From NCBI RefSeq assembly GCF_000379905.1, contig NZ_KB904060.1:1-64000 (forward strand): a stretch of 64,000 nucleotides of DNA, given 5' to 3'. The notes under the pieces are model-generated. The model was not told the origin of the DNA. It was given only the letters and a program-made list of their open reading frames with translations, and did not search any database. The DNA is from Rodentibacter pneumotropicus DSM 21403 (lineage in GTDB: Bacteria; Pseudomonadota; Gammaproteobacteria; Enterobacterales; Pasteurellaceae). Each line of letters begins with the position of its first letter. Within the stretch, counting starts at the first letter, position 1. Made by a program: the position numbers and the translations under genes. Positions 1-64,000 of the stretch are shown here, in pieces.

Positions 1-204
1 CGCCCCCTTTTGTCCTTAGACCTTATGCGGTATTAGCTACCGTTTCCAGTAGTTATCCCCCTCCATAAGCCAGATTCCCAAGCATTACTCACCCGTCCGC
101 CACTCGTCAGCAAGAAAGCAAGCTTTCTCCTGTTACCGTTCGACTTGCATGTGTTAAGCCTGCCGCCAGCGTTCAATCTGAGCCATGATCAAACTCTTCA
201 ATTC
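1..204 (-). rRNA. 16S ribosomal RNA, 5' end (partial)
   Basis: The minus strand reads AATTGAAGAGTTTGATCATG at the gene start, the conserved 5' end of bacterial 16S rRNA, followed by the usual ACGCTGGCGGCAGGC stretch. The rest covers variable regions V1 and V2 and runs off the left edge, so only about 204 nt of about 1.5 kb are present. The mature end is placed at about 204 by similarity to the E. coli 5' end. The leader, antitermination box and promoter lie immediately upstream. Confidence 0.97.
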
Positions 205-355
205 AAAAGTTCAATCGCTCAATAAACTGCTTCGCTATAATAAAACACTACTTTTAAAGTAATTATGAATTTCTAGTTTCAGCACCTATTAAGACTTTAA
301 ATTAAAATTTTTAAACAAGTCAATTAACAAGTGCCCACACAGATTGTCTGATTTG

Positions 356-368
356 TTGTTAAAGAGCA
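356..368 (-). promoter_or_regulatory. rRNA leader boxA antitermination element
   Basis: The minus strand reads TGCTCTTTAACAA, matching the boxA consensus of gammaproteobacterial rRNA leaders. It lies between the promoter and the 16S gene, downstream of a 12-bp hairpin, giving a boxB-like hairpin then boxA order. In known systems boxA recruits NusB/NusE so that untranslated rRNA escapes Rho. Confidence 0.9.
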
Positions 369-374
369 AAAAAT

Positions 375-418
375 AACGACGCACTGCTAATCTTAAAGGT
401 TCACAACAGTGCGTCGTT
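375..418 (-). other. rRNA leader hairpin (boxB-like)
   Basis: Perfect 12-bp inverted repeat: arm 375-386 pairs with arm 407-418, with a 20-nt loop. It lies about 12 nt downstream of the predicted rRNA transcription start and just before boxA. Its position fits a boxB-type or leader-processing hairpin; the exact role is inferred. Confidence 0.7.
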
Positions 419-429
419 GTGTGCCGTGC

Positions 430-457
430 ATTATAGGCATTTTTTTACACCACGCAA
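430..457 (-). promoter_or_regulatory. rRNA operon P1 promoter
   Basis: On the minus strand there is TTGCGT (452-457), a 16-bp spacer and a perfect TATAAT (430-435), followed by a GC-rich discriminator (GCACGGCAC). Upstream, about 461-490 is almost pure A/T and resembles an UP element. A GC-rich discriminator with an UP element is typical of growth-rate and ppGpp-controlled rRNA promoters. Confidence 0.88.
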
Positions 458-469
458 GGGATTTTTTCA

Positions 470-504
470 AAAAAATTTAAAAAAATGAGATTTTGAATAA
501 AATC
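470..504 (-). terminator. murI terminator overlapping the rRNA UP element
   Basis: On the minus strand, 20 nt past the murI stop, GATTTT-ATTC-AAAATC (489-504) is followed by long T tracts (470-485). The stem is AT-rich and only 6 bp, so it may be modest. The T tract is the same DNA that would serve as the UP element of the rRNA promoter. Confidence 0.55.
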
Positions 505-523
505 CCACCAAGTCGGCTGTTTT

Positions 524-1333
524 TTAACTAATTTCTATTACATTTAAAGATTCAAATCCCCATAAATGTAATATTTGGTTGAATTGCGATTCTTCTGAAA
601 AATGTTTCGTACAAAACATTTGATTCACTTTTTTCTCCCTATCTCTCACATTCACACCACCAAGCAAAGATTGAACCCGTTTTGCAATTGCCGTACCCGA
701 ATCTATAAAATACTTGATTTGAGGTAAACATAATTTAATTTCATCTTTTATTAAAGGAAAATGGGTACATCCTAAAATCAACGTATCCAAATCCGGCATA
801 TCAATCCAAGGCGATAATTCCTCTTTTAAAGTGCGCAAATCTACTGAATCTCCACGAATTTTTTGTTCGGCAATTTCAACTAATTTTGTCGAGCCTAATC
901 GTTCCACTCGATAATCCTGAGCAAACTTATGTATCAGTTCATCTACATAGTGGCGCTTTACCGTTCCTTTTGTTGCTAGTAGCCCAATATGTTTTGTATT
1001 TGAAATCTCTGCAGCAGGTTTAATTGCCGGAACAGTACCAATAATAGGTATAGAAAAATTTTCCCGTAAAACAGGCAAAACCACCGTGCTAGCTGTATTA
1101 CAAGCAATGACAATTGCGTCCAAAGAATGTTGCATATCAATTAATTGACAAGCAAATAATGTACGCTGAATAATGCTTTCTTCCGAACGCTCCGAGTAGG
1201 GAAAGCCGCCATTGTCAAAACAATAAAGATAATGCCAATCAGGTAACAATTTTTTCGTTTCGCGATATACGCTAAATCCGCCCACACCTGAATCAAAAAA
1301 AAGGACTGTCGGACGTTCTTTTTCTATCTCCAT
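524..1333 (-). CDS. murI: glutamate racemase
   Basis: Interconverts L- and D-glutamate in the cytoplasm, supplying D-Glu for the second residue of the peptidoglycan stem peptide. The 269-aa length is normal. The two catalytic cysteines of this cofactor-independent racemase are visible: C78 in IACNTAS and C189 in LGCTHFP (with T190 and H191), and the N-terminal FFDSGVGG substrate loop is intact. It is the last gene of the gmk-rpoZ-spoT-recG-murI run, 30 bp after recG. An uptake signal overlaps the recG stop. The ATG at 1333 has only a weak Shine-Dalgarno sequence (AAAGAG), so translation may rely on the upstream gene. Confidence 0.96.
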
Positions 1334-1363
1334 AAAAAAACTCTTTCTATATTGACCGCACTT

Positions 1364-3445
1364 TTAGGCATTCGAATATATTTCTTTGTTATTCAACCAA
1401 CGTTTAATCAAGCAATCTGCTATATCCGGATAGTTTTGAATCAATTGTTTGGCATAATGTTGTACCGTTGGAATCATTTTACGATCACGCATTAAATTTG
1501 CGACTTTAAACTCAGCAATTCCTGTTTGTTTTGTACCCAGTACCTCACCCGGACCACGGATTTCCAAATCTTTTTCAGAAATGAAGAAACCGTCTTGGCT
1601 GTCTCGTAGTACTTGTAAGCGTTTTTGTGAGACTTTTCCTAATGGCGGTTTATACATTAAAACACAAAAAGAGGCTGTGTTACCTCGCCCAACGCGTCCA
1701 CGCAATTGATGAAGTTGTGATAAGCCCAATCGTTCGGCATTTTCGATAATCATCAAACTGGCATTCGGTACATCTACGCCCACTTCAATCACCGTCGTTG
1801 CGACTAACAAATCTAACTCGGCATTTTTAAACTGTAGCATGACCTCTTGTTTTTCTTGTGGTTTCATTCTCCCATGTACCAAACCAATTCTTAACATAGG
1901 TAACGCTTTGGTTAAATCTTCCCAAATCGCCTCCGCAGCTTGTGCCTCCAGCACTTCGGATTCATCAATTAAAGTACATACCCAATAGACTTGACGTTTT
2001 TCACTGACACAAGCTTTTTTTACGCGCTCAACAATTTCATCCCGTCGCTCTTCCGAAATCACCACCGTTGTAATTGGCGTACGCCCAGGAGGCAATTCAT
2101 CAATAATAGATGTATCCAAATCTGCATATACCGTCATCGCTAATGTTCTTGGTATCGGAGTTGCCGTCATAATTAATTGATGAGGGTAAAATCCTGCCTT
2201 TTCCCCTTTATTACGAAGCATTAAGCGTTGATGCACACCAAAACGATGTTGTTCATCAATAATCACAAGAGAAAGTTCTGCAAATTCTACCTCTTCTTGA
2301 AACAGTGCATGGGTACCGACAATCATTTGTGCCGCACCATTTTTGATTTTTTCCAACTCCGTTTGACGTGCTTTTCCCTTCACTTTGCCAGCTAGCCAAC
2401 CCACATTAATACCAAAAGACTCAAACCAATGACGGAAATTATTGGCATGTTGCTCGGCTAAAATTTCTGTCGGAGCCATCAGAGCCACCTGTTTACCGTT
2501 ATCAATTGCGATCAACGCTGCTAATGCCGCCACCAAAGTTTTACCCGATCCCACATCCCCCTGCACCAAGCGCATCATAGGATAATCTTTTGCCAAATCT
2601 TGCTCAATATCAGCGATAACCCTTGTTTGAGCATTAGTTGGTTGAAAAGGTAAACTCATTAAAAATCGTTGTTTTAAATCCGTTTGATAACGCAAAGGCA
2701 AAGCCGAAAATTGTTGCGTACCTAACCGCACTTTTTGCATGGCGAGATTATGCGCGAGCAACTCTTCAAAAATTAATCTCTGCTGAGCAGGATGTTGCCC
2801 TTTTTCCAGTGCATCTAAGGAAATATCCGGTGGCGGTTGGTGCAATAGATGCAATGCTTCTTTTAAGTTGAATTGATGAGGATTAAATTCATTAGGCAAA
2901 ATTTCAGCGATTTGCATTTTATCAAGTAAGTTTAATGCTTGCTCTACTAACTTTCGTAACGTATTTTGTTTTAGTCCTTCCGTAGTGGAATAAACAGGTG
3001 TAAGCGTTTCTTCCAGTATAATCGGTGTATTGTTACGAATAATTTGGTACTCCGGATGATGAATTTCCGGCATATAACGCCCACGTTTGACTTCTCCAAA
3101 CGCCTTAACACGAGCACCGATTTGAAAACTGTTACGCATTCCCGCATTAAAATTGAAAAAACGTAACATTATTTTTGATGTGCCATCAGACAGGCTGACA
3201 GACAGAATCGGACGGCGGGCAAAAGTGACCTCACAAGTTTGCACAATTCCTTCAATAGTGAAATATTGATCAGGGCGTAGATCTGCAATGGGCGTGATAC
3301 ACGTTCGATCCTCATAACGAATCGGCAAATGAAAAAGTAGATCTTGTAAATTATTAATACCGATTCTGCTAAGTTTATTAGAAACTGCCGCCCCTACACC
3401 TGAAAGCGTGGTAAGAGGGACCGAGTCAAGAAGAGAAGAAACCAT
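1364..3445 (-). CDS. recG: ATP-dependent DNA helicase RecG
   Basis: Branch-migrating helicase that remodels stalled replication forks and Holliday junctions. The 693 aa show the family order: N-terminal wedge/OB domain (about 60-150) that grips branched DNA, then a superfamily 2 motor. Walker A GDVGSGKT is at 296-303, the Walker B DEQH box at 397-400, followed by TATPIPRT and, near the C-terminus, the QLRGRVGRG motif VI. The ATG at 3445 lies 6 bp after the spoT stop without a clear ribosome binding site, which suggests translational coupling to spoT. Confidence 0.97.
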   Translation of the reverse strand: MVSSLLDSVPLTTLSGVGAAVSNKLSRIGINNLQDLLFHLPIRYEDRTCITPIADLRPDQYFTIEGIVQTCEVTFARRPILSVSLSDGTSKIMLRFFNFNAGMRNSFQIGARVKAFGEVKRGRYMPEIHHPEYQIIRNNTPIILEETLTPVYSTTEGLKQNTLRKLVEQALNLLDKMQIAEILPNEFNPHQFNLKEALHLLHQPPPDISLDALEKGQHPAQQRLIFEELLAHNLAMQKVRLGTQQFSALPLRYQTDLKQRFLMSLPFQPTNAQTRVIADIEQDLAKDYPMMRLVQGDVGSGKTLVAALAALIAIDNGKQVALMAPTEILAEQHANNFRHWFESFGINVGWLAGKVKGKARQTELEKIKNGAAQMIVGTHALFQEEVEFAELSLVIIDEQHRFGVHQRLMLRNKGEKAGFYPHQLIMTATPIPRTLAMTVYADLDTSIIDELPPGRTPITTVVISEERRDEIVERVKKACVSEKRQVYWVCTLIDESEVLEAQAAEAIWEDLTKALPMLRIGLVHGRMKPQEKQEVMLQFKNAELDLLVATTVIEVGVDVPNASLMIIENAERLGLSQLHQLRGRVGRGNTASFCVLMYKPPLGKVSQKRLQVLRDSQDGFFISEKDLEIRGPGEVLGTKQTGIAEFKVANLMRDRKMIPTVQHYAKQLIQNYPDIADCLIKRWLNNKEIYSNA

Positions 3446-3451
3446 AATGTA

Positions 3452-5566
3452 CTAGGCATTAATATTACGCTTTGCACTCACCACACCGGTAATTCTCTTA
3501 ATGCGATATAAAATATTGGCGAGGTGCTTTGTGTCTTTCACGCTAATTTGCAAAATCACGAGCAACAAATTATTTTCCAACCCTTCCGTCCAAATGTTTT
3601 GAATACTGCTTTCGCTTGCTCCGATCGCTGTCATTAAACTTGGCAAAGCACTCTTTTCATTTAAGATTTCAATTTGTAATTCAGCATCAAAATTAACCGC
3701 ACTTTGCATTTTTTCCCATTTAGCTTTGACTAATTGGTGGGCATTTCTAAGATTTTCACATTGTTGGTGGTGAATAATGAGCCCATGATTCAGAGTACTA
3801 CATCCCATAATTGGATCATTCGGAATCGGGTGGCAACATTTGGCAAATTGCATGTTAGCCATTAAAGCTGGCGCAATTGTTAAGGTATTTGAATGATTTT
3901 CCGTATTACCGTCCACATCAATTTCTATTGACTCTCCTACTACTAATTGATGGGCAATAACAGAGGCAAGTTGATTGCCTAAACCGATTTCGCGCAACAA
4001 TCCATCAAGTGAAGAAAGTTTTCGTTCATCCAAAACCGTTTGAATTTGTTGTAGAGAAAGATCCGATAAACGATGCGGTTGCAATGCAGCGTTTAATTCT
4101 CTTTCACCGAGTTTTACAGCATCATCTTCACAGCGTTGTTTTAAATAGTGACGTATGCGGGTTTTAGCACGGGCAGTTACAACAAAATTCAACCAAGAAG
4201 CGTTAGGATGTGCATTCGGGTCAGTGAGAACATTCACCGTTTGACCGGATTCCAACGCCTTTGATAACGGATAAGGTTTATATTCAACCATTACCCCTAC
4301 ACAAGTATTACCAATATCAGAATGTACCGCATAAGCAAAATCTACCGCAGTTGCTCCTTTCGGCAATTCAACAATACGTCCTTTTGGAGTAAAAACAAAA
4401 ATTTCTTTTGGGAAAAATTCAGATTTTACATTTTCAATGAACTCAAAGGAGTTTCCTACACTTTGTTGAATTTCAACCAAATTTTGTAACCAGCGTTGAG
4501 CGCGGATCTGAGCGGTTGTACTATCATTTTTACCGCTTTCTTTATATACCCAGTACGCTGTCACCCCCATTTCCGCTACTTGTTCCATATCTTCCGTATG
4601 AATATGGACTTCTACCGGTACGCCATGCGGGCCAATCATAGAAGTTTGTAAAGACTGATAGCCATTTGCCTTTGGTACGGCGATATAATCTTTTACTCGT
4701 CCCGGACGGGGTTTATAGAGGTTGTGCATTTGACCCAATACTCGGTAACAATCGTCAATATTTTTCACAATAATACGAAACGCATAAATATCCATAATAG
4801 AGTGAAATTCTTGATCTTTTGCACGCATTTTTTGGTATATCTTATAGAGATGTTTTTCTCGCCCCCACACACGAGCAACAATCCCCACATTCTCTAACCG
4901 CTCTTTAATTTCACTAGAAATACGTTCAATAAGATCTTGACGATTATTTCTTGCAACTTCCACTAGTTTCTTCAATACCTTATAACGGTGCGGGTACATC
5001 GCTTCAAAGGATAAATCCTCTAGTTCATTTTTGATATGCTCAATGCCTAAACGATGTGCTAGGGGGCAATAAATCTCAAGAGTCTCTTTAGCAATACGAC
5101 GGCGCTTATCAGGGCGCAATGCTCCTAATGTACGCATATTGTGCGTTCGGTCTGCAAGTTTAATCAATACCACTCGAATGTCACGGGTCATCGCCAAAAT
5201 CATTTTGCGAAAATTTTCTACCTGAGCTTCTTGGCGTGTCCGGAATTTTAATTTATCAAGCTTTGACACGCCCTCAACGATATCGGCAACGCTTGCACCA
5301 AATTCTTTTTTAAGATTTTCTTCCGTATAAGGTGTGTCCTCTATAACATCGTGCAACAACGCTGCCATCACTGCTTCATGATCAAGATTCATTTTCGCAA
5401 TAATGGAAGCCACTGATACAGGATGGGTAATATAGGGTTCTCCGCTTGAACGAAATTGTCCCTCGTGTGCATCTCTTGCTATAACAAATGCACGTCTGAC
5501 TAATTCAACTTTATCTTCGGGCAAATACCCTTGAATAATTCGTTCTAAATCTGCAAACAATTCCAA
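3452..5566 (-). CDS. spoT: bifunctional (p)ppGpp synthetase/hydrolase SpoT
   Basis: Controls the stringent-response alarmone (p)ppGpp, mainly by hydrolysis. The 704 aa contain an N-terminal HD hydrolase domain (H48 and H72-D73 in the HDVIEDT box), a synthetase-fold domain (about 230-350), a TGS domain (about 385-445) and a C-terminal ACT/RRM domain (about 630-704). Length matches the family. The start is TTG at 5566, with AGGTG about 8 nt upstream; a TTG start is also used by E. coli spoT. It is placed between rpoZ and recG, a common order in gammaproteobacteria. Confidence 0.96.
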   Translation of the reverse strand: MELFADLERIIQGYLPEDKVELVRRAFVIARDAHEGQFRSSGEPYITHPVSVASIIAKMNLDHEAVMAALLHDVIEDTPYTEENLKKEFGASVADIVEGVSKLDKLKFRTRQEAQVENFRKMILAMTRDIRVVLIKLADRTHNMRTLGALRPDKRRRIAKETLEIYCPLAHRLGIEHIKNELEDLSFEAMYPHRYKVLKKLVEVARNNRQDLIERISSEIKERLENVGIVARVWGREKHLYKIYQKMRAKDQEFHSIMDIYAFRIIVKNIDDCYRVLGQMHNLYKPRPGRVKDYIAVPKANGYQSLQTSMIGPHGVPVEVHIHTEDMEQVAEMGVTAYWVYKESGKNDSTTAQIRAQRWLQNLVEIQQSVGNSFEFIENVKSEFFPKEIFVFTPKGRIVELPKGATAVDFAYAVHSDIGNTCVGVMVEYKPYPLSKALESGQTVNVLTDPNAHPNASWLNFVVTARAKTRIRHYLKQRCEDDAVKLGERELNAALQPHRLSDLSLQQIQTVLDERKLSSLDGLLREIGLGNQLASVIAHQLVVGESIEIDVDGNTENHSNTLTIAPALMANMQFAKCCHPIPNDPIMGCSTLNHGLIIHHQQCENLRNAHQLVKAKWEKMQSAVNFDAELQIEILNEKSALPSLMTAIGASESSIQNIWTEGLENNLLLVILQISVKDTKHLANILYRIKRITGVVSAKRNINA

Positions 5567-5611
5567 AGGACACCTGACTTTTTCGGATTATTAAATGAAT
5601 GGTTGAAATAA

Positions 5612-5640
5612 AACTGCGGTTGAAATCAACCGCACTTTTG
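5612..5640 (-). terminator. uptake-signal hairpin in the rpoZ-spoT spacer
   Basis: Inverted repeat made of one perfect uptake signal (ACCGCACTT) and one altered copy (AACTGCGGT), extended by TTGA/TCAA. On the minus strand it is followed by TTTTATTT. It sits 4 nt after the rpoZ stop and before spoT, so it could attenuate rather than fully stop transcription into spoT-recG-murI. Confidence 0.55.
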
Positions 5641-5643
5641 AAA

Positions 5644-5910
5644 TTATTCGGAAATTAATGCCACTGCAGCTGCTTCTACATGCTGAACTGCTGTAATAGC
5701 TTGATGTTCCTGGGCATCCATAATCTCATTAGAGATTAATCCTTTTTCAATTTCACGCAACGCAATAACTGTTGGTTTATCATTATCTTCCGGTACCAAG
5801 GGATCACGTTGATGCAATTGCAATTGTCTCGCACGACGTGCTGCGGTCAAAATTAAATCAAAACGGTTGCCAATTTTTTCTACTGCGTCTTGTACTGTAA
5901 CACGTGCCAT
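5644..5910 (-). CDS. rpoZ: RNA polymerase omega subunit
   Basis: Small subunit that chaperones beta-prime folding and contributes to ppGpp binding site 1 on RNA polymerase. The 88 aa start with [20 protein letters not shown] and include the ARRARQLQ segment typical of omega, close to the 91 aa of E. coli. It lies between gmk and spoT, so a ppGpp-sensing subunit is co-transcribed with a ppGpp hydrolase. ATG at 5910. Confidence 0.96.
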
Positions 5911-5964
5911 ATTCTATTACTCCGGTTCATTTAAAAATAAGGGATACAAAGGGGAGTTATCATA

Positions 5965-6603
5965 CTAAATCTTATGCTTTTTATCTAGTAGCTGATAAAT
6001 TAAGCTGGCATTTTCTGTTTGTTGATAATTTTTCGTTAAACGTTCTGCACGTAAAATACTCTGTAAATCTGCTAATGCGTGCTCAAAATTATCATTGACA
6101 ATAACGTAATCGTATTCATCATAATGAGAAATCTCATTCTTGGCTTTTGCCATACGTTCCATAATGACCGTTTCGCTGTCTTGACCACGGCCAATCAGAC
6201 GGCGCTCCAACTCCGGCAATGAGGGAGGAAGAATAAAAATACTTTTTACATTTGCCACTTTTTTACGAATCTGTTGCGCCCCCTGCCAGTCAATATCCAA
6301 AAAAACATCAATTCCTTTTGCCAGATTTTCCTGAATTGCCGGCAATGATGTGCCATAATAATTTCCACCAAACACCGTAGCATATTCGAAAAATAAATCC
6401 TGTTTGATCAAGGATTCAAATTCTTCTTTAGAAACAAAATAATAATGTACGCCATCAATTTCACCGGGTCTCGGATCGCGTGTTGTATGCGAAACGGAAA
6501 TCATTTTCGGCATGTTGTCCTCTTTTTCCAACAATGCGGTAAGCAGCGACGATTTTCCCGCTCCACTAGGAGCGGATACAATGTACAAATTGCCTTGCGA
6601 CAT
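5965..6603 (-). CDS. gmk: guanylate kinase
   Basis: Phosphorylates GMP to GDP with ATP in the cytoplasm. The 212 aa start with a P-loop, [10 protein letters not shown] (10-19), followed by the GMP-binding segment [19 protein letters not shown]. Length is normal (E. coli 207 aa). The start codon lies 20 bp after the stop of an upstream lipoprotein gene, with AGAGG as a plausible ribosome binding site, so the two genes may share a transcript. Confidence 0.96.
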
Positions 6604-6623
6604 AAAAACCTCTAATTTTAGGA

Positions 6624-7595
6624 CTATCTGTCTTGTTTGTTAATTTGACTCGCACCAAACGCCCCCTTGACCGCATCAGATTCATAAATGCCGCCTAGTT
6701 CTTCAGCGTTCGGACCATAAAAACGCCCTTTTATATCCAAATTTGAACCTGCACTATAATCCTCCGCGGTCCCCTTTCCTTCAAATTTATTGCCTGCGAT
6801 AGAGCCAGAAAAACGAAAATAAGGGGTATATCCAACCTTAACATCCCTTTCAAAACGACCATCTATTTTCTTATTTGCAAAATCCACATCAAAATGGGCA
6901 ATTCCGGATACATTTTTACCGAAACCTAAAAGACCCCAAAAACCACCTTCATACGTTGCCTTTCCGGTTGGTAGCACAGTTACATCATGTCCTTGTGAGA
7001 AAATAGCCCAATCACCAGTAGGTAATTTAACACTACCATAACGTGAATATTCTATAGATTTAATATTCTCGCTATCGGCTCCTAAATCAAGCGGCTCACC
7101 ATCAATGACCAAAGTTGTCAGCCCCACCATATTATCACCGGTTTCTTTTATTCCGTTACTCTCAAGATAGTTACCATAAAAACCAACAATATTTTTAGAT
7201 AATTGAGGAGCTTCAGGTTGTGGCTGAGGTTGCGGCTGCGGTTGTGGCTGCGGCTGTGGTTGTGGCTGCGGTTGTGGCTGCGGTTGTGGTTGTGGCTGCG
7301 GTTGTGGTTGTGGTTGTGGCTGCGGTTGTGGTTGTGGCTGCGGCTGCGGCTGCGGCTGCGGCTGCGGCTGTGGTTGTGGCTGTGGCTGCGGCTGTGGTTG
7401 TGGCTGCGGTTGTGGCTGCGGTTGCGGTTGTGGCTGCGGTTGCGGTTGTGGTTGTGGTTGTGGTTGTGGTTGTGGTTGTGGTTGTGGTTGTGGTTGTGGT
7501 TGTGGTTGTGCATCACTGTGATCGCCCGAACCGGAGCAACCAACTACTAATGCTAAACAAATCGCGGATAAACTGCATTTTAACAAAATTTTCAT
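6624..7595 (-). CDS. surface lipoprotein with (Pro-Gln)48 stalk and TbpB-like barrel
   Basis: Predicted outer-membrane lipoprotein of 323 aa. Residues 1-19 are a signal peptide ending in a lipobox (LVVGC), with C20 the lipidated cysteine. Residues 31-126 are 48 uninterrupted Pro-Gln pairs. About 135-323 resemble the small beta-barrel domain of TbpB-type Slam-dependent surface lipoproteins: glycine-rich antiparallel strands, closing with the [11 protein letters not shown] signature and a terminal GAFGA segment. In that family the barrel is surface exposed and binds a host ligand; the ligand here is unknown. No Slam translocator or TonB receptor gene lies beside it. The RBS is AAGGAG. It probably shares a transcript with gmk, 20 bp downstream, which is an odd partner. 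Confidence 0.85.
7218..7505 (-). repeat. in-frame hexanucleotide repeat encoding (Pro-Gln)48
   Basis: 288 bp encode 48 Pro-Gln pairs. The stretch coding for the N-terminal end (7447-7506) is a perfect tandem of 10 CAACCA-type hexamers, while the remainder uses a mosaic of CAA/CAG and CCA/CCG codons. Because the unit is 6 bp, slippage would change stalk length without shifting frame, unlike tetranucleotide phase-variation repeats. Confidence 0.95.
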
Positions 7596-7823
7596 TTTGT
7601 ATTCTCCTTGTTGTTTTTAATCAAATGAAATTTAAATAGACCAGCTAAACCTCACATGAGGTTCATTCTTCATTAAATTCTTCAAAAAAGTGTGTCAAAT
7701 AAACACTACCTTAAATGAAACATGCTTTTTTTACTGAACTGGTTAATATAATATTATTGAAATATAAAGTAAATACGCCATTCGCTCAAAAATCGCTAAA
7801 AGTGATAGTTTTCATTTCTAAAT

Positions 7824-7839
7824 TTTGATGCAGATCACA
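7824..7839 (+). promoter_or_regulatory. candidate CRP site upstream of gapA
   Basis: TTTGA-TGCAGA-TCACA matches the CRP consensus TGTGA-N6-TCACA at 9 of 10 positions. Its centre is about 58 bp upstream of the start expected from the -10 at 7878-7883, a spacing compatible with class I activation. Confidence 0.6.
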
Positions 7840-7874
7840 AAAAAATCGGATTTCTAGTTTTATCTAAACGCTCA

Positions 7875-7883
7875 TGCTATAAT
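7875..7883 (+). promoter_or_regulatory. gapA extended -10 promoter element
   Basis: TGC directly followed by a perfect TATAAT (7878-7883). There is no good -35 at 17 bp, consistent with an extended -10 promoter and possible activator dependence on the upstream CRP site. The leader to the gapA ATG would be about 70 nt. Confidence 0.7.
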
Positions 7884-7954
7884 CGGCCAAAAGTTTTAGG
7901 GAATACTCTTTTTTCTTAAACACAACGATTTGTTTAACTTAACTAAGAAGGTAA

Positions 7955-8980
<1,026 letters not shown>

Positions 8981-9000
8981 TCAAAATAGCTAACATACTA

Positions 9001-9024
9001 ACCGCTCTTTAGAGCGGTTTTTTA
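9001..9024 (+). terminator. gapA intrinsic terminator
   Basis: ACCGCTC-TTTA-GAGCGGT stem-loop followed by six T residues, 20 bp after the gapA stop. Confidence 0.92.
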
Positions 9025-9188
9025 TTTTCGATCACATTGTGATGCCATCTCACAATTTGTACGAATTGTACGAGAGTTCACTCAAAATCATCAAAAACAT
9101 TAAAGATTTATCTGGCTTTTCTTTTCATTTAACCTTATATTAGCGCACAACTGTTAGCTCAATTAACATTAAACTAAATAAGGTTAAT

Positions 9189-10991
9189 ATGAATCTCAAT
9201 CTTCATTTTATTCATCGTATTGAACAACAAGTAAAAACACGGGGAAATACGACCGCACTTCGCCATAAAGAAAACGGCATTTGGAAAGACATCACTTGGA
9301 TAGCATTCCAAAATCAGCTAAACCAACTTTCTCGTGCATTACTTGCTTGCGGTATTCAAGTACAAGATAAAATTGCAATTTTTGCCCATAATATGCCACG
9401 TTGGACGGTTGCCGACATTGCAGCATTACAAATTCGCGCTGTGACAGTTCCTATTTATGCAACCAACACGGCACAACAGGCTGAATTTGTACTAAATCAT
9501 GGCGATGTCAAAATTCTATTCGTAGGCGATCAAGAACAATATGACCACGCCTTAGACATTGCTTCACTCTGTCCTCAATTACAAAAAATCGTGGCGATGA
9601 AACCCAGTATCAAACTTCAGCCCAACACTCTTTCTTGTTCTTGGGAGCAATTTATTGAGCTAGGCACAATGGACCATCAAACCGAATTAAATCGACGTTT
9701 GCATGATAAACGAATGGACGATTTATTTACCATTATCTATACTTCAGGGACGACAGGTGAACCAAAAGGCGTGATGTTGGATTATTCAAATCTTGCTCAT
9801 CAATTAAAAGCGCACGATCTTACACTTCACGTCACACCACAGGATGTTTCTCTCTCATTCTTACCTTTCTCTCATATTTTTGAGCGGGCATGGGCAGCTT
9901 ATATTCTTCATTGTGGCGCAATACTTTGTTATTTGGAAGACACAAACCAAGTGCGGTCGGTTTTAGCGGAAATTCGTCCTACATTGATGTGTGCTGTACC
10001 ACGTTTCTACGAAAAAATTTACGCAGCCATATTAGATAAAGTACAAAAAGCCTCTAAATTTCGCCAGATTCTTTTTCACTGGGCGATCGCTATCGGACAA
10101 AAACGTTTCACTTTATTGACAGAAAGAAAACCGATTCCCTTCTTACTAAAAAAACAATACGCTCTCGCCGATAAACTCATCTTATCCAAGCTTCGCCAAT
10201 TACTAGGCGGAAGAATTAAAATGATGCCTTGTGGCGGTGCAAAATTAGAACCGGCAATCGGGCTATTTTTTCATAGCATCGGGATTAACATTAAACTCGG
10301 TTATGGTATGACGGAAACCACCGCAACCGTTTCATGTTGGCACGATGAGCAATTTAACCCTCATTCTATCGGAACACCAATGCCAGAGGCTGAAGTCAAA
10401 ATTGGCGAAAATAACGAAATTCTCGTGCGCGGAGGTATGGTGATGAAAGGTTATTACAAAAAACCGGAAGAAACTGTCCAAGCCTTCACAGAAGATGGTT
10501 TCCTAAAAACCGGCGATGCAGGCGAGCTAGATACGGAAGGTAACCTTTTTATTACCGATCGTATTAAAGAATTAATGAAAACCTCTAACGGCAAATACAT
10601 TGCACCACAATATATTGAAAGTAAAATCGGTAAAGATAAATTCATTGATCAAATTGCTATCGTGGCAGATGCCAAAAAATATGTTTCCGCCCTCATTGTG
10701 CCTTGTTTTGATAGCTTGGAAGAATACGCAAAACAACTAAACATTAAATACCAAGATCGCTTAGAGCTGATAAAAAACTCTGAGATTTTAAAAATGTTTG
10801 AACAACGTATTAATGCAGTACAAAAAGAGTTAGCGCACTTTGAACAAGTGAAAAAATTTACTTTACTCTCTCAGACCTTCAGTATCAAATTAGGTGAAAT
10901 TACCCCAACCTTAAAACTCAAACGAAAAGTCATTATGGAACGTTATCGCAATCAAATAGAGGCGATGTATAAACAAAATAACGAGACATAA
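9189..10991 (+). CDS. long-chain acyl-CoA synthetase (AMP-forming), FadD15 type
   Basis: Predicted to activate fatty acids to acyl-CoA through an acyl-adenylate. The 600 aa show the ANL superfamily motifs: the P-loop [11 protein letters not shown] (184-194), the A5 motif GYGMTETTA and the hinge [18 protein letters not shown]. It resembles the FadD15/long-chain synthetases of Haemophilus more than E. coli FadD. No beta-oxidation genes are nearby, so incorporation of host fatty acids is a plausible role, though inferred. The RBS is AAGG, 6 nt before the ATG. The opposed uptake signals at 10998-11028 terminate it. Confidence 0.9.
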
Positions 10992-10997
10992 AAAAAG

Positions 10998-11028
10998 AAA
11001 AGTGCGGTCAATTTTGACCGCACTTTTT
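10998..11028. terminator. bidirectional uptake-signal terminator (fadD-like gene / glgP)
   Basis: Two opposed uptake signals form AAAAGTGCGGTCAA-TT-TTGACCGCACTTTT with T tracts on both strands, between convergent genes. Opposed uptake signals acting as intrinsic terminators are well known in Haemophilus. Confidence 0.92.
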
Positions 11029-11065
11029 CGTACAAACTAAAGAAAAATCCCTATAAGGGGATTTT

Positions 11066-13528
11066 TTAATTGATTTCAAGAGGCTCAATTTTCCAAATAT
11101 TTTTGGCATATTCCAAAACCGTCCGATCCGAAGAGAAAAAGCCCATATTGATGATATTTTGGATAGTACTTTCAATCCATTGATCTCGATGTTTGTATTT
11201 TTCATCCACTAGTTTTTGTGCTTCCACATAACTATGGAAATCGGCAAAAACCTGGTAATAATCGTAGTATTGCAATCCCTGCAACAGCGACAAATATCGT
11301 TGAGGTTCTTCTGGTGAAAACACCCCAGCAATAACCTGATCGACCACAGTGCGTAACGCCTCATCATTTTGGTAATAATCAAACGGATGATAACCATCAC
11401 GGCGAAGCTGTTCCACTTGGGCTACCGTATTACCAAAAATAAAAATATGATCTTCGCCTACATTATCCAAAATCTCCACATTCGCCCCATCTAAGGTTCC
11501 AAGTGTTAATGCACCGTTAAGAGCGAATTTCATATTACTGGTTCCCGAAGCCTCTGTTCCGGCAAGAGAAATCTGTTCAGAAATATCCGCTGCGGGAATA
11601 ATAAGTTGTGCCAAACTCACACTATAATTCGGTATAAATACCACTTTTAAACGCCCTTGTAAGCGTTCATCATTATTAATAATTTTTGCGACATCATTGA
11701 TAAGACGGATCGTCTGTTTTGCCGCATAATAAGCTGATGCGGCTTTACCCGCTAAGATAAATACGCGCGGTTGCCAATTTTTTTCAGGCTCGGCAAGCAT
11801 CGCATTGTAACGGGCTATGATATGCAATACATTCAACATTTGGCGTTTGTATTCGTGAATGCGTTTTACCTGTACATCAAACAATGCTTTAGGATTTAGC
11901 TCAATGCCAAGTTCCTGTTTCACATAGTCGGCAAGTTTAACTTTGTTGGCATATTTAATATCTGCCACTGCCTCTTTAAACGCTTTTTCATGTGCCACAG
12001 TTTCTAATTTTTTGATTTGGCTTAAATCACAACGCCATTCCTGCCCAATATATTTATCGAATAATACGGCTAATTGCGGGTTTGCCACAGCCAACCAACG
12101 GCGAGGTGTAATGCCGTTGGTTACATTGGTAAAACGTTCCGGATAAATACGTGCAAAATCAGCGAAAGTGGATTTCACCATTAAGTCGGAATGGATTGCT
12201 GCCACGCCGTTAACTTTGTGTGAACCGACCACAGACAACCACCCCATACGCACTCTGCGTTGATAGCCTTCTTCAATAAGAGACACACGACGAATAAAAT
12301 CATTATCTGTTGTAATATAAGTCCTCACGTATTCCAAGAAATGATCATTAATGTCAAAAATCATTTGTAAATGGCGTGGTAAGACTTTCGCCATCATCTC
12401 AACCGGCCAAGTTTCCAATGCTTCCGACATAAGCGTATGGCAAGTGTAAGAGAAAATACTGCGTGTCATATCCCATGCTTTTTCCCATTCAAAGCCTTCT
12501 TCATCAACCAAAATCCGCATTAATTCCGGAATTGCTAAAGCAGGATGAGTATCGTTTAAGTGAATCGCCACTTTATCTGCTAAATTATCAAGGCTATTAT
12601 GAACACGCTTATGACGTCGAATAATGTCTTGTAGGGATGCCGACACCAAAAAATACTCTTGGCGTAAACGCAATTCCTGCCCATTCCATGTGGAATCATC
12701 CGGATAAAGAACCCGTGATAAATTTCGGCTGGAAGCACGAGCCTCTACCGCCGCCAAGTGTTCTCCACGATTAAATTCCGCAAGATTAAACATTTCGCCA
12801 CCATGAGCCGACCACAGCCGTAACGTTGCAGCCGAATCATTTTTATAACCCGGAATCATTTGATCGTAAGCAAGTGCGGTTACTTTTTCCTGTGGATTCC
12901 ATATACATTTGCCACCTTCAAAATGAATGCTACCGCCAAAAGCAACATGAAAGCGTTTGGACAAACGCACAAACTCCCATGGTGCGCCTTTTTCCAACCA
13001 CGCATCAGGGCGCTCCACCTGCTGACCGTCTTCAATTTTTTGACGGAACATACCGTATTCATAGCGAATTCCATATCCCATTCCCGGCAAACCAAGTGTA
13101 GCGATAGAATCCATAAAGCACGCGGCCAAACGTCCTAAACCGCCGTTTCCGAGTCCCGGATCAACTTCTTTTGCAATAATCTCTTCTAAATCAACATTAA
13201 GCTCACTTAACGCTTCTTTCGTTAAACCATAAACATCTTCTGCAATCAGTGCATTAGAGAGTGTTCGTCCGATTAAAAATTCCATTGAAAGATAATGAAC
13301 ACGTCTTGCACCATCAGTACGGGCTTGACGCGCAGAAGTAATCCAACCTTCAGTAACCAGATCCCGCACCGCATATAATGTTGCATTTAACCAATCCCGC
13401 TTACTTGCTTCCCGCGGAGAACGACCGATAGCAAAAATTAATTTATAAACGATAGATTTTTTTAGTTCTTGGACATCCAATTTAGGACGATGATAAAGAA
13501 ATGGAGAATCAAAATTATCCATTATCAT
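11066..13528 (-). CDS. glgP: glycogen/maltodextrin phosphorylase
   Basis: Releases glucose-1-phosphate from the non-reducing ends of alpha-1,4-glucan. The 820 aa fit the GT35 family length. The pyridoxal-phosphate lysine is K667 in [14 protein letters not shown], and the glycine-rich [12 protein letters not shown] segment near residue 135 is present. It ends the malQ-glgBXCAP cluster and is separated from glgA by 240 bp, so it may have an additional promoter there. It works with GlgX in glycogen breakdown. Confidence 0.97.
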
Positions 13529-13768
13529 AGTAATAAGCCTCTGTTAATAAATTAGAAATAGGGTAGATAGCTAAACAATATAAAGATTCCATCGTGAACC
13601 AAGTAGGCGTTGAACAAAAATACCAAACTTTAATGATACAACCTATTTCGCTAAACACTCTGTAGGTTCACCATAAAATATCTAACCCCATAAAAACGTG
13701 CAAATTTTAGACTTTGTCAGTTAAAAAACAATCAATTTTATAAGATATTGACAATTTTTTAATCACGA

Positions 13769-15196
13769 CTATAAACACTGATATAAACTAAAATATTCTT
13801 TGGCAGCTTTATGCCAGCTAAAATCTTGTTCCATTGCGTTGCTTCGAACCATTGCCCATATACGAGGTTCTTGCCATAGAGCAAAAGCCTCTTGTATGCA
13901 GCGACGAAGTTCCATTGAATCCGCATGGTCAAAAGTAAAACCTGTCGCGGTATGCGCTTTAATGTTTTCTAATGAGCTATTTACAACGGTATCGGCTAGT
14001 CCTCCGGTTTTTCTTACAAGCGGCAAAGTTCCATATTGCAAGCCGTAAAGTTGGGTTAAGCCACAAGGTTCAAAACGGCTTGGTACGAGGATCACATCAC
14101 CACCTGCGATCATCAAATGGGAAAGTGTTTCATCATATCCGATTTTCACTGCAATATTTTGAGGATAAGTCGCAGAAAGCTGGCGAATAGCCTCTTCTAA
14201 ATGTGCAGCTCCCGCCCCAAGAATTGAGAGTTGCCCGCCTTGTTTAACGATTTCATCTGCACTTTCAGTCAGCAAATCAACGCCTTTTTGCTCCGTTAAA
14301 CGGGTTACCATAACAAAAAGTGGCCTGTCACTTTCCGGTAAATTGAAGTAAGCCTGAAGCGCCGATTTATTTTTCTTTTTTCCTTCCATCGATTTTTGTG
14401 TGTAATGATACTGAAGATACCCATCACTGCTCGGATGCCAAATTTTTTCATCTACACCATTTAAAATACCGACCAATCTTCCCTGATCACGCAATCCGCC
14501 TAACAAGCCTTGCAAACCACAGGCAAATTCTTCAGTAGTAATTTCTTGAGCATAAGTCGGACTGACGGCAGTAACGACATCGGAATAATACAAACCGGAT
14601 TTTAAATAAGAAATTTGACCAAACAATTCCAAGCCATTTATGTTGAACATTCCTTCCGGTAGCCCGATTTCATATAAGTGACGGTGATGAAATTGTCCTT
14701 GATAAGCCAAATTATGAATAGTAAAGACGGATTTTGCCGGTTTCCCTTTATTAAACAAGTAAGCGGCAGTGAGCCCTGCATGCCAGTCATGGGCATGAAC
14801 AATTTCTGCACGCCACCACGGATCAAGCCCTGTGGATAATTCAGCGCCCACCCAACCTAACAAAGCAAAGCGTTTATAGTTATCCGCATAATCATTGTAA
14901 TCTACATCATGATAAGGATTCCCCTCACGATCATATAGATGTGGCGCATCAACTAAATAAATTCCTACTCCCTTATATTCGCCGTAGCGCAATATCACAT
15001 GCCCTGCAAAATTATCAAACTCAGCAACAATATGGTTTTCTCCAATGCCTTGATAAATGGCAGGATAAGCAGGCAATAAAATTCTTGTGTCTATCCCTAT
15101 CTCTTTTTGAGCAAAGGGCAACGCCCCTATAACATCGGCAAGCCCCCCTGTTTTTAATAAGGGATAAAGCTCCGAGCAAACATGTAATACTTTCAT
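13769..15196 (-). CDS. glgA: glycogen synthase (ADP-glucose)
   Basis: Transfers glucose from ADP-glucose to the non-reducing end of glycogen (GT5, GT-B fold). The 475 aa carry the diagnostic N-terminal KTGGLADV motif (K15) that binds ADP-glucose and the C-terminal PSRFEPCGLTQLYG donor-site segment. Length agrees with about 477 aa in E. coli. It follows glgC after 104 bp containing an uptake-signal hairpin, which may lower glgA expression relative to glgC. Confidence 0.97.
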   Translation of the reverse strand: MKVLHVCSELYPLLKTGGLADVIGALPFAQKEIGIDTRILLPAYPAIYQGIGENHIVAEFDNFAGHVILRYGEYKGVGIYLVDAPHLYDREGNPYHDVDYNDYADNYKRFALLGWVGAELSTGLDPWWRAEIVHAHDWHAGLTAAYLFNKGKPAKSVFTIHNLAYQGQFHHRHLYEIGLPEGMFNINGLELFGQISYLKSGLYYSDVVTAVSPTYAQEITTEEFACGLQGLLGGLRDQGRLVGILNGVDEKIWHPSSDGYLQYHYTQKSMEGKKKNKSALQAYFNLPESDRPLFVMVTRLTEQKGVDLLTESADEIVKQGGQLSILGAGAAHLEEAIRQLSATYPQNIAVKIGYDETLSHLMIAGGDVILVPSRFEPCGLTQLYGLQYGTLPLVRKTGGLADTVVNSSLENIKAHTATGFTFDHADSMELRRCIQEAFALWQEPRIWAMVRSNAMEQDFSWHKAAKEYFSLYQCL

Positions 15197-15260
15197 TGAA
15201 TATCCTATTTTCTAATCTCCTCCCCTCTATTTAAACGAGGTTAGGATAAATTTAATTAAG

Positions 15261-15289
15261 AAAGTGCGGTCAATTTCAACCGCACTTTT
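15261..15289. terminator. uptake-signal hairpin in the glgC-glgA spacer
   Basis: AAAGTGCGGT and ACCGCACTTT (15261-15270 and 15279-15288) form a stem-loop within the operon. On the minus strand it is followed by CTTAATTAAA rather than a solid T run, so partial attenuation or mRNA stabilisation seems likelier than full termination. Confidence 0.6.
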
Positions 15290-15300
15290 CACTTTATTGA

Positions 15301-16596
15301 TTAATCCAAATGTTCTTCCGAAACCACCTCTTCCCCATTCAATTTTTGCAACATAGAATGGGTAACTAAAATGACTTTACCCGTAGAGCTTATTCGGAAA
15401 TATTTTCTATCTTCTTCGATATCAAAACCGATTCTCATACCGTCAGGAATTTTACAATTACGATCAACAATACAATTTTTCAAAGAACAATTTTTACCTA
15501 TTTCTACTTCCGGTAAGATGACACAACGATCGATACGGGAACCTTCTTCAATTTTGATACGATCAAAAAGCACGGAATAATTAATGGAGGCATCCGTAAT
15601 CACGCAACCACCACCAATCAAAGAATTATCCACCGGACGAATACTGGCATTTTTATAGAAGAATTTGGACGGATATGCTTGCACAGGATTACCGCGAATC
15701 GGCCAACTTTGATCATAAATATCCAATTGTGGTTTTTCCGATACTAAATCAATGTTGGATTGCCAGAAACTATCCAGTGTTCCTACATCGCGCCAATAAA
15801 TTTCCCCCTCTGAATTACGCCCCATACAAGAACGGCTGAATGGATGTGCATAAAGCGTTTCTTCCGTTAAACATCTTGGCAATATGTCTTTACCAAAATC
15901 ATGGCTGGTTTGTGGCTTATGTACCTCACACTCAAGCATTTTATAAAGATAATCCGCATCAAATACATAAATTCCCATTGAAGCAAGAGATATATCGGGT
16001 TTACCAACCATCGCAGGCGGATCTTTCGGTTTTTCAACAAATGCTTTCACCTTTAAGTTTTCGTTTACCGCCATTACACCAAACTCATGAGCTTCTGAAC
16101 GTGGGACTTCAATACAACCTACAGTACATTTTGCCCCACTTGTTACATGATCCATCAACATCACACTATAATCTTGCTTATAAATATGATCGCCCGCCAA
16201 AATTAAAATATATTTCGGACAATAATGATCACGAATAATCGCCATATTTTGATAAACCGCATCTGCCGTACCACGATACCACGTGGTATCATCAATTTGT
16301 TGGCGGGCCGGAAGCATATCGACAAATTCGCCTCGTTCTTGTGGCAAAAATGACCAACCGGTTTGTAAATGACGTAGTAAGGAATGTGCCGCATATTGCG
16401 TTACAACACCAATACGATTTAAACCCGAATTAATACAGTTTGACAAGGCAAAATCAATGATACGACGATTACCGCCAAAATAGAGCGCAGGTTTAGCTCG
16501 TTTATCGGTTAGTTCATGAAGACGCGCCCCACGTCCACCAGCTAAAATAAGAACCAAAGTATCTTTTACAAGAGCATTTTTATCAGGGCTTTTCAT
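15301..16596 (-). CDS. glgC: glucose-1-phosphate adenylyltransferase
   Basis: Makes ADP-glucose from ATP and glucose-1-phosphate, the committed and allosterically controlled step of glycogen synthesis. The 431 aa have the nucleotide-binding loop LAGGRGARLHELTDKRAKPA near the N-terminus, the substrate segment YRGTADAVYQN, the VEKPKDP motif and a C-terminal left-handed beta-helix with hexapeptide-like repeats. It is 18 bp downstream of glgX. Confidence 0.97.
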   Translation of the reverse strand: MKSPDKNALVKDTLVLILAGGRGARLHELTDKRAKPALYFGGNRRIIDFALSNCINSGLNRIGVVTQYAAHSLLRHLQTGWSFLPQERGEFVDMLPARQQIDDTTWYRGTADAVYQNMAIIRDHYCPKYILILAGDHIYKQDYSVMLMDHVTSGAKCTVGCIEVPRSEAHEFGVMAVNENLKVKAFVEKPKDPPAMVGKPDISLASMGIYVFDADYLYKMLECEVHKPQTSHDFGKDILPRCLTEETLYAHPFSRSCMGRNSEGEIYWRDVGTLDSFWQSNIDLVSEKPQLDIYDQSWPIRGNPVQAYPSKFFYKNASIRPVDNSLIGGGCVITDASINYSVLFDRIKIEEGSRIDRCVILPEVEIGKNCSLKNCIVDRNCKIPDGMRIGFDIEEDRKYFRISSTGKVILVTHSMLQKLNGEEVVSEEHLD

Positions 16597-16614
16597 TGTA
16601 AACTCCGTTTGTTT

Positions 16615-18609
16615 TTAGTTATCCACTCTATACAACAAACAAAATGCCATACTGCTTACCGTTACTTCCTGTGACTGGATAAATGTTAAGTTTGTTGTTT
16701 CCACAAAGGCTTTCCATTGGCTTACAGCACAATTAGGCAATATGAAAGTCTGAGATTCTGCTTTCGCATTAATTAAAAGGAGCCATTTGTCGTCCAATAA
16801 AATTTGTAACGCTTTGACTCCAAGGTTATGCCAATCCTCTTGCTGCATAGGCTTTCCCCATACATTCAACCAGTTGACATTATCATTTGACCACCAAGCA
16901 TCCTTTTGCAAACTGCGAATTTGCTTACGAAGTGCAATTGTTTGCTTCGTAACTTCAAATAAATTTTTATTAAAACTTTCCCATTTCAACCAAGCAATTT
17001 CGTTATCTTGACAATAAGCATTATTATTACCGTACTGCGTATTGCCAAACTCATCGCCTGCCAACAACATCGGCGTGCCATTGGCAAGCAGTAAACTTGT
17101 CAATAAGGCAATCTGAGCAAAAGTGCGGTCATTTTCTACCGTACTTTTTTTCGCTTCGTCTAAAGATTCCGTGATGCCCTCTACACCGTGGTTATAGCTG
17201 TAATTTTCGTTGCGTCCGTCTCGATTTTCTTCGCCATTCGCTTCATTATGCTTTTCGTTATAACTCACTAAATCCTGCAATGTAAAACCATCATGGGCAG
17301 TAATAAAATTAAGAGAACAATGCGGCAAACGATCATTTCTTTTAAACAAATCGCTCGATCCTGCAAAACGTTCGGCAAATGCCCCGATTTCACCACTTTT
17401 CCACAACCAAAAACGGCAAATATCATCACGAAAACAATCATTCCATTCAGCAAAATAATCAGGGAAATTGCCCACTTGATAACCGTAATGCCCAATGTCC
17501 CAAGGCTCTGCGATCAATTTAATATTTTGTAAACTCGGTGCATTAGCTATATCAACAAAAAGTTGGGCTGAGGAATTAAAATCAGGTTTATCCCGTCCAA
17601 GCACGGTTGCCAAATCAAAACGAAAGCCGTCAATATGGCATTCTTCTACCCAATAACACAGGCAATCCACTACCCATTTCCGCCCCACATTAGAGGATAA
17701 ATTAAGCATATTTCCGCACCCCGTCCAGTTGATGTAATGTCCGTTATCGTTACGCCAATAGTAGGTTTGATCATCGATTCCACGCTGACAAAATGTAGGA
17801 AAAGTCTGCTCCGATTCCGCAGAATGATTGAATACTACGTCTAAAACCACTTCAATACCCGCTTGGTGAAAGGCTTTCACCATTGACTTAAATTCGCTGA
17901 GCGGATTGTCCGTTGCCGCATATTTTGGCTCAACAGCAAACATAGCAAGGGGGTTATATCCCCAATAATTTTGCAAACCACGCGCCTGTAAGTGCGGTTC
18001 ATTTAGGTGGAAATTGACAGGCAATAATTCTATCGTCGTCACACCTAATTCTTTCAAGTACGCAAGATTAATCGGGTGTGCTAAGCCTGCATAAGTGCCT
18101 CGTAACGCTTCAGGAATTTTCTCGTTTAATCGGCTAAAACCTTTAACGTGCAATTCATATACGATAGTTTCAGCCCAAGGAGTATGAGGTTTTTGGTCTC
18201 CGTTCCAATCAAAATCATCTTCAATAATGACCGCTCTTGGGGCAATATGGGCATTGTCGCGATGATCACTGAGCAAGAACCACTGCTGTTTTTCCACACA
18301 ACTTAAATCAGGCTTATGGCTTACCGCTTTGGCATAAGGATCAAGCATTAATTTTTGTGGGTTTGAATGCGGCCCGTGAATACGAAAACCGTATTCTGTA
18401 CCGTTTCGTACACCGATAACCGCCAAATGCCAAATATTATCGGTACAAGCCATGGTGAAACGGGTTTCAGTTTCGCCCTCAAATAAACAGAGTTCCACCT
18501 GACTTGCTGCAGCCGAAAACAGACTAAAATTAGTCAATTCCACGCCATTTTCGACTTTTCCCGAACAGCCAAACGGGGTCGGCATGCCTAAATCAAAAAC
18601 TTTGAACAT
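16615..18609 (-). CDS. glgX: glycogen debranching enzyme
   Basis: Hydrolyses the alpha-1,6 bonds of short branches left after GlgP action. The 664 aa combine an N-terminal CBM48-like domain and a GH13 barrel: DVVFNHSAE (region I), DGFRFDLA with the nucleophile Asp (II), LIAEPWD with the acid Glu (III) and FITAHDGFTL (IV). It lies between glgB and glgC. Confidence 0.96.
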   Translation of the reverse strand: MFKVFDLGMPTPFGCSGKVENGVELTNFSLFSAAASQVELCLFEGETETRFTMACTDNIWHLAVIGVRNGTEYGFRIHGPHSNPQKLMLDPYAKAVSHKPDLSCVEKQQWFLLSDHRDNAHIAPRAVIIEDDFDWNGDQKPHTPWAETIVYELHVKGFSRLNEKIPEALRGTYAGLAHPINLAYLKELGVTTIELLPVNFHLNEPHLQARGLQNYWGYNPLAMFAVEPKYAATDNPLSEFKSMVKAFHQAGIEVVLDVVFNHSAESEQTFPTFCQRGIDDQTYYWRNDNGHYINWTGCGNMLNLSSNVGRKWVVDCLCYWVEECHIDGFRFDLATVLGRDKPDFNSSAQLFVDIANAPSLQNIKLIAEPWDIGHYGYQVGNFPDYFAEWNDCFRDDICRFWLWKSGEIGAFAERFAGSSDLFKRNDRLPHCSLNFITAHDGFTLQDLVSYNEKHNEANGEENRDGRNENYSYNHGVEGITESLDEAKKSTVENDRTFAQIALLTSLLLANGTPMLLAGDEFGNTQYGNNNAYCQDNEIAWLKWESFNKNLFEVTKQTIALRKQIRSLQKDAWWSNDNVNWLNVWGKPMQQEDWHNLGVKALQILLDDKWLLLINAKAESQTFILPNCAVSQWKAFVETTNLTFIQSQEVTVSSMAFCLLYRVDN

Positions 18610-18669
18610 CGCCTTATCATCAATTCCTAAATAATTCTCGCCAACCTAATCGGCGGAGATAAAAATAAA

Positions 18670-20859
18670 CTATCCTAAATATTTCAAATAAATCGTTGCT
18701 AATGGAGGAATAGAAACCGAGATTGAATTTCCTCTTTCATGACTTTCGATCGCTTCACTTTGGACACAACCAAAATTACCTACGTTAGAACCCTGATAAT
18801 ACATTGAATCGGTATTCAAAATTTCTTCATACTTACCAGCCATATTCACACCCATACGGTAATTATGGCGAGGGACGGGAGTAAAATTGCTGATGATAAC
18901 AATCCTTTCACCATTACCGCTTCGGCGTTCAAAAGCAAACACAGAATTTTCGGCATCATTCACAACCAGCCAATCAAAGCCTTCCGGAGAATGATCAAGT
19001 TCAAAGAGCGGTCGATTTTGTCGATAAATATGATTTAAATCTTTCACCAATTTCAGCACACCTTTATGCCAACCACCGCCAATGTTTTCATCAAGTAAGA
19101 ACCAATCTAAACTTTCTTCGTAATTCCACTCTCTGCCTTGCGCAAATTCATTCCCCATAAAGAGCAATTTTTTACCCGGATATCCCCACATATAGCCATA
19201 ATAAGCACGTAAATTGGCAAATTTTTGCCATGTATCACCCGGCATTTTGTCAAGTAAAGAGCATTTTCCATGAACCACTTCATCATGGGAAAGCGGCAAC
19301 ACAAAATTTTCACTGTATTGATAAACCATACCAAAGGTCATTTTATTATGATGATATTGGCGATAAATCGGATCGAGCTTCATATAAGAAAGCGTGTCAT
19401 TCATCCACCCCATATTCCATTTGAAATTAAAGCCTAAACCGCCATTTTCACTAGGATGAGTTACACCGGCAAATGAAGTCGATTCCTCCGCAATAGAAAT
19501 CGTTCCTTCCATTTCATTATGGATTTTCCAATTGGTATGTTTTAAAAATTCGATCGCTTCGAGATTTTCACGCCCACCATACTGATTAGGAATCCATTCT
19601 CCCTCAGGACGACTATAATCTCGATAAATCATTGATGCCACAGCGTCCACACGAATACCGTCCAACCCGAAACGTTCCAGCCAATAAAGAGCATTACTGG
19701 AAAGAAAATTACGTACTTCATTACGCCCATAGTTATAAATCAACGAGTTCCAATCTTGATGATAACCTTCACGCGGATCAGCATATTCATACAACGCCGT
19801 ACCATCAAAAGCTACTAATCCATGAGTATCGCTAGGAAAATGTCCCGGTACCCAATCTAAAATCACATTAATATCAGCTTCATGAGCCCGTTTCACCAAA
19901 CGTCGAAAACCTTCTGCCGTGCCAAAACGGCTGGTTGGCGAATAAAGCCCCAGAGGTTGATATCCCCAAGAACCATCATAAGGAAATTCAGAAAGTGGTA
20001 AAAACTCGATATGAGTAAAGCCTATATCTTTCACATAGGGAATGAGTTCATCGGCAATTTGGTCATAATCAAGCCAAAAATTATTTTCAAGATTACGCCG
20101 CCATGATCCTAAATGGACTTCATAAATCGAAATCGGCTGATTAGCTTGATTTGCTTTACGGCGGGCTTCTGTCATTTCCACCACATTCGGTAACACACTC
20201 ACTTGAGAGGCAGTATCCGGACGAAGTTGAGAACTAAAGGCATAAGGATCAGCCTTTAAACGGAAATTGCCATAGCAATCAATGAGTTCAAATTTATAGA
20301 ATTGCCCAAGGCTGACTTTCGGGAGGAATAATTCCCATACACCACTTTTTGAATGGTATCGCATCGGATGGCGGCGACCGTCCCAATAGTTGAAATCGCC
20401 CACAATGGACACCCGTTTCGCATTCGGTGCCCACAAGCGGAAGTTCACCCCACTCACGCCATCACATTCCATAAAATGCGCCCCCAAGACTTCATAAGGG
20501 CGTAACATTGAACCTTCAGAAAGCAACCAATGTTCTAAATCATCAATCATAGGGTGAAAACGATAGGGATCTTCAACAATCTGAGCCTCATTGCCCCAAA
20601 AAACCTGTAATTGATAAACAAAAAATTGGTGGCAATTTGGCATTACAGCGGCAAAAAAACCGCGTTCATCTAAGCAATTTAATTCGGCGACGAGCTCTCC
20701 CGATTCCCGATCTATCACAATAACCCGATCCGCATCAGGCAATAAAACTCGAATTTCAATACCTTGCTCTGTTTCGTGCATACCTAAGGTCGCAAAGGGA
20801 TCGCCATTGGTTGCATCAAAAAAACTATCAATAATGGAATGGGTAATGGTCGTTGTCAT
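18670..20859 (-). CDS. glgB: 1,4-alpha-glucan branching enzyme
   Basis: Introduces alpha-1,6 branches into glycogen. I place the start at the ATG at 20859 (729 aa, MTTTITHS), because TAAGGAG lies 6-12 nt upstream; the in-frame ATG at 20889 lies inside malQ without a ribosome site. Domains: N-terminal beta-sandwich/CBM48 region to about residue 225, then GH13 with [21 protein letters not shown] (nucleophile), SIAEEST (acid/base) and LSHDEVVHG. It begins 10 bp after the malQ stop. Confidence 0.97.
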
Positions 20860-20869
20860 AGCTGACTCC

Positions 20870-21712
20870 TTACACTTTGCGCACGTCATTAATCATTACA
20901 AAGAAAGTTTGTAATGATTCATTAGTAGAAATAGACTCTAAAGGTTGAACAAGTTTTTTGCACCAATTCGGATATTCATCCAAAGTGTCCGGTAAATTAA
21001 ACACCACTTCTTGGTTTAATAAATTTTCCGGTTGGATACCAATCCATTTACTTTCGCTTTCAGGCAAATATCGGTGAATAACCAAATTTAAATTATCATA
21101 CACCGCCATAGAAAGGGCATCACCTTCATAATTCGGTGGCAAATAATGCTCTCTATGTAGGCTATTAATCAACGCTTGTTTAGCACTTTGTTCGTTCAAA
21201 TAAGCTAAATCGCCAAAGTCGCCAATCCCCCAGTTACTTTGAGAGCGTAAACTATAAAGTTGAACATTAAAGCCCCAAATTTTTTTATGTTTTAATACCG
21301 GCGGTTGAAAAACGCCCTTTGGTGAAACCAGTAGCCGAATTGAATAGTGGTGGGATTTTGTTGAAAGCAGTAATTGATAGTAACCAAAAGAAAGTGGCGG
21401 TAAGGAAAGTGCGGTAGAATTTTGAGTAATTTTTTGTGTTATTGAAGTGCTATTTTCATCAAGCAGCTCAAGGGATATTATTGGTTCCGTAAGAGCAATC
21501 CGTTCAACATCATAATTAATGGGTTCATTTTCAAAACAAGCCAAAACATCATCAAATTCTTCTCTTCGGCATTTATTTTCAACCGGCTTAAGCAATTCAA
21601 CAAAATGCGATAATGTTTCAGGACTGACATAAATAAGCCGTCCATCAATATCATAATGCGAGGGGGCAATTCCCAACCGTTGGGCGGTTTGTTGAAGCAG
21701 CTCTAATTCCAT
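20870..21712 (-). pseudogene. malQ: 4-alpha-glucanotransferase remnant (internal in-frame deletion)
   Basis: MalQ normally has about 690-700 aa; this open frame has 280. About the first 177 residues match the N-terminal part up to GDFGDLAYLNEQSAKQ, which then joins directly (near 21180) to ALINSLHREHYLPPNYEGDALSMAVYDNLN, characteristic of the last 100 residues. Roughly 400 residues, including the GH77 catalytic Asp/Glu/Asp, are absent, yet the frame is open. The product cannot be a working amylomaltase. Translation may persist because glgB starts 10 bp downstream. An alternative GTG start is at 21724; neither start has a good ribosome binding site. Confidence 0.88.
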
Positions 21713-21792
21713 ATGACTCAACACACAACAAATAACAACTTAATTTCATTCTAGTCTTGCTTAAAATAAATACAATGACTTTTATTTAAATT

Positions 21793-21808
21793 AGTGATCT
21801 CTGTCAAA
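21793..21808 (-). promoter_or_regulatory. candidate CRP site upstream of the malQ-glg operon
   Basis: On the minus strand TTTGA-CAGAGA-TCACT matches 8 of 10 conserved positions of TGTGA-N6-TCACA. It lies about 80-95 bp upstream of the malQ start. Control of glycogen genes by CRP is known in enterobacteria; this site is inferred. Confidence 0.45.
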
Positions 21809-22004
21809 ATTTAATTTTCTATCTCCCCTGTTTTTCTTAAAAAATTGTTCCAAAATCAGCTTTTAAACCGCAGGAACATAAACGCTATACAGAATTTTTT
21901 GTAAATAAACTGCTAGAGTTTTTCTATTTTCTGATTTAGAATCGTGCGATTTAATTTTTCATCACTCACATTAATCCATTCATTTGCAGCTAAGGGGTAA
22001 AATC

Positions 22005-22631
22005 ATGAAACTTGTCGAAGTTAAACATCCGCTAGTAAAACACAAATTAGGTGTCATGCGCGAAGCAGAAATCGATACAAAAAAATTCCGTGAACTGGCA
22101 ACAGAAATCGGTAGTTTATTAACCTATGAGGCCACTGCAGATTTAGAAACAGAAAAAGTGATTATTGATGGTTGGAACGGTCCCGTTGAAATTGATCGCA
22201 TTAAAGGTAAAAAAGTGACCGTTGTCCCCATTTTGCGTGCCGGCCTCGGAATGATGGATGGTGTATTGGAACACATTCCAAGTGCACGTATCAGTGTCGT
22301 GGGGATTTACCGTAACGAAGAAACCCTTGAGCCTGTGCCTTATTTCCAAAAACTAGCGAGCGATTTGGAAGAACGTCTTGCCATTGTAGTAGATCCTATG
22401 TTGGCAACCGGTGGTTCAATGATTGCGACCCTTGATTTATTAAAAGCGAAAGGCTGCAAACACATTAAAGTATTAGTGCTTGTGGCAGCGCCTGAAGGAA
22501 TTAAAGCATTAGAAGCAGCACATCCCGATATTGAGCTCTACTGCGCATCTGTTGATGATCACTTAAATGAACACGGCTACATCATTCCGGGTTTGGGTGA
22601 TGCAGGTGATAAAATTTTTGGAACAAAATAA
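22005..22631 (+). CDS. upp: uracil phosphoribosyltransferase
   Basis: Salvages uracil to UMP using PRPP. The ATG at 22005 is chosen because AAGGGG lies 8 nt upstream; the frame extends 7 codons further without a ribosome site. The 208 aa equal the E. coli length. The PRPP loop [11 protein letters not shown] and the C-terminal uracil-binding [14 protein letters not shown] are intact. It precedes uraA, its natural partner, but is separated from it by a terminator. Confidence 0.97.
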
Positions 22632-22649
22632 CCCCCTGTTCTAAAACAT

Positions 22650-22677
22650 TGAGACGGCTTTCAAGCCGTCTTTTTTC
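22650..22677 (+). terminator. upp terminator
   Basis: AGACGGCTT-TC-AAGCCGTCT stem with a T6 tail between upp and uraA. Read-through or a separate promoter must drive uraA. Confidence 0.88.
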
Positions 22678-22743
22678 GGGCGGAAAACAGTCCAAAAACT
22701 GACCGCACTTTCAAGTTAATTCAAACAGAGAGTTGAAACTAAA

Positions 22744-24000
22744 ATGACTAATCAAAATCAAACCACTTCTACTCAGAGGGAAGAAGTACAGAGTACTGCA
22801 AAACAATCCTTTGTCGGCTTACAAATGCTCTTCGTCGCCTTTGGCGCACTTGTGCTTGTACCGCTTATCACCGGTCTAGACTCTAACACCGCCCTACTTA
22901 CCGCCGGCATAGGCACGCTATTATTCCAGCTTTGCACCGGCAAACAAGTACCTATTTTTCTTGCCTCCTCTTTCGCTTTTATCGCGCCCATTCAATACGG
23001 CGTACAAACTTGGGGCATTCCAACTACAATGGGTGGGTTAGCTTGTGCCGGCTTAGTTTATTTTGCCCTTTCCGCACTAGTAAAAATTCGCGGTAGCCAA
23101 GCCTTAGAGCGTATTTTCCCACCGGTTGTCGTCGGGCCTGTTATCATCATTATCGGGATGGGGCTTGCTCCCGTTGCCGTCAATATGGCATTAGGAAAAG
23201 ACAGTGCCTATGTTTATAACGATGCAGTGCTCGTTTCTATGATCACTTTAATCGTGACCCTTTCTGTTGCAGTATTCGCAAAAGGTTTGATGAAATTAAT
23301 CCCGATTATGTTTGGTATCACGGCAGGCTATATTCTTTGTCTCTTCCTTGGTTTAATCAATTTTCAACCGGTGATTGACGCACCTTGGTTTGCATTACCA
23401 AAACTCACCAAACCGGAATTTAACCTTGAAGCCATTCTCTATATGTTACCAATTGCCATTGCGCCTGCGGTGGAACACGTGGGCGGCATTATGGCGATTA
23501 GCTCTGTGACCGGAAAAGATTTCCTAAAAAAACCGGGCTTACACCGTACCTTATTAGGTGATGGCGTCGCCACTGCGGCGGCTTCGTTAGTCGGCGGACC
23601 GCCCAATACCACTTATGCAGAAGTAACCGGTGCAGTGATGCTCACCCGGAACTTTAACCCGAATATAATGACTTGGGCGGCAGTATGGGCGATCGCTATT
23701 TCTTTCTGCGGAAAAGTAGGCGCATTTCTTTCTACCATCCCGACTATTGTGATGGGGGGGATCATGATGCTCGTCTTTGGTTCTATTGCTGTTGTGGGTA
23801 TGAGTACCTTAATCAAAGGTAAAGTCGATGTCACAGAGCCTCGCAATCTTTGTATTATTTCCGTGGTGATGACCTTCGGTATCGGTAATATGTTTGTAAA
23901 TGTCGGCGATGCTGTGTCATTGAAAGGGATCAGCTTGTGTGCCATCGTGGCAATCGTTCTGAACTTAGTTTTGCCAAAAGCAAAAAATGAAGTAGAATAA
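22744..24000 (+). CDS. uraA: uracil permease (NCS2/UraA family)
   Basis: Inner-membrane uracil:proton symporter of 418 aa, with about 14 hydrophobic segments in the 7+7 inverted fold of the family. The two substrate-binding glutamates known from E. coli UraA are in AVEHVGG and NTTYAEVTGA, and the NCS2 signature lies in the QxG/NAT region before them. GAGAG is 10 nt before the ATG. It ends with a short hairpin (AAGGGCT...AGCCCTT, 24010-24030). Upp traps the imported uracil. Confidence 0.95.
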   Translation: MTNQNQTTSTQREEVQSTAKQSFVGLQMLFVAFGALVLVPLITGLDSNTALLTAGIGTLLFQLCTGKQVPIFLASSFAFIAPIQYGVQTWGIPTTMGGLACAGLVYFALSALVKIRGSQALERIFPPVVVGPVIIIIGMGLAPVAVNMALGKDSAYVYNDAVLVSMITLIVTLSVAVFAKGLMKLIPIMFGITAGYILCLFLGLINFQPVIDAPWFALPKLTKPEFNLEAILYMLPIAIAPAVEHVGGIMAISSVTGKDFLKKPGLHRTLLGDGVATAAASLVGGPPNTTYAEVTGAVMLTRNFNPNIMTWAAVWAIAISFCGKVGAFLSTIPTIVMGGIMMLVFGSIAVVGMSTLIKGKVDVTEPRNLCIISVVMTFGIGNMFVNVGDAVSLKGISLCAIVAIVLNLVLPKAKNEVE

Positions 24001-24009
24001 TCGGAAAAT

Positions 24010-24036
24010 TAAGGGCTGAACTAGCCCTTTCTTTCC
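24010..24036 (+). terminator. uraA terminator
   Basis: AAGGGCT-GAACT-AGCCCTT followed by a pyrimidine-rich TCTTTCC tract, 10 bp after the uraA stop. The T run is broken, so efficiency may be partial and hda may receive read-through. Confidence 0.65.
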
Positions 24037-24061
24037 CCCTAATCAATAGCGTTATATCATT

Positions 24062-24757
24062 TTGGATCAGCAGTTACCTTTGCCTATTCATCAAATTGAT
24101 GATCATACACTTGAGAATTTTTATGGTGACAACAATTTGTTGTTGCTTGATTCTTTACGCAAAAACTCACATCAGATTCAACAACAATTTTTCTATATTT
24201 GGGGAACCGCGGGCTGTGGTAAAAGCCATTTACTTCGTGCCCTCAGCAACCAATATTTAAATGAACAACGTGCCGCAATTTATGTACCGCTGAACAAATC
24301 CCGTTATTTCTCCCCTGCCGTACTGGAAAATCTAGAACAACAAGCGCTCGTCTGCTTAGATGATCTTGATTCCGTCATGGGAAATCCAGACTGGGAAATC
24401 GCCATTTTTGATTTATTTAATCGAATCAAAGCAAGCGGTCAAACACTCTTGCTCGTGAGTGCCTCCTTCTCTCCTTCTGCATTAAACGTGCAATTACCCG
24501 ATTTAGCGTCACGTTTAAAATGGGGCGAAATTTATCAGCTTTCTCCACTCACGGACGAGCAAAAACTAGAAGTGCTACAAAAAAATGCCCACCAACGTGG
24601 TATTGAGTTACCCGCTGAAACTGCACAATTTTTACTCAAACGTCTAAATCGAGACACACATACACTATTACAAGCCTTAGAGAAACTCGACAAGGCTTCA
24701 TTACAGGCTCAACGCAATCTCACTATTCCCTTTGTGAAGGAAACATTAGATTTATAA
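24062..24757 (+). CDS. hda: DnaA inactivator Hda
   Basis: AAA+ protein that, with the DNA-bound sliding clamp, stimulates hydrolysis of DnaA-ATP and prevents re-initiation. The 231 aa start with the clamp-binding motif QLPLP (4-8), then Walker A GTAGCGKS (48-55), Walker B LVCLDDLD and a sensor-II region near the C-terminus. The best start is TTG at 24062, since no ATG or strong Shine-Dalgarno precedes the clamp motif (the preceding codon is ATT). Weak non-AUG starts are known for E. coli hda (CUG), keeping levels low. Confidence 0.93.
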   Translation: MDQQLPLPIHQIDDHTLENFYGDNNLLLLDSLRKNSHQIQQQFFYIWGTAGCGKSHLLRALSNQYLNEQRAAIYVPLNKSRYFSPAVLENLEQQALVCLDDLDSVMGNPDWEIAIFDLFNRIKASGQTLLLVSASFSPSALNVQLPDLASRLKWGEIYQLSPLTDEQKLEVLQKNAHQRGIELPAETAQFLLKRLNRDTHTLLQALEKLDKASLQAQRNLTIPFVKETLDL

Positions 24758-24761
24758 CAAC

Positions 24762-24792
24762 AAAAAGTGCGGTTAATTTAACCGCACTTTTT
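24762..24792. terminator. bidirectional uptake-signal terminator (hda / der)
   Basis: Opposed uptake signals AAAAAGTGCGGTTAA and TTAACCGCACTTTTT between convergent genes, with T tracts in both directions. Confidence 0.92.
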
Positions 24793-24796
24793 CATA

Positions 24797-26311
24797 TTAT
24801 CTTTTCGCTTTCTTAATAAATTTCATCAAGCGTTTGCGTTTACGTAACTGATTAGGTGTCAGTTTATTTTTACGTCCAGCAAAAGGATTCGCACCTTCTT
24901 GGAAAAGAAGACGAATCGGTGAACCGATGATTTTCAAACTCTTACGATAATAATTGGATAAATAACGTTTATAAGCATCCGGTAATTTTTCCATTTGATT
25001 ACCATGAACGACAATGATCGGTGGATTATAACCACCCGGATGTGCATATTTTAATTTAATGCGGCGACGGCCTACCATCGGTGGTTGATGTTCATCTGTC
25101 GCCATTTGCAAAATGCGGGTAAGCATTGAAGTGGTCATTTTCTGCGTAGCACAAGCATAGGCTTCTTTGATGGAATCAAACAAATTACCGACACCGCTAC
25201 CATGTAAAGCAGAAATAAAATGCACTCGGGCAAAATCAATAAAATCTAAACGGCGATCAAGTTCCGATTTCACACGGTCTTTGATCTCTTGATCCAGTCC
25301 ATCCCATTTATTCACTACAATCACAAGGGAGCGACCTGCATTTAAAATAAAACCAAGCAGAGATAAATCTTGGTCTGAAATATTTTCACGTGCATCAATA
25401 GTAAGCAACACCACATTCGCATCTTGAATGGCTTGCAAGGTTTTGATAACGGAGAATTTTTCCACCGCAAGATGCACTTTCCCGCGTTTACGCACACCGG
25501 CAGTATCAATCAGCGTGTATTGTTGACCATCGCGCTCCATTGGAATATAAATACTGTCGCGTGTAGTTCCCGGCATATCGTAAACCACAACGCGATCTTC
25601 GCCTAAAATACGATTGGTTAAGGTCGATTTCCCCACATTCGGACGACCCACAATGGCAATTTTGATATTTTTATCTTGCTCGTCTTCGTTTTCTTCTTCC
25701 AACGCTTCATCAAGTAATGTGGTGTCTTCTTCCGAATCAAAATCAAATTCTTGCTCCCACTCGTCTTGTTCCTCATCAGAAGTGCGGTCGGTTTTCTCAC
25801 CGTTTTCCATCTGTTCTGCGAATGGTGCCAACACTAGTTCCATTAATTGAGTTACACCACGCCCTTGAGAAGCGGCGATTTGCTCAATTTCGCCTAAGCC
25901 TAATTGATAAAACTCCGCACAGTGGGAATCCGCATCAATGCCATCGGTTTTGTTTGCCACCAGAACGGTGATTTTATTTTGACGTTGGCGTAAGTAATTT
26001 GCGATACCAATATCTGCCGCCGTTAAACCGGCACGGGCATCGACGAGAAAAAGAACAATGTCCGCTTCTTCAATGGCAAGCAACGACTGCTCTGCCATTT
26101 TTTCTTCTACGCCTTCCTCTGTTCCATCAATACCTCCGGTATCTATTACAATAAATTCACGTCCGGCAATATTTGCATGACCATATTTTCTATCACGCGT
26201 TAAACCGGGAAAATCCGCCACCAAAGCATCGCGTGTACGTGTTAAGCGGTTAAACAGCGTTGATTTTCCTACATTTGGACGCCCTACAAGGGCTACAACA
26301 GGAATTGCCAT
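24797..26311 (-). CDS. der: GTPase Der (EngA), ribosome assembly
   Basis: Double-domain GTPase needed for maturation of the 50S subunit. The 504 aa contain two G domains, each with GRPNVGKST (10-18 and again near 223), DTGG/DTAG switch motifs and NKTD/NKWD specificity motifs, followed by a C-terminal KH-like domain. The linker near residues 175-215 is highly acidic (many Glu/Asp), as in other gamma-proteobacterial Der proteins. It is transcribed leftward, convergent with hda. Confidence 0.97.
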
Positions 26312-26430
26312 AAAAAATCTCTTATCTTGTCAAAAATGGGGGCATTATAGCGGAAGTTGGGGTACAGGTAAAAAATCATTTGAAAACAAATAAAAAAAGC
26401 ACCGATAGGTGCTATTTATTATCAAAAAAT

Positions 26431-26507
26431 TGGCGGAATGGACGGGACTCGAACCCGCGACCCCCTGCGTGACAGGCAGGTATTCTAACCAGCTGAACTA
26501 CCACTCC
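26431..26507 (-). tRNA. tRNA-Asp (GTC), copy 1
   Basis: 77 nt on the minus strand, starting GGAGTGGTAGTTCAGCTGG and ending with an encoded CCA. The anticodon stem-loop CCTGCCTGTCACGCAGG gives anticodon GTC. The T-loop GGTTCGAGTCC is canonical. It is identical to the second copy 60 bp away. Confidence 0.97.
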
Positions 26508-26567
26508 GCAGCTTAATCTTGTTATTGTTCACTTTCGTAAACACATCAATAAGGAGTAAATAAAAAT

Positions 26568-26644
26568 TGGCGGAATGGACGGGACTCGAACCCGCGACCC
26601 CCTGCGTGACAGGCAGGTATTCTAACCAGCTGAACTACCACTCC
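26568..26644 (-). tRNA. tRNA-Asp (GTC), copy 2
   Basis: Second identical 77-nt copy on the minus strand, transcribed first. The short spacer (26508-26567) between the copies shows no promoter I can support, so the two are probably processed from one transcript. Confidence 0.97.
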
Positions 26645-26721
26645 GCTAAGTGGTGCGTATCATAATGATCCGCCCCTATCTCGTCAATCTTTTTTTTTTA
26701 ATTTCACACCTATTCGTTCAT

Positions 26722-27489
26722 TTAATGCACGGATTCATCATTTGTATGCAAATCCCATAGGCAATTTCCATTACTCTTTTTATTGATCACTTTCAATAAT
26801 TCCAAATGGGCTTGTAATTCTTCTTCACTTGGTTGTAGGCGTTTCAAATTATTAGAAAAAGTTACCGCACTTTCCATTGATTCGGCAGCATTTCCCTCTA
26901 TCGTAGCCATTATATTGATTTCTTCTTCCCCTTCATCAAACAGACTGGTTTGTCCACCTGTCATGGAAAGATAAACGTCAGCTAAAATTTCCGCATCCAG
27001 TAACGCACCGTGCAATGTACGTTTGCTGTTATCAATGCCTAATCGATCACACAAGGCGTCCAAACTATTACGTTTACCCGGATACATTTGGCGTGCCATT
27101 TGCAAGGTATCCGTTACCACGCAAATATCTGTTGTTTTTACAGCCAGTCCGAGTTTACTAAATTCATAATCCATAAAGCCCACATCAAAGGGCGCATTGT
27201 GAATTAAAAGCTCCGCGCCTTTAATATAATCTAAAAATTCTTGGGCTACCGTTTTAAATTCCGGTTTATCGGCAAGCATTTCATCAGTAATGCCGTGAAC
27301 TTTAATTGCTTCCGGATCAACCGGTCGGTTCGGATTAATATAAATATGGAAATTATTGCCCGTATAGCGTCGGTTCACCAATTCCACTGCGCCAATTTCA
27401 ATAATACCATGCCCTTCATAATGCGCACCAAGTTGGTTCATCCCCGTTGTTTCCGTATCCAATACGATTTGGCGATTTGGATTAATCAT
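26722..27489 (-). CDS. dnaQ: DNA polymerase III epsilon subunit (proofreading exonuclease)
   Basis: 3'-5' exonuclease of the replicative polymerase core. The 255 aa show the DEDDh active site: DTETTG (D11, E13), [11 protein letters not shown] (D in the second motif) and [14 protein letters not shown] (H and D). The C-terminal tail after about residue 190 is the flexible polymerase-binding segment. Divergent from rnhA with only 60 bp between start codons, a conserved arrangement. Confidence 0.97.
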
Positions 27490-27549
27490 TTGTTCAACCT
27501 ATTTCTTTCCTTTAGAATGACGGCTATTTTACACAACAACGATTTTGTT

Positions 27550-28014
27550 ATGCAAAAACAGATTGAAATTTTTACCGACGGCTCTTGTATCGGCAATCCC
27601 GGCACAGGAGGAATAGGCATTCTATTACGTTATAAAGAGCATGAAAAACAACTTTCCAAAGGTTATTTCAATACCACAAATAACCGTATGGAATTACGCG
27701 CAGTCATCGAAGCGCTCAATACCCTAAAAGAACCTTGTCAAGTTACCCTCTATAGTGATAGCCAATATATGAAAAAAGGTATCACCCAATGGATTACAAA
27801 TTGGAAAAAAAATAATTGGAAAACCAGCAACGGTAAGTCGGTAAAAAATCAAGATTTATGGTTCGCGCTAGACGATGCTATTCAACGTCACAAAATCGAA
27901 TGGAAATGGGTAAAGGGGCATGTAGGGCATCGTGAAAATGAAATTTGTGATGTGTTGGCAAAAAAAGGGGCAGAAAATCCTACTCTTGAGGATGAGGGCT
28001 ATTGCTCAGAATAA
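27550..28014 (+). CDS. rnhA: ribonuclease HI
   Basis: Cleaves the RNA strand of RNA-DNA hybrids. The start is the ATG at 27550 ([13 protein letters not shown]); the longer frame upstream overlaps dnaQ antisense and is not coding. The 154 aa match the E. coli length of 155. Catalytic carboxylates D10, E48 and D70 are visible, with the fourth in NEICDVLA; the basic handle around [12 protein letters not shown] is present. Confidence 0.97.
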
Positions 28015-28084
28015 ATAATGACGATGAGTTTTTCTGTTTTATAAACAAAAATTGTTTAATTATTGCTCTTATTTAGCTTAAAAA

Positions 28085-28100
28085 TGTGATCTTGATCTGA
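28085..28100 (+). promoter_or_regulatory. weak CRP-like site upstream of the porin gene
   Basis: TGTGA-TCTTGA-TCTGA has one perfect CRP half-site and a poor second half (3 of 5). It is 142 bp before the porin ATG. Offered only as a candidate; I could not settle the porin -10/-35 pair in this spacer. Confidence 0.25.
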
Positions 28101-28241
28101 TATTTGAAATTTTACAATTGTTTTTCATTGACAGAAAAATGGCTTTTTGCAATGATCCGAGTCGCCTTTTTAGGCGATTGACATTTTAGATAATGAAAAG
28201 TTCAGTCTTGGTTATTAACACACCAATAAGGAATAACAATT

Positions 28242-29339
28242 ATGAAAAAAACACTAGCAGCATTAATCATCGGTGCGTTTGCAGCTTCAGCAGCGAATGC
28301 AGCAGTAGTTTATGACAACGAAGGTACTAAATTTGAAGTAAACGGTTCGCTTCGTCTTATGTTAGAGAAGTCTAACCAAGGTGGTCATTGGGAAAAGAAA
28401 GATGCCAATGGAGATGTTACTTCTGAAGGTAAAAAATATTCTCATACTGGCTTAAGAAATGCGGGATCTCGCGTTGAATTTAAAGTGAAGCATGATTTAA
28501 GCGATGGTTTCTATGCTTTAGGTCGTGCAGAGCTACGTTTTGATGGAAAAAATGAGAACGGGAAAAGTGCAGCAAAAGAAGACGGATTTGGTTCTGTTAG
28601 AGCTCACCGCGCTTATGTTGGACTTGGCAAAAAAGAATTAGGTCAAGTTACATTTGGTCGTCAAGTAACTATCGGCGATGATGTTGGTATCGCAGAAGAC
28701 TACGACTATGGTATCTTACCGGATTATGTTCCAACATCCGGTCGTTCTGTAATCCGTTATGACTACTATGGTGTTGAGGGCTTACAATTAGGTGCAAGCT
28801 ATCAATTTGCTGAAGATCGTACTAACAATGAAGTTAATAATGGCTCATTGTCAAATGGTGTTCAAGCAGGTTTCTTGTATGAGGACAATGGGCTAATTCT
28901 TGAAGGGGTTTATGGTCGTGCTAACTATAAATCAGAACTTAATTCAAATGCTAGACGCAACGTCGATGGTTTGATGTTGAGTGCTGGTTACGATTTCAAA
29001 AGTTTCCTAGTATCAGTCGATACAGGTTATCAAAAAGATAAAACTGATGGTAAGGAAACTAAAAAATCTTTCTTCGTTTCTCCAGGGTTCCAAGTTCCAG
29101 TAATTACTGATGTCAGCAAAGTATATGGTAACTACTTATATGAACAAACTAAAACTGGTAATGATAAAACCAAAACTCATGGTTTCTTGTTAGGTGTTGA
29201 TTATAAACTTCATAAACAAGTTATTACTTATGTAGAAGGTAAATACGTTCAATCTAAAGACTATACTAACGGAAATTATGACGAAAATTCAAAAGTCAAA
29301 GACAAAGCTATTGGTGTAGGTCTGCGTGTATTCTTCTAA
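28242..29339 (+). CDS. ompP2: OmpP2-like trimeric porin
   Basis: Outer-membrane general porin of 365 aa. Signal peptide residues 1-20 (MKKTLAALIIGAFAASAANA), then alternating amphipathic strands typical of a 16-strand Gram_neg_porin barrel, ending in a C-terminal phenylalanine (GLRVFF), the BAM recognition end. It resembles P2 of H. influenzae, which admits small solutes including NAD. Loop segments rich in Lys, Asn and Gly are likely variable surface loops. A clear RBS (AAGGA) and a strong terminator (29365-29393) make it monocistronic. Confidence 0.9.
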   Translation: MKKTLAALIIGAFAASAANAAVVYDNEGTKFEVNGSLRLMLEKSNQGGHWEKKDANGDVTSEGKKYSHTGLRNAGSRVEFKVKHDLSDGFYALGRAELRFDGKNENGKSAAKEDGFGSVRAHRAYVGLGKKELGQVTFGRQVTIGDDVGIAEDYDYGILPDYVPTSGRSVIRYDYYGVEGLQLGASYQFAEDRTNNEVNNGSLSNGVQAGFLYEDNGLILEGVYGRANYKSELNSNARRNVDGLMLSAGYDFKSFLVSVDTGYQKDKTDGKETKKSFFVSPGFQVPVITDVSKVYGNYLYEQTKTGNDKTKTHGFLLGVDYKLHKQVITYVEGKYVQSKDYTNGNYDENSKVKDKAIGVGLRVFF

Positions 29340-29364
29340 TTGTTAAACTAGAGAACTCACAAGG

Positions 29365-29393
29365 AAAGGCGAATCCTAAGATTCGCCTTTTTA
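29365..29393 (+). terminator. porin gene terminator
   Basis: AAAGGCGAAT-CCTAAG-ATTCGCCTTT with trailing T residues, 25 bp after the porin stop. Confidence 0.9.
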
Positions 29394-29460
29394 CTTTTAA
29401 CCACCAAAGTGCGGTCATAAAAACCAACGTTTTTTGAACATTGTTTTTTCAACTTCCTAA

Positions 29461-30215
29461 TTATTTTTGACTACACACCGTAATAAAATGCAATTTATTC
29501 TCCAGCTCATTAAAGGTTTCAAACATTCGTTTAAATTGCCCACGGTTCTCTGTTTTCATTGCATTTTTAACGATTTTTAGTGTCCCCCAAACGCCCTCAT
29601 CATAAATTATTCCCTTTAGTGAAAGAATGTCATTTCGCCTGAAAATGTATCCACATTACGAAATCCATTTTCTTGAAAGAGCCCTTTCCAGCCTTCTTTA
29701 GTCAAGGGTGTGGCTGTGGCATTAATCACTTTACGCATATTATCAAGAATAGTCTGGTGATCTTCACCTACTAGCATCACATCATGAGTCAGTAAAAAAC
29801 CGCCCGGTTTTAACACCCGAAAATATTCTGTAATGGCTTTTTTCTTCATATCCATCGATAGCATCGTCAACATTGCTTCATTAATCACAATATCAAAAGT
29901 TTCATCTTCAAAAGGCAATTTCATTGCATTGGCACGCTGAACATGAATTTTATCTTGCAAATTATTAGCGACGATATTTGCTTTCGCCTTTTCTAACGCC
30001 TCTTCATCTAAATCAACACCTTCAATATGACAACCGAATTGTTTCGCCAAACCAATTGCCGTTGTTCCCATATTACACGCCACTTCCAAGACTTTTTTAT
30101 CCTGCGTAAAATCACCGTTGCCAATCAACCAATCCGTTGCTTTTTTACCACCAGGACGTAAACACGTTTTGCCTAAACGGGCTAAAAAATTATGTCCAAC
30201 TTCTTTTCTCGCCAT
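29461..30215 (-). pseudogene. class I SAM-dependent methyltransferase, frameshifted
   Basis: The first frame (30215 to 29616, 199 aa) is a UbiE/Methyltransf_11-like enzyme with motif I VLEVACNMGTTAIG, the acidic VDLDEEAL and motif IV-like VINEAMLTMLS. It stops early at SGEMTFFH. Another frame opens at the same spot and reads LSLKGIIYDEGVWGTLKIVKNAM and on to a stop at 29461. Joining them by restoring one base near 29618-29625 gives one protein of 251 aa. The catalytic core lies wholly in the first fragment, so residual activity is possible. Its substrate is unknown. The RBS is TAGGAG. Confidence 0.8.
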
Positions 30216-30280
30216 TTTTATCTCCTACTCTTAAACTAAGTTTTTACATTATAGATAAAAATTATTCTTATTAAAGCAAT

Positions 30281-30315
30281 AAAAAAATCCATACCGTTTT
30301 CACGATATGGATTTT
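30281..30315 (-). terminator. terminator after nagA
   Basis: On the minus strand AAAATCCATA and TATGGATTTT form a 10-bp stem around a 12-nt loop, followed by further T residues. It ends the nanE-to-nagA operon 25 bp after the nagA stop. Confidence 0.82.
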
Positions 30316-30339
30316 CCTCATTTTTATTCAATCTATCTT

Positions 30340-31494
30340 TTATGATAATACACTCGGTTTCCATTCCCCATTCACTACGGTAGCTATAACTTCATAATTT
30401 GGGGTAAATACGGCGAGATTAGCGACTTTCCCTTTTTCTACCGAACCTAAACGATCATCTACGCTGATGGCTCGTGCCGGATAAAGATTACTCATACGAA
30501 TTGCTTCCGCAAGGGGGAGCTCGACATATTCCACCGCATTTTTGATGGACTCCATCATCGTAATAGATGCCCCTGCAATAGTGCCGTTAGCATCATAACA
30601 ACGCCCTTCTTTCACATAAATGGTTTTCCCTTCAAAGGTAAAACTTTCCAACTCAGGACTTGCTCCTGCTGCGGCAATAGAATCGGTGACGATACATAAT
30701 TTATCACCTTTGACTTTTTTATCTATTTTTATATTGCCATAATTAACGTGCACACCATCTATAATAATGCCGGTATATACATCAGAATCTAACACTGCAC
30801 CCACTACGCCCATAGCCCGACCGGAACTGATTGGCGACATGGCATTATGTAAATGGGTTGCAAAGGTTGCTCCTTTACGAAACGCCTCTTTAGTCGTTTC
30901 ATAGGTCGCGTTGGAATGTCCGATAGAAACAATGATACCGCTTTTTACAAAATCGGGAATATATTGTGAAGTTGGGTTTTCCGCTGCAATCGTGATCTTA
31001 GTTATCACATCGCCGTTCTCACACAGAAAATCTTTCATTTCAGGTGAGATTTCACGGATATATTCCGGACTATGCACGCCTTTTTTCTCCACACTAATGT
31101 AAGGCCCTTCAATATGTAAGCCGAGCGCTTGGTTTTTATACTTGGTTAAATATTCACGCATCGCTTTGACCGCACTTTTAATGCCTTCGTCCGGTGCGGT
31201 AATAAAGGTGGGTAAGAAACTAGTACAGCCGGATTTTAAATTAGTAGCTTGCATAATTTCCAAGGTTTCTACTGTGGTTTGATCGTTAAACATCACGCCA
31301 CCACAGCCATTGAGTTGGAGATCAATAAAACCTGCGGTTAAATTATTGCCCTGTAAATCAATGGTTTTAATGCCTGATTCAAGTTCATTTTGTGGAATAA
31401 CGGCTTCAATAATCTCCCCGTTAATCACCACTGCAAAATCACGTAATACATCGTATTTTGTGTAAATCACCGAATTAACTAATGCATATTTCAT
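30340..31494 (-). CDS. nagA: N-acetylglucosamine-6-phosphate deacetylase
   Basis: Removes acetate from GlcNAc-6-P to give glucosamine-6-P. The 384 aa are an amidohydrolase: GLHIEGPYIS supplies the metal-binding Glu, GHSNATYE and THLHNAMS the metal-binding histidines, and VTDSIAAAG the catalytic Asp. It is the last gene of the sialic acid operon, 46 bp after nagB, where flux from NanE joins amino-sugar catabolism. Confidence 0.97.
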   Translation of the reverse strand: MKYALVNSVIYTKYDVLRDFAVVINGEIIEAVIPQNELESGIKTIDLQGNNLTAGFIDLQLNGCGGVMFNDQTTVETLEIMQATNLKSGCTSFLPTFITAPDEGIKSAVKAMREYLTKYKNQALGLHIEGPYISVEKKGVHSPEYIREISPEMKDFLCENGDVITKITIAAENPTSQYIPDFVKSGIIVSIGHSNATYETTKEAFRKGATFATHLHNAMSPISSGRAMGVVGAVLDSDVYTGIIIDGVHVNYGNIKIDKKVKGDKLCIVTDSIAAAGASPELESFTFEGKTIYVKEGRCYDANGTIAGASITMMESIKNAVEYVELPLAEAIRMSNLYPARAISVDDRLGSVEKGKVANLAVFTPNYEVIATVVNGEWKPSVLS

Positions 31495-31540
31495 TTTTTC
31501 TTCCCCAAAAATAACCTCACTTTCGTGCGGCGTTGCTGAA

Positions 31541-32347
31541 TTATGATAACACGCTATGAAGAGCTCGTTGCTCTAATTCACTGAAATATTTTACCGTTTT
31601 CACTTTTAATTCTTGCTGTGCGGGTTCATCACATACCAAGATAAAGTGGCGATGCAACTGCAATGCGCTGACCGTCCACATATGATTCACTGCTCCTTCA
31701 ACAGCCGCTTGAACAGCAAGGGCTTTTCGATGCCCGGTGGCAAGAATCATTACTTCTTCTGCATCCAATAAGGTGGCAACCCCAATAGTTAAAGCATACT
31801 TCGGCACTTTATTCACATCATTATCAAAGAAACGGGAATTCGCAATAAGCGTATCTTGCGTCAAGGTTTTAATGCGTGTGCGAGAACTTAATGATGATGC
31901 AGGCTCATTAAAAGCAATATGTCCATCATTTCCCACACCGCCCATAAATAAATTGATTTTTCCGTAAGATTTAATTTTTTCTTCATAACGGCGACATTCT
32001 TTATCGTGATCTTCCGTATTACCGTTCAAAATATTAATATTTTGCGGTTGAATATCGATGTGATTAAAGAAGTTTTTATACATAAAGCTGTGATAACTTT
32101 CAGGGTGATCTTGTGGTAAATCCACGTATTCGTCCATATTGAAAGTCACCACATGTTTAAAACTTACTTCACCTGCTTGATGAAACCTGATCAATTCTTG
32201 ATAGGTTTTTAAGGGCGTACTACCTGTTGGTAAACCCAGCACGAATGGTCGTTCCACCGTTGGTTGAAAATGATTAATTCGCTCAACGATGTGACGTGCT
32301 GCCCAACGACTTACTTGTTCATTTGTTTGTAAAGGGATAAGGCGCAT
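31541..32347 (-). CDS. nagB: glucosamine-6-phosphate deaminase
   Basis: Converts glucosamine-6-P to fructose-6-P and ammonia, delivering sialic acid carbon to glycolysis. The start is the ATG at 32347 (MRLIPLQ), with AAGGAA 9 nt upstream; the frame runs further back but lacks a ribosome site. The 268 aa equal the family length. The active-site segments [17 protein letters not shown] and [14 protein letters not shown] are intact. A palindromic element lies in the 180-bp spacer that separates it from nanA. Confidence 0.97.
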
Positions 32348-32411
32348 AGTAAATTTCCTTATATTCTGACCGCACTTAGTACCTTCGTTGCACAAACTTA
32401 TGCTTTTATAC

Positions 32412-32494
32412 CGTAGGGAGCCACGCCGACACCCATTATAAAATCAAATAACTTCAATAGATTATTAAACGGACGCCGGCGTGGCGTCCCTACG
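32412..32494. repeat. palindromic intergenic element, copy 1
   Basis: An 83-bp element bounded by CGTAGGGAGCCACGCCG and its near-perfect inverse CGGCGTGGCGTCCCTACG (one base missing in one arm). The central AT-rich part (TTATAAAATCAAATAACTTC) matches the reverse complement of the middle of the element at 58735-58816, so the two are copies in opposite orientation. It lies between nanA and nagB within an operon and could act as an mRNA-stabilising or attenuating hairpin. Confidence 0.85.
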
Positions 32495-32527
32495 TTTAAT
32501 TGAATGTACATTTACTAGTGCTATGAT

Positions 32528-33406
32528 TTATAAATATTTTTCTTTTAACTCTTTCGCTTTTGCAAGTTGCTCTGGTGTTGCTTTTACGGTCATCGGTTCA
32601 CGACAATAACCTGCATCTACTCCTTCCAACTTGAGCAATTCTTTAATGGTTAAATACAAACCATTGGATAAAATACCTGCAATCAAGTCATTGGTTACAT
32701 GCTGAACCACTAGGGCTTCTTGAAGTTTGCCCGCTTTAGTTAATTCAAAAATTTGACGGGCACGTACACCATTGACATTAAATGTCGAACCAATCGCTCC
32801 ATCTACACCTAAAGAAGCGGCCGGCAACATCATTTCATCAAAACCGGCCCAAATGAGATGATTTGGATAGGCTTTTTTCAAGCGTTCCAAAAGATAAAAA
32901 TCGCCAGCGGTAAATTTCACACCAAGCACTTTCGGGTTTTTATAAAGTTCGCCGAATTGCTCGATCCCCATATTCACACCAGTTAAGAACGGAATGGAGT
33001 ACACGATCATATTATTACCTGTTTTCTCTATGATAGTGTCGTAATAATGTTTAATTTCAGGAAAGCTGAATTTGTAGTAGAAGGGGGTAACGGCCGATAA
33101 ACAATCGTAGCCTAATTCGGTTGCGTATTGACCTAATTCAACGGCTTCCTGCAAATTGACACTACCCACTTGGGCGATAAGTGCGACTTGATCTTTGACT
33201 TCATCTTTTGCAATGCGGAAAATTTCTTTTTTCTCTACAGTAGAAAGCATAAAATTTTCACCGGTAGAACCGCCCACATATAAGCCGTCCACCTTCATTT
33301 TATCAATGTTATAACGAATAATTTGGCGCAATCCTTTTTCATTAATTGATCCATCTTCGTTGAATGACACTAATAACGCACTGAAAATACCTTTTAAATC
33401 ACGCAT
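32528..33406 (-). CDS. nanA: N-acetylneuraminate lyase
   Basis: Class I aldolase that splits sialic acid into ManNAc and pyruvate. The 292 aa form a DapA-type TIM barrel. The Schiff-base lysine is K164 (GVKFTAGD) and the catalytic tyrosine Y136 (VYSIPF); the carboxylate-binding GGSTGE loop is at 45-50. It lies 9 bp downstream of siaR in the nan operon. Confidence 0.97.
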
Positions 33407-33415
33407 AATTTTCTC

Positions 33416-34282
33416 CTATTTTATACGTTGCTCAAGAATAACATCGAGCGTTTTTTGCTTTATTGCTATCGCTCTTTCTTGCTCACTTTGCACTAATAAA
33501 GCGTAAATCAAATCTAATACAAAAAGTTGGGCGATTTTAGTACCAATAGAATCCCCCTGTAATTTGCCTTGTTTATTACCATTTACTAATACAAAATCTG
33601 CAGAGCTTGTAATAGGTGAACGTAGGCTATGAGTGATTGCTACTGTAGTAGCCCCATTCTGTTTGGCAATTTTTAACGCATGGGCAGTTTCTTGCGAATA
33701 CCCGGAATGGCTTAATCCTATAGCGACATCCTGTGGTTTTAACAATGCTGCCTGCATATACATAAAATGGTTATTTCCGGTCGCATCCACCTGAAAACCG
33801 ATGCGCATTAATTTATTTTTTGCTTCTTCTGCCGTAATACCCGATGAACCCACACCAAATAAAAAAATACGATTCGCACGGCGTATCGCATTAACGGTCT
33901 CTTCTAACTGATCAAAATCAAGTAAATTAATTGTTTCATCTACTACGTTCATAATGGCAGTTTGTAATTTTTGTGCTGTATGGCGTGAGCTATCGGTAGG
34001 TTCAATATCATTTTCCAGCAATGGGTGCGAGTCATTGTCTTTTGTAGCCAATTCAATGGAAAGCTCTAGCTTAAAATCACTAAACCCTTTAAAGCCTACT
34101 GAACGACAAAAGCGGACGAAAGTTGCTTCTCCCACGCCTAAACTCTCTGCAATTTCGGAAAGCGGATAACCCACAACAAGATCCGGAGAAGTTAAAACAG
34201 TATCGGCAATTTTTTTTTCGGTTTTCGTCAAACTTTGATAAAGTGAGCTTATGGTATTTAAAATATTCCCATTTCTAGTCAT
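33416..34282 (-). CDS. siaR: sialic acid regulator, RpiR family (SiaR/NanR)
   Basis: Transcription factor of 288 aa with an N-terminal RpiR-type helix-turn-helix (about 1-80; SEIAESLGVGEATFVRFCR) and a C-terminal SIS sugar-phosphate domain (about 125-260; FGVGSSGITAEEAKNK). In H. influenzae the homologue represses the divergent nan and sia operons and uses glucosamine-6-P as co-effector. The gene overlaps the end of nanK by 8 bp. A palindrome at 35968-35980 is a likely operator. Confidence 0.93.
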   Translation of the reverse strand: MTRNGNILNTISSLYQSLTKTEKKIADTVLTSPDLVVGYPLSEIAESLGVGEATFVRFCRSVGFKGFSDFKLELSIELATKDNDSHPLLENDIEPTDSSRHTAQKLQTAIMNVVDETINLLDFDQLEETVNAIRRANRIFLFGVGSSGITAEEAKNKLMRIGFQVDATGNNHFMYMQAALLKPQDVAIGLSHSGYSQETAHALKIAKQNGATTVAITHSLRSPITSSADFVLVNGNKQGKLQGDSIGTKIAQLFVLDLIYALLVQSEQERAIAIKQKTLDVILEQRIK

Positions 34283-35177
34283 GGCCTTCTCCTTGCGATG
34301 GTTTGAGCAAGAAATCTTTTACCCAATAGGCCGCGCCCACCAAACCTGCATCTTGTCCGAATTGAGCAGAAATAAGGTCACAATGATAAACTTCCGGCAT
34401 CTTACTCAAAAACTGCTGTATCAAAGGTAAATAACCTTCCGCCAACCCAACACTTCCGCCGATAGCGATTTTCTGCATATCCATAGCAATTTTCAAATCG
34501 GCGACTAAATTAGCAATGGCAAAGGCTGAGCGCGCTACAAGTGCGGTCGCTTTTTCATCATTTTTTCTAAAACGTTCAAAGACTTCTTTCGGAGAGCAAG
34601 GCTCATTCCAAGTAGAAGATACCGTTTCAATGGCACGCCCCGCAGCAATCGACTCCACACAACCGCGACGACCGCAGCCGCATAAGGGACCGTTCGGATC
34701 AGCCAACGTATGACCGATATGCCCTGAGATGCCGTTTGGTTCTGTAAGTAATTGATGATTGACAATTAATCCGCCACCAACCCCTGTTGAAACAGCAATA
34801 AAGGCAAAATTAGCTAATTTATCTCGATCCTGTAATTGATATTCTGCATAAGCTGCCGCTTGCACATCATTTAATAAGCCAATGGGTTTGTCAGTATGAC
34901 GGGCGATACTCGCTTTCAGTGGAAACTCGGCAAGCCCGCCAAGATTTTTAAGATTAAGTGCGGTCAAAATTCCCTGATTTATAATTCCGGTAGAAGCAAC
35001 AGCAACATAATCAAACTGATCGCGATAGCCCATGACTAATTGTGCAATGGATTGATGAAATGCTTCAGCCGCATTATTTTTGGGTGTAGAAATTTGTTGG
35101 CGTTGAGTAACCTCGCCCTCTTGAACAATCGCAGAGGCAATTTTAGTTCCACCAATATCTAAAGCCAAACAGCGCAT
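34275..35177 (-). CDS. nanK: N-acetylmannosamine kinase (ROK family)
   Basis: Phosphorylates ManNAc to ManNAc-6-P. The 300 aa start with the ATP loop LDIGGTKIASA. The ROK zinc motif CGCGRRGCVE and the catalytic GHIGHT segment are present, so unlike some ROK kinases that lost their zinc site this one retains it. It is positioned between nanE and siaR. Confidence 0.96.
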   Translation of the reverse strand: MRCLALDIGGTKIASAIVQEGEVTQRQQISTPKNNAAEAFHQSIAQLVMGYRDQFDYVAVASTGIINQGILTALNLKNLGGLAEFPLKASIARHTDKPIGLLNDVQAAAYAEYQLQDRDKLANFAFIAVSTGVGGGLIVNHQLLTEPNGISGHIGHTLADPNGPLCGCGRRGCVESIAAGRAIETVSSTWNEPCSPKEVFERFRKNDEKATALVARSAFAIANLVADLKIAMDMQKIAIGGSVGLAEGYLPLIQQFLSKMPEVYHCDLISAQFGQDAGLVGAAYWVKDFLLKPSQGEGHD

Positions 35178-35195
35178 AGTAAATCTCTTCCTATC

Positions 35196-35882
35196 TTACT
35201 TTGCAGATTTCACTGCATCGGCAAACCAACCAACAATATGTTCAAGACGAGTTAATGCAGACCCAACCGTCACAAAATCCGCACCTATTTCAATGGCGGT
35301 TTTCGCTAATTCCGGTGTATTGTAACGCCCTTCCGCCATCACCCGACAGCCTGCTGATTTCAAATCTTTCACGAGTTGGTAGTCCGGCTCTTCCGGTACA
35401 ATACCATCGGTATAACCGGACATCGTACTACCGATAATATCAAAGCCAAGTTTTTGACAATATAATCCTTCTTCCAAATTGGAACAGTCCGCCATTGCAA
35501 GACAACCTAATTCATGGATTTTTTTGACCGCACTTTCTAAATCAACAGGGCGGGGACGATGGGTTCCGTCCACAGCGATAATATCAGCTCCGGCATTCGC
35601 CAAGGCTTCAATATCCTGTAAGAAAGGCGTAATACGAATCGGGCTATCTGCTAAATCACGTTTCACAATGCCAATAATCGGTGCGCTTACGACAGCTCGG
35701 GTGGCGGCTAAATTTTCTACGCCTTCAATACGAATCCCTGCAGCACCGCCAATAATAGAGGCTTGCGCCATAGCTGCAACAATTTCGGGTTTATCCATAG
35801 GACCGTCATCTACGGGCTGACAAGAGGCTATTAAACCGTTTTGAATCTGTTGGAAAACTTGTTCTTGTGTCAATCTAGACAT
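35196..35882 (-). CDS. nanE: N-acetylmannosamine-6-phosphate 2-epimerase
   Basis: Converts ManNAc-6-P to GlcNAc-6-P, linking sialic acid to the Nag pathway. The 228 aa form a TIM barrel with [17 protein letters not shown] and [10 protein letters not shown] near the active site. First gene of the leftward operon; its start faces siaP across 315 bp of regulatory DNA. Confidence 0.96.
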
Positions 35883-35967
35883 AATAGAGACTCCTCGTTT
35901 TTATTCGGATAGGCTTTAGCCGAAATCGCTAAAGTCTCACTTTTTCATCATTGATGAGCATTATATA

Positions 35968-35980
35968 GAAATGATATTTC
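35968..35980. promoter_or_regulatory. candidate SiaR operator
   Basis: GAAAT-GAT-ATTTC is a perfect 5-3-5 inverted repeat in the nanE-siaP spacer. SiaR is encoded in the leftward operon and its homologue is known to bind between these operons. The assignment to this exact palindrome is inference. Confidence 0.5.
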
Positions 35981-36015
35981 ATTTTAAATTTATTTTTGAA
36001 GTATTTTTTCTTAAA

Positions 36016-36031
36016 TGTGATCTATGTCTCA
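36016..36031 (+). promoter_or_regulatory. candidate CRP site for nan/sia control
   Basis: TGTGA-TCTATG-TCTCA matches the CRP consensus at 9 of 10 positions. CRP activation of the sialic acid transporter genes is established in H. influenzae, and crp itself lies at 42337-43014. Confidence 0.65.
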
Positions 36032-36053
36032 AATTTGAAATAAAACTCCATAA

Positions 36054-37181
<1,128 letters not shown>

Positions 37182-37257
37182 CTAACTTTGAATGCACCTC
37201 TTACCCGGTGCATTCAATTCCGTCCCTCTCTTTTCGTCTTCGTTCATGGAGTGAAGC

Positions 37258-39108
37258 ATGAAAATTTTTAATAAATTGGAAGAATGGCTTGGTGGCGCTC
37301 TATTTCTCGTCATTTTTTGCATTCTTATCGCCCAGATCCTTTCTAGACAGGTATTTCAAGCTCCCCTAATTTGGAGTGAAGAGCTCGCCAAACTACTTTT
37401 TGTGTATGTCGGGATGCTTGGAATTAGCGTTGCGGTCAGAAAACAAGAACATGTTTACATTGATTTTCTAACTAATTTAATGCCTGCCAAAGTGAGAAAA
37501 ATCTCAAATACTTTTGTGCAACTTATTATTTTTGTCTGTATTTTCTTTTTTATTCATTTTGGTATCCGAAGCTTTAACAGCGCCTCTTTCCCGATTGATG
37601 CGTTAGGCGGTATTTCAGAGAAATGGATTTTCGCTGCTTTACCCGTTATTGCAGCATTGATGATGATCCGCTTTTTTCAAGCTCAAGCACAAAATTTCAA
37701 GGAAGATAAAAGCTATTTACCGGTCAGCTTTTTCATTATAAGTGCGGTCATTTTATTGGCAATTTTATTTTTTGCGCCGGATTGGTTTAAAGTTTTACGT
37801 ATTACAAGCTATGTAAAACCGGGTTCGAGTGCCGTCTATGTTGCCTTACTTGTATGGCTTATCATTATGTTCTTAGGAGTACCTGTGGGTTGGTCACTTT
37901 TCATTGCAAGTCTCCTCTATTTCACAATGACCCGCTGGAATGTGGTTAATTCAGCATCAGACAAATTAGTATATAGCCTGAATAGTTTCCCATTACTTGC
38001 CGTACCATTTTATATTCTAACCGGTATTTTAATGAATACGGGGGGAATAACCAAACGCATCTTTAACTTTGCCAAAGCCTTGCTTGGACACTATACCGGA
38101 GGAATGGGACATGTAAATATTGGCGCAAGTTTACTATTTTCGGGGATGTCCGGCTCTGCCCTAGCAGATGCCGGTGGTTTAGGACAACTGGAAATTAAAG
38201 CAATGCGCGATGCCGGCTATGATGATGATATTTGTGGTGGAATCACTGCAGCCTCTTGCATTATCGGTCCTTTAGTACCGCCAAGTATTGCAATGATTAT
38301 TTATGGTGTTATTGCTAATGAATCCATTGCTAAACTCTTTATTGCAGGTTTCGTGCCGGGAGTATTAGTCACTATCGCCCTCATGGCAATGAACTATTAT
38401 GTGGCTAAAAAACGTGGCTATCCAAGAACACCAAAAGCCAGTCGTGCCGAACTATGCGATTCATTTAAACGTGCTTTCTGGGCAATTTTAACCCCAATAT
38501 TGATTATTGGCGGCATTTTTTCCGGTTTATTCAGCCCAACAGAATCTGCCGTCGTTGCAGCAGCTTATTCCGTGATTATCGGTAAATTTGTCTATAAAGA
38601 ACTCACCCTAAAAATGCTTTTCAACAGTTGTGTCGAAGCTATGGCAATTACCGGTGTGGTTGCATTAATGATTATGACAGTCACTTTCTTCGGCGATATG
38701 ATCGCCCGTGAACAAGTGGCAATGCGAATTGCCGATGTTTTTGTTGCCGTTGCAGATTCACCATTAATGGTGTTAGTGATGATAAACGCTTTGTTGCTCT
38801 TCCTCGGTATGTTTATTGATGCCTTGGCATTGCAATTCTTAGTGCTCCCAATGCTTATTCCAATTGCGATGCAATTTAATATTGACCTCGTGTTCTTTGG
38901 TGTGATGACGACCTTAAATATGATGATCGGTATCTTAACACCGCCAATGGGAATGGCTCTCTTTGTGGTAGCACGAGTGGGCAATATGTCGGTCTCAACC
39001 GTAACAAAAGGGGTATTACCTTTCTTAATCCCGATTTTTGTTACTTTGATTCTCATTACAATTTTTCCACAAATTATTACTTTTATACCGAATCTGTTGA
39101 TTCCATAA
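37258..39108 (+). CDS. siaT: sialic acid TRAP transporter, fused small and large membrane subunits
   Basis: Sodium-dependent secondary transporter in the inner membrane. The 616 aa fuse a DctQ-like domain (about 1-165, four membrane spans) to a DctM-like domain (about 190-616, about 12 spans), joined by one extra helix; this natural QM fusion is typical of Haemophilus SiaT. Conserved DctM features such as SGSALAD and [14 protein letters not shown] are present. ATG at 37258 with TGGAGTG upstream. Confidence 0.96.
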
Positions 39109-39111
39109 AAA

Positions 39112-39153
39112 GAAGTGCGGTTGAAAATCCTCTCGTTTTTCGACCGCACTTTT
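39112..39153. terminator. uptake-signal hairpin between siaT and nanM
   Basis: GAAGTGCGGTTGAAAA pairs with TTTTCGACCGCACTTTT, followed by AATCATT. It sits 3-45 bp after siaT and may reduce, but probably not abolish, transcription into nanM. Confidence 0.6.
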
Positions 39154-39217
39154 AATCATTCAATTCTATTCAATGCCGTTTTATGAATAGCAAACCATTA
39201 CTCAAATGAGGTTTATT

Positions 39218-40345
39218 ATGACATTAACAAAAACAGCATTATGCACCGCACTTTTCGCTACCGTAACATTTTCCGCAAACATTCACGCCTACCCTGCTCT
39301 TCCCGTCGGGATTAAAAGCGGTGCCGGCGCTTTAATCGGAGACACCGTTTATGTGGGATTAGGCTCAGGTGGTGATAAATTCTACTCCCTTAACTTAAAA
39401 GATCCGACCGCACAATGGCAAGAAATTGCCAGCTTTCCAGGTGGGGAACGTAATCAACCTGTCGCGGCAGCTGTAGATGGAAAACTTTATGTACTTGGCG
39501 GCTTACAAAAAAATGAAAAAGGCGAGCTTCAACTGGTCAATGATGCCTACCAATACAATCCGACAGACAATACTTGGATGAAACTCCCAACCCGTTCACC
39601 ACGAGGTTTAGTCGGATCATCCGGAGCTTCACACGGTGACAAAATTTATATTATCGGTGGATCTAATCTTTCTATCTTTAATGGTTTCTTCCAAGATACA
39701 GTGGCTGCCGGCGAAGATAAAATGAAAAAAGATAACATCACAGCTGCCTATTTCAACCAACGTCCGGAAGATTATTTCTTTACCACGGAATTATTAAGCT
39801 ATGAGCCTTCAACAAATAAATGGCGTCATGAAGGTCAAGTGCCATTCTCCGGTAGAGCCGGTGCGGCATTTACTATTCAAAACAATGATTTAATGGTCGT
39901 GAATGGGGAAATTAAACCCGGACTTCGCACTGCAGAAACACACCAAGGTCAATTCACTGCCAAAGGGGTGAAATGGAAAAACCTACCGGATTTACCGGCA
40001 CCAAAAGGCAAAAGCCAAGATGGTTTAGCCGGTGCGATGGCGGGTTATAGCCATGGAAATTATTTAGTGACCGGAGGAGCAAACTTCCCAGGTTCTGTTA
40101 AACAATTTAAAGAAGGTATGCTACACGCCCACAAAGGTTTAAGCAAAACATGGCATAAGGAGATTTATACCTTAAATAATGGAAAATGGCATATTATTGG
40201 TGAGCTACCAATGAATATCGGTTATGGATTATCCGTTTCTTATGATAATAAAGTGCTATTAATTGGTGGTGAAACCGATGGAGGAAAAGCCTTAAACTCC
40301 GTAAAAGCATTAAGTTATGACGGTAAAAAATTAACAGTGGAATAA
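39218..40345 (+). CDS. nanM: N-acetylneuraminate epimerase (mutarotase)
   Basis: Periplasmic kelch-repeat enzyme that converts the alpha anomer of sialic acid released by sialidases to the beta form bound by SiaP. The start at 39218 follows TGAGG. The 375 aa have a signal peptide ending at about ANIHA (residue 24) and repeated kelch blades ([43 protein letters not shown]). Its position after siaPT and before nagE extends the sialic acid cluster. Confidence 0.93.
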
Positions 40346-40420
40346 TCACTAATAAAATACAAGAAATAGCTTGTGAATACCTCATTCACAAGCGGTTAAT
40401 AAAAAATCGAAGGAGGATTT

Positions 40421-41887
40421 ATGAGCATTCTTGGTTATGCGCAAAAAATCGGGCAGGCATTGATGGTTCCTGTAGCCGCATTACCCGCCGCCGCATTATT
40501 AATGGGGATCGGTTACTGGCTGGACCCTGACGGTTGGGGAACCAACAGTCAATTAGCTGCATTATTAATCAAATCAGGGGCGGCGATTATTGATAATATG
40601 GGCTTATTATTCGCCGTTGGTGTGGCTTTTGGTTTATCAAAAGACAAACACGGTTCAGCCGCTCTTTCCGGTTTAGTGGGTTTTTATGTCGTCACCACCT
40701 TGCTTTCACCGGGCGGTGTTGCACAACTACAACATATTGACCCAAGCCAAGTCCCCGCCGCTTTTAGCAAAATTAACAATCAATTTGTCGGGATCTTAAT
40801 AGGTGTTATTTCTGCCGAACTTTATAATCGTTTCTATCAAGTGGAATTACCAAAAGCCCTTTCCTTCTTTAGTGGAAAACGCCTTGTCCCTATTGTAGTT
40901 GCTTTTGTTATGATCGCTATTTCTTTTGTTCTCCTCTATGTTTGGCCACATATTTTTAATGCGCTTGTTTCTTTCGGTGAATCCATTAAAGATTTAGGTG
41001 CTATTGGTGCGGGAATTTATGGTTTCTTTAATCGTTTACTTATTTCCGTGGGCTTACACCACGCATTAAATTCTGTATTCTGGTTTGATGTAGCCGGAAT
41101 TAACGATATTCCAAACTTCCTCGGTGGGGCAAAATCCCTTGCTGAAGGAACTGCAACCCTAGGTGTGACAGGGATGTATCAAGCGGGTTTCTTCCCTGTT
41201 ATGATGTTTGGTTTACCGGGCGCCGCATTGGCTATTTATCACAGTGCTAAGCCAAGCCAAAAAGCCAAAGTGGCATCAATTATGTTGGCTGCGGCGTTTG
41301 CTTCATTCTTCACAGGAATCACCGAACCGCTTGAATTTTCATTTATGTTCGTGGCACCGATTCTTTATGTCATTCACGCACTCTTAACCGGTATTTCCGT
41401 ATTTATTGCAGCAAGTATGCACTGGATTGCGGGTTTTGGTTTCAGTGCGGGTTTAGTAGATATGGCTCTTTCCTCTCGCAATCCACTCGCAGTGAATTGG
41501 TATATGCTCATTATACAAGGCGTGGTCTTCTTTGCGATTTACTATGTGATGTTCCGCACGGCAATCAAGATCTTCAACCTCAAAACCCTTGGACGCGAAG
41601 AGCAAGAAGAATTTCTAGAGGAATCTCCCGCAACAACCACCTCTTCTCGTGAAGAAAAAGCAATTAAATTTATTGAGGCATTGGGTGGAAAAGAAAATTT
41701 CAAAAATATTGATGCTTGCATTACCCGATTACGTTTAACTTTAGTTGATCAAAATAACATTAATGAAGATCAACTAAAGTCATTAGGTTCAAAAGGCACT
41801 GTAAAAATTGGCAATGATGGATTGCAGGTTATATTAGGACCTGAAGCAGAACTAGTGGCTGAAGCAATTAAGCGTCAAATCCATTAA
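40421..41887 (+). CDS. nagE: PTS EIICB component, N-acetylglucosamine type
   Basis: Predicted phosphotransferase-system permease of 488 aa. Residues 1 to about 375 form the glucose-superfamily EIIC domain (MVPVAALPAAALLMGIGYW, GITEPLEFSFMF). About 405-488 are the EIIB domain with phospho-cysteine C433 in DACITRLRL. No EIIA domain is attached, so it must borrow a soluble EIIA such as Crr. Similarity and position beside nagA/nagB favour GlcNAc as the substrate; glucose or another amino sugar cannot be excluded. It has a very strong RBS (GAAGGAGG) 75 bp after nanM. H. influenzae Rd lacks a GlcNAc PTS, as far as I recall. Confidence 0.85.
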   Translation: MSILGYAQKIGQALMVPVAALPAAALLMGIGYWLDPDGWGTNSQLAALLIKSGAAIIDNMGLLFAVGVAFGLSKDKHGSAALSGLVGFYVVTTLLSPGGVAQLQHIDPSQVPAAFSKINNQFVGILIGVISAELYNRFYQVELPKALSFFSGKRLVPIVVAFVMIAISFVLLYVWPHIFNALVSFGESIKDLGAIGAGIYGFFNRLLISVGLHHALNSVFWFDVAGINDIPNFLGGAKSLAEGTATLGVTGMYQAGFFPVMMFGLPGAALAIYHSAKPSQKAKVASIMLAAAFASFFTGITEPLEFSFMFVAPILYVIHALLTGISVFIAASMHWIAGFGFSAGLVDMALSSRNPLAVNWYMLIIQGVVFFAIYYVMFRTAIKIFNLKTLGREEQEEFLEESPATTTSSREEKAIKFIEALGGKENFKNIDACITRLRLTLVDQNNINEDQLKSLGSKGTVKIGNDGLQVILGPEAELVAEAIKRQIH

Positions 41888-41911
41888 TAAGAAAATAACT
41901 ACTGAGCATAC

Positions 41912-41943
41912 ATACCGTTCAAACTCTTGAGCGGTATTTTTTT
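41912..41943 (+). terminator. nagE terminator
   Basis: ATACCGTTC and GAGCGGTAT form an imperfect 9-bp stem followed by eight T residues, 25 bp after the nagE stop. Confidence 0.88.
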
Positions 41944-42028
41944 ATAAAAAATTAAGAAAAACCACTCGATAAGAGTATTTTAGGAAATATTAGAATTTTG
42001 GAAAATATCTGAGAATCTACTGGACTAT

Positions 42029-42122
42029 GCTAGGGTGGTGAACTAAGCAGAATTGGTCTTAACAGCAAGTGGCTTACTGTACGCATCCTTGCGGAATTTC
42101 TACCTAGCTCACCATAGAGGTG
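42029..42122 (-). other. structured intergenic region, extension of the small RNA locus
   Basis: On the minus strand four pairings can be drawn: CACC/GGTG (42110-42122), TCC-GCAA-GGA with a GNRA loop (42086-42095), ACAGTAAG/CTTGCTGT (42062-42080) and an enclosing GGTGAGCTA/TAGTTCACC (42105-42113 with 42037-42045). Two positions pair as G-U on the minus strand but would be A-C mismatches on the plus strand, pointing to minus-strand transcription. TAAGCCACTT here can also pair with AAGTGGCTTA in the small RNA. Confidence 0.45.
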
Positions 42123-42148
42123 TTCTAGTCTGCGCAACATAAAACAAT

Positions 42149-42220
42149 AAAAAAGGCTTCTCAACCTTTTAAGCCACTTTTCAGGAGACCAATCCTGTTT
42201 TTCTACATATCTGTAGAAAC
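42149..42220 (-). ncRNA. putative small RNA downstream of crp
   Basis: No recognised RNA family. A promoter at 42227-42255 would start transcription near 42220. The transcript would form a perfect 8-bp hairpin (arms 212-219 and 200-207 of the 42 kb block, loop GATA), a 5-bp hairpin with loop TTGGTC (42182-42197), and a GGCTT...AAGCC stem (42155-42175) followed by six T residues (42149-42154), giving about 72 nt. The terminal stem is short, so read-through into the adjoining structured region (42000-42130) is plausible and the real RNA could be about 265 nt. I do not see homology to Spot 42, CyaR, 6S, 4.5S or RNase P RNA. Confidence 0.55.
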
Positions 42221-42226
42221 TTGCGT

Positions 42227-42255
42227 ATGATAAGGTCCTTTTCCCTTATTGTCAA
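42227..42255 (-). promoter_or_regulatory. strong promoter of the putative small RNA
   Basis: A perfect TTGACA (42250-42255), a spacer of exactly 17 bp, and TATCAT (42227-42232) on the minus strand. No protein-coding gene lies downstream on that strand before nagE (opposite strand), so the promoter itself argues for a non-coding transcript. Confidence 0.75.
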
Positions 42256-42270
42256 TTTAATGTGTGTCTA

Positions 42271-42291
42271 TTTGAATATTAAATATTCAAA
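42271..42291. promoter_or_regulatory. 21-bp perfect palindrome upstream of the small RNA promoter
   Basis: TTTGAATATT-A-AATATTCAAA, a perfect 10-1-10 inverted repeat. Its centre is about 61 bp upstream of the predicted start, a typical position for an activator. It could alternatively be part of the crp transcript end. The regulator is unknown. Confidence 0.5.
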
Positions 42292-42336
42292 AACTACTTT
42301 TTTATATAGAAAAAAACCTTTTCTGGGAATTACCCG

Positions 42337-43014
42337 CTATCTTACGCCATAAACAACAATAGTTTTACCATGAGCATAAATCAAATTTTGATCTTCCAAC
42401 ATTTTAATAATACGCCCTACTGTTTCACGAGAACAACCGACCATTTGTCCAATTTCTTGGCGTGTAATTTTAATTTGCATACCATCCGGATGAGTCATTG
42501 CCTCAGGTTGTTTCGCAAGATTAATCAGCGTCTGAGCGATACGTCCGGCTACATCTAAAAATGCCAAATTACTTACTTGGCGAGAGGTATTTTGCACCCG
42601 ACGCGCTAACTGTGCTGTTAAAAACATTAAAATTTCAGGATTGATTTGGATCAATTGACGATATTTTTTATAAGAAATTTCAGCAATCTCACAAGGGGTT
42701 TTGGTTTTTACCCAAGCTGAACGCTTTGAGCCTTCATCAAATAAACCGGCCTCACCAAAAAACTCACCGGCTCCGAGATAAGTTAAAATCATCTCTTTAC
42801 CTTCATCATCCTTGGCTGAGACCATCACTGTGCCTTTAATGACATAATAAAGCGTGGTTGCATCTTCTCCTGCATAAATCAAAGTGGATTTAGCAGGATA
42901 TTTGTGTAAATGACAATGTGTCAAAAACCAATCTAAAGCAGGATCCCTTGTAGATGAGGAATGTTCATCTTGCAATTGTTCCACTTCAATATCAGCATCA
43001 ATATAGTCTGACAT
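42337..43014 (-). CDS. crp: cAMP receptor protein
   Basis: Global regulator that activates catabolic and competence genes with cAMP. The 225 aa comprise a cyclic-nucleotide-binding beta-roll ([22 protein letters not shown] holds the phosphate-binding segment), a long dimerisation helix and a C-terminal winged helix with recognition helix [11 protein letters not shown] 15-residue N-terminal extension relative to E. coli CRP is normal for Haemophilus. It likely acts at the candidate sites at 7824, 21793 and 36016. Confidence 0.97.
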
Positions 43015-43033
43015 ATTGACTCCTTACCAGTTC

Positions 43034-43252
43034 CTATTTCAAAAAGTCCATTTTATCTTTTATATCAATGGATTCGTGTAATTCTGACCAGACAATGACC
43101 GCACTTCCATTACGGATTTTTTCTAATAATTGTTCTTTTTTACGTGCAAGTGGAATTTCTTCCGCACCATAATCAGTTCCCTCTCGCAAGATTACACTTT
43201 CAACAATATTATCAAGGGTTGCAGGCTCTAACTCTTGCCATGGAATAATCAT
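43034..43252 (-). CDS. YheU family small protein
   Basis: 72-aa protein of unknown function, UPF0270 (YheU). The start at 43252 (MIIPWQELEP) has AGGGA 8 nt upstream. The family signature covers almost the whole length: IPWQELxPxTLDNIVESxILREGTDYG followed by a helical tail. It is encoded between slmA and crp, 19 bp before the crp start, so it is probably co-transcribed with crp. Confidence 0.88.
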   Translation of the reverse strand: MIIPWQELEPATLDNIVESVILREGTDYGAEEIPLARKKEQLLEKIRNGSAVIVWSELHESIDIKDKMDFLK

Positions 43253-43273
43253 ACATTTCCCTGAGAAAGTCAA

Positions 43274-43930
43274 TTAAGCAAATAAGGGTTCAATAAAACG
43301 CCATTGTTGTTCAAAAGATTGACTTGATGTTGTACGGAAATTTGTCCGAACATAACGCATAAATTGTCCCTCGCATAAGGTCACCAGATGTGCCGCAATA
43401 ATACGAATATCCACTGAAAATCCCTTTCCTTCCCGTAATTTACGCATTTGTAGAATATTCACAAATTGCATTTCAAGGCGATCAAAAAACATCGCAACAC
43501 GTGCCTGTAGTTCTGCATCTTCAAACATCAGTGCATGCCCTGTTAAAATGCGTGTGAAACCGGGATTTTTGCGGGCAAAATCCAAAATCATCTGCAAAAT
43601 ATCATGTACTCGATTCAGTGTATTGGTTTCATTGCGGATGGAAGCATTGATTCGGCTCAATAAATTACTTTCAATATTTTCAATCAATGCTTCAAATATT
43701 TTTGTTTTGCTCGGGAAATAACGGTAGAGTGCCGCCTCCGATACACCAACCTCCTGTGCCAAACGGGCAGTAGTCATACGCTCCATTCCCCGTTCAGAAT
43801 GTAACATATGTGTTAATACCGTTAGCACTTGCTGACGGCGTTCTTTCACGGTGCGTTTTTCAATTTTAGGTGTTTTTACTTCCGGTGCAATTTCATCTAC
43901 GCCGGATAAAGATAATTGTTCTTCTATCAT
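43274..43930 (-). CDS. slmA: nucleoid occlusion factor SlmA (TetR family)
   Basis: DNA-binding antagonist of FtsZ polymerisation that keeps the division septum away from unsegregated chromosome. The 218 aa have a TetR helix-turn-helix ([30 protein letters not shown], about residues 57-86, shown here in part) and an all-helical C-terminal domain. The gene is 3 bp downstream of dut, the same linkage as in E. coli, which supports SlmA over other TetR proteins. Confidence 0.94.
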
Positions 43931-43933
43931 AGG

Positions 43934-44389
43934 TTATTGTTTGCCTGAATGCCCAAAGCCGCCTTCACCACGCTCAGTTTGCTGAAAATCCTGTACAAGA
44001 TTAAATTCCGCCTGCACCACAGGGACAAATACCAACTGCGCAATGCGATCACCGACTTCAATTTTAAACGGTTCGGAACCACGATTCCACATTGAAACCA
44101 TCAAAGGTCCTTGATAGTCTGAATCAATTAATCCCACTAAATTGCCCAACACAATCCCATGTTTATGTCCTAGACCTGAACGAGGTAAAATCACTGCGGC
44201 TAGGTTTGAATCGGCAATATAAATGGATAAACCTGTCGGAATCAATTTGGTTTCATTCGGCTGAATCTCAAAACTTTCATCAATTAATGCCCGCAAATCT
44301 AGACCGGCAGAACCCTCTGTGGCATAAGTAGGTAAAGGAAATTCCTTTCCAATACGTTGATCCAAAATTTTTACGTCTATTTTTTTCAT
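43934..44389 (-). CDS. dut: dUTP diphosphatase
   Basis: Hydrolyses dUTP to dUMP, limiting uracil in DNA and supplying thymidylate synthesis. The 151 aa carry all five dUTPase motifs in order: [36 protein letters not shown] and the C-terminal [10 protein letters not shown] arm. It lies between coaBC and slmA, the standard linkage. Confidence 0.98.
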
Positions 44390-44431
44390 CTCATACTCCG
44401 TTTGAAATTCTGTTGTTTGTATAAAGTGCGG

Positions 44432-45640
44432 TCAAAAATTATAATGTTTTTGGTATTGTTCAACGATCTCATTGACTAAGTCAGCAGCAAGTTCAGTTTT
44501 CGATTTTAAAGGAAGGGTTTTACTCCCCTCTTTCCAGAAAAGCTGTAAAGCATTGTCATCGGCATTAAATACCTGCCCCCCTGAGACATCATTCGCACAA
44601 ATCATATCTAAACTCTTGCGTTTAAGTTTCTCTTTGGCATACTTGGCAAGGTTTTGTGTTTCTGCCGCAAATCCTACAGTGAAAGGACGGCATTCCGTTA
44701 AATGCCCTACATCCGCAATAATATCCGGATTTTTAACCAATTTAAGTACCATTTCATCAGCAGATTTTTTAATTTTCTGATCTGAAATATCCGCAACACG
44801 ATAATCAGCCACCGCCGCACAGCCAATAAAAATCTGATTTTTAACGGCATTTTCAAGTGCAGCCTGCCACATTTCTTTCGCCGATACCACATCAATACGA
44901 GTTACGTTATTCGGTGCCGATAAACTTACCGGTCCCGCAATTAATGTCACACTAGCACCACGCTTCGCAAAATTTTCAGCAATGGCAAAGCCCATTTTAC
45001 CTGAACTGTGATTGGAAATATAACGCACCGGATCAACGGCTTCACGGGTTGGACCTGCAGTGATCACCACTTTTACCCCTTGTAAGTCTTGATCTTGTAT
45101 GAAGAAATCTGAAAGCGCCGCAAATATTTCCGTCGGTTCCGACATTCGCCCAGCCCCCACATCACCACAAGCCTGAAAACCGTTATTTGGTCCTATAAGT
45201 TGTATGCCCCTTGCTTGAAGTGCGGTCAAATTTTGTTGAGTTATTTGCTGACGGAACATTTGTTGGTTCATTGCCGGCGCAAGAAAAATTGGTGCATGGG
45301 TTGCCAAGCAAATCGTAGAAAGTAAATCATTTGCCATTCCAACAGTAAAACGTGCGATAAAATCAGCACTAGCCGGTGCGATTACTATTGCATCAGCCCA
45401 TTTTGCAAGCTCAATATGCCCCATGGCTAGTTCTGCTTGAGGATCAAGTAAGGACTGTGCAACCGCATTACCGGAAATAGCTTGTAAAGTCAGTGGTGTA
45501 ACAAACTCTGCGGCAGAGGGGGTTAATACCACTCGAACTTCAGCATCGGATTTGCGTAATAAGCGAATAAATTCAATGGCTTTGTACGCTGCAATTCCCC
45601 CAGTTATCCCCACGACAATACGTTTTCCGCTTAGCTTCAT
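44432..45640 (-). CDS. coaBC: bifunctional phosphopantothenoylcysteine decarboxylase/synthetase
   Basis: Two steps of coenzyme A synthesis: CoaB couples 4-phosphopantothenate to cysteine with CTP, and CoaC (FMN-dependent) decarboxylates the product. The start at 45640 has GGAGAGGA just upstream. The 402 aa show the CoaC domain (1-190) with H75, N125 (APAMNQQM) and C158 (QACGDVGAG), then CoaB with [20 protein letters not shown] and the KIKKS lysine segment. Confidence 0.97.
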
Positions 45641-45757
45641 TTCCTCTCCGTTTAATTTGTTAGTGGTTAACCACAATTCGTGTATTTTACTTCAATTTAA
45701 TTGAATAAAAAATTTTATTTTCGCGATCCGCCACGCAGCTTTCATACTCTCAGCTTG

Positions 45758-45772
45758 TCTCATAATATGAGA
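45758..45772. promoter_or_regulatory. 15-bp palindrome in the coaBC-radC spacer
   Basis: TCTCATA-A-TATGAGA is a perfect 7-1-7 inverted repeat between the divergent coaBC and radC genes. It could be an operator, or chance in AT-rich DNA. No regulator is suggested by context. Confidence 0.3.
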
Positions 45773-45815
45773 GCGATCAAAATCCGAAAGATTTTTATTA
45801 ACACAAAACAATGCG

Positions 45816-46478
45816 ATGGAATCTCCTCAACTTATGCCGCGTGAAAAATTATTAAAACACGGCGTAACCACACTTTCAGACCATGAACTCCTGGCAATTT
45901 TTTTACGCACCGGTATAAAAAATTGTCCCGTTATGCAACTTTCCGAACAAGTACTTGAACATTTTGGTTCGATCCGAGCGTTGCTTTCTGCCGATCAAAC
46001 CTCTTTTTGTGCAATGAAAGGGTTAGGTATTACACAATTTATTCAACTCCAAGCCACCACTGAAATGACCAAACGTTACCTTAAACAAGAAATATTTCAT
46101 GCGCAAATTTTTACAGAACCTGAAACCGTTAAATTCTATTTGAGAATGGAATTACAACAGGAAGAACGGGAAATTTTTATGGTGTTATTTTTAGACAATC
46201 AACACAGGCTCATAAAAAAAGAGCGGTTATTTTTAGGCACAATTAATGTAGCAAACGTGTATCCACGCGAAATAATTAAAGAAGCACTTTATTGCAATGC
46301 GGCGGCAATCATTTTAGTGCATAACCATCCTTCGGGGATCGCAGAACCCAGCCATGCAGATCAGCTCGTCACGCAAAAAATTTGTGAGGCTGCAGAATTA
46401 ATGGAAATTCGTGTTCTCGATCATTTCATCGTAGGAAAAAACGACTGTTATTCCTTTGCTGAGCATAACTTTCTTTAA
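45816..46478 (+). CDS. radC: RadC family JAB1/MPN protein
   Basis: 220-aa protein with an N-terminal helix-hairpin-helix region and a C-terminal JAMM metalloprotease-fold domain with HNHPSGIAEPSHAD (HxH-x7-S-x2-D) intact. Despite its name, a role in general DNA repair is doubtful; in Haemophilus and other competent bacteria it is linked to the competence regulon. The position ahead of rpmB and opposite coaBC is conserved. The start ATG lies in AATGCG without an obvious Shine-Dalgarno. Confidence 0.93.
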   Translation: MESPQLMPREKLLKHGVTTLSDHELLAIFLRTGIKNCPVMQLSEQVLEHFGSIRALLSADQTSFCAMKGLGITQFIQLQATTEMTKRYLKQEIFHAQIFTEPETVKFYLRMELQQEEREIFMVLFLDNQHRLIKKERLFLGTINVANVYPREIIKEALYCNAAAIILVHNHPSGIAEPSHADQLVTQKICEAAELMEIRVLDHFIVGKNDCYSFAEHNFL

Positions 46479-46534
46479 TTCTTATGAAAACCACTTATTT
46501 TTCCTCGCCCCCTCTAGGAAAATCGTATTTATAC

Positions 46535-46563
46535 TTGAGAAATGGAAATAAAGTCAGTATAAT
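46535..46563 (+). promoter_or_regulatory. rpmB-rpmG promoter
   Basis: TTGAGA (46535-46540), a 17-bp spacer and a perfect TATAAT (46558-46563), followed by a GC-rich discriminator (CTGCGACC), as in stringently controlled promoters. The leader to rpmB would be about 120 nt and contains GGTC/GACC and CTAGT/ACTAG pairings. Confidence 0.8.
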
Positions 46564-46690
46564 CTGCGACCTTTAATATAGTAAGCGGGTCGGATTTGCG
46601 CGACCTGACGAGGCAGCAAATCTAGTTAGACTAGGTTTAGAACAATCCGAAACGTAAGCTCGAGCTTATATTTAACTATTGGAGATTATT

Positions 46691-46927
46691 ATGTCTAGAG
46701 TTTGTCAAGTAACAGGCAAGCGTCCAGCTGTGGGTAATAACCGCTCACACGCAATGAATGCGACACGTCGTCGTTTTCTTCCAAACCTTCACACCCACCG
46801 TTTCTGGGTTGAAAGTGAAAACCGTTTCGTAACTTTACGCTTAACAGCGAAAGGTATGCGTATTATTGATAAAAAAGGCATTGATGCAGTGTTAGCTGAA
46901 ATCCGTGCTCGTGGCGAAAAAATCTAA
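46691..46927 (+). CDS. rpmB: 50S ribosomal protein L28
   Basis: 78-aa large-subunit protein. Starts [20 protein letters not shown], the L28 signature, with TTGGAG 8 nt upstream of the ATG at 46691. A frame extending 4 codons upstream begins inside the ribosome site and is not used. It is followed by rpmG after 11 bp. Confidence 0.98.
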
Positions 46928-46938
46928 GGAGCTAAAAC

Positions 46939-47109
46939 ATGGCAGCGAAAGGCGCTCGTGAGAAAATCCGTTTAGTTTCTACTGCAGAGACCGGTCACTT
47001 CTACACAACCGATAAAAACAAACGTAATATGCCTGAGAAAATGGAAATCAAAAAATTTGATCCGGTAGTACGTAAACACGTTATCTATAAAGAAGCAAAA
47101 ATCAAATAA
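46939..47109 (+). CDS. rpmG: 50S ribosomal protein L33
   Basis: 56-aa large-subunit protein ([20 protein letters not shown]...). It lacks the CxxC pairs of zinc-binding L33, so it is the zinc-independent form; this is the usual form in gammaproteobacteria. AAGGAG precedes the ATG. The pair with rpmB and the terminator at 47123-47151 make a compact two-gene operon. Confidence 0.97.
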
Positions 47110-47122
47110 TTTTGCTGATTTG

Positions 47123-47151
47123 AAAAAGCCCGAGATTGCTCGGGTTTTTTT
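47123..47151 (+). terminator. rpmB-rpmG terminator
   Basis: AAAGCCCGAG-ATTG-CTCGGGTTT with a seven-T tail, 14 bp after rpmG. Confidence 0.95.
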
Positions 47152-47180
47152 ATATACAAAATTCATTAGAGAACTCAACT

Positions 47181-47996
47181 ATGCCTGAATTACCCGAAGT
47201 TGAAACCGCCCTACGTGGTATAAGTCCTTATTTAAAAAGCTTTATTATTGAAAAAATTATTGTTCGCCAGCCAAAATTACGCTGGGCAGTTTCACCTGAA
47301 TTAATGGAATTGTCTAACGTGAAAATTCTAACGCTCTCTCGTCGAGCAAAATATCTGATTATCCACACGGAAAACGGATACATTATTGGACATTTAGGTA
47401 TGTCAGGATCTGTTCGAATTGTACCGCATAATAGCCCTATTGATAAACACGATCATGTGGATATTGTCATGAGTAACGGGAAATTATTACGTTATAACGA
47501 TCCCCGTCGTTTTGGCGCATGGTTATGGACAAAAAACCTTGATGAATTTCATCTTTTTTTGAAACTCGGCCCTGAACCGCTTTCTGATGAATTTAACGCC
47601 GAATATCTTTTTAAAAAATCCCGAAAAAAATTGACCGCACTTAAAACTTTCTTAATGGATAATTCAATTGTTGTCGGTGTCGGTAATATTTACGCCAATG
47701 AAAGTTTATTTTTATGTGGCTTACATCCACAAAAAGTGACGGCAAATCTAACCCAAAAACAATGTATATTATTAGTAGATACAATCAAATCCGTACTCGC
47801 AAAAGCGATACAACAAGGAGGAACAACACTTAAAGATTTTTTACAGCCTGATGGACGCCCCGGTTATTTTGCGCAAGAATTATTGGTCTATGGTAATAAA
47901 GGTAAGCCTTGTCCAAAGTGCGGTACAAAAATTGAAAGTTTAGTCATTGGGCAACGCAACAGCTATATTTGTCCTCACTGTCAAAAGAAAAAGTGA
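47181..47996 (+). CDS. mutM: formamidopyrimidine-DNA glycosylase
   Basis: Base excision repair enzyme that removes 8-oxoguanine and formamidopyrimidines and nicks the strand. The start at 47181 gives MPELPEVE, placing the catalytic proline right after the initiator Met and Glu next to it; the longer frame would hide it. The 271 aa include the helix-two-turn-helix region and the C-terminal zinc finger CPKCG...CPHCQ. It begins 30 bp after the rpmG terminator. Confidence 0.97.
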
Positions 47997-48262
47997 AAAC
48001 TTATTATTCCTCAAACGGGCTTTCAATTTGCAGTTTTTCGTGCCGGAGTAATAGACTTAAAACAGTTCCTCCAATGTCAGCTAAATAACAGAAAACTGTT
48101 TTGTCGTATGTTTTTTATCTTAACATCCTTAAAATAATTGTTCTTATCTCCACTTGAGTTTTTTTCATTTAAATTTAGAATTACCCGTTTCCAAGTGAGT
48201 AACAATCTCTTAACAGATCATTAAAATTCAACGTATCAAATGCCAATCAGGAATAACACAAA

Positions 48263-49798
48263 ATGACCGAACAAAATATAGCACTCAAACTTTGTTCCGA
48301 TTCAATGATGACTAATTTTAATCAAGAGTTTCTTGAAAAATTACAACTTCGTTCTTGGAATCGAGAATTAGGTACGAAAGATAAACTTCAACATGCAAAG
48401 AGCTCTACTTTTTCCGCTATGTTTGTAGATGCGGATATCTCTTATTCCAAGGAAAATCTGCTATGCTGGATAAGAGTGCTAAAAAACGATGGCTTGTTAT
48501 TAATGGAACGTATTGTTGAAAAAACACCTGAAATGTTGACCGCACTTCTACCGGAGCTTTTAACTTTCCATAAAAATTCGAATCCCGGTATTTGGATTTT
48601 TAGTAAAAATACACTTGATGTGGATGAACTCCAGTCACAAATAATACAGGCTCTTAGTGAAAAGGCACCGATCACTCGCCTTTTTCCACTATTAGAGAAA
48701 ATGGAGTCTGCCGATCCGCACTCCGTCCTACCTCATTTTGTTCGAAGTAAGTTATTTCATAAAACGCCTTCTGTTGGTCAAGAAAGTTGGCAACGCTTGT
48801 TTGAAAGAACACTTACCCGGGTAATGAATATTTATGCCTCCTTAAACACCCTAGCCAATGGAAACTATCAAATAGGATTTCAACAGCGGGAAAAAACTTT
48901 AGGCAACGCACACCTGCGGCGAACCCCAACACCACCACTAGAACAATTTTATGATAAACGTTGGAAAGGAGAACACTTAGCGGGAAAAACAATTGTGGTT
49001 TGGACTGAATTTGGTTTAGGTGATGAAATTATGTTTGCACAACTGGCTTATTATTTTAAAAACCAAGGTGCAAACACAGTGAAATGGATTGTGCAAAGTC
49101 CTATTGTTTCACTCCTTTCCACCCATCCTGATATTGATCAGGTGATCGATTCCTCCAAATTAGGTAAACAAGTGGAAATTCTGGGAGAATTTGATTACTG
49201 GGTCTATCCTCACGAAATTTTAGCCTATGTAAATACGCCGTTTCAGCATTTACCCAAACGATTGCCTTACCTATTTGCGAAATCAAGTACTCAAAGAAAA
49301 ACCGCAAATTTATTTCCGGATACGGGCAATTTAAAAGTCGGCATTGCCTGGCGTGGTGATCCTATTAATGAAAATGATGCTGCCCGCTCTATTCACAATT
49401 TAGACTATATTGAAACCCTATTTAAAATGGATGGGATTGATTGGTATTGCGTGCAAAAGGTTTGTAATGAACAGGAAATACAGCTACTGGAAAAATATAA
49501 TATTCCACAAGTAGCTAAAAATGCGAAAGATTTTGCCCAAACAGCAGCGATGTTGATGCATCTTGATTGCCTTGTCTCAACTTGTACCTCTGTTATTCAT
49601 GCTGCAGGCGCAATGGGCATACCAAGTTTATTAATGTTGTCTTATATTGGTGATTGGCGTTGGGGTTTGGCTGATCCAACCAATCTTTGGTATCCAACCA
49701 TTCGAGCCTTCCGTTGTCCTGCACCATTACCGGTTTGGGACAGCGTGATCGAAGAAGTGAAGCAAACATTAATTGAACGCATAAATTGGAAACAATAA
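48263..49798 (+). CDS. GT-B glycosyltransferase-like protein of unknown role
   Basis: 511 aa, not assigned to a named gene. The C-terminal half (about 245-511) resembles GT9/TPR-associated sugar transferases: WTEFGLGDEIMFAQL, VGIAWRGDP, DCLVSTCTSVIHAAGAMGIPSLLML and the WY-P-T-I-R-A-F end. The N-terminal 240 residues have no clear family; the FVDADISYSKENLLCWIRVLKNDG stretch vaguely recalls the end of a class I methyltransferase fold but lacks its SAM motif. No signal peptide or membrane span is seen. It stands alone, 266 bp after mutM and followed by an uptake-signal hairpin. A role in LOS or protein glycosylation is possible but unproven. Confidence 0.75.
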   Translation: MTEQNIALKLCSDSMMTNFNQEFLEKLQLRSWNRELGTKDKLQHAKSSTFSAMFVDADISYSKENLLCWIRVLKNDGLLLMERIVEKTPEMLTALLPELLTFHKNSNPGIWIFSKNTLDVDELQSQIIQALSEKAPITRLFPLLEKMESADPHSVLPHFVRSKLFHKTPSVGQESWQRLFERTLTRVMNIYASLNTLANGNYQIGFQQREKTLGNAHLRRTPTPPLEQFYDKRWKGEHLAGKTIVVWTEFGLGDEIMFAQLAYYFKNQGANTVKWIVQSPIVSLLSTHPDIDQVIDSSKLGKQVEILGEFDYWVYPHEILAYVNTPFQHLPKRLPYLFAKSSTQRKTANLFPDTGNLKVGIAWRGDPINENDAARSIHNLDYIETLFKMDGIDWYCVQKVCNEQEIQLLEKYNIPQVAKNAKDFAQTAAMLMHLDCLVSTCTSVIHAAGAMGIPSLLMLSYIGDWRWGLADPTNLWYPTIRAFRCPAPLPVWDSVIEEVKQTLIERINWKQ

Positions 49799-49805
49799 AT
49801 TAATC

Positions 49806-49840
49806 AACCGCACTTTGAATGAAGAAACCAATGTGCGGTT
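49806..49840 (+). terminator. uptake-signal hairpin after the glycosyltransferase-like gene
   Basis: AACCGCAC and GTGCGGTT (8-bp stem, 19-nt loop), beginning 8 bp after the stop. Only the left half is a full uptake signal, and no T run follows, so it may act as an mRNA 3' end rather than a strong terminator. Confidence 0.5.
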
Positions 49841-49905
49841 AAACCTTCATTATTCCCCTTATACCAACCCACACTAACTCTTTAGGTGTATTTTCATTTT
49901 TTCCT

Positions 49906-49919
49906 TTGATCTAAAGCAA
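49906..49919 (+). promoter_or_regulatory. candidate FNR site upstream of nrfA
   Basis: TTGAT-CTAA-AGCAA matches the FNR consensus TTGAT-N4-ATCAA at 9 of 10 conserved bases. It lies 160 bp before the nrfA start in an AT-rich spacer. FNR control of nrfA is established in enterobacteria and Haemophilus. Confidence 0.6.
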
Positions 49920-50071
49920 CTTTTCCACAAATAGCCCTAGAAAATCACCATACTTTTGTTATCGTTACTTTCAAACTGAAGTATCTTTATTTAGTAAGAT
50001 CAATAGGTTATCAATAATAATTTGCATTTGAATAATTTTATTTTTCCCCACTTTGCTATGGAGTGTTTATC

Positions 50072-51595
50072 GTGAATACATTGAGAAAAAGTCTTATCTT
50101 AGCTGCCTCTTTCGCAGCGTTAAGCGGTTATAATTCGGTAATGGCCGAAATGGTTTACAAACCGGTTGAGCAACCCGTTGAAGCGCCAAACCCAAATTTA
50201 AAAATTGAAGCCGTAAATGAAAAATTCGCAGAAAAATATCCGAAACAATACCAGTCTTGGAAAGCTACAGAAAAGGGTGACAAAATCATTTATGCCAATG
50301 AAGAAGATCCGCGTTTAATCGTGCTTTGGGGGGGTTATGCGTTTTCTAAAGAGTATAACGCTCCCCGTGGGCATGCTTATGCGATTACAGACGTGCGTAA
50401 TATTTTGCGTACCGGTGCACCAAAAACCGCCAATGACGGTCCTCAACCAATGGCCTGTTGGACATGTAAAGGTCCCGATGTACCACGTTTAATCGCTGAG
50501 TGGGGCGAAGAAGGCTACTTCAATGCAAAATGGGCAAAAGGTGGCCCTGAAATTGTCAATTCTATTGGTTGCGCTGACTGCCATGACACAACATCAAAAG
50601 ATTTTGCAGAAGGCAAACCTGCATTACGTATTGCTCGCCCACATGTTTTACGTGCCTTAGATCATCTCAACAATGCCTTACAAGCCAAAGCAAAAGCAGA
50701 AGGAAAAGCACAATCTGACCTTAGTTTTAATACCGCAGCGCGTACTGAAAAACGTGCAGAAATCTGTGCAAACTGTCACGTTGAATACTATTTTGCGGGT
50801 GACATCAAACAAGTGACCTTCCCTTGGAATAACGGTCAAACAGTCGATGACATTGAAAAATACTATGATGATATTGGTTTCAGCGATTGGACTCATTCTC
50901 TTTCTAAAGCACCAATGTTAAAAGCTCAGCACCCTGACTTTGAAATTTGGTCTTTAGGGATGCACGGCAAAAATGGCGTAACCTGTGTAGATTGCCATAT
51001 GCCAAAAGTTCAAGATGCGGATGGTAAAGTTTATACGGATCACCAAATCCAAAATCCATTTGATGCCTTTGATTCAACTTGCGCAAACTGTCACGATCAA
51101 AGTAAAGAAAAATTAAAAGAGATCGTTGCTTCACGTAAAAAAGACGTGAAAGACGTCATGGGGCGTTTAGAAGATCAAGTTGTGAAAGCTCACTTTGAAG
51201 CCAAAGCAGCTTGGGATGCCGGTGCAAGCAAAGAAGAAATGGAAGCTGCATTAATGGATATCCGCCATGCTCAATGGCGTTGGGATTATGCCGCAGCAAG
51301 CCACGGTGGTCATATGCACGCACCTGATGTGATGCTTCGCGTATTAGGTTCCGGTTTAGATAGAGCTGCAGATGCACGTGCTAAACTGGCAGCTATCTTA
51401 ACAAAACACGGCGTAAAAACACCGGTTGAAATCCCTGATATTTCTACCGCTGAAAAAGCGTGGAAAGTGATGGGGATTGATATTGAAAAAGAACGTCAAG
51501 CAAAAGAAGAATTCTTAAAAACAGTTGTACCTCAATGGGAAAAAGAAGCAAAAGCCAACGGCAAATTAGCTGACGATACCGCAACAAAACAGTAA
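50072..51595 (+). CDS. nrfA: cytochrome c552 nitrite reductase, catalytic subunit
   Basis: Periplasmic pentahaem enzyme that reduces nitrite to ammonium with six electrons. I choose GTG at 50072 because GGAG lies 8 nt upstream (507 aa); another GTG three codons earlier overlaps that site. Signal peptide to about residue 25. The active-site haem uses the unusual CWTCK; the other four are CADCH, CANCH, CVDCH and CANCH. Operon leader of nrfABCD, probably driven by FNR and nitrate/nitrite regulators. Confidence 0.97.
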
Positions 51596-51603
51596 GAAAA
51601 GTT

Positions 51604-51630
51604 ACCGCACTTTTATGCTAAAAGTGCGGT
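51604..51630 (+). other. uptake-signal hairpin in the nrfA-nrfB spacer
   Basis: ACCGCACTTTT and AAAAGTGCGGT form a perfect 11-bp stem with a 5-nt loop, directly after the nrfA stop. It is not followed by a T run. It could protect the nrfA message from 3' decay, giving more NrfA than NrfBCD. Confidence 0.6.
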
Positions 51631-51660
51631 CGTTTTCCACAATAAACTTGAGGTTCCAAA

Positions 51661-52299
51661 ATGAATTTAACTTCTTTTCTTCGTAATATGGCAAAAACCG
51701 CAGCACTCCTTGCATTTGCCGCAGCAACACCAATAATCGCACACGCACAAGCGAATTCTGTACTAAATTATGAACCGCAATTAGACAATCAGCGTGACCC
51801 AAACCAATACTGTGCGAAATGTCATAAATTTGACAAAGTGGATAAAAACCAAACCTTGGAACAATCCGGTGGTGAATTGCACTTCGGGAAATTCCACGGC
51901 ACACATTTAAACCAAAAAAATCCAAACAACGGCAAACCAATCACCTGTGTAAGCTGTCACGGTAATATTACTGAAAACCACCGTCGTGGTGCGAAAGACG
52001 TAATGCGTTTTGAAGGTGATATTTTTGGTGAGAAAAAACCAATGTATTCCGTACAAGAACAAAACCAAGTGTGTTTTGCCTGCCATCAACCGGATAAACT
52101 CCGCGAGAAATTATGGGCGCACGATGTACATGCGATGAAATTGCCTTGTGCAAGTTGTCACACCCTTCATCCAAAAGAAGATGCAATGAAAGGCATTCAA
52201 CCAAAACAGCGTGTTAAACTTTGTGTTGACTGTCATAGTGAACAACAAAAACGCCAAGCCCAACAAGAAAAATCAACCGAACAAAAGGATAAACAATGA
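51661..52299 (+). CDS. nrfB: nitrite reductase electron donor, pentahaem cytochrome
   Basis: Periplasmic cytochrome that passes electrons from NrfCD to NrfA. The 212 aa have a signal peptide ending at AHA (about residue 29) and five CxxCH motifs: CAKCH, CVSCH, CFACH, CASCH and CVDCH, which matches NrfB. A charged Lys/Gln tail ends the protein. It overlaps nrfC by 4 bp (ATGA), so translation is coupled. Confidence 0.96.
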   Translation: MNLTSFLRNMAKTAALLAFAAATPIIAHAQANSVLNYEPQLDNQRDPNQYCAKCHKFDKVDKNQTLEQSGGELHFGKFHGTHLNQKNPNNGKPITCVSCHGNITENHRRGAKDVMRFEGDIFGEKKPMYSVQEQNQVCFACHQPDKLREKLWAHDVHAMKLPCASCHTLHPKEDAMKGIQPKQRVKLCVDCHSEQQKRQAQQEKSTEQKDKQ

Positions 52300-52973
52300 C
52301 AACTTGCTCACGCCGAAGCTTTGTTTCCGGCATGGGGGCTGTGATCCTTATGACGGGAACGCCTTTAACTTCTTTAGCAAAAGAAGATAAGGCGGATAAA
52401 ACCAAACGTTACGCAATGGTACATGATGAAACTGCTTGCATTGGCTGTACGGCATGTATGGATGCCTGTCGTGATGTCAACCAAGTACCACAAGGCGTAT
52501 CTCGTTTAGAGATTTTACGTAGCGAACCCTATGGCGAATTTCCAAATCAAGAATATGAATTTTTCCGCCAATCTTGCCAACATTGTAGTAATGCACCTTG
52601 TGTGGCGGTTTGTCCGACCGGTGCTTCATTTATTGATAAAGATACGGGCATCGTCGATGTACATAAAGATTTATGTGTGGGTTGCCAATATTGTATTGCA
52701 GTCTGCCCATATCGCGTGCGTTTTATTCACCCGGTTCACAAAACTGCTGATAAATGTAACTTCTGTCGAGATACCAATTTAGCCAACGGTAAGCAACCTG
52801 CTTGCGTGGAAGCCTGTCCGACAAAAGCCTTAACCTTTGGCGATATGAACGATCCGACCAGTGAAGTCACACGTAAGGTAAAAGAAAAACCGGTTTATCG
52901 CACAAAAGTGGAATTAGGGACACAGCCAAATCTTTACCATATTCCATTCCAACATGGGGAGCTTAGAAGATGA
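52296..52973 (+). CDS. nrfC: nitrite reductase iron-sulfur subunit
   Basis: Membrane-associated electron carrier with four [4Fe-4S] clusters, coordinated by CIGCTACMDAC, CQHCSNAPCVAVCP, CVGCQYCIAVCP and the CNFC...CVEACP pair. The N-terminus (SRRSFVSG) is a twin-arginine signal. 225 aa. It overlaps both nrfB and nrfD by 4 bp. It partners NrfD in quinol oxidation. Confidence 0.97.
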   Translation: MTTCSRRSFVSGMGAVILMTGTPLTSLAKEDKADKTKRYAMVHDETACIGCTACMDACRDVNQVPQGVSRLEILRSEPYGEFPNQEYEFFRQSCQHCSNAPCVAVCPTGASFIDKDTGIVDVHKDLCVGCQYCIAVCPYRVRFIHPVHKTADKCNFCRDTNLANGKQPACVEACPTKALTFGDMNDPTSEVTRKVKEKPVYRTKVELGTQPNLYHIPFQHGELRR

Positions 52974-53935
52974 CGTTAGATTATCCAGTTCCGTTCCACA
53001 CACCCAATTTAGTGTGGGATTCGACCATTGCGATCTATTTGTTTTTACTCGGGATCTCATCCGGAGCGGTGCAATTAGCTATTGCATTTAAACGTAGTCA
53101 TAAATTGGAAAACCCAAGCAAAAACTGGATCATTCGTGCTGGAGTAATTTTAGGCTCAGTACCGACATTAATCGGTTTAACTCTGCTAATTTTCCACTTA
53201 GCACGCCCTTGGACATTCTGGAAATTGATGTTCAATTATCAATTTAATTCTGTGATGTCTATGGGAGTAATGCTTTTCCAAATTTATATGCTGTTCTTGG
53301 TATTATGGGGTGTAGTGATCTTCAAAAATGAAATCGAAACGCTCATTCGCCGTTTTCTGCCAAAGCTACAGTTTGTCATGAAATTAATTGGCTTTACCGA
53401 ACGTTTAATTAGCCCTGTAGAAGTTATTTTATTTATATTGGCGGCAGTATTGGGGGCTTATACCGGCTTCCTACTTTCAGCCCTTATCAGCTACCCAATG
53501 CTGAATAATCCGGTATTGCCGGCATTATTCTTGGCATCCGGTACTTCATCCGGTATTGCAGCCACATTTTTAATCATTCTGATAGCCGGAAAATTGAAAG
53601 GTGACTCTCACGAATCTCACTTCATTCACAAATTTGAAGTGCCTATTATGGTGACTGAACTCGGTTTATTGGTGTGTTTCTTTGTGGGATTGCATTTTGG
53701 CGGCGGACAAAAAACAGTTGCGCTACATAATGCCCTTTCCGGATTTTGGGGAATGATATTCTGGATTGGCGTCTTCTTTATCGGAATTTTAATACCATTA
53801 ATTGCAAATATGTTTGCCTCCGACCGGCTGAAATATAACCGTACTTTCATTATCTTGGTGTCGATTTTCGACCTAATCGGTGTTCTCTGTTTACGCTACT
53901 TTATTTTGTATGCAGGACAATTAACAGTGGCTTAG
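52970..53935 (+). CDS. nrfD: nitrite reductase integral membrane subunit
   Basis: NrfD/PsrC-family quinol dehydrogenase membrane subunit of 321 aa with about eight hydrophobic helices. It takes electrons from menaquinol and passes them to NrfC. The N-terminal PVPFHTPNLVWDSTIAIYLF segment is characteristic. A terminator follows at 53955-53987, separating nrfABCD from the maturation genes. Confidence 0.96.
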   Translation: MTLDYPVPFHTPNLVWDSTIAIYLFLLGISSGAVQLAIAFKRSHKLENPSKNWIIRAGVILGSVPTLIGLTLLIFHLARPWTFWKLMFNYQFNSVMSMGVMLFQIYMLFLVLWGVVIFKNEIETLIRRFLPKLQFVMKLIGFTERLISPVEVILFILAAVLGAYTGFLLSALISYPMLNNPVLPALFLASGTSSGIAATFLIILIAGKLKGDSHESHFIHKFEVPIMVTELGLLVCFFVGLHFGGGQKTVALHNALSGFWGMIFWIGVFFIGILIPLIANMFASDRLKYNRTFIILVSIFDLIGVLCLRYFILYAGQLTVA

Positions 53936-53954
53936 GTAATAGTTGTTTTATAAA

Positions 53955-53987
53955 GAAAGGCGTATTAATATGCGCCTTTCTTTTTTG
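53955..53987 (+). terminator. nrfABCD terminator
   Basis: GAAAGGCG and CGCCTTTC (with inner TATTAATATG loop) followed by six T residues, 20 bp after nrfD. Confidence 0.9.
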
Positions 53988-54021
53988 AAACCCGATTTTA
54001 ATCACTAAAAACAAATTTATT

Positions 54022-55929
54022 ATGCTTCCAGAACTTGGTTTCCTTTCCCTTTTAATCGCGACTATCAGTGCATTATTCCTTGCACTGTTTCCACAAATCG
54101 GCTTATTCAAAAAAAATTCGACTTTAATCAATTCTGCTTGGTGGTTAAGTTATCTTTTCACTATAACAACCACCTTTTCTCTCGGTATTCTCGCTTATTC
54201 CTTTGCAATAGATGATTTCACCCTTGAATATGTGGCAGCCCATTCCAATTCTCAGCTCCCAACATTCTTCAAAGTCGCCGCCACTTGGGGGGGACACGAA
54301 GGCTCTATGCTATTCTGGTTATTTTCTTTAAGCTTATGGCTTACTGCTTTTGCTTTTTTTAACCGAAAAAATGACCGCACTTTCTCTACCCAAACCTTAT
54401 CTTTGCTGGGTTTAATTTGTTTTGGCTTTGCCGTATTTATTTTGTTTTATTCTAATCCTTTCGGACGCACTTTCCCTGCACCAATAGAAGGGCGTGATCT
54501 CAACCCAATGTTGCAAGATATTGGATTAATTTTTCATCCACCACTGCTTTATATCGGCTACGTGGGTTTTGCGGTGAATTTTGCCATAAGCCTAAGCGCT
54601 CTCATTCATCATCAACCCGTCCAACAAATCGCCTACAAAATGCGAAGTTGGGTATTGTTATCATGGTTATTTTTAACCATCGGTATCGTGCTAGGCGCAT
54701 GGTGGGCATATTATGAACTGGGCTGGGGCGGCTGGTGGTTTTGGGATCCCGTAGAAAATGCCTCGCTTATGCCGTGGTTACTGGGGCTTGCATTACTGCA
54801 CAGTTTAGTCATCGCTGAAAAACAAGGCTCATTCCCTTATTGGAAAACATTATTTTCTCTCCTAACGTTTGCCTTCAGTGTCCTCGGCACCTTTATTGTG
54901 CGCTCCGGTGCGCTCACCTCCGTTCATGCGTTTGCCGTAGATAATACCCGTGGCTATGCCTTGCTGCTCATCTTCTTTTTGCTCACATTATTTGCTTTTG
55001 GATTATTTGCACTACGTTCAAACAATACTCAAGAAAGTGCGGTCAAATTTCAGCTTATTTCAAAAGCCGGTGGTATTTTGTTACTCAATATTTTATTAAC
55101 CATCGCCACGGTTTCCACCTTTTTAGGCACGTTCTACCCCATGTTATTTCAAGCCATGAATTGGGGATCTATTTCTGTGGGCAGCCCCTATTTCAATAGT
55201 ATTTTCTTACCTATTTTGACGGTCATATTAATGGCTATGGTCGTTTCTCTCTCATTACGCTGGATAAATTTTGAGCAATCTTTTTTTATACGCCGTTTAT
55301 TATTAATTATTCCTGCCGGAAGCATTGCCTTATTGATGATTTGGCAACAAATTCATCATAACGAATTACTCCATTTTCATGGGTTCGCTTTTCTTTTATT
55401 AACACTTTCTATCTGGCTTTTCCTTTCGACTTTATGGCAAAATTGGCGAAAAATCCCTCTCGCACAACTGGGTATGATTCTTGCCCATTGCGGTGTGGCA
55501 ATTGCTACCATGGGTGCCGTAATGAGTAGTTATTTTGGCAGTGAAATCGGTGTTCGCCTTGCACCGCAACAAAGCCAAAAACTCGGGCAATACGAATTTC
55601 ATTACCGTCAATTCTCTAACGAAATCGGGCCAAACTTCACAACAGAAGCGGCATTTTTTGATGTCACGGAAAATGCTGAACCTTACGCCAATATCATACC
55701 GGAACGCCGTTATTATGATGTCCGCACCATGACGATGAGCGAAGTCGGTTTAAGTGGAGGATTCTGGGGTGATCTCTATATCGTGATGGGCGATTCTCTC
55801 GGAAAAGGGGAATTTACGTTCCGTCTGCATTACAAACCGCTTATTCGTTGGCTTTGGGCTGGGGGAATTTTAATGGCATTAGGTGCGCTTTGTAGCACAT
55901 TCGCTTTACGCCGAAAACAGGAAAGATAA
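54022..55929 (+). CDS. nrfE: haem lyase subunit, CcmF/NrfE family
   Basis: Inner-membrane component of the cytochrome c haem lyase. The 635 aa contain many membrane spans and the WWD domain ([19 protein letters not shown]) that presents haem, plus the [11 protein letters not shown] segment. Being beside nrfABCD and an NrfFG-like protein, it probably attaches haem to the CWTCK site of NrfA, but general CcmF work is possible. The reading frame overlaps the next gene by one base. Confidence 0.92.
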
Positions 55930-56459
55930 TGAAGAAAAAATTACTCTTTTTTACACCGCTCTTGATGCTTTTAGGTGTATGTATCCTATTAATTGCCGGA
56001 CTTAATCAAGATCCGAAAAAAATTGCCTCTGCCCTGATTAATAAACCCATACCAGAATTTTATCAGGCAAATTTGCTTGCTCCTTCGAAAGCAATCAGTC
56101 CGAAAAATTTCCCGAAACAACCATTTTTATTAAATATTTGGGGCAGTTGGTGTGGCTATTGCAAGGAAGAACATCCGCTTTTGATGGATATTGCCCAAAC
56201 CATTCCGATCATCGGCATTGATTATCGGGATAACCCACAAAATGGGCGTGAAATGCTCAAAAGAATGGGTAATCCCTTTCTTTTAACTATTGATGACAGC
56301 CAAGGTGAACTCGCTATGAAACTCGGCGTAGATGGTGCACCGGAAACCTATTTAGTGGATGCTCACGGCATTATTCGTTATCGCCACTCCGGGCTACTTG
56401 ATCGAGAAACATGGAAAAATGTCTTTATTCCCAAAATTCAAGAATTAACGAAAAAATGA
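55929..56459 (+). CDS. thioredoxin-like protein, DsbE/CcmG family
   Basis: 176-aa membrane-anchored periplasmic thiol reductase. An N-terminal hydrophobic helix (about 5-25) is followed by a thioredoxin fold with the active site [11 protein letters not shown] and a later GAPETYLVD cis-Pro segment. It would keep the haem-binding cysteines of apocytochromes reduced. The start overlaps the nrfE stop, and the stop overlaps the next start (ATGA). Confidence 0.93.
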
Positions 56460-57511
56460 AAATCTTTTTAACCGCACTTTTATTCGCTTTTAGCTTGTTT
56501 TCACAAGCGGAAATGGTGGATACTTACCAATTCAAAAGCTCGGCTGATCGCACCCGCGCCGTAGAACTGGCAAAATCTTTGCGTTGCCCTCAGTGTCAAA
56601 ATCAAAACTTGGTGGAGTCTAATTCTCCTATTGCCTACGACCTACGCATTGAAGTTTATAATATGGTGAATGAAGGCAAAACCAATCAGCAAATAATTGA
56701 TACAATGACGGCACGTTTCGGTGATTTTGTGAATTACAAGCCCCCTTTTCAATGGAATACGGCATTGTTATGGCTATTACCCATTGGGTTACTCATTTTA
56801 GCCGGCGGGTTAGTTTGGCATTCTCACAAAAAAACACCTCAGCTCAAGGATAAGGTCTCCCTTTCCACATTCAACGATCTTGAGCAAAACGAGCCACGTA
56901 CACTATTTTCCCAAAATAACAACGGAAAAATCACGCTAAGTATTTTTGCTTTACTCATAGCCATCCCTCTCGGCTATTATTTATCCCTTGATCGTTTTTC
57001 GCGCCTACAAGAAGGTGAGCAAGCAATGATTTCTCAGCATAACAAACAAATTGAAATGGCAGACTTTCACAAAAAAGAAGACGTGATTACAAAAATTCAA
57101 GATAAATTGCGGGCAGATCCGAATAATACAGAGGTATGGATTCAGTTGGGCGAGACTTATGTGCAAAACAATGAATTTGATTATGCCCTCATCGCCTATA
57201 CGAACGCAGAAAAATTAGTAGGCAGTAAACCGAATATTTTAGGCTTAAAAGCCACCGCACTTTATTATCAAGCAGGGCAACAACTTATACCTGAAGCACA
57301 ACGGCTTTTGAACCAAGCCCTCGCACAAGACCCGAAAGAAATTTCGAGTATCTCTTTGCTTGCGACTATTGAGCTTGAACAGCGCAATTACTCACAAGCA
57401 AAAGATTATTTACAGCAGTTATTAGATAGCGGCAATGCCGCTGTTGATCGCCGTATGGTGATTCAACGAATGAAAATGTTAGAATTTTTAGACCGAGGAC
57501 AAACACAGTGA
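56456..57511 (+). CDS. fused NrfF/CcmH-NrfG/CcmI cytochrome c maturation protein
   Basis: 351 aa. The start at 56456 overlaps the preceding stop by 4 bp. A signal peptide (to about residue 18) is followed by an NrfF/CcmH domain with the redox motif [11 protein letters not shown], a membrane span (about 105-123), a second span near 170, and a C-terminal TPR region (about 215-351). In E. coli Nrf these are two proteins, NrfF and NrfG; here they are one chain, as in E. coli CcmH. It likely presents apo-NrfA to the NrfE haem lyase. An uptake signal lies within the signal-peptide codons. Confidence 0.93.
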
Positions 57512-58731
57512 AGCATTATTCCGAAACCCTCATTATCGGTGCGGGTGCCGCCGGCTTATTTTGTGCCGCACAATTAGGAAAATTAGGCAAAGAAGTGACT
57601 GTACTGGATAAGGGGAAAAAAATCGGGCGAAAAATCTTAATGTCCGGCGGCGGTTTTTGCAATTTTACCAATCTTGATGTCACCCCCGCCCACTATCTCT
57701 CGCAAAATCCTCATTTTGTCAAATCAGCCCTTGCACGTTATACCAATTGGGATTTTATTTCGCTCGTAGCCGAATATGGTATTGCCTATCATGAAAAAGA
57801 GCTCGGACAGCTTTTTTGTGATGAAGGGGCGGAAAAAATCGTAGAGATGTTAGCAACCGAGTGTAAAAAATACCAAGTAAAGATACACTTACGCAATGAA
57901 ATATCGCAAGTGGAACGCATTGAAAATGATGAAAGAGTACACTTTAGCGTAACCGCAAATGCGATGCAATGGCAGTGTAAAAATTTGGTCATTGCCACCG
58001 GTGGTCTTTCTATGCCGGGGCTTGGTGCAACGCCTTTCGGTTACCAAATCGCAGAACAATTTGATATTCCGGTCATTCCACCCAGAGCTAGTCTTGTTCC
58101 CTTTACTTACCGTGAAACCGATAAGTTTTTGACCGCACTTTCAGGCATTAGCCTACCGGTTACGATCACGGCAAATTGCGGAAAATCCTTTCACAATCAG
58201 TTACTTTTCACCCATCGGGGGATCTCAGGTCCTGCCGTATTACAAATCTCTAATTATTGGCAACCTAGTGAAAACGTGGAAATTGATTTGTTACCAACGC
58301 ATAATTTGGAAGATGAAATCCACCAAATGAAACAAAACTCGCCAAAACTGATGTTAAAAACCGTGCTGACACGTTTACTTCCCAAAAAATTAGTAGAACT
58401 TTGGATCGAACAAGGTTTTATTCAAGATGAAGTGATTGCTAACCTCAGTAAAGTGCGGCTAAAAAATCTGTTGGATTTAGTACATCATTGGCAATTTATA
58501 CCCAATGGAACGGAAGGTTATCGCACAGCAGAAGTTACTATGGGTGGGGTGAATACCCATCATATTTCTTCCAAAACCATGGAAAGCCAACAAATAAAAG
58601 GTTTATATTTTATTGGAGAAGTATTAGATGTTGCCGGCTGGCTCGGCGGTTACAATTTCCAATGGGCGTGGAGTTCCGCTTATGCTTGCGCCTTTGGAAT
58701 AGGGGGAAAAAGAGAATTAAGGAAAATATGA
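57508..58731 (+). CDS. BaiN/YhiN-like flavoprotein (NAD(P)/FAD-dependent)
   Basis: 407-aa HI0933-type oxidoreductase of unknown physiological substrate. N-terminal FAD-binding loop IIGAGAAGLFCAAQLGKLGK (6-25), then KIGRKILMSGGGFCNFTN, typical of the family, and the C-terminal VTMGGV...GLYFIGEVLDVAGWLGGYN. It starts with GTG overlapping the stop of the previous gene by 4 bp, so it is translationally coupled to the cytochrome c maturation genes; whether that has meaning for haem chemistry is unknown. Confidence 0.9.
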   Translation: MKHYSETLIIGAGAAGLFCAAQLGKLGKEVTVLDKGKKIGRKILMSGGGFCNFTNLDVTPAHYLSQNPHFVKSALARYTNWDFISLVAEYGIAYHEKELGQLFCDEGAEKIVEMLATECKKYQVKIHLRNEISQVERIENDERVHFSVTANAMQWQCKNLVIATGGLSMPGLGATPFGYQIAEQFDIPVIPPRASLVPFTYRETDKFLTALSGISLPVTITANCGKSFHNQLLFTHRGISGPAVLQISNYWQPSENVEIDLLPTHNLEDEIHQMKQNSPKLMLKTVLTRLLPKKLVELWIEQGFIQDEVIANLSKVRLKNLLDLVHHWQFIPNGTEGYRTAEVTMGGVNTHHISSKTMESQQIKGLYFIGEVLDVAGWLGGYNFQWAWSSAYACAFGIGGKRELRKI

Positions 58732-58734
58732 AAA

Positions 58735-58816
58735 TGTAGGGACACAGTGGAGTGTCCATTTATAACATATTGAAATAATTTGATTTTATAACGGACACAC
58801 GCAGTGTGTCCCTACA
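58735..58816. repeat. palindromic intergenic element, copy 2
   Basis: An 82-bp element with perfect 11-bp ends, TGTAGGGACAC (58735-58745) and GTGTCCCTACA (58806-58816). Each arm also folds alone: GGACAC-AGTGGA-GTGTCC and GGACACAC-GCA-GTGTGTCC. The centre (ATTGAAATAATTTGATTT) matches copy 1 at 32412-32494 in inverted orientation. It lies between the convergent baiN-like and era genes and may help end both transcripts. Confidence 0.88.
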
Positions 58817-58897
58817 AATAACGCCTAAATCATGTTTCAGTCACTGCGACATAACACCGGCTTTTAAATAAAAACTTGCTGAAAACGAACCGCACTT

Positions 58898-59806
58898 TTA
58901 TTCATCCATATAGCCCAAACTGCGTAACGCACGCTCATCATCCGCCCAACCAGATTTCACTTTCACCCATAATTCAAGATGAACTTTGTTATCAAATAAG
59001 CGTTCCATATCCGCACGGGCTTCCATACCAATGGTTTTGATTTTTTGCCCTTGTGCGCCAATCACCATTTTCTTTTGCCCTTCACGTTCCACCAAAATCA
59101 ATCCATTAATTTCATAAGTGCCACGTTCATTCACTTTAAATTGTTCAATTTCAACGGTGACTGAATAAGGTAGTTCTTCGCCGGTAAAACGCATCAATTT
59201 TTCACGGATTATTTCCGATGCCATAAAACGTTGCGAGCGGTCTGTTACATAATCTTCAGGGAAATGGTGTACCCCTTCGCGTAAAGAGGCGCGTACAATT
59301 TTTTCCAGTTCGTGAACATTATTACCACGTTGTGCGGAAATAGGTACGATATGGGCAAAATCAAATTTACTGCTTAATTCAGTGATAAACGGTAATAAAT
59401 CATCTTTATTTTTGATATTATCCACCTTGTTAATCGCCAATACTACCGGTGCTTTCGCATTGCGAAGTTTGTTTAATACCATTTCATCATCGGCATTCCA
59501 ATGAGTACCGTCCACCACAAAAATGATGAGATCCACATCACCAATCGCGCTGCTTGCTGCACGGTTCATTAAACGGTTAATCGCACGTTTTTCTTCAATG
59601 TGTAACCCCGGAGTATCCACATAAATTTCTTGATAAGCTCCCTCGGTTTTAATCCCCACAATACGGTGACGGGTAGTCTGCGCTTTGCGTGATGTAATTG
59701 AGATTTTTTGTCCCAAAATCTTATTTAAGAGCGTTGATTTCCCCACATTCGGGCGACCTACAATGGCAATAAAGCCGCAATAGGTTTTGTCAAATTGTTC
59801 TGTCAT
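58898..59806 (-). CDS. era: GTPase Era, ribosome assembly
   Basis: Essential GTPase that binds the 3' end of 16S rRNA and aids 30S maturation. The 302 aa contain the G1 loop GRPNVGKS (17-24), DTPGLH and NKVD motifs, then a C-terminal KH domain (about 215-302, including [13 protein letters not shown]). It overlaps rnc by 4 bp, the classical lepA-lepB-rnc-era order. Confidence 0.98.
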
Positions 59807-60486
59807 TTGATGTCCAGTTCTTTTAAAATTTGTTCTGCCGCCGCCTGTTCTGCTTTACGGCGACTTGATCCTTTCCCCACAAAAGTGCGGTCAATTTTAT
59901 CCACATTTTTCACTTTGCATTCCACAGTGAATGTTTGGCAATGAGGTTCGCCTTGAATATTAACGACTTCATAGCTTGGTAATACCAACCCTTTACTTTG
60001 TAAATATTCCTGCAGGCGGGTTTTCGCATCCTTTTGATTATCACCCGGTTTGATTTCTGCTAACAGGGGCTGATACCAAGTTCGAACCACTTGCATTGTG
60101 AGAATAATGCCTTGATCCAACGACATTGCGCCAATAATGGCTTCCACACAGTCCGCCAGAATTGATTCACGGCGAAAACCACCGCTCTTTAACTCTCCTG
60201 AACCAAGAGACATATATTCACCCAGTTCAAATTGACGCGCTAATACCGCTAATGTTTTTTCTCTCACTAAAGTGGCGCGCATACGACTCAATTCGCCTTC
60301 GTTACAATGAGGGAATTGATGATACAAGGCTTCGGCAATCGTGAAATTAAGGATTGAATCGCCCAGAAACTCTAGGCGTTCATTATGTTTTGCGGCAGCA
60401 CTTCGATGGGTGAGTGCTAATTTTAAGAGCGAAATATCCTTAAATTGATAGCCGATTTTTCGCTCTAATCTCTCTAAATGATTCAT
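59803..60486 (-). CDS. rnc: ribonuclease III
   Basis: Double-strand RNA endonuclease for rRNA and mRNA processing. The start at 60486 ([13 protein letters not shown]) lies one base after the lepB stop; an earlier in-frame ATG at 60516 overlaps lepB and is unlikely. The 227 aa equal family length. The signature [12 protein letters not shown] gives E39 and D43; a second acidic cluster is in [10 protein letters not shown]; the C-terminal part is a dsRNA-binding domain. Confidence 0.97.
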
Positions 60487-60487
60487 C

Positions 60488-61537
60488 TTACTTAATTGCT
60501 GTAAAGAAACGTTCAAAACGCAAGCCTGTCGGCCATTCGTTCGGTTCTTTTTCTAAGCTCATCCAAATATAAGTGGCTTTACCGACAATATTTTTTTCCG
60601 GCACAAATCCCCAAAAACGGCTGTCATCACTGTGATCTCTGTTATCACCCATAACAAAATATTGTCCTTCCGGCACGACCCACTCCGCCGTTGGATTGCC
60701 TTCTTGTGGGAAAAATTCCGGCCCTGCATAACGGCGATACGGGCTGATTAACACGTTGTGTACTACATCGCCTTTTTCAGTCAATTCTAATTCATTCGGA
60801 AATGCCGGATTCGTTGGGTTTTGGCTATATTCAAAGGCTTTGGTTTCACAATTTACATCACAAGGCTTGCCTTCCTTACCGTACACAATTTGCAATGTTT
60901 TTTGCTCCATATCGAAAATCACACGATCTCCGCCTTGCCCAACAATACGTTTAATGTAATCCACACCGGACATATTATTTTTTGAGGTTAACGCCAAATT
61001 TTCCGCATAGGCTGCTCGGGTCGCGCCTAATCCTGTACGGAGTAAGGCCTGTTCAGGTGCTTTAAATACGATGACATCACCACGTTGCGGTTTTTCACCT
61101 TCAATAATCGTATTTTGGAAAATCGGATCTTTGACACCATAAGCATATTTATTCACTACAAGAAAATCACCGACACGCAATGTGGATTCCATTGATCCTG
61201 AGGGAATTTGGAAAGGTTCAAACAAAAAAGAACGCACAAAGAAAACCACGGCCAGTACAGGGAATAGAGAAGATAAAAACTCCGAACCTTCCGAAATAGG
61301 TTCGATTTTGGCTTTTTCTTCATCAGTGAGAGCTCGACCGGAACGCTGTTCCGCACGGGCGATTTGACGATAGCGTTTAGGCGCAACAACAAAACGGTGA
61401 TAGCACCATAACACGCCGGAAAGTCCGGTCAAAATCAGCAATAAAATACTAAAGGTATTTGGTAGCTGGAAATAATCCAACACTTTCCAAATACCAAACC
61501 CCACCGCTAAAAAAATCACGAAAAATAAATTAGACAT
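60488..61537 (-). CDS. lepB: signal peptidase I
   Basis: Removes signal peptides on the outer face of the inner membrane. The 349 aa have two N-terminal hydrophobic segments, a cytoplasmic loop, and a membrane span before the active site. The catalytic serine is S115 in PSGSMEST and the general-base lysine K196 in YIKRIVG. The [14 protein letters not shown] signature is intact. It is encoded 8 bp after lepA. Confidence 0.97.
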
Positions 61538-61545
61538 ACTATTCC

Positions 61546-63342
61546 TTATTTATCCTTACCTACATGTAAAATCGCAAGAAACGCCTCTTGTGGTACTTCC
61601 ACATTTCCAAGGGATTTCATCCGTTTTTTACCTTCTTTTTGTTTCTGTAAAAGTTTTTTCTTACGGCTTACATCACCGCCATAACATTTTGCCAAAACGT
61701 TTTTACGCAATTGTTTCACCGTTGAACGTGCAATAATGTGATTACCAATCGCCGCTTGAATGGCGATATCAAACTGCTGACGAGGAATCAATTCACGCAT
61801 TTTTTCCACCAGTTCACGCCCACGACACTGTGCGTTATCTTTATGCACAATTAAGGCTAAGGCATCCACACGTTCACTGTTAATCATAATATCCACACGC
61901 ACCATATCCGCTGCTTGGAAACGTTTAAAACCGTAATCTAAGGAAGCATAACCACGTGAGGTGGATTTTAAACGGTCGAAGAAATCCAATACTACTTCAC
62001 CCATTGGAATTTCGTATGTCAGTGCAATTTGGTTTCCGTGATATACCATATTCGTCTGCACTCCACGTTTTTCCACACATAACGTAATGACATTTCCTAG
62101 ATATTCTTGTGGCACGAGCATATTACATTCCGCAATAGGTTCACGAATTTCAGAAATATTATTAAGTGGCGGTAATTTAGCCGGACTATCCACATAGACT
62201 ACTCCGCCGTTTGTCATTTCTACTTCATAAATTACTGTCGGTGCTGTCGTGATAAGGTCTAAATCATATTCCCGTTCTAAACGTTCTTGGATAATCTCCA
62301 TATGGAGCAATCCCAAGAAACCACAGCGGAAACCAAAACCAAGTGCGGTTGAATTTTCCGGTTCATAGAATAACGAGGCATCATTAAGACTTAATTTACC
62401 TAAGGCATCACGAAATGCCTCATAATCGTCCGAGCTAACAGGGAACAAACCCGCATAAACTTGTGGTTTCACTTTCTTAAAGCCCGGTAAAACCTCGCTT
62501 GCCGGATGGTGTTGATGGGTTAAAGTATCGCCTACCGGTGCACCTAAAATATCTTTAATGGCACAAACCACCCAGCCTACTTCGCCACAGTTTAATACGG
62601 TGGTATCTACTTGTTTTGGTGTGAAAATACCAAGTCGATCCACGTTATAAGCCTGTCCTGTGGACATGACTTTAATTTTATCGCCTTTACGTAGCGTACC
62701 GTTTTTAATCCGCACAAGGGAAACTACGCCCAGATAATTATCAAACCAAGAATCAATGATTAAGGCTTGTAATGGTGCGTCAGGATCGCCTTCCGGTGCA
62801 GGAATTTTCGCCACAATTTCTTCTAATACATCTTCAATACCCTGTCCGGTTTTCGCTGAGCAACGCACCGCCTCCATGGCATCAATGCCCACAATATCTT
62901 CAATTTCTTCCGCCACACGTTCAGGATCTGCCGCAGGTAGATCAATTTTGTTTAAAATCGGCACCACCTCGAGATCCATTTCAATTGCCGTGTAACAGTT
63001 TGCGAGGGTTTGCGCTTCCACACCTTGACCAGCATCCACCACCAACAACGCCCCTTCACAAGCGGCAAGGGAACGCGATACTTCATAGGAAAAATCCACG
63101 TGTCCCGGTGTATCGATAAAGTTTAATTGATAGGTTTCGCCGTCTTTTGCTTTGTAATTTAAGGTGACGCTCTGCGCTTTAATGGTGATACCGCGCTCAC
63201 GTTCAAGATCCATAGAATCTAGCACCTGTGCTTCCATTTCACGATCGGAAAGACCGCCACAAGTTTGAATCAAACGGTCGGAAAGAGTTGATTTACCATG
63301 GTCAATATGGGCAATAATAGAAAAGTTACGAATATTCTTCAT
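61546..63342 (-). CDS. lepA: elongation factor 4 (LepA)
   Basis: Ribosome-associated GTPase that influences elongation and initiation under ionic stress. The start is set at 63342 ([19 protein letters not shown]), giving 598 aa, the usual length; the longer frame to 63369 has no better ribosome site. The G domain has [18 protein letters not shown] and NKID, followed by EF-G-like domains and the LepA-specific C-terminal domain ([18 protein letters not shown]). Confidence 0.98.
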
Positions 63343-63456
63343 AAAGGTTTTGGTTTTCTCAAAAATCATTAAATTTAACTGGCGGATTGTACCTGAAAAG
63401 CATAAAAATCGCTAGGAAAGAAAGGAAAGTGCGGTGGATTTTTTCTGAGTTTTAGA

Positions 63457-63487
63457 AAAACAAAACCCCAAAAAAATCGGGGTTTCT
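63457..63487 (-). terminator. grcA terminator
   Basis: On the minus strand AAACCCC-GATTTTTTT-GGGGTTT, then TGTTTTTC, 17 bp after the grcA stop. An uptake signal lies just beyond. Confidence 0.85.
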
Positions 63488-63503
63488 CTCATTCAATCTG
63501 AAA

Positions 63504-63887
63504 TTATAAACTTTCAGTGAAAGTGCGGGTGATAACGTCGCGTTGTTGTTCTGGAGTTAGCGAGTTGAAACGCACGGCATAACCTGAAACACGAATGGTT
63601 AATTGTGGATATTTATCCGGATTGTTTACCGCATCTTCTAAGGTTTCACGACGTAATACATTCACGTTTAAGTGTTGACCGCCTTCCACTTTTACAGTTG
63701 GTGCGACGTTTACCGGTAATTCACGGTATTCGATTTGGCCAAGTTCGCTCACTGCAACAACTTGATCTTCTTCAAAACCACCTTTTGCACATAAGCAACG
63801 TGCTTCGTTGGTGTCACTGTCTAATAACCAGAATGAGTTAAGCAAATTGTCATTCGCTGCTTGGGTAATTTGAATACCTTTAATCAT
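63504..63887 (-). CDS. grcA: autonomous glycyl radical cofactor
   Basis: 127-aa spare domain that can replace the damaged C-terminus of pyruvate formate-lyase. The radical-bearing glycine is G102 in RVSGYAVRF, near the C-terminus. The RVSGYAV sequence is identical to that of pyruvate formate-lyase. Likely expressed under low oxygen or acid, with its own promoter to the right. Confidence 0.96.
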
Positions 63888-63914
63888 AATAGACTCCTAA
63901 TTAGTATGGGGATA

Positions 63915-63920
63915 ATTATA
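63915..63920 (-). promoter_or_regulatory. grcA -10 element with FNR-like half site upstream
   Basis: The minus strand reads a perfect TATAAT (63915-63920), about 30 nt before the grcA ATG. A TTGAT half-site followed by a poor second half lies near 63945-63958, centred about 44 bp upstream of the expected start. FNR control is known for E. coli grcA (yfiD), but here the second half-site is weak. Confidence 0.5.
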
Positions 63921-64000
63921 AAACTGTGCAAATTTTATCAAAAAATTTTAATACATCAAATTCTTTTGATTAAGAATAAGCAGCTTTTCACACATTTTTA

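Follow-up and report, generated by a model that had tools for sequence, protein, structure and literature searches.

What kind of gene occupies the minus strand beside crp in the window, the whole stretch of 64,000 nucleotides of Rodentibacter pneumotropicus DNA that was analysed? Conservation and folding argue that the minus strand carries an RNA gene, as the earlier note had suggested, with either an RNA of 72 nt or a longer one as its possible product. Judged from sequence, this is probably a stand-alone RNA gene descended from a phage C4 lysogeny switch, and the orphan unit, as we call the copies of this kind, appears to be kept in Haemophilus, Aggregatibacter and Rodentibacter without the phage gene that was once controlled by it.

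Anatomy and strand of the crp-side locus

Behind a promoter-like site, the minus strand from 42220 to 42031 holds a three-hairpin leader and then a second structured segment, as shown in Table 1, and a convergent nagE-like gene comes after the C4 domain. The three hairpins and the T6 tract that had been described over 72 nt were recovered, the third hairpin lying at 42170-42151 and the T6 tract at 42154-42149, so that 42220 to 42149 does span 72 nt.

Table 1. Features of the orphan unit in the window
Feature	Position	Strand	Remark
Perfect 21-base palindrome TTTGAATATTAAATATTCAAA	42271..42291	.	upstream of promoter
Sigma-70-type promoter, TTGACA-17-TATCAT	42227..42255	-	TTGACA 42255-42250, TATCAT 42232-42227
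Leader hairpin 1	42200..42219	-	position kept, sequence varies between genera
Leader hairpin 2, CAGG-AUUGGUCU-CCUG	42182..42197	-	loop complementary to C4 b' loop (b1 target)
a1 target AAGUGGCUU	42171..42179	-	complementary to C4 a' segment
Weak terminator-like hairpin with T6	42149..42170	-	strong counterpart in phage relatives
C4-like antisense RNA domain, stems P1, P2, P3	42031..42119	-	Rfam match and fold
P1 stem, 5' strand	42098..42113	-	starts with GG, the type of site RNase P cuts in phage C4 (accessible part of PMC5320573)
P3 hairpin with a' segment UAAGCCACUU	42062..42080	-	
b' loop AAGACCAAUU	42051..42060	-	
P1 stem, 3' strand	42037..42052	-	

The palindrome is present and perfect, with 10-base arms such as turned up in 6 of 2000 sequences simulated from the intergenic region with a first-order Markov model, and the near-consensus promoter is likewise there as described, with 11 of 12 consensus matches at a spacing of 17. 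A scan of 1401 bases returned 6 promoter-like sites versus 4.1 in shuffles; since this count is little above the shuffles, the case for the promoter rests on its position and its conservation, TTGACA being found upstream of the leader in all 42 orphan loci. The palindrome-binding activator proposed in the earlier note is unsupported, because the perfect palindrome is not conserved, occurring in only 2 of the 42 loci (L001 and L002). The half site AATATTCAAA was observed in 16 of them, six from Rodentibacter (L001-L006) and ten from the H. influenzae group; it is missing from all 11 loci of the H. parainfluenzae group and all 9 of Aggregatibacter. A weaker role for it is conceivable.

Folding of 42031-42119 against shuffles gave z = -5.28 on the minus strand versus z = -0.39 on the plus strand, in agreement with the preference for the minus strand previously drawn from G-U pairs, and a three-stem fold of P1, P2 and P3 was found on one strand. 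The strand is decided neither by the whole 271 nt (z -3.57 minus, -3.85 plus) nor by the fold of the leader alone (z -2.20 minus, -3.58 plus). P1 was judged on per-sequence folds because, in our reading, the alignment misplaces it in Haemophilus.

Relation to C4 and IsrK RNAs of phages

A covariance search at Rfam's own cut-off returned no match at the locus. At a permissive threshold, 42031-42119 was matched as C4 antisense RNA (RF01695) with 35.1 bits, where the gathering cut-off is 45, and with E values of 4.9e-5 in 481 bases and 5.4e-5 in the whole genome; the source genome holds two further C4 matches, both above the cut-off. Scores of 34 to 37.9 bits were obtained in 5 of the 14 orphan loci tested (L007, L011, L015, L020 and L023), and no match at E 0.05 was returned in the other nine, including L065, L067, L070 and L074 of Aggregatibacter, an outcome partly due to search filters, because L002, which was missed too, has a C4 core identical to that of the window. 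The leader matched isrK (RF01394) weakly, at 15 bits and E 0.37, without reaching the gathering score of 50, and the three hairpins of the IsrK anatomy are seen at the locus, the third of them, a terminator-like hairpin, being weak here. The prophage-type relatives L075 and L076, whose leader hairpin is almost that of the orphan and whose b' loop is identical to its own, score 48.7 and 55.2 bits as C4 and have an isrK match ahead of C4 at 41.4 and 45 bits, below the cut-off of 50; linked through them, the locus resembles an IsrK-C4 unit in its predicted structure. The earlier note, which had recognised no RNA it knew, thus missed a C4-like antisense RNA with a leader that is IsrK-like in its hairpin order. 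The locus is C4-derived and C4-like in anatomy, and it is not classed as a C4 system because its score lies below the cut-off and the antirepressor target is absent. A c4 antisense RNA and a separate c4-a1b1 motif are both listed by Weinberg and colleagues in the accessible part of their report (PMC2864571), and we infer that the leader is the c4-a1b1 motif.

At least 10 viral contigs (L249, L253, L264, L265, L288, L290, L294, L369, L393 and L397, several being nearly identical to one another) show the order leader, C4, second b site and gene, and so do L076-L078; in L075 the order is kept and the second site differs slightly. All eight genes typed by Pfam (L075-L078, L249, L253, L290 and L369) are of antirepressor type, namely KilA-N, AntA or Bro-N, and a strong terminator was found in 10 of 10 phage leaders scored. 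Such phage units (L075-L078, L249, L253, L462 and others) have the same or nearly the same leader hairpin 2 and b' loop as the orphan, but, unlike in the orphan, a second target and an antirepressor-type gene follow and the terminators are strong; in those orphan loci that were examined, the 120 bases that follow gave no b site. In 11 phage loci (L075-L078 and seven viral contigs), pairing between the phage's own a' loop and the gene start region was computed at -11.5 to -15.6 kcal/mol. With the second b site of each of these 11 loci, the orphan b' loop gives -11.5 to -11.8 kcal/mol. For the orphan a' loop, the mean with the phage start regions is -8.0 (Rodentibacter type) or -7.1 (Aggregatibacter type) versus -13.9 kcal/mol for the phage's own, and the two come close in L078/L393 (-11.2 vs -11.5) and L076 (-10.3 vs -11.7). 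Loose double-target matches in viral contigs were left out of every count, loci L426 and L427 were likewise left aside, GenBank phages gave no match, and plasmids gave two short, chance-like matches. Positions 869-948 of L075, between leader and C4, were matched by the Rfam family AaHKsRNA82 (37.6 bits, cut-off 51.4), and this Aggregatibacter sRNA family may be part of an IsrK-C4 unit. Genome G087 holds 27 C4 matches and six copies of the antirepressor-target pattern, spread over many contigs.

With the C4 of phages P1 and P7 (RF01695) the orphan shares the order of promoter, target-bearing leader and C4, the three stems, and loops complementary to the leader, but it is without the second target at the ribosome-binding site and without the antirepressor gene, and its score stays below the Rfam cut-off; its a' segment lies in the long P3 stem and, by our reading, is not an anti-Shine-Dalgarno sequence, unlike that of P1/P7 C4. 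IsrK / STnc1160 of Salmonella Gifsy-1 and the SeqA/CI RNA of phage P4 likewise consist of a three-hairpin leader with a terminator-like end and then an RNA complementary to the leader, whereas the orphan has no antirepressor frame behind it, crp in front, a weak or lost terminator, and a fixed chromosomal place in several genera. In the available portion of PMC4825925, IsrK is a short RNA whose read-through transcript carries the complementary sequence, and SeqA of P4-like phages is its structural homologue. The Group 1 C4-like sRNAs of Acinetobacter baumannii are chromosomal and are proposed to be co-opted from phages, as here, but they occur in many copies with varying a' loops, whereas the orphan gives one match per genome in the DNA search, has loops that are near-constant within genera and keeps its leader target (accessible part of PMC5320573, according to which C4 motifs in Pasteurellales were predicted by Weinberg et al.). 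No paper was found under the names C4 antisense RNA and Pasteurellaceae, and no report of the crp-side locus was found in the literature searched; the NTHi RNA-seq intergenic list (PMC4144887, Table S3) may hold this RNA.

Distribution and conservation of the orphan unit

The DNA search gave a match in 49 of 140 Pasteurellaceae genomes, one per genome, and 42 orphan units were retained after seven had been set aside: four of prophage type (G050, G052, G094 and G114), the truncated unit of G122, and the short matches that G003 and G041 have at other places. The orphan unit is present in 12 of 15 Rodentibacter, 9 of 9 Aggregatibacter, 10 of 10 genomes of the H. influenzae/haemolyticus group and 11 of 11 of the H. 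parainfluenzae group. The exact C4-loop pattern was found in 28 stretches among 84,980 species genomes, all from Rodentibacter, Haemophilus or Aggregatibacter bar one record titled Pseudomonas stutzeri, and in none of the viral contigs. That record (NCTC11607; L082 / L109) has the orphan unit, is placed in Rodentibacter and is probably mislabelled. The unit adjoins crp in 31 of the 42 genomes (28 by neighbourhood; G074, G075 and G081 by coordinates), and the 11 units away from crp are the nine of Aggregatibacter together with G128 and G129; three chromosomal settings were found, with G128 in yet another place. The neighbouring gene in the four Aggregatibacter loci examined (L110-L113) is presumably accA, as read from its protein start. 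Genes read as phage genes abut the orphan RNA in L110 (1-4619) and L111 (1-4570), and other genes do so in L112 and L113. In two Rodentibacter genomes, G117 and G119, both the leader and the C4 pattern are missing beside crp, and a third, G122, has kept the promoter-like stretch and the leader hairpin and lost C4; the unit is dispensable, since 3 of 15 Rodentibacter are without it or its C4 part. A tree was built from 34 distinct rows, to which 42 orphans and 12 phage copies had been reduced; a branch with 100/100 support has all orphans on one side, although the bootstrap had yet to settle.

Differential conservation was observed along the unit. The window copy and 18 Haemophilus copies are 85-100% identical over 42119-42040 and 90% over 42199-42180, with 64-75% over 42179-42120, 53-70% over 42259-42200 and 19-55% over 42039-41940, the 100 bases beyond C4. 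Different genera build leader hairpin 1 from different sequences, and leader hairpin 2 is near-invariant and equal or almost equal to the phage version. The C4 loops a' and b' are largely complementary to the upstream leader in the orphan loci, the leader-loop pairs being standard in 94.4% of cells versus 92.8% in shuffles (22 distinct rows). A compensatory change was seen at the column pair 20-71, which is U-A in 15 and C-G in 7 of the 22 rows; the covariation score and the count of cells with both partners changed exceeded all 500 shuffles, and the counts of doubly changed pairs and of pair types were no higher than in shuffles. As cells count sequences, the covariation amounts to one event. 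Pairing is broken at four positions in the a helix, each in 4 to 7 of the 22 rows, and at one b pair in a single row, L070, which stands for A. actinomycetemcomitans L070/L071. Rodentibacter leaders pair with their own loops at -12.7 versus -7.4 kcal/mol with Aggregatibacter loops, and Aggregatibacter leaders pair with the loops of other genera at -8.6 to -8.7 versus -9.5 kcal/mol with their own. The double-target pattern, which requires both sites, gave 34 matches in the 140 genomes, 26 of which are orphan leaders, the other eight being the leader of prophage L077 (G052), a phage-like leader (G097) and six chance-like places; it was missed by a variant in 16 of the 42 carriers. One further place with a b-like and an a-like site occurs in G080, which we take for chance inside a gene.

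Proposed mechanism and rival explanations

Transcription would start at the promoter and run through a leader with two targets, b1 in a hairpin loop and a1 after it, then through a weak terminator and into the C4 domain, which carries in its b' and a' loops the complements of the leader targets, the second target and the antirepressor gene being absent. By a criterion of two G-C pairs and four T in eight, the orphan terminator mostly has two G-C pairs with T-rich tails in Rodentibacter, the H. influenzae group just reaches this limit, and none was found in the H. parainfluenzae group or in 5 of 9 Aggregatibacter loci; a terminator so much weaker than that of the phages suggests frequent read-through into C4. 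The C4 domain could then be released by RNase P, cutting at the GG seen in the sequence at the start of P1, and the C4 RNA would act by loop-to-loop antisense pairing. The leader probably limits the free C4 RNA, since it is the principal match found for the two loops together. In the 80 bases behind C4, C exceeds G in 35 of 42 loci (means 18% and 10%), which is compatible with a Rho-dependent ending.

The purpose that we prefer, at somewhat less than even chances in our judgement, is the exclusion of phages with the same b site in their antirepressor mRNA; next, in the same judgement, comes host mRNA regulation, a tentative reading, and then a persisting relic, which is doubtful. The exact phage second-target pattern (TTGGTCTCT) was found in 0 of 42 carriers versus 6 of 98 other genomes (G011, G050, G052, G087, G094 and G122), a difference that is non-significant (two-sided Fisher p = 0.18), and genomes within a genus are non-independent; G114, a non-carrier, has a divergent second site that was missed by the pattern. 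Among the six, G122, a Rodentibacter without the orphan C4, holds a complete phage unit with a gene read as KilA-N-like, which is a lead for phage exclusion and not proof of it. A more elaborate version, which seems to us rather unlikely, is that a fixed chromosomal C4, keeping the b' loop shared by a class of antirepressor phages, provides Haemophilus, Aggregatibacter and Rodentibacter with heritable, phage-free immunity against them; the leader would be an internal decoy, setting how much RNA is free and letting it go upon a matching phage mRNA. The orphan C4 might instead have been recruited to regulate a host mRNA through its b' and a' loops in the manner of a trans-acting sRNA, as the loops have changed little although no phage partner of exactly their type is resident, and one b site of the own genome, ATGGATTGGTCT, overlaps the start codon of a gene that we take, from its product sequence, to be pnuC. 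Against it, the shallow seed search found b'-complementary sites ahead of ATG without clear enrichment (108 in 8 genomes versus 91 for the reversed pattern), and ATGGATTGGTCT is lacking in 11 of 11 H. parainfluenzae-group genomes, yet occurs as a sequence in the orphan-less Rodentibacter G117 and G119; the pnuC start site was rejected as a target, this distribution being inconsistent with the presence of the orphan. That the unit is a phage relic with an inactive RNA, kept by drift or by useful surroundings, agrees with a terminator that is weak or lost by the criterion above, with the absent second target and gene, and with the lost or truncated unit of 3 of 15 Rodentibacter, but it fits poorly with C4 and leader hairpin 2 being far more conserved than the flanks, with a pairing that survives a compensatory change, with a hairpin 1 kept by differing sequences and with retention in three chromosomal settings. 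An improbable alternative makes the leader, and not C4, the working part, as a sponge which titrates the C4 RNAs of resident prophages and pushes induction, like short IsrK, which acts in trans in Salmonella and activates its prophage (available text of PMC4825925); leader hairpin 2 is nearly the phage version and G122 retains a leader without C4, yet the orphan a1 pairs with phage a' loops at a mean of only -6.6 (Rodentibacter) or -7.8 (Aggregatibacter) versus -13.5 kcal/mol for the phage's own leaders (11 loci), and no second C4 of the b' type was seen in carriers, where its exact pattern occurs once per genome and not at all in G080.

The least probable of the alternatives is a small peptide encoded over C4, also or mainly, comparable to orf45 of the IsrK locus, where a 45-aa frame lies behind isrK in Gifsy-1 (as given in the accessible part of PMC4825925). 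The statement that no open frame is present goes too far, as in the window itself a frame across C4 is open (TTG, 44 aa). Counting flanks, the C4 frame is open in 34 of 42 orphan loci at 18 to 74 aa, and a peptide would be favoured by the 44-51 aa frame starting with ATG that all ten loci of the H. influenzae group have (L011, L012 and L015-L022) and by TTG frames of 44-74 aa in Rodentibacter L001-L005. However, the frame has only 18 aa in L007 and L008, it is absent from 8 of 9 Aggregatibacter loci, and one-base insertions and deletions occur within C4. Because start and length vary by genus and most Aggregatibacter loci are without it, the C4 frame is not a shared protein; conservation as a protein frame, which had been named as evidence against an RNA gene, was not found across genera, and the shared frame was set aside as unsupported there, a peptide confined to the H. 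influenzae group being conceivable.

If the preferred reading of a domesticated phage switch is true, an RNA lysogeny switch would have turned into a bacterial gene that is passed on vertically and retains its partner target in cis. Haemophilus influenzae and its relatives would gain an sRNA for which the literature searched gave no description, and the case would put to the test whether bacteria can domesticate superinfection immunity in the form of an RNA and nothing else.

Elsewhere in the window, positions 37049-37165 of the minus strand were matched by the Rfam family AaHKsRNA96 (Aggregatibacter sRNA 96) at 89.8 bits, with a cut-off of 43, and a 31-base palindrome centred at 24777 consists of two inverted AAGTGCGGT words, which we take to be the Pasteurellaceae DNA uptake sequence.
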